A stretch of 20,027 nucleotides of DNA from a virus. This document shows positions 1 to 20,027 of this stretch, piece by piece. Every line of letters starts with the position of its first letter. Position 1 is the stretch's first letter. The stretch covers positions 1-20,027 of IMG/VR virus record IMGVR_UViG_3300036715_000324; one strand, given 5' to 3'. Below the pieces are notes generated by a model. It was given only the letters and a program-made list of their open reading frames with translations. It had not been told where the DNA came from and ran no database searches. The position numbers were made by a program, and so were the translations under genes.

Positions 1-493
1 CACCAGCATTAGCTAACGAACCTTTAACAGGTACTTTAGTTTCTAACACCATTTCAGATTCATTCATAATCTGACGTGTATGTGCTAAAAAGATTACATT
101 CTTAGTAGATTTAGCTACAGTTTGTAGCATCAAATTTCTCAAGAATTGTGCGTAATCTCCCCATGCTTTCATAGTATTTGCACTATTAATAACATAAGTA
201 GATTCAAACATATCCATTAGAAACGTTAAAGTATCCACTACGATAGTGTGAATGTGAGGCATACCTTCAGCAGCTGCAAATCCTTGTACTATCTCCAATG
301 GATCTGTAATTTGATATTCCTCAAATTTACTTTTAAAGGGTAATTTTTTAGATTCACAGTTTAAGTACATTACACCTTCTGGATTTTTAAGATCCATAAG
401 ACATGCGCTCTTACCTGTTGCAGAAGCACCGCTAATCAATACTAAGTGGTCATTCTGGATAGTATCTTCTTCTGAATTTGAGTTGTCACTCAC
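1..493 (-). CDS. RecA-like/AAA_24-type phage ATPase, C-terminus cut by window edge
   Basis: An open frame runs off the left edge with 164 codons visible. It starts at GTG 493, whose GTGA overlaps the TGA of the primase/helicase gene, and a GGAG lies about 8 nt upstream, so translation is probably coupled. The N-terminus holds a P-loop, GASATGKS at residues 22-29, and a Walker B-like strand IVVDT with D87. A later strand ending in FLAHT is in the place where RecA-fold phage ATPases have a polar sensor residue. This pattern fits the phage AAA_24 group, which includes Sak4-like single-strand annealing ATPases. The position after the primase/helicase matches the ATPase next to the SSB gene in N4-like phages. 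A role in recombination or replication is an inference. The missing C-terminus prevents a firmer call. Confidence 0.8.
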   Translation of the reverse strand, partial: MSDNSNSEEDTIQNDHLVLISGASATGKSACLMDLKNPEGVMYLNCESKKLPFKSKFEEYQITDPLEIVQGFAAAEGMPHIHTIVVDTLTFLMDMFESTYVINSANTMKAWGDYAQFLRNLMLQTVAKSTKNVIFLAHTRQIMNESEMVLETKVPVKGSLANAG

Positions 494-2616
494 GAACGTT
501 TCTCCATATATTTACGATGTACACTAATCATCACTGTTGTATCTAGTTCAGATACGGGTAATGGTTTAGGTAATTTGCTGTTAAACTCATTGATAGCAGA
601 CTTGATTACATCTAGGTCGTAACCTTTATCTACTAAAGCATAAGCATATTTAATGAGGGTATTACTTCTACTGCCTTCTGTGGCTTTAGATGCGAACCAG
701 CGTTCTAAGTTATTTAGATTACTATGTTCATTAATAAAAGTAGCTTGTTCATCGGCTTTCTTCGTCTTAGGAATAAACAAAGTATCGTCGAATAACATAC
801 CATCATTATAATAATGTGTACCTGCGTTAGTAGCCCATTTACGAGCATAGTCAGCAGTAGCTTCATCTACCTTAAATGGTAACCAATCAAATACATTAGC
901 CATAAAAGCTTTGTAGGCTTCTTGGTCAAGTAAAAGCTTGTGTGTCATAGGTAGAATAATTCTGAATCTGTTAGCAGCATCTGTATGTCGTTTAGTTGTA
1001 TAAATTAGGTACTTGTAATCTTGTAATAAGATTCTAACTGTATCAATGGATGTACCACCATCTACATCTAAAACTACCATATCAAACCCTGGCATAACAC
1101 TTTCAGAATTTCTATAGCCATTACGTAAGTGGTGTGCTGTGAAATGTAAGTTATCACTACATACCAACTTATGTAAGTCATCCCAGTTAGCTAGTATATT
1201 CTCATAACCAGTAGTAATATTATCACTATAGGCTATAGTAACTTCTTCTAGATTAGTCTCTTTCAGAGATTCACCTTTAAAGAACTCAACTGTACTATCA
1301 AAACTTTTAGTAATAACGATGTTATGTTTATATCCATAAGCAATCGCTAAGTTCATAAGATCACGTCTACGAGATTCAGTACCGTTATAAAACTGCAAGT
1401 CTTCAAGTAGATCGGCATGTGTTACTGGATGCTCTACGTTAGCTAAATACTTAGCCAATTTAATGTAAGGCTTTTCACGATACATGATCGAATTGAATGC
1501 TGCACCTGAGTCTTCCGCTAACTGAATTGCACAATCTAGATGATGTTGACTAATAGACTTAGCCTTATCAACAAATGCATATGCACCAGCTAATTTAAGT
1601 GCCTTATAATAACGATGAGTTACCTCAGCTTTTAAAGCTTCTTTATGATCTGGAATATTCTCTGCTAAACGTTCACAGTTAATCTTATACTCAATGAGTT
1701 TAAGACTAGTAGCTTTGTCCATACTGAGAGCTACACTATAGTACTGAGAGTCTGCTAACTCATTAAACCAGTCTGAGATGTCTTGTACAGACGTAACCAT
1801 AGCAGATGATGTCATTGCATCATAGACTTCATCAGGTGTACGTGTATCGGCTTTACGGGCTGATTGAGTATACGCAAAATACATACGTCTAGCGTAACCA
1901 GTACGAAGTAAATCATCAAAGTCTTCTTCAGTTTTAGACGCATTTAACAACTTACTAGGAGTCCCAAACATAAGTAGATTGGCTGGACTTGCGCCATTCA
2001 TTTCTACAGAACGTTTGTTCTCTGCAGTACTTTTAGTAATTTTTTGCTTAATAAGACCTTTATCAAATAATGATAGGTAGTCTACTAAAGCTTCAATATT
2101 GCCAGCTAAGTTAGAGCCTACTTCATCAACAATTAAGTTTAATGAACCAGTGCGAGCCATTAGAAGCTTTCTGCGTAACTGCTTAATGGCAGCACTAGTA
2201 GCACTGTCAAAAGTAAATGGTAGAGTCCCTAGACCTTCATACTCAGCGGTTAATTGTTCCAGGATACGATCTGGATCATTACCAGTAGCTGATGCCGTCT
2301 TTAATGCAATAGCATTAAGATTCTTGGCAGCATTTACGTTAAAGACCTCATCCATGAAATCATCTTTAAATGGATCTACAAGCAACTCTTCAAGAGTAGT
2401 CATGGTAAATGTTTTACCTGCTCCTGAAGGTTGTAGAGCCAATGCGTAAAGGTTTACTGGAATAGTACCTCTATCATGTGTCTTGATCTCTGTACGCATC
2501 ATAGAAGCAATTAAGGACATATAATAAGCTGTCATGATACGGAAGAAGTGTCTATCTTCTCCACCAGTACGTCCTGCCAGCACATCTACGATCTGTTCTG
2601 AACGTGCATGGTACAT
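490..2616 (-). CDS. Primase/helicase: DUF3987-type ATPase fused to an AEP-type primase and PriCT domain
   Basis: This 708-residue protein likely unwinds DNA and makes primers at the phage fork. The N-terminal half looks like a DUF3987 ATPase: Walker A QPSGAGKT at 62-69, Walker B LIVDEV with D164 and E165, a sensor-like LMFGTP near 215-220, and an arginine-rich RTGYARR near 238-244. The C-terminal half carries archaeo-eukaryotic primase-like features: an acidic DVD motif at 517-519, a TTKRH motif ending at H544, and RFRIILP at 550-556. The last 65 residues resemble PriCT_1 (EGSRSNTLIKYA to ISVHRKY). The start is ATG 2616, two bases after the preceding TAG, with GGAG about 7 nt upstream. In many related proteins the primase module precedes the ATPase; here the order is reversed. 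It is probably equivalent to the N4 gp42 group. The domain calls are from motifs only, and catalytic activity is inferred. Confidence 0.82.
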   Translation of the reverse strand: MYHARSEQIVDVLAGRTGGEDRHFFRIMTAYYMSLIASMMRTEIKTHDRGTIPVNLYALALQPSGAGKTFTMTTLEELLVDPFKDDFMDEVFNVNAAKNLNAIALKTASATGNDPDRILEQLTAEYEGLGTLPFTFDSATSAAIKQLRRKLLMARTGSLNLIVDEVGSNLAGNIEALVDYLSLFDKGLIKQKITKSTAENKRSVEMNGASPANLLMFGTPSKLLNASKTEEDFDDLLRTGYARRMYFAYTQSARKADTRTPDEVYDAMTSSAMVTSVQDISDWFNELADSQYYSVALSMDKATSLKLIEYKINCERLAENIPDHKEALKAEVTHRYYKALKLAGAYAFVDKAKSISQHHLDCAIQLAEDSGAAFNSIMYREKPYIKLAKYLANVEHPVTHADLLEDLQFYNGTESRRRDLMNLAIAYGYKHNIVITKSFDSTVEFFKGESLKETNLEEVTIAYSDNITTGYENILANWDDLHKLVCSDNLHFTAHHLRNGYRNSESVMPGFDMVVLDVDGGTSIDTVRILLQDYKYLIYTTKRHTDAANRFRIILPMTHKLLLDQEAYKAFMANVFDWLPFKVDEATADYARKWATNAGTHYYNDGMLFDDTLFIPKTKKADEQATFINEHSNLNNLERWFASKATEGSRSNTLIKYAYALVDKGYDLDVIKSAINEFNSKLPKPLPVSELDTTVMISVHRKYMEKRS

Positions 2617-2617
2617 A

Positions 2618-2944
2618 CTAATCTCCCATATACTGAATAGTGTTCATATAGTTTTTAATAGCTACAGTCCAAGCAGATCTTGATTTATTAGTACCTAGAC
2701 GTTGATTAAGCTCGGCATACATATCATCTAAAGTATCATAAATAGCTTTACCTAGTAGTTTATCTTGCTGATATTTCATAAGAGCTGCGTACCCTGCAGC
2801 AACTTGAAAGCTAGTAAGTGTTGATCTATCTACTTCTTTACGTGTTTTATAAGCAGTAGTCATAGTAATAGGTGTTTCAGTACTTACTACTTCTGGTTCT
2901 TTAGAGAATACTGATTTAATTGATTTAACGAATCTATGTAACAT
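2618..2944 (-). CDS. Small phage protein of unknown function between nuclease and primase
   Basis: This 108-residue product is not recognised. The start chosen is ATG 2944, which overlaps the nuclease stop in a TAATG and has AAGGAC upstream; the frame stays open further upstream but lies inside the nuclease gene. The N-terminus is short and basic (LHRFVKSIKSVF), followed by a Ser/Thr-rich linker up to about residue 35. The rest looks helical, with a likely alpha-helical core at residues 45-105 (YAALMKYQQDKLLGKAIYD and after). It has no Cys cluster, signal peptide or membrane segment. Its place inside the replication block, translationally coupled on the left side of the nuclease and ending one base before the primase/helicase start, suggests an accessory replication role. 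That is inference from position alone. Confidence 0.75.
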   Translation of the reverse strand: MLHRFVKSIKSVFSKEPEVVSTETPITMTTAYKTRKEVDRSTLTSFQVAAGYAALMKYQQDKLLGKAIYDTLDDMYAELNQRLGTNKSRSAWTVAIKNYMNTIQYMGD

Positions 2945-3924
2945 TATAGTAGTCCTTGTTGTCTTAATGATTCTGCCTGTAGGCACATTGGGTTAGCTGA
3001 GCAGTAGTTACATGCTTTAGCTTTACCTTTAACTTCTAACACAATACCTTTACCCATATTTGCTAAATGAGTATGAGCACTGAGATAGTCATCAAAGTTT
3101 TTAGTAGATCTTCCTAACTTATTTGGATCAGCATAATATTTATATACTGGTTCACTACGCCATAACTCATCATCAGTACAATCTGGCAACTCTTCTTGAG
3201 TCATAGATTTTGCTTGAGTTAGGCTATTTAGGCGGTCTTTGATAAAACGCTCTGTATCTCTAAGTGACATAAGCTCATACTTAACAGTCATAAGCTTACT
3301 TTGTGGATACCCTTTGTCTTTCTGAGTTTGAGCATTTAGTGCTGACCAATCAGTAAACTGATGATAAATCTCCATATAATCTTGAGTAATGATTGAAGGA
3401 TTCAACCAACGATAGATACTTCCTTGTTGGATATATTTCTCTGCATTGGTTTGGTTCATGTAAGTAAATACAGAGGTATTTTTAAAGTCGCCTAGTGTAC
3501 CATCAATTACAATATCAAACTTACCTGACAATGTATATCCAAGAAATTCCTTATCAACACGTTGTTCTATATATACAGGAAGTTTATCCGTTAAATCTAT
3601 ATCAGCAGCAGGATTGACTACTACTGAGTTGGTTATTTTTGAAGGATAGCCAGCTAATTTGAATGCTTTTTGCACAGATTCTGGAGTCATCCATGCACGT
3701 TCAATAGCATCATGAATAGCAGTACCGATACGAGAAGCTGTAAGTGTGCTAACCTCTACAGCTGCATCAGCAATTCTAGAAGTTAGTACAGCTTGCTTAA
3801 TAGGTTTTAAAAGACCTGTAGCACTTATCTGATTTGGATTAGCCGAATGATCATAGGTATCATGTACTAACCAAGGTAGCATAGCTAAAGGTACGCCACC
3901 TGTATTTGTGTATTTTATGTTCAT
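2944..3924 (-). CDS. PD-(D/E)XK (Cas4/RecB-like) nuclease with C-terminal Cys cluster
   Basis: This 326-residue protein is probably a DNA exonuclease of the PD-(D/E)XK superfamily. The expected motifs are visible in order: GTAIHDAIE (H71), GKFD (D137), DFK (D146 and K148) and QQGSIYRWL (Q167, Y171). The C-terminal half has the layout common in phage Cas4-like proteins: a CTDDELW segment with C249, then CNYCSANPMC with C305, C308 and C314. These four cysteines could bind an Fe-S cluster or zinc. It starts at ATG 3924, in an ATGA overlap with the polymerase stop, and its own stop overlaps the next start, so polymerase, nuclease and the small protein look translationally coupled. The position matches the N4 gp43-type nuclease. 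End processing during replication or recombination is inferred. Confidence 0.85.
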   Translation of the reverse strand: MNIKYTNTGGVPLAMLPWLVHDTYDHSANPNQISATGLLKPIKQAVLTSRIADAAVEVSTLTASRIGTAIHDAIERAWMTPESVQKAFKLAGYPSKITNSVVVNPAADIDLTDKLPVYIEQRVDKEFLGYTLSGKFDIVIDGTLGDFKNTSVFTYMNQTNAEKYIQQGSIYRWLNPSIITQDYMEIYHQFTDWSALNAQTQKDKGYPQSKLMTVKYELMSLRDTERFIKDRLNSLTQAKSMTQEELPDCTDDELWRSEPVYKYYADPNKLGRSTKNFDDYLSAHTHLANMGKGIVLEVKGKAKACNYCSANPMCLQAESLRQQGLL

Positions 3925-6491
3925 AAATTTTCCAAGAAATCTGTTATATATTCAATCGAAGCATTGTTAGGAATAGTCTTACCATTAGCCCATGTAGTGC
4001 CAATATCTAACTCTGCGCCTAATAGTACTTCTGTACTTTGGATTGCGGGATCTTCTTGCCAACTCATAACCTCAATAAGGTTCTGGTTAAGCCAGTAGAT
4101 AGTCTCAGGATCTTTCTTAACAATAAAGTAAGCTGCATCGTGAATACAGTTAGACATTAGAATCTCATTGGTTAAGTTATCTCTACGTAAACGTTGATCT
4201 AACTCAATGAGTGCTCTATTTAATAACATGCCATAAGACTGACTTTCAGCATTGTTAATAGTCCTACCTTCAGCAGCAGCTAATGCAGGTAAGTTCTTTA
4301 CATTCATTACTGTGTTTTTGAGAATAGGAGTTCTTAAACGTAAACCAAAGGCTAGATCTGTGTATCCTTTGCGTGAAGCTTGTAGATTTACATAAGCAGC
4401 ATGGTTGTTAGATACCTCGTACATACGATGATACCTAGCTTCGGTACTTTCAGCTTCTTCTCTACTAAAACCTAGGTTCTTTACTAAAGTTTTCCAGCTA
4501 CCACCATATTGCAAGGCAAAGGTTGGAGACTTACTTCTAGAGCGTAAAGACTTATACTTTTCAGCAATAGCGTTAATACTCTCTGGATCTGTTGGATCAA
4601 TACCTTCCATCTGATCACCATAATAGGTATAGGCATTTAAGCTATGAGAATCATAACCTTCAGCAAATACTTTAATCTTATTTGGATCAGCTGTAAGTAA
4701 TGCATTAATCTTAGCTTCTAAAGCTGCAAAGTCTGCATATACAAATAAATAACCTTCTGGAGCTACAAAGCATTCTTTTACAGGTTTACCCCATGCAGAG
4801 TTGCTAGGTAAGTTTTGAAGGTTAGGTTCTCCACTACTGTATCTACCTGAGACAGTTCCTGTAGACTTGAGGTTACCATTAAGCCAAACAGTACCATTAA
4901 ACTCTGTAGGAGACTTCCTAGTAAACGCATACGATTCAAATGCACTAATGAACGTATTCATGATAGTACTTGTCTCAGATACACCAATAATACTATCTAA
5001 TAGATGTATATGAGGTTGCGCTAACTCATGGTCCTTGAGACGCTTAATTACTTTAGATGAGGTACTAGGAGCACCTGACTTAGTAGTATCAATTACAGGA
5101 AGTTTTAGTACGTCATAAAGCAGTACACTCAGTTGATCACCTGAATTAGGGTTAAATGGTTCATTAAACTCAGATAAAGGTCTGATTTTCTTTTTGAGTT
5201 TAGAATTTGCTTTACTCCATCTAGCTACGTTATTTATGTGTCTAGCGTGCTTAACATAAGTGTTATTAGTGATTTGAGATGCATATCTAAGATTAAGTAA
5301 AAGAAGTTTACTCTTAGTCTTAGCTACTTGTTGCATATTCATTGGTAAACCTACAAGCATCATCTTTAATGATACTCTAAGAGTAGGGATAGCCATAGAA
5401 TAGTAAAAATCTATCTGATTATCATTCACCATCACAGGATAGTACTTGTTATAAACATACCAAGTAGCTAGACAGTCTGTTAGGTTATATTCCAACAAGT
5501 TTGCTTTATCTACTAAGCGAATGTCTTTAACATCTTCTGCGTAATCACCTACATAGTCATATGCAAGCTCTTTTAGACCTATAGGAGCATCTGCAGTAGA
5601 GTTGGTAGCTAGGAATGCCACAATCATTGAATCATGTATGTCGCTAAAGATCTCAAGACCTTTTTCTAAACCTTCCCAGTCTGCATCATGTTCCATGTAC
5701 AATTGATAGATTAAAATCTTTGCATCGAATAGAGCATTATGAAAGATAAGCTTACCTTGGTAGGTATCAAAGAAGTCTTTTAACATACCTCTAATAATAT
5801 GATTCTCTTGCATAGACTTTAAACAGTCTACTTCAAAAGCTATACCACTATGTAAGTCCCATGCAAATGCAATAGTACCAATACCTGCCTTCTCAAAGCG
5901 TAATGAGAAAGTCTCAATATCACATGTGAGCATAGGTTGTAAGTGCAATCTTTGAAGTTGTGTGTATACATCGAGAAGGTTACTCGGGTAGTTACTACTC
6001 TGAATCACTTTATGATTGAAGTTACTTCCTTGGTTTGATAATACTAAACCAGTATAAGTAACTAGAGAACGTTCTAGATCAATAATAGCACTATCATTAT
6101 GATAGATAACACCATAGTTCATAGACAGAACTACATTCATATCCTTGTAGGGATAGATACTACATTTATGTACATATCCTCTAGCTGTAGTAGTCTTTTG
6201 GATTCCTGTTAAGAACTTAAAGTAGTTACTATCAGCAACAATGATGTGTTGGATACCCATAAAGTTAAGCATCTTTAAAAGATCTACTGCGTAAGCTTTA
6301 CCGTCTTTAGCACTCACTTTACCGTTAGTGTAAGCTAACTCGAATGCAATTATAGTCTTTGGATCAATACCTAATTTAGCTAAAGGCTTGATGTAGAAGT
6401 ACTCTAACTGCTGCTTAATCATGTTATCTGACTTGATTAAAATAGCGGTAGTGATACCTGACGTATCAACATCAAATGTTATCTGTTTCAT
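3921..6491 (-). CDS. Family A DNA polymerase with 3'-5' exonuclease domain
   Basis: This 856-residue protein is the replicative DNA polymerase. Residues 1-180 form an N-terminal extension without recognised motifs. The proofreading domain shows DIET (D191, E193), FHNALFD (D256) and YNLTD (Y335, D339). The polymerase domain shows NLQNLP (557-562), motif A YADFAALEAK (D587, E592), motif B with R650, K654, F658 and YG at 662-663, and motif C IHDAA (H784, D785). F658 sits where E. coli Pol I has Phe762, so discrimination against dideoxynucleotides is predicted. Motif C has Ala786 where Pol I has Glu883. There is no 5'-3' exonuclease domain. It starts at ATG 6491 with AAGG about 6 nt upstream, just after the tRNA island. 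It is of the N4 gp39 type by composition and context. Confidence 0.95.
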   Translation of the reverse strand: MKQITFDVDTSGITTAILIKSDNMIKQQLEYFYIKPLAKLGIDPKTIIAFELAYTNGKVSAKDGKAYAVDLLKMLNFMGIQHIIVADSNYFKFLTGIQKTTTARGYVHKCSIYPYKDMNVVLSMNYGVIYHNDSAIIDLERSLVTYTGLVLSNQGSNFNHKVIQSSNYPSNLLDVYTQLQRLHLQPMLTCDIETFSLRFEKAGIGTIAFAWDLHSGIAFEVDCLKSMQENHIIRGMLKDFFDTYQGKLIFHNALFDAKILIYQLYMEHDADWEGLEKGLEIFSDIHDSMIVAFLATNSTADAPIGLKELAYDYVGDYAEDVKDIRLVDKANLLEYNLTDCLATWYVYNKYYPVMVNDNQIDFYYSMAIPTLRVSLKMMLVGLPMNMQQVAKTKSKLLLLNLRYASQITNNTYVKHARHINNVARWSKANSKLKKKIRPLSEFNEPFNPNSGDQLSVLLYDVLKLPVIDTTKSGAPSTSSKVIKRLKDHELAQPHIHLLDSIIGVSETSTIMNTFISAFESYAFTRKSPTEFNGTVWLNGNLKSTGTVSGRYSSGEPNLQNLPSNSAWGKPVKECFVAPEGYLFVYADFAALEAKINALLTADPNKIKVFAEGYDSHSLNAYTYYGDQMEGIDPTDPESINAIAEKYKSLRSRSKSPTFALQYGGSWKTLVKNLGFSREEAESTEARYHRMYEVSNNHAAYVNLQASRKGYTDLAFGLRLRTPILKNTVMNVKNLPALAAAEGRTINNAESQSYGMLLNRALIELDQRLRRDNLTNEILMSNCIHDAAYFIVKKDPETIYWLNQNLIEVMSWQEDPAIQSTEVLLGAELDIGTTWANGKTIPNNASIEYITDFLENL

Positions 6492-6530
6492 AGCATACCT
6501 TAGATCTGTTTATGGTTATTAATTCAATTA

Positions 6531-6606
6531 TGGTGCGCTTGGAGGGAATCGAACCCCCAATCGACGGAGTAGAAATCCGTTGCAGTATCCGTTATGCTAC
6601 AAGCGC
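6531..6606 (-). tRNA. tRNA-Arg (anticodon UCU)
   Basis: A complete 76-nt cloverleaf reads on the minus strand. The acceptor is GCGCTTG/CAAGCGC, 7 of 7 pairs. The D-stem has three pairs with AACGGAT in the loop. The anticodon stem is ACGGA/TCCGT with loop TTTCTAC, which puts anticodon TCT at plus positions 6571-6573. The variable loop has five bases, the T-stem is GGGGG/CCCTC with loop TTCGATT, the discriminator is A, and CCA is encoded. It should read AGA, and AGG by wobble, codons that many bacterial hosts use rarely. It lies between nrdA and the DNA polymerase gene in the same orientation, so it is probably cut from their common transcript. Confidence 0.96.
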
Positions 6607-6621
6607 ATCATAATTAAATTG

Positions 6622-6724
6622 TGGAGGTAATTGGATTTGCACCAATATGTCTAGACCCGATATACGTTCCATATAGTACTGCGTGTCTCTTGGGACAAGA
6701 TGCTTTACATTAAGCGATACCCCC
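6622..6724 (-). tRNA. Aberrant 103-nt tRNA-like element (degenerate or unusual tRNA)
   Basis: On the minus strand a 7-pair acceptor GGGGGTA/TACCTCC (one G-U) encloses a 4-pair D-arm GCTT/AAGC and a perfect 5-pair T-arm ATTGG/CCAAT with loop TGCAAAT. The discriminator would be A; CCA is not encoded. The start, GGGGGTATCGC, resembles bacterial tRNA-Gln. The middle is odd: about 55 nt lie between D-arm and T-arm, where about 23 are usual. One reading has a four-pair anticodon stem with loop GTCCCAA (anticodon CCC, Gly) followed by about 38 nt of variable region. The T-loop has G where T55 is expected. It could be a real tRNA with a giant variable arm, a tRNA carrying an insertion, or a decayed one. 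The three outer arms are seen directly; the identity is weak. Confidence 0.42.
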
Positions 6725-6798
6725 GTAGGTAAGCTAGTTTGAGAAACCTAAACTAGCAAACGGTTATAGCAAAGCTATTTAACCCATAGCTGGGGGTA
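6718..6798 (-). other. Multi-stem inverted-repeat RNA element upstream of the tRNA-like gene
   Basis: The transcript can form a closed structure. The outer stem is TACCCCC/GGGGGTA (plus 6792-6798 with 6718-6724, 7 pairs). One inner hairpin is AGCTAT/ATAGCT with a 7-nt loop (6773-6791). The other is GCTAGTTT/AAACTAGC with a 9-nt loop (6733-6757). The 3' strand of the outer stem is the same GGGGGTA that forms the 5' acceptor strand of the tRNA-like element, so the two folds exclude each other. There is no U-run after any stem, which argues against a terminator. It begins just after the nrdA stop. It might be a 5' leader controlling processing, or the remains of another tRNA, though no T-arm is visible. 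The stems are direct observations; the function is unknown. Confidence 0.5.
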
Positions 6799-6806
6799 CT
6801 AATAGA

Positions 6807-9041
6807 TTACAATTTACATGCTCCACCAGCACAACCATCATCACTATCTTGGTTATTACCGTCACGAGTGTTATGGTAATAGAGGGCTTTGATACCTAGC
6901 TTGTAAGTAGTAATTAAATCACGAATCAAGATGTTCATGGGAACTTTTTCCCCTTCAAACCGCATCGGATCATAGTTAGTATTAGCAGATACCGATTGAT
7001 CGATAAATTTCTGCATAATAGCAACAATCTCCAAATAGCCTGTATTATCAGGAATATCCCATAAAAGCTCATAGTTAACAGTACCTACATCTGGAACTAC
7101 TTGATTGTATGTACCAGACTTACTCGCTTTAACGGATACAAGACCTCTAGGAGGTTCTATACCGTTAGTTGAGTTAGTTACTGCAGAACTAGTCTCACAA
7201 GGCATCTGAGCAGTTACAGTAGAGTTACGTAAACCGTGAGTTGCAATATTCCTACGTAACAGCTCCCAATCCAATAAAAGTTCTTGTGTATGGACAGTAT
7301 CTACATCTTTCTTGTAACGGTCAATAGGTAGAACGTTTTGCGAATATGATGTATTCCGATAGTATTCACAAGCACCTACTTCAAAAGCTAATGTATTACT
7401 AGCATCTAAAAGATAGTATTGGAGTGCTTCCATAGTTCTATGGACTAAGTTGTTAGCAGAACCGTTGGAATAGTAAACACCATTCTTTGCTAGATAGTAA
7501 GCAAAGTTAGTTACACCAATACCAAGTGATCTACGAGATTTAGCTTTTAAAGCCGCTTCTTCAGGATAATCTTGATAGTCTAATAGTGCATCTAAACCTC
7601 TAACTAGTAAGTCAGATAAGTGTGCTAATTCATGCAACTCATCAATAGCACCTAAATTAATAGCTGCTAATGTGCATAGAGCAATCTCTTCATCTTCTGT
7701 ACCCATCGGTTTAGTAGGTAAAGTGATTTCCATACACAGATTGGATTGCTTAATTGGATCTACTTCAGCAATAAATGCACTGTTAGTATTGCAGTGATCT
7801 ACGTTCTGAATATAGATACGTCCTGTCTGAGCACGTTCTTGCATAAGAGCAGCAAATAAAGCAGAAGCTTTAATTACATCTTTACGAATAGAAGTATCAT
7901 GCTCATACTGAACATATAGACGTTCAAACTCATCTTGGTCTTGGAAGAAAGCATCGTACAATCCAGGCACATCACTAGGACTAAATAAAGTAATAACACC
8001 ATTTGTTAACAAACGTTGATACATAAGCTTATTTAGTTGCACACCATAGTCACTACCTCGAATACGCGTCTCTTCAGTACCTCTGTTATTTTTAAGTACT
8101 AACAGATCCATAATATCTAATCGCCACAGTGGGTAGAACATAGTAGCACTACCTCCACGAATAGCTCCCTGTGAACAGCTTTTAACAGCTGAATGGAAGT
8201 GTTTCATGAATGGAATTACGCCAGTATGTCTAGCATCTCCATTACGGATCTTAGAACCTTCAGTACGAATACGTCCTACGTTAAGACCAATACCTGCCTT
8301 TTGAGAAATGTAGTTAATAACGGCTGCTGCTGTAGCATTAATTGATTTCAGAGAATCATCCGATTCAATTAATACACATGAACTAAACTGACGTGTAGGA
8401 GTTCTTAAACCTCCCATAATCGGTGTAGGTAAGCTAATCTTATGAAGTGATACTGCATCATAGAAAGCTTTAACATACATCATTCTAATAACTTTAGAGT
8501 ACTTACCAAACAATGTTGCAGCAATCATCATATAAGCTGCTTGTGGAGTCTCATAATGTTGACCTGTAACACGATCTTGTACTAGATACTTAGTAAGTAG
8601 TTGGATTGTTGCAGCATAGCTGAATAAGAAATCTCGATCATAATCAATATGATCGGCTAACTCATTAAGCTCATCTGTAGAATACAATTCTAATACTTCT
8701 GGATCATACTTACCTAGATTAACGTTAGTTTTAACTACATCAGTAAAGTAAGTTGGGTTATTGCTGTTATGTACACGCTTTCTTAAAGCCATCATAGCAA
8801 GCTTAGCTGCCATATACTGATAGTCAGGCTCATGAACACTAATAAGATCAGCAGCTGACTTAATAAGTAACTCATGAATGCTATCAGTACTGACACCATC
8901 AGCAAGCTGGATATGTGCTTTTAGAGCAACTTCGGATACAGATACATCTAATCCTTCTGCTGCCCATGAAAGTACATTTTCGATCTTCTTGATATCCAGT
9001 GGTTCTGATTCACCATTTCTTTTTAATACATTAATTATCAC
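6807..9041 (-). CDS. nrdA: Class Ia ribonucleoside-diphosphate reductase, alpha subunit
   Basis: This 744-residue subunit reduces ribonucleoside diphosphates to deoxy forms together with NrdB. The start is GTG 9041, in a GTGA overlap with the nrdB stop, with a strong GGAGG 9 nt upstream. Residues 1-90 look like an ATP-cone. The redox pair is C222 (FSSCVL) and C456 (ALCTLAAINLG), and the thiyl radical site is C436 in NLCMEI, with N434 and E438. The radical path tyrosines Y721 and Y722 (LYYHNTRDG) are present, as are the C-terminal shuttle cysteines C737 and C742 (DGCAGGACKL). All match the E. coli class Ia pattern. The gene looks intact and of near normal length. It would raise the dNTP supply for phage replication. 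Confidence 0.98.
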   Translation of the reverse strand: MIINVLKRNGESEPLDIKKIENVLSWAAEGLDVSVSEVALKAHIQLADGVSTDSIHELLIKSAADLISVHEPDYQYMAAKLAMMALRKRVHNSNNPTYFTDVVKTNVNLGKYDPEVLELYSTDELNELADHIDYDRDFLFSYAATIQLLTKYLVQDRVTGQHYETPQAAYMMIAATLFGKYSKVIRMMYVKAFYDAVSLHKISLPTPIMGGLRTPTRQFSSCVLIESDDSLKSINATAAAVINYISQKAGIGLNVGRIRTEGSKIRNGDARHTGVIPFMKHFHSAVKSCSQGAIRGGSATMFYPLWRLDIMDLLVLKNNRGTEETRIRGSDYGVQLNKLMYQRLLTNGVITLFSPSDVPGLYDAFFQDQDEFERLYVQYEHDTSIRKDVIKASALFAALMQERAQTGRIYIQNVDHCNTNSAFIAEVDPIKQSNLCMEITLPTKPMGTEDEEIALCTLAAINLGAIDELHELAHLSDLLVRGLDALLDYQDYPEEAALKAKSRRSLGIGVTNFAYYLAKNGVYYSNGSANNLVHRTMEALQYYLLDASNTLAFEVGACEYYRNTSYSQNVLPIDRYKKDVDTVHTQELLLDWELLRRNIATHGLRNSTVTAQMPCETSSAVTNSTNGIEPPRGLVSVKASKSGTYNQVVPDVGTVNYELLWDIPDNTGYLEIVAIMQKFIDQSVSANTNYDPMRFEGEKVPMNILIRDLITTYKLGIKALYYHNTRDGNNQDSDDGCAGGACKL

Positions 9042-10126
9042 AAACTCATACCTCCAAATAAAGAACTGTCGATTGTACTATCAACTGCACCTGTAAGGTA
9101 AGAGCTGATTTCTGTCTCTTGAGGAGCTACTTGTACTGTATCTGAATTTAAGTATTTGTTAATCCAGGGGATTGGATTCTTTTTCTTATCTCCAGAATAG
9201 TTTGTAACTACTCCGATAGCTTTCATACGGATGTCAGCTATATAACGGATATATTGTGTAAGAATTTCTGCATTAAGACCAAGAACTGGACCTCTACTAA
9301 ACAAGTATTCAGCCCAAGCTGTTTCCTGCTTAATTACAGCGTCCATAGTTGTTTTAATCCAAGTAGAGTTACCATTTGCTACACTAGCCCACAACTCTCC
9401 TTCAGAGCCATTTGCAAGCGTTGTAAGGATATGCTGAACTGCACTCATATGAAGACTTTCGTCTCTAGCAATAAGAGTGATGATCTTAGAGTTACCTTCC
9501 ATCAGAGATCTTTCATTGAAACTAAATGAGCAGGCAAATGATACATAGAATCTAACTGATTCAAGTGCATACACACTGAACAAAGTTCTATATATTTGTG
9601 ACATACATCTAATTGGACCAATCTCAGGTGTTTGATTCATTTTAATTAATAAATCGTACTCTTCCCCAACACTAGCAGCTCTTTCTAAAATCTCCTCAAT
9701 AGAGGTAATCTGATCAAGTACTTCACTAGGATTAGGGTACACATTACGGATAATGTGGGTGTAACTCCTACTATGGATAGTTTCACTAAATGCCCATGTT
9801 TCAATCCAAGTCTCTAATTCAGGTAAACTAACGATAGGTAGAAATGCTAAATTAGGACTACGACCTTGTACCGAATCTAAGAGGATTTGGTACTTTAGAT
9901 TGCTAGTAAACATATGCTGTTCAGCTTCTGTAAGCTTATTGAAGTCATGCTTATCTTTAGTCAGATCAATCTCTTCTGGTCTCCAAAAGAAGCTTAATTG
10001 ACGTTCTGTAAACTTATCAATCCAAGGATATTTCATGTCATCATATCGAGCTACATCTACACCTTCACCTAGAAACATTGGCTGCTCTAGGTGGGATACT
10101 GCTGTCGGTCTAAATACACTCATCAT
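9038..10126 (-). CDS. nrdB: Class Ia ribonucleoside-diphosphate reductase, beta subunit
   Basis: This subunit (362 residues from ATG 10126) carries the diiron site and tyrosyl radical. Numbered from the upstream GTG 10132, the ligands are D86, E117, H120, E191, E225 and H228. The radical tyrosine is Y124 in HSRSYTHIIRN. The segments ESVRFYVSFACSF and LIARDESLH match class Ia NrdB closely. Between H120 and E191 about 15 residues are missing compared with E. coli, without loss of any ligand. The start is uncertain. ATG 10126 forms the ATGA overlap typical of this genome, while GTG 10132 and ATG 10123 are also in frame. Upstream is the DUF3310 gene and downstream is nrdA, giving an nrdB-nrdA order that is the reverse of E. 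coli. Confidence 0.97.
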   Translation of the reverse strand: MMSVFRPTAVSHLEQPMFLGEGVDVARYDDMKYPWIDKFTERQLSFFWRPEEIDLTKDKHDFNKLTEAEQHMFTSNLKYQILLDSVQGRSPNLAFLPIVSLPELETWIETWAFSETIHSRSYTHIIRNVYPNPSEVLDQITSIEEILERAASVGEEYDLLIKMNQTPEIGPIRCMSQIYRTLFSVYALESVRFYVSFACSFSFNERSLMEGNSKIITLIARDESLHMSAVQHILTTLANGSEGELWASVANGNSTWIKTTMDAVIKQETAWAEYLFSRGPVLGLNAEILTQYIRYIADIRMKAIGVVTNYSGDKKKNPIPWINKYLNSDTVQVAPQETEISSYLTGAVDSTIDSSLFGGMSL

Positions 10127-10374
10127 GCCCACTCATCTGCATTGTGTTTTTGTATGTTAGAAGCTTTAGTTTGCTCTAACTCAATCAACAGTTGCACATA
10201 GTGGATGATCTTGTGTAAGTCTTGTGTACCATTCTTATTACGCCATCGAGTAATATACTTAATAACATTCCCTTCAATATAAGGGATATTATTAGCAGTA
10301 ATATACTCTACAGGCTGAATAACTAGATTTTTGTAGTGATCTCCACCTACTTGGTTACTGAATGCTGTTGTCAT
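10123..10374 (-). CDS. DUF3310 family protein
   Basis: This 83-residue protein matches the DUF3310 pattern common in phages: GGDHY near the N-terminus, IQPVEYI, GNVIKYITRW, then DLHKIIHYVQLLIEL in a long helix. The biochemical role of this family is not established; it often sits beside nucleotide kinase or nucleotide metabolism genes in phages. The same holds here, between a MazG-like gene and nrdB. The start is ATG 10374 with AAAGGA about 8 nt upstream, and the gene begins 20 nt inside the end of the MazG-like gene. Its TGA overlaps the nrdB start. The tail after residue 70 is polar and probably flexible. Confidence 0.9.
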   Translation of the reverse strand: MTTAFSNQVGGDHYKNLVIQPVEYITANNIPYIEGNVIKYITRWRNKNGTQDLHKIIHYVQLLIELEQTKASNIQKHNADEWA

Positions 10375-10978
10375 TATTTGTATCCTTTAAAGCAAGACTG
10401 AAATCAGGTCCACGATAGTTAGTTACAGATTTAAGAATCTTACCTTTATGGTAAGTTTTACCGTTAATATCAGTACAATCTCTAGTAACTTTAACAAACC
10501 ATAGACCTGATTTTGTATCGAATAGTGCTTCTGTTTTAATGTTTAGAGTAGCATAGTGAGCTACAGTATTAGATGCTTCAGTCATATCTTTATCAAATTT
10601 ACTTAGATTTGATTCAACCACTACATCTAAACAGTACTCGATGATATCTTGTGTAGTATCTACCAATGAGATTAGACCTTGTAAAGTGAAAAAAGCTTTC
10701 GTAGGGATACTTACATCTTGTAAGTGAGCTTTTAATAAGATTATTGTGACATACACAAATACACAGTCACCAATGCCGTCTAAAATTTCAACCTGATTGT
10801 GGGATACACAAGCAGAATATAATTCTTCAACTTCTTCATCAAGCTGTCTGTACTGATTCTGTAATGCTTCTTCAGGATGATCATACATACCCGTAATCCG
10901 CATAAAAGTGTCAATTCTATCCTCATCCTGTGCGTAATCAAAATCCGTAGTATTTTCTAGTTGTGGTTCGTGTGCCAT
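10355..10978 (-). CDS. MazG-like NTP pyrophosphohydrolase-related protein
   Basis: This 207-residue protein has an all-alpha NTP pyrophosphatase signature. An acidic EEVEE helix (48-52) is followed by EILDGIGD (64-71), which is the ExxE, then ExxD/DxxxD arrangement of the MazG and PRA-PH-like superfamily. These acids would bind Mg2+ and split NTPs to NMP and pyrophosphate. Residues 140-200 form a second segment (FDTKSGLWFVKVTRDCTDINGKTYHKGKILKS with breaks), a beta-rich tail that often accompanies phage MazG-like proteins. The start is ATG 10978 with AAGGA upstream. It lies between thyX and the DUF3310/nrdBA genes, which suggests dNTP pool control, or possibly interference with host alarmones. 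Substrate choice cannot be read from the sequence. Confidence 0.82.
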   Translation of the reverse strand: MAHEPQLENTTDFDYAQDEDRIDTFMRITGMYDHPEEALQNQYRQLDEEVEELYSACVSHNQVEILDGIGDCVFVYVTIILLKAHLQDVSIPTKAFFTLQGLISLVDTTQDIIEYCLDVVVESNLSKFDKDMTEASNTVAHYATLNIKTEALFDTKSGLWFVKVTRDCTDINGKTYHKGKILKSVTNYRGPDFSLALKDTNNDNSIQ

Positions 10979-10993
10979 AAGCAGTTTCCTTTT

Positions 10994-11965
10994 TTAACAG
11001 TTGGTATAATCAAAGTTTTGTAAATATAGCTCAGCATATCGTTTATCAGTACTAAGAATATCGTGAATGTCGTTAGCTACATCTTGGATTTCAAGTTGAG
11101 CATGGGAATCTGTGCGGCTAATTATCAATTTAGCCCAAGAAGCGATAGACCCAGTAAAGATAATACTAGTCTCCATAGCTTGAGGTAATACAAATCTGGC
11201 TTGCTCAGGTGCTACACCATCAGCAATCATGTTATCATACAAAGCTAAATCTTCTTTATAGCTATACTGCATAGCATTGATCCACATAGTACTATTAGGA
11301 TGCTCTCCAGCACTACCTTGTTTAACACTACCTTCTGGTTTAGAACGTAGCGAATCAAATAGATGTACTGTAGGACTAGCAGATACATATCTACGACTAA
11401 TCTCATTAGTATCAAACATGCGGTGTGTAAATAGTTGTCGAGCTACAGGAATAGCACATGTAATACGTAAGCTTACATCTACCATTTCAGCTGTTAAAGA
11501 TGAACTAGAATTAGGAATATATCTTTCACGCTGTGCTGGCAAAACCAAATCCGCATTATAAGTTAACTTATAAGCTTCATTTACATATTTCAAAGTACTC
11601 ATATCTAAGAGTAATTTAGCAATACGATTACTGGCGAGATTGTTTAGTTGTCCTGATTGGATTAAACGAACCCATCCGTAATAAGAGGTACGAAACAGTA
11701 ATGTCTGTTCTGCTTTAGAATAATCCCATACAGCTCCTCTTAACAATGTTGGATCTGTGATAACTTTAAAGTCGATATCATTTTCATTAAGTAAGAATGT
11801 AAGCCTTACGTGGAAGAATGGACTAATGTGTTTATTAGTAGCAAGATATTTAATCAATCCTGCATCTCGTTCTTGAGGTTCTGTGCTCCACTTATCGAAA
11901 CTAACTCTAGCTACATTTGCGATAAATGTATCATCGTGAGTATTTTCAAGTAATTCTACTTTCAT
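10994..11965 (-). CDS. thyX: Flavin-dependent thymidylate synthase (ThyX), deviant signature motif
   Basis: ThyX methylates dUMP to dTMP using methylene-tetrahydrofolate, FAD and NADPH. Family marks in this 323-residue protein are ARVSF at 19-23, KYLATNKHISPFFHV (H46), the signature region at 180-193, ARFVLPQAMETS near 256-267, and SRTDSHAQLEIQDVA near 283-297. The usual signature RHRxxSxNExSxRY reads THRMFDTNEISRRY here: the first Arg is Thr180 and the first Ser is Asp185, while H181, R182, N187, E188, S190 and R192 are kept. The protein is longer than the usual 220-270 residues. The start is ATG 11965 in an ATGA overlap with the preceding gene, with AAGGA 6 nt upstream. It is probably active in dTMP supply; the motif changes leave some doubt. 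Confidence 0.92.
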   Translation of the reverse strand: MKVELLENTHDDTFIANVARVSFDKWSTEPQERDAGLIKYLATNKHISPFFHVRLTFLLNENDIDFKVITDPTLLRGAVWDYSKAEQTLLFRTSYYGWVRLIQSGQLNNLASNRIAKLLLDMSTLKYVNEAYKLTYNADLVLPAQRERYIPNSSSSLTAEMVDVSLRITCAIPVARQLFTHRMFDTNEISRRYVSASPTVHLFDSLRSKPEGSVKQGSAGEHPNSTMWINAMQYSYKEDLALYDNMIADGVAPEQARFVLPQAMETSIIFTGSIASWAKLIISRTDSHAQLEIQDVANDIHDILSTDKRYAELYLQNFDYTNC

Positions 11966-12723
11966 TTATTTTCCTTTAGTCTGTTAGCTCTGTATTGTTC
12001 AAGTTCTTCGTATGTATCAAAGTACGTATTAATGTGAGCACGATCATCACCAATAGATTTTAGATAGTGTGCTACAAGTTTTTTAAAGTCTGATGCTTCT
12101 AGTAATCTAGTTAACCTTACATCTATAATAGTGTTATCAAGATAAGCTTGTATGTCTGAAATGTAAGCAATCACACTATGATTACTAGTACTAGGATTTA
12201 ACCTCTTATTATTACTACGCATAGATACCAATTCTTGCATATTATTTTTAATCCAAGAATTGACATATTTGATGTCAATAACAGTATGTACCCATTTGTG
12301 TTCCAAAGGTGTTAGTAAATTGCCTGAAATATCCCAAGTCATGTTTCCAGATCTGAGGTTTAAAGCAATATACGTTTTTGTTACATAATCTTTTTGTGTA
12401 ACTGGATTTACGAATATAAGTCTGATAATTTTTTCGTTATTAAAACTGGCAATGTATTCAATACCCGCTGGAATATGGATAATATCTAATACACTTGGAA
12501 AATAGTTTTTAACTAGTGTAAAGGAATCCTGCGTAGAAATTGATACTAAACAGTCTCTGTAGTACTGTTTAATTAAGTCTGTATCTCTACTGTACTTAAA
12601 TACACATCTGTCTTTTACAGTACTTGTTGTAGAAACCATCTCAGATACGTTTATACGATCCATAATACTATTATTATAGTTATTCAAATAACTTTCAAAT
12701 GTATTTGTTATTTTTAATTGCAT
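11962..12723 (-). CDS. Hypothetical protein, 253 residues
   Basis: Not recognised. The product is mixed alpha/beta with no Cys cluster, P-loop, signal peptide or membrane segment. Residues 60-160 look beta-rich (for example IEYIASFNNEKIIRLIFV and KTYIALNLRSGNMTW), and the C-terminal 70 residues look helical and end in a charged tail. It starts at ATG 12723 with AGGA about 9 nt upstream and ends in the ATGA overlap with thyX, so its translation may set that of thyX. Asn is frequent in the first half, in line with the low GC content. Any link to nucleotide metabolism would be inference from position only. Confidence 0.8.
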   Translation of the reverse strand: MQLKITNTFESYLNNYNNSIMDRINVSEMVSTTSTVKDRCVFKYSRDTDLIKQYYRDCLVSISTQDSFTLVKNYFPSVLDIIHIPAGIEYIASFNNEKIIRLIFVNPVTQKDYVTKTYIALNLRSGNMTWDISGNLLTPLEHKWVHTVIDIKYVNSWIKNNMQELVSMRSNNKRLNPSTSNHSVIAYISDIQAYLDNTIIDVRLTRLLEASDFKKLVAHYLKSIGDDRAHINTYFDTYEELEQYRANRLKENK

Positions 12724-12773
12724 GTTTTGATTCCTGTTTATTAAGATTTATTTTAGAAATGATACTAACTGTT

Positions 12774-12911
12774 TTAAGAGAGTTTTCCTAAAACAAAACC
12801 GATTACTAATGCCAATGTAATTGTAATTCTGTTAAAGACTATAGCCTGTTTTAGTTGGTTTTCTAAGTTAACTACTTTTTGTTTAAGAGTTGTTCTGGTT
12901 GCTCTGTACAT
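12774..12911 (-). CDS. Small single-pass membrane peptide (45 residues), overlapping the zinc-ribbon gene
   Basis: This short frame has not only an ATG (12911) but also a clear ribosome site, AAGGAAG, about 8 nt upstream. The product starts with a basic segment (MYRATRTTLKQK), has a short heptad-like amphipathic stretch (VVNLENQLKQ, residues 13-22), then one hydrophobic helix at residues 26-42 (FNRITITLALVIGFVLG) and ends with KLS. This is the layout of a membrane-anchored short coiled coil. Its first 40 nt overlap the end of the upstream gene in another frame. It fills what would otherwise be a 148-nt gap in a very compact genome. The topology cannot be set with certainty, though the basic N-terminus suggests N-in. 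Roles such as lysis control or superinfection exclusion are only possibilities. Confidence 0.68.
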   Translation of the reverse strand: MYRATRTTLKQKVVNLENQLKQAIVFNRITITLALVIGFVLGKLS

Positions 12912-13111
12912 TCGGTTACTTCCTTTTCTTTACAGCTATCGCATTTCCAACCTTTAACCATATTTTTATCTGTTCTAGGTTGGTATGACTTGCAAGATTC
13001 ACAATAGCGTAATGACCTATTAAAATTAAGTGTGTACATTTTGATTACTGGTTTAGATTTGGTAATGATGTACTTATGTACGTCCATTTCATGTGCATAC
13101 TTACGTTGCAT
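12872..13111 (-). CDS. Small zinc-ribbon protein
   Basis: This 79-residue protein (from ATG 13111) has two CxxC pairs, CESC (C37, C40) and CDSC (C57, C60), 16 residues apart, as in small zinc ribbons, plus C68 in an acidic tail. The N-terminal 35 residues are basic. A nucleic-acid or protein-binding role is plausible but not shown. The start is uncertain: ATG 13111 lies one base after the preceding stop but has no good ribosome site, and a TTG at 13126 in the same frame would add five residues. Translation may rely on coupling. Its 3' end contains the start and ribosome site of the 45-residue membrane peptide in another frame. Confidence 0.72.
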   Translation of the reverse strand: MQRKYAHEMDVHKYIITKSKPVIKMYTLNFNRSLRYCESCKSYQPRTDKNMVKGWKCDSCKEKEVTECTEQPEQLLNKK

Positions 13112-13112
13112 A

Positions 13113-13502
13113 TTAGTAACGTTCAATATGTCGTGCTACATACCAACGGCAGTCAGAATTATCACTAGATATTGTTGTAATATCAGAGTAATCTTCACCT
13201 ACAGTGATTAATTCATGAGCTATTTGTATACCCAATTTCTGTAATACCTCAAGTTCGGCAATTAAAGCATCTATAATTTCTTCACGCCAATGGTATTTAA
13301 TACACCCTGAATAGAATAGTATTGATTCACTTTCTAAGGATAGATCTGTATTTAGATCCAAATTACTACTTTCTAGCCTAATCGCAAACTTATCTATCGT
13401 GTCTTTGAGCGTTAGTGCAATAGTTGCTTCTACAGCTGACTTTTCTTCCTCAGTTTTAGCTACTGAGTAGACGTCTAATACCACATCTGTGTAATATCCC
13501 AT
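13113..13502 (-). CDS. Hypothetical protein, 129 residues
   Basis: Not recognised. The start ATG 13502 has an excellent site, GAGGTGATTAT just before it. The N-terminus MGYYTDVVLDVY is a strongly beta-like segment of a type seen at the start of several uncharacterised phage proteins. The protein is acidic, with Glu-rich helices around residues 17-30 and 73-88 and a single Cys-Ile-Lys-Tyr-His stretch (66-70). No membrane segment or metal-binding pattern is evident. It ends two bases before the zinc-ribbon gene. Function unknown. Confidence 0.8.
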   Translation of the reverse strand: MGYYTDVVLDVYSVAKTEEEKSAVEATIALTLKDTIDKFAIRLESSNLDLNTDLSLESESILFYSGCIKYHWREEIIDALIAELEVLQKLGIQIAHELITVGEDYSDITTISSDNSDCRWYVARHIERY

Positions 13503-13521
13503 ATAATCACCTCAAGTGTAT

Positions 13522-13779
13522 TTAGTTGGTTTGTTTATTGGATACATACGGTGGTAAGTCTTCTAATAATCCAGATAAGAACTGAGAAGTCATAACGATC
13601 TCATATTCAGCATCTTCCAGGTATTCTTCATCTTCTTCGGACATATAAATAGCTTGTACTGTAGAGATAGCATTCTGTAATCGTGCAAAACGATTAGGTA
13701 AGAATTGGCGCATCTCTTGAAGTTCTAATTCGATAATCTGCTCTACTTGCAGTAAAGCTTTACGTTGTTCATTGTTCAT
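13522..13779 (-). CDS. Small acidic helical protein, 85 residues
   Basis: Not recognised. The product is almost wholly alpha-helical by composition: a Leu/Glu/Gln-rich stretch at residues 5-45 (LLQVEQIIELELQEMRQFL) and a very acidic segment EEDEEYLEDAEYE at about 48-60. The strong negative charge would suit a protein that mimics DNA or binds a basic partner, but this is speculation. Start ATG 13779 has TGGA about 7 nt upstream. It sits alone between two short gaps within the run of small genes. Confidence 0.75.
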   Translation of the reverse strand: MNNEQRKALLQVEQIIELELQEMRQFLPNRFARLQNAISTVQAIYMSEEDEEYLEDAEYEIVMTSQFLSGLLEDLPPYVSNKQTN

Positions 13780-13790
13780 GTTGATTCCAT

Positions 13791-14153
13791 TTAGGTTCTG
13801 GTTATTGATTTATGTAGGCTGATTATCATACCAACAGTTAAAATGTTGCTAGGACCCTCTACTTGATGTTCTGTTTCCGCAGTATACATTACGTTCTTAG
13901 AGTAGATAGTACAGTAACCATGTAGTTTAAAAACTTGATCTCCTAACGAGTTTTCCAGCATAGTAAAAAACTCTAATAGAGGAGATTTCCATACTTCAGC
14001 TATACTAAAGTCTTTAAGTAATGATCTGCGGATGTTATTAATAACACGAGTATCAAAATGTACTATATAAGTGTGTAAATCTACGGGTTGTCCTAAAGCT
14101 TTTAATACTTCAAAGTATTCGGTTAACTCTTTAACTTGCTGATTGTATTTCAA
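13791..14153 (-). CDS. Hypothetical protein, 120 residues, TTG start
   Basis: Not recognised. The start is TTG 14153, chosen because a perfect AAGGAG lies 7 nt upstream and no ATG occurs early in the frame. The gene begins 23 nt inside the end of the preceding gene, which suggests coupled translation. The N-terminal 60 residues look helical with a short basic stretch (INNIRRSLLKDF), and the C-terminal half looks beta-rich (KLHGYCTIYSKNVMYTAETE). No motif for catalysis or metal binding is apparent. Unknown function. Confidence 0.75.
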   Translation of the reverse strand: MKYNQQVKELTEYFEVLKALGQPVDLHTYIVHFDTRVINNIRRSLLKDFSIAEVWKSPLLEFFTMLENSLGDQVFKLHGYCTIYSKNVMYTAETEHQVEGPSNILTVGMIISLHKSITRT

Positions 14154-14571
14154 GGTTGTACTCCTTAACTGCTGTTATAAGTTGATTCCTTACTAAATCC
14201 TCATGTATTACAGTTTTAAGTTTATTCAGCAATACCAGTATAGTTATAAAGTGGTGGTATAAGAAGAAGTGTGTTGGTGCAGGTGCATCTGGTGTAGGTA
14301 CTCCAAAAATAGAAGCTTCTACTAATTCAGGTATAGACCTATCTAAATAGCACTCATCTTTGAATACCTGCCTAAGTCTGTGCATAGCTACAGTGGTGTA
14401 CCCCATAATAGTAGATCCCTGCTTCATAGGTATGAGCAATTCGTACTGACTTCTGGATATGTTATAAAGTTCTCCGTGAGGTATTACACCCAACTTCACA
14501 TAAACATCTAGATGCTGTATGGTTTCAATATACAGCTCTGCAAATGTTTTAATCTTTGATTTACATTTCAA
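14131..14571 (-). CDS. Hypothetical protein, 146 residues, TTG start
   Basis: Not recognised. The start is probably TTG 14571, 7 nt after AAGGGG; the first in-frame ATG is 49 codons later. The first 11 nt overlap the end of the metallopeptidase/VWA gene. The N-terminus is basic (KCKSKIKTF). A Pro-rich turn (VPTPDAPAPTH, about residues 91-101) is followed by a hydrophobic stretch FFLYHHFITILVLLNKL near 102-118, which could be a membrane-associated or buried helix. It is followed by a TTG-started gene, so two neighbouring genes share the unusual start codon. Function unknown. Confidence 0.72.
   Translation of the reverse strand: MKCKSKIKTFAELYIETIQHLDVYVKLGVIPHGELYNISRSQYELLIPMKQGSTIMGYTTVAMHRLRQVFKDECYLDRSIPELVEASIFGVPTPDAPAPTHFFLYHHFITILVLLNKLKTVIHEDLVRNQLITAVKEYNLEIQSAS
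14151..14166 (-). promoter_or_regulatory. Ribosome binding site AAGGAG deciding a TTG start
   Basis: On the minus strand AAGGAG (14161-14166), a seven-base spacer and TTG (14151-14153) form an optimal Shine-Dalgarno and start pair within the end of the upstream gene. It supports TTG rather than ATG as the start codon of the 120-residue gene. Confidence 0.75.
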
Positions 14572-15670
14572 TAATAGTCCCCTTCTTAATATAACTACTT
14601 GTACCTCCTGGGATAATTAGGAAGATAGTATTATCTTGAGGGGGTGTGTAATTAGAAAAATAACCATCTGTAAGAATGATAGTGATACTTTCATCTTTCA
14701 TGTACTCATCTAAACATGTAGGATCAGTACCTCCTCCTCCCATAGGCATTAAGTCCTCTTTAATAGAACTATAGTGGTTAGGGTCGATAGACTGCACATG
14801 AGATGCTGTATCCCACCAGATAACATCTAAACTCTCTGGAGGCATTGAGGAAGCTAAATAAGCTACTTCACTAGCAGCTTCTGCAATAGTCTCTTCTGTA
14901 ATAGATCCAGAAGTATCAATACAGAAATTGACATGCTTAGCAGCCATAGATACAGTTCCAGGTAAGTAGAAGCCCATAGATAGGTACACAGTGTTTACTC
15001 GTGACCAACTAGTATCATCTTTACCAGGTACTGTTGTAGACCACTCAGCTTGTAGTAGTTCCTTCCAATCTCGTTTAACTGCTAAAGCATTCTGTAAATC
15101 TCTAGCACGATTAGCTGGTAACATTCCTGCAGCTTGTCGAATAGCTAAATCTAATTCATTAGAATCTTTAGCAGATAAAGCTGCACCATGTTGATGCTCA
15201 TCAGCACCATTACCAGATCCTGGTTGATCATCATCATCACTCTCAGGATCTACTTCAATTACATGAAATACTTGAGGAGTGCTCATACCAGTATAATCAA
15301 AGTTAGTCTCATAGCCAGAAGGCAATTCTACTTTGAATGTGATAGAGTTCTGAACAATTTCGTTATTAACTACAAGATCCATAGCTTTATCAGCTTTCTT
15401 CTTATCTAGACGTACTAGACCTTCCCATAAATGCATATGTTGATATGCTTTATGTAAGCCTTCGTGTAATAGGATAAAGTTGATCTCTTGATCTGAATGG
15501 CTATCTAACCATTCTGGATTATAGAGTACATCTAAACCATCTGTTTTAATGGTTTTGGTATCTTCACTTGGTACTAATTTACCAGTTTTTAATACACCAC
15601 CTAGAAATCCCCAATCAGGGGACATCATAATTCCTACCAATGACTTGGTAACACGTTGTTCAATCTTCAT
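14561..15670 (-). CDS. DUF2201-like putative metallopeptidase with VWA domain (N4 gp25-like)
   Basis: This 369-residue protein joins a zincin-like N-terminus to a VWA-like C-terminus. ILLHEGLH gives the HExxH site (H69, E70, H73), followed by the family stretch KAMDLVVNNEI (95-105). Residues 140-165 are an acidic, Gly-rich linker. The C-terminal domain keeps a full metal-ion adhesion site: DTSGS (D252, S254, S256), GGGTDP (T315) and LTDG (D335). Proteins of this build pair with MoxR ATPases, and the MoxR gene lies two genes upstream here, as in N4 (gp24/gp25). Peptidase activity is inferred, not known. Start ATG 15670 overlaps the preceding gene by 11 nt, with AAGGA some 10 nt upstream. Confidence 0.88.
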   Translation of the reverse strand: MKIEQRVTKSLVGIMMSPDWGFLGGVLKTGKLVPSEDTKTIKTDGLDVLYNPEWLDSHSDQEINFILLHEGLHKAYQHMHLWEGLVRLDKKKADKAMDLVVNNEIVQNSITFKVELPSGYETNFDYTGMSTPQVFHVIEVDPESDDDDQPGSGNGADEHQHGAALSAKDSNELDLAIRQAAGMLPANRARDLQNALAVKRDWKELLQAEWSTTVPGKDDTSWSRVNTVYLSMGFYLPGTVSMAAKHVNFCIDTSGSITEETIAEAASEVAYLASSMPPESLDVIWWDTASHVQSIDPNHYSSIKEDLMPMGGGGTDPTCLDEYMKDESITIILTDGYFSNYTPPQDNTIFLIIPGGTSSYIKKGTIIEM

Positions 15671-16187
15671 GATTAATGATTCCTTTTTTCTTCTTTATGT
15701 AGTACAGATGCATCTGTCTTAACCTTTTTATATTTTTAGGTAAAACAGTACCTGCATTAACTAGATGAAGTACAGTATACGCAGCTAGTGCTGGAGATGG
15801 GGAATCTAACACTTTATTAAAGATAAATTCAGCAATATCGAAATTAACCAATTCTTCAAGACCATAACCATAGTGGAATATGTTGTATATCTGCTCCTCA
15901 GCTTCCCAAATAAACTTGTAATAAGTTAAGTTATGTAGTTGAGTTATAGATAAGTCTTGCTGACTATAATAAGTTGAAGCTAGTAAATTCTGTGAAAATA
16001 CGTCTTCATATCCTGCTAACACATCTTTAGTAATTGCAGCTATATCCATATCAGTTATATGTTTCTTACTCGTAACATATACCCATAGGTAGTATGTATT
16101 ACGAGCTTGTGTATACGTTCCTGATAGTGATAGATAATTCTCTAAAGAATCTTTAAGCTTCTTTACTGTCTGAACTCTCTGAGTCAT
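15660..16187 (-). CDS. Hypothetical protein within the MoxR/VWA cluster, 175 residues
   Basis: Not recognised. The product is Tyr- and Leu-rich and looks helical throughout (for example YYKFIWEAEEQIYNIFHYGY near 90-110), with a very basic C-terminus (IKKKKGI). It begins at ATG 16187, 35 nt inside the upstream zinc-binding gene, with GAGGA about 8 nt upstream, and overlaps the VWA gene by 11 nt. Wedged between the MoxR partner genes, it may be an adaptor or a target of the complex; that is inference from gene order. Confidence 0.78.
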   Translation of the reverse strand: MTQRVQTVKKLKDSLENYLSLSGTYTQARNTYYLWVYVTSKKHITDMDIAAITKDVLAGYEDVFSQNLLASTYYSQQDLSITQLHNLTYYKFIWEAEEQIYNIFHYGYGLEELVNFDIAEFIFNKVLDSPSPALAAYTVLHLVNAGTVLPKNIKRLRQMHLYYIKKKKGIINHED

Positions 16188-16533
16188 TTAATAAATCCTC
16201 AAGAATTCCAATAACACCTGGGGCTACAAACATGTACTCATACTTGGTAATATCTACTTTAAACATTCCTAGTACTGAGCTAGTACGTCCAACAGCAGCG
16301 TTAGTACCTGTAAGTGTGGCTGTCTTATCTGTGCTAGGATCACCAGTAGTACCAACTAGTAATACATGACTCTCAGCTAGTAACTTATGTTCATCACATA
16401 GCTTAAAACCAAGCATATTATCACATTCTAAAGTATCTTTAAGACGCTTATCTAGTAGAACTACTTCACCATGCTCTTTACCGCAGTAGGGGCATACATA
16501 ATGCCCCATACCTGCATGAGATTTATCACTCAT
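16153..16533 (-). CDS. Small putative zinc-binding protein, 126 residues
   Basis: The N-terminal 50 residues carry a metal-binding pattern: C14xxC17 (CPYC), H21, C37 and C46xxH49 (CDEH). This could hold one zinc ion, with C37 and H21 as spare or second ligands. The rest contains a Thr/Gly-rich stretch (TATLTGTNAAVGRTS) and an acidic tail (LNDSESSDSKEA). Phage proteins of this general look are known but uncharacterised. Start ATG 16533 has AAGGAA 7 nt upstream, 14 nt after the MoxR stop, so it should be made together with the ATPase. Function unknown. Confidence 0.8.
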   Translation of the reverse strand: MSDKSHAGMGHYVCPYCGKEHGEVVLLDKRLKDTLECDNMLGFKLCDEHKLLAESHVLLVGTTGDPSTDKTATLTGTNAAVGRTSSVLGMFKVDITKYEYMFVAPGVIGILEDLLNDSESSDSKEA

Positions 16534-16547
16534 AATAATTTCCTTAA

Positions 16548-17597
16548 TTAACCAGCTAAGTACATAGCGTTTTCTTTAACCCAAGTAGAGACTACAGGGT
16601 GACGTAGTACGTTACGCTTTACATGCATAGGAGCATTACGAGCTAACGAACTAAATGCTACAGCACTAACCTCTAATGGGTAGCGAGATAGGTACTCTAC
16701 GACTGCTGTACAGCTCTCTGTGTCATCATTAGCTGTAAGTGTCTGTAATGCACCATAAGCCATAATTAGCTGAGCAGCAACACTTGTAGGAACTGAAGTA
16801 CCCTTAGGATCAGCCATTACAACTTTCCAACTAGGCAATTGATCAGCTAATTGGATATAAGCCATAATATCTGCAGCCGCAGATGCACCAATAGTACCTA
16901 CTAGAGCTTGATGCAATGTATTACTATCCAACTTATCACGTTTAGAAATAATACGACTAGCTTTATCTAAACTACGAGGACTTACAAACTGCTTGTTATT
17001 AGTCTTTGGATTGAATGTGTATGGGTTATCCTGCTCACCTTCACTAAGAGCATGAGGAAACTGATTAACCCAAGCCATAACGATAGGATCTACACCTGCA
17101 CCAGAAGCCCAGTTACACCAAGCATCTACACCAGGTTTGTCCATATGTACTTCAGTAACACGGTTAAGCATATGTGCAGGAAAACTATCACCTACACCAT
17201 CCTTAGATTGGTTACCTGTAGCGAATACAATAGATCCCTCTGGTAACTTATAAGCACCAATTTGTTTATTCAACAATAGGCGTGTAAATAGCAGACGAGT
17301 AGTAGCATTAGATTTACTTAACTCATCTAACATAATTACTTTAGGACGTGGATCATTGACTCCCCAACTAGAGTTAGTAGCAAAGTAAGATACACCATCT
17401 TCTACATATGGTAACTGTACATCAGGAACATCATTTACTGGGCAATCAATGTAGATAAATTGATGATTGTTTAATTCTGGAGCTTCTTGTAAGTAGTCTA
17501 AAATAGAGCTTTTACCTGTTCCTGGCTCACCTACTACTAAGTAAGTAATGTCTGTACCAGTGTTTAGAATAGCGTTAGCAACTTGTTGGATGTTCAT
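16548..17597 (-). CDS. MoxR-type AAA+ ATPase (N4 gp24-like)
   Basis: This 349-residue ATPase belongs to the AAA+ class with MoxR features: Walker A GEPGTGKS (23-30), Walker B VIMLDE (D91, E92), sensor 1 FATGNQ (N129) and an arginine-finger candidate R146 in AHMLNRV. The C-terminal 200 residues would hold the helical lid (FVSPRSLDKASRI fits the usual sensor-2 start) and are more divergent. MoxR proteins use ATP to remodel or insert metal into targets presented by VWA-domain partners, and such a partner is encoded two genes downstream. Start ATG 17597 has AAAGG about 9 nt upstream. The target in the phage cycle is unknown. Confidence 0.9.
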   Translation of the reverse strand: MNIQQVANAILNTGTDITYLVVGEPGTGKSSILDYLQEAPELNNHQFIYIDCPVNDVPDVQLPYVEDGVSYFATNSSWGVNDPRPKVIMLDELSKSNATTRLLFTRLLLNKQIGAYKLPEGSIVFATGNQSKDGVGDSFPAHMLNRVTEVHMDKPGVDAWCNWASGAGVDPIVMAWVNQFPHALSEGEQDNPYTFNPKTNNKQFVSPRSLDKASRIISKRDKLDSNTLHQALVGTIGASAAADIMAYIQLADQLPSWKVVMADPKGTSVPTSVAAQLIMAYGALQTLTANDDTESCTAVVEYLSRYPLEVSAVAFSSLARNAPMHVKRNVLRHPVVSTWVKENAMYLAG

Positions 17598-17613
17598 GGT
17601 TAAATACCTTTAA

Positions 17614-17630
17614 TGATTGATTGATTGATT
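17614..17630. repeat. TGAT tetranucleotide tandem repeat in the MoxR gene leader
   Basis: Four tandem TGAT units plus one T lie just upstream of the MoxR ribosome site (ATCA units in the transcript). Slippage here would alter leader length but no protein. It may be a chance product of low GC content. Confidence 0.6.
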
Positions 17631-17651
17631 TATGATTAGAATTAGATAGCA

Positions 17652-17675
17652 CCTGTACAAGTAAACTCATACAGG
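17652..17675. repeat. Inverted repeat CCTGTA/TACAGG upstream of the MoxR gene
   Basis: A perfect 6-base inverted repeat with a 12-base loop sits in the 86-nt gap between the 120-residue gene and the MoxR gene. No U-run follows on the minus strand, so it is not a standard terminator. It could be an operator, a promoter element or an mRNA hairpin at the head of the MoxR/VWA unit. No promoter consensus is recognised. Confidence 0.35.
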
Positions 17676-17683
17676 GCATTATT

Positions 17684-18046
17684 TTAAGACTGCTGTAGTT
17701 CTACAAACTTACTATGCATAGCGCGTAAGAAAGAATTTTTGAATTTCTTTTTTAAAAAGTCTCCTGGAACTCCGTTTAGAGTTTCAAGACGAATCCCTTT
17801 AGACTCGTGCTTTTCAATTGCTACAAGTAATGAGATTTTATCGCAGAGTTCACCTTCATACAGATACATAGTAGTACTGTCTGCAGTTTTTACTGCTTTA
17901 ACTAGTAAAAGTTTTAGACAATCATCAGTAACTGTAGAATCTACATTACTATTATTTTTACTATTTTTACTATTATTTTCAGTACTGCTAGTAGCTGTTA
18001 CTTCTTCAATAATACCTAAAATTTCGAACAGTTCTTGCTTAGTCAT
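17684..18046 (-). CDS. Hypothetical protein with Asn/Ser-rich linker, 120 residues
   Basis: Not recognised. It starts at ATG 18046 with AAGGAG 6 nt upstream. An N-terminal helix (KQELFEILGIIEEV, 3-16) is joined by a low-complexity Thr/Ser/Asn/Lys linker (about residues 17-38, from AAT, AGT and AAA repeats in the DNA) to a C-terminal region with a basic LKKKFKNSFLRAMH segment (98-111). The look is of a short docking helix, a flexible arm and a globular or nucleic-acid-binding tail. Partners unknown. Confidence 0.75.
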   Translation of the reverse strand: MTKQELFEILGIIEEVTATSSTENNSKNSKNNSNVDSTVTDDCLKLLLVKAVKTADSTTMYLYEGELCDKISLLVAIEKHESKGIRLETLNGVPGDFLKKKFKNSFLRAMHSKFVELQQS

Positions 18047-18087
18047 TTAAGACTCCTTGGTTTAGTTAAAATGATTAAAATGAATCC

Positions 18088-18110
18088 ACAGAATAGTAAA
18101 TACTATCTGT
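18088..18110 (-). repeat. Imperfect hairpin across a stop codon
   Basis: On the minus strand ACAGATAGTA and TACTATTCTGT pair over ten bases with one bulged base and a tiny loop. The left arm contains the TAG of the 61-residue gene. The sequence after it is T-rich but broken, so it is a weak terminator candidate or an mRNA-processing or stability hairpin before the 120-residue gene. Confidence 0.35.
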
Positions 18111-18288
18111 TCTGTAATACGAGTGTTTTCTTTACCTCTTTGGTTACTAACGAACTGAACTTCTGTCCAGCTTGTTGATCTCTACCATCAGAGTATGCAA
18201 TCCAATATAGCTGCTCTAAGATCTTAGTTTTTAGATCTTTGTCAGCCATCATGCGATCAATAGTCTTGATCACTTCCTGTTTATTCAT
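18103..18288 (-). CDS. Small helical protein, 61 residues
   Basis: Not recognised. ATG 18288 has AAGGA about 8 nt upstream, which supports a real gene. The product is charged and helical (MNKQEVIKTIDRMMADKDL to LEQLYWIAYSDGRDQQ) with a basic C-terminal third (VTKEVKKTLVLQNR). It lacks Cys, a membrane segment or known motif. It lies in the run of small genes at the head of the window, where N4-like phages carry variable accessory genes. Confidence 0.7.
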   Translation of the reverse strand: MNKQEVIKTIDRMMADKDLKTKILEQLYWIAYSDGRDQQAGQKFSSLVTKEVKKTLVLQNR

Positions 18289-18300
18289 GATTAGATTCCT

Positions 18301-18537
18301 TCAATTATCCTCTCTACTATTCCTAACTGAATCAACATAAGCATATGCCTCCTCTTCTAACATGTCATAGTAACTCTGTTGAATTAGACTAGTAATACGT
18401 GTATCACCTACATAAATATTTAGGTAATCAATTTGATACTCTCCAGGAATACGAGTATCCATAGAAGTATTAGCCTCAATAAACAGTGTTACACCATGAA
18501 ATACTGTTTTAAACTCGAATGTCTCAGTGACTGTCAT
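18301..18537 (-). CDS. Small acidic protein, 78 residues
   Basis: Not recognised. The first half is beta-like (FEFKTVFHGVTLFIEA, YQIDYLNIYVGDTRIT) and the rest is an acidic helix (YYDMLEEEAYAYVDSVRNSRE). The start is ATG 18537 in an ATGA overlap with the preceding gene, so translation is likely coupled to it. There is no metal or nucleotide motif. The fold looks like a small phage-specific alpha/beta unit. Confidence 0.72.
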   Translation of the reverse strand: MTVTETFEFKTVFHGVTLFIEANTSMDTRIPGEYQIDYLNIYVGDTRITSLIQQSYYDMLEEEAYAYVDSVRNSREDN

Positions 18538-18785
18538 AACTCGGTTGCCTTTGGTTTGGTAGGAGCTTTAATAACTACTTTATTCCAGAATAAAGACTGG
18601 ATCAAATCAGGGCAATAACAGCCCTTTAACGTATAATAACTATGAACATCATTATTGAAAAAACGTACATAAATAGGACGTCTACTAAACAAGTCTTCTA
18701 TATACTCAATTTCACCCCATCCGTATGTAGGAGAGTATACTTTATCGCCAATCTTGGCGGTTTCAAACGTTGTAATTGTTGACAT
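18534..18785 (-). CDS. Small phage protein, intact paralog of the interrupted gene at 19015-19494
   Basis: This 83-residue protein starts at ATG 18785, since AAGGTGG lies just upstream; a GTG at 18794 is in frame too. It shows GDKVYSPTYGWGEIEYIE near the N-terminus, then PIYVRFFNND and DLIQSLFW. The first 60 residues look like a small beta-barrel (SH3/KOW-like by appearance only). The same elements recur in the frame at 19015-19494: TTFE, VxSPxY, WG, FFNN and QSLFW. This copy ends soon after QSLFW and lacks the second domain present in the other. Function unknown; the pair is best explained by duplication within the phage lineage. Confidence 0.78.
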   Translation of the reverse strand: MSTITTFETAKIGDKVYSPTYGWGEIEYIEDLFSRRPIYVRFFNNDVHSYYTLKGCYCPDLIQSLFWNKVVIKAPTKPKATEL

Positions 18786-18829
18786 GAATGCCACCTTTTA
18801 GTTATTGTTGATTTATAGATTTATTGTTT

Positions 18830-19030
18830 TTACTTATTTGAGCATGATTTAATTAACATATCTTTAATTTTTTTATAATCAGTTTGAGCTGAGATTTTAT
18901 ATTCATATGCAATAGTAATCTCTGGCTCCTTATTAAAGTACTTTATCGTAATGTATAAACCATTATGGATACTAATAGCCTTAACTTGGTGTAGTGATAT
19001 GATTGTTCTTGATGCTAATTCGATGAACAT
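18830..19030 (-). CDS. Small beta-rich protein, 66 residues
   Basis: Not recognised with confidence. The start is ATG 19030 with GGAG 7 nt upstream, 16 nt inside the end of the interrupted gene. The product has short beta strands (MFIELASRTIISLHQVKAI, GLYITIKYF, EITIAYEYK) and a C-terminal helix (YKKIKDMLIKS), a compact barrel-and-helix outline. Overlap with the C-terminal reading frame of the interrupted gene suggests that coupling to that frame may matter for its translation. Confidence 0.72.
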   Translation of the reverse strand: MFIELASRTIISLHQVKAISIHNGLYITIKYFNKEPEITIAYEYKISAQTDYKKIKDMLIKSCSNK

Positions 19031-19494
19031 TGCTTTACTCCTAGTAATGCTTTTGCATGTAAAATTGCTGCCGATTTACCTTCTTCTGTAAATGGATAAC
19101 ATAAGCAATTCTCGACAAGGTGACTAATGTCGTCAGGATTGTCACATTGTGTACCAATATATAGCTTCGGAATGATTGGTACGGGTAGGTAACAAAAGTC
19201 TCCATAAGAGGGAATAAAAGAAATATCTGGAACTTTAACACCGTTGATACTTTTCATAGGTGTAGGTTCTTTCTTAACATCAGAAATTACCTCACACCAA
19301 AATAAAGACTGTTCTTGCAAATCTTCTGAGTATCCAGTAAATGTAAAGCTCCTAGTATTTTTATCAACATTATTGAAGAAACTTACTATGATAGGGTATT
19401 TACTATTCGCATCTATTTGTTAAATTTTTCCCCAACTGTAAATAGGTGAAAAAACTGTTTCCCCTACTTTAGAATTTTCAAATGTGGTTGTCAT
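19015..19494 (-). pseudogene. Two-domain phage gene interrupted by an in-frame TAA at codon 25
   Basis: ATG 19494, with GAGG upstream, opens a frame that meets TAA at 19422-19420 after 24 codons and then runs in the same frame to TAG at 19015. Read through, it is 159 positions long. The first 70 residues match the intact gene at 18534-18785 on both sides of the stop: TTFE, SPxY, WG before it and FFNN, QSLFW after it. The stop falls where the paralog has Glu; TAA is one base from GAA. The C-terminal half (from about residue 75) holds YGDFCYLPVPIIPKLYIG and a final helix TEEGKSAAILHAKALLG like those of other phage small proteins. It may be a nonsense mutant, a readthrough gene (TAA is followed by CAA), a C-terminal protein restarted from TTG 19320, or a sequence error. 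Confidence 0.75.
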
Positions 19495-19502
19495 AACTGC
19501 CT

Positions 19503-19913
19503 CTAAAATAATTTCTTAATAGCAGCTAGTTTAGACTCTAGTTGCTTATTGCGTTCTTGTAACTCTTCAACCTTCCTAGAAAGCTCTTGGTTAGCTTTAT
19601 TACTATCTATTAGTAGATTGGCTTCATCTACTGTTCTAGTAAGCCTAGAAGGAACTATATGAACTTTAAACCCACATCTAGTACCATCTGCACGCTCAAA
19701 GCATAGTAATTTGGTATCATTTTCTAGATTAACAAATATGTCATAGGTAAAGCCTGTATTAATAGCTGTAGCTACTAGAGTAAACTCATGTACTTTACCT
19801 GTATCTAATCTGATTGAAGATTTAACTGTGAAGTCTGCATGATACTTACAGGACTTATGTTTACTCATAAGCTTCCCTAATATATCCATCCAGAACATAA
19901 TATCTTCTGTCAT
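19503..19913 (-). CDS. Hypothetical protein with C-terminal coiled coil, 136 residues
   Basis: Not recognised. ATG 19913 is preceded by AAGGAAACTTAACC, a good site; a TTG at 19946 in frame would add 11 residues but overlaps the upstream gene without a clear site. Residues 1-95 look globular, with beta segments (FTLVATAINTGFTYDIFV, KLLCFERADG). From about residue 97 to the end runs a long charged helix (ANLLIDSNKANQELSRKVEE and after) with heptad spacing, typical of an oligomerising coiled coil. Function unknown. Confidence 0.76.
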   Translation of the reverse strand: MTEDIMFWMDILGKLMSKHKSCKYHADFTVKSSIRLDTGKVHEFTLVATAINTGFTYDIFVNLENDTKLLCFERADGTRCGFKVHIVPSRLTRTVDEANLLIDSNKANQELSRKVEELQERNKQLESKLAAIKKLF

Positions 19914-19935
19914 GGTTAAGTTTCCTTGTTTGTAT

Positions 19936-20027
19936 TTACTGCTCAAAAGGTACTAATAGTTTCTCATCAGATTGTAGGATACTGGGATTGTTTATAACAT
20001 CTACTAATCTAGTAAGAATTGATTCAT
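19936..20027 (-). CDS. C-terminal end of a gene cut by the right window edge
   Basis: One frame remains open from the right edge to TAA at 19938-19936, giving 29 codons ending SDEKLLVPFEQ. The other two minus frames stop within the first 25 bases. The next gene begins 22 nt later with its own ribosome site, as expected for the end of a real gene. Too little is visible to name it. Confidence 0.5.
   Translation of the reverse strand, partial: ESILTRLVDVINNPSILQSDEKLLVPFEQ

Follow-up and report, generated by a model that had tools for sequence, protein, structure and literature searches.

Stop codons are recoded by some phages, and UAA is generally regarded as the tightest bacterial stop. The TMV-type readthrough motif is UAG CAR YYA, and the CARYYA element is also able to stimulate readthrough of UAA in plant-virus systems (PMC3542737). 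N4-like phages have genomes of ~70-75 kb. The window (the whole 20,027-nt stretch analysed, from IMG/VR record IMGVR_UViG_3300036715_000324) contains a frame, termed copy A, which is interrupted by TAA with CAA as the next codon and stays open beyond it. An earlier note on this DNA had offered four explanations, namely a fresh nonsense mutation, programmed readthrough, a split gene or an error. We conclude, with a probability of about 0.9, that in an N4-like phage with three paralogous copies of an accessory gene, one copy carries the TAA as a nonsense change of a single base that is private to this contig. Of the four explanations, the fresh nonsense mutation and the sequencing or assembly error survive, and readthrough and the split gene are unsupported.

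Results

The phage and its paralogous frames

Judging by its gene content, the phage is N4-like (Schitoviridae). The primase-like protein is 47% identical over its full length to that of Escherichia N4-like phages, e.g. PhAPEC7 and G7C, and matches were also obtained to the N4-like RNA polymerase (PHROG 2166), an AAA ATPase, a VWA-type protein, DNA polymerase and terminase. The near-identical N4-like phage contig IMGVR_UViG_3300035180_000246 from IMG/VR (hereafter G001) measures 73,858 bp, which agrees with the genome size of this group. A VWA-like metallopeptidase-type protein and an AAA ATPase (14561-15670 and 16548-17597) form a pair, as in N4-like phages; the PHROG label 'HNH endonuclease' at 14561-15670 is at odds with the sequence, which contains a DTSGS motif. 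When the last 5 kb of the window was searched as DNA against the phage collection, no match was returned.

Translation of the minus strand from 19494 to 19015 confirmed that a TAA at codon 25 is followed by 134 open codons, as the earlier note had read (Table 1). The frame begins with ATG, runs for 24 codons to the TAA, continues for 134 sense codons and ends with TAG; it reads MTTTFENSKVGETVFSPIYSWGKI, then the stop at codon 25, then QIDANSKYP...KQCSSN and the terminal stop. A random frame of the same base composition would stay open over 134 codons with a probability of ~3e-5.

Table 1. Features of the copy A region and the second differing site, in window coordinates.
Feature	Position	Strand	Description	Basis
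Copy A	19015..19494	-	Frame of 160 codons, broken at codon 25; family with SH3/Tudor-like domain plus C-terminal module	
In-frame TAA	19420..19422	-	GAA (Glu25) in IMGVR_UViG_3300035180_000246; the single differing base is 19422	
N-terminal domain	19258..19494	-	Residues 1-79: predicted beta barrel of SH3/Tudor-like type, with linker	Model, Foldseek
C-terminal module	19018..19257	-	Residues 80-159, first codon an in-frame ATG; shares homology with a section of S349_35 from Shewanella phage 3/49	
Downstream ORF	18830..19030	-	MFIELA..., 16-bp overlap with the end of copy A	
Copy B	18534..18785	-	Intact 83-aa paralog, N-terminal domain only	
Other difference from G001	11936	-	ThyX codon 10: CAC (His) in the window, CAA (Gln) in G001	

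The proposed homology between copy A and copy B (18785-18534) is far above chance. Across 75 residues the two share 48-49% identity (E 4e-15 in a search inside the window), and their alignment score is 141, against a mean of 26.9 and a maximum of 59 in 1000 shuffled comparisons. A third, full-length paralog, copy C (155 aa, 47% identical), lies beyond the window at 24354-24818 of G001 and starts ~2.1 kb upstream of copy A. Profile searches recovered more copies in three 3300037010 contigs, one further 3300035180 contig and one Comamonas MAG contig. The copies form one unannotated gene family, with three copies in G001 and up to seven matching stretches in contig G002. Neither Pfam nor PHROGs provided a usable family assignment for copy A, copy C or the G002 ortholog. 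In 50,697 phage records, a tblastn search with copy A detected no homolog at E 0.01.

In G002 and G004, the related copy is likewise followed by a homolog of the ORF downstream of copy A. The CSSN residues that copy A shares with the G004 copy past the stop of the latter were considered and set aside; on inspection of the sequence, they are explained by the start of the overlapping downstream gene.

A near-identical contig differs at two bases

An IMG/VR scan with the 134 post-stop residues matched one contig, G001, with 100% identity over those residues, and a DNA pattern with codon 25 left open also matched G001 alone. No other near-identical contig was found in IMG/VR, and one contig cannot show fixation of the stop allele in its own population. 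The whole window corresponds to positions 3181-23207 of G001 in the same gene order, and base-by-base comparison showed 20,025 of 20,027 positions to be the same, with differences at 11936 and 19422 only. The latter changes the first base of codon 25, which is GAA in G001 and TAA in the window, in agreement with the earlier claim that the stop aligns with a Glu and is one base from GAA. Copy A in G001 is an intact 159-aa gene in one continuous frame. A single-base G/T change on the coding strand would have turned Glu25 into the stop.

Relatives were compared at this site in ten intact homologous frames from six contigs (G001 to G005 and the Comamonas MAG contig), with copy A taken as in G001. 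The codons are GAA, AAA, GAG, CAT, GAT, GAG, GAC, GAT, GAA and CAG, which encode E, K, E, H, D, E, D, D, E and Q; the site is sense in 10/10. Among the sequences compared, the TAA is private to the window.

Both differences between the window and G001 are G/T-type transversions that change the protein, and none is synonymous (n=2). Random coding substitutions in these genes would be nonsense in 5% and synonymous in 21% of cases, and GC-to-TA changes in 10% and 6%. At these stop frequencies it is not surprising that one of two substitutions is nonsense, and the lack of a synonymous change is as expected of changes unfiltered by selection, or of errors, with n only 2. The relatives gave no direction for the change at ThyX codon 10.

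We give even odds to a genuine mutation, either very recent or segregating in the phage population. The other branch of the best explanation, to which we assign a substantial but less than even chance, is a sequencing or assembly-consensus error, with the true base at 19422 as in G001. Just two positions differ over 20 kb, this site among them, and both are G/T-type transversions of the kind that random base errors or oxidation of the DNA would give. The site also lies ~600 bp from the end of the window contig, where coverage would often be poor. However, real variation between samples just as commonly produces differences at a rate of 1e-4, and the other difference is located mid-contig. Plain decay of copy A was rejected; there is no second disabling change, and the frame is otherwise that of the intact G001 allele. 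The clean conservation past the stop therefore indicates a change that is too recent for decay, or an error. The earlier note had argued that the second half is still used or was broken very recently; the recency stands, with a base error as the alternative.

Domain organization and copy loss

A confident structure model from ten sequences contains two domains (pLDDT 84.7), the order of which relative to each other is uncertain (pTM 0.50); with only three sequences as input, the model had been poor (pLDDT 45.7). In the ten-sequence model, the stop falls within predicted strand 2 (residues 20-27) of a small beta barrel formed by residues 1-66. Translation of copy A would end after 24 residues, within this first domain, and the TAA allele would be null for the full-length protein. 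The nearest solved folds to residues ~10-60 in Foldseek were PsaE, the UvrD C-terminal Tudor, PWWP and CarD (E 0.1-0.5, probability 0.84-0.99), none of which is significant. Copy B matched the Pfam family CarD_TRCF_RID at E 0.12, below the cut-off, and a PDB sequence search with the family profile returned chance-level matches only.

The module of residues 80-156 is shared with unrelated phages, Shewanella phage 3/49 among them, in which it follows different N-terminal parts. Its earlier description as a conserved Cys-rich domain was not borne out, and only the Cys of an LCY motif recurs across relatives. The TAA allele could represent a step to a split gene in which translation from an in-frame ATG, codon 80, continues to supply the C-terminal module. 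This ATG, at 19257, is located exactly where the predicted C-terminal domain starts; elsewhere among phages the module is joined to different N-terminal partners, and some copies (copy B and one in G005) consist of the N-terminal domain alone. However, Met80 is missing from some full-length relatives, and inspection of the sequence upstream of it revealed coding residues and no strong ribosome-binding site. The N-terminal-only copies end past the whole first domain rather than at codon 25, and no stand-alone C-terminal gene was found. We therefore consider such a step very unlikely, and as an established arrangement the split gene is not supported, given the continuous frame in near-identical G001. 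The related proposal that the TAA is a real segregating variant that parts the two modules, with the C-terminal one produced alone from the codon-80 ATG as a snapshot of domain splitting, is just as improbable.

The family is a dispersed, expanding, multicopy accessory family of N4-like phages, and some of its members are broken. One copy on the minus strand of G002 (62465-62925), a related phage, is frameshifted at the Trp-Gly motif in a G run, with ~125 conserved residues after it. The case resembles that of copy A, and this frameshift might be a homopolymer or assembly error. In another (G002:60218-60524, minus strand), the N-terminal domain is intact and the C-terminal half has decayed by a stop and frameshifts, a likely route to N-terminal-only paralogs such as copy B. 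The family thus gains as well as loses copies and tolerates the loss, so a fresh nonsense allele is unremarkable. Loss of copy A may be buffered by the intact copies B and C. The early stop might also reduce translation of the overlapping downstream gene.

A relative at 1366-1773 of the 4.8-kb Comamonas MAG contig (JAHAYB010000120.1) combines the same N-terminal domain with a different C-terminal half. This contig may itself be phage.

Readthrough and recoding of the stop

Programmed or leaky readthrough of the TAA would yield two products, a peptide of 24 residues and a protein of 159. The open, conserved frame past the stop and the CAA that follows are both consistent with this, as is the stimulation of UAA by CARYYA in plant-virus systems (PMC3542737). 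However, the stop is conserved in none of the ten homologous frames, and the frame past it has stayed open owing to the newness of the change, given that G001, which is 99.99% identical, has GAA. The CAA is the ordinary Gln26 codon, which also stands beside GAA in G001, and is not a selected context. The site reads UAA CAA AUA (CAA ATA in DNA) and so lacks the YYA part of the motif. UAA is the stop generally regarded as the tightest in bacteria, and 13 of the 26 window genes normally terminate with TAA. Judging by the model, a short form that ends inside a beta-strand at residue 24 would be functionally implausible. No ochre-suppressor tRNA was found in G001; the tRNAs recovered were tRNA-Met(cat) and tRNA-Arg(tct) only, neither of which has a TTA anticodon. 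The earlier reading of a TMV-type stop-CAA context is not supported by these data, and readthrough is extremely improbable.

Reassignment or suppression of TAA in the phage or its host has its precedent in the phages that recode stops, and its probability here is negligible. The terminator usage and the tRNA content argue against it in the same way, and all 26 frames are stop-free in G001 under table 11.

Discussion

The stop in copy A is an ordinary one, an isolated fresh mutation or an error and not a new mode of gene reading. A change that is too young, or a base error, can mimic recoding through the conserved frame past the stop, and a single near-identical genome settles the question of recoding. 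The wider gain is small and consists of an unannotated, modular, multicopy gene family that N4-like phages carry and in which copies are often lost.

Two comparisons bear on the modules of copy A. The barrel shows a weak fold likeness to SH3/Tudor-like RNA-polymerase binders (the UvrD/PcrA C-terminal Tudor and the CarD RID), but the scores of the PsaE and PWWP domains are just as good. The best, though doubtful, proposal for the function is an accessory factor in which the predicted barrel would bind the host or phage transcription machinery like UvrD-Tudor and CarD. The C-terminal module is homologous to that of Shewanella phage 3/49 S349_35 (phrog_18768; hhalign E 6.8e-12, residues 79-156), whereas the N-terminal half of S349_35 differs from that of copy A and the gene occupies an unrelated position among tail genes.

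The resemblance of the stop itself to a TMV-type site lies in the CAA that follows it. The TMV-type site combines UAG with YYA, whereas copy A, in a bacterial virus, combines a non-conserved UAA with AUA.
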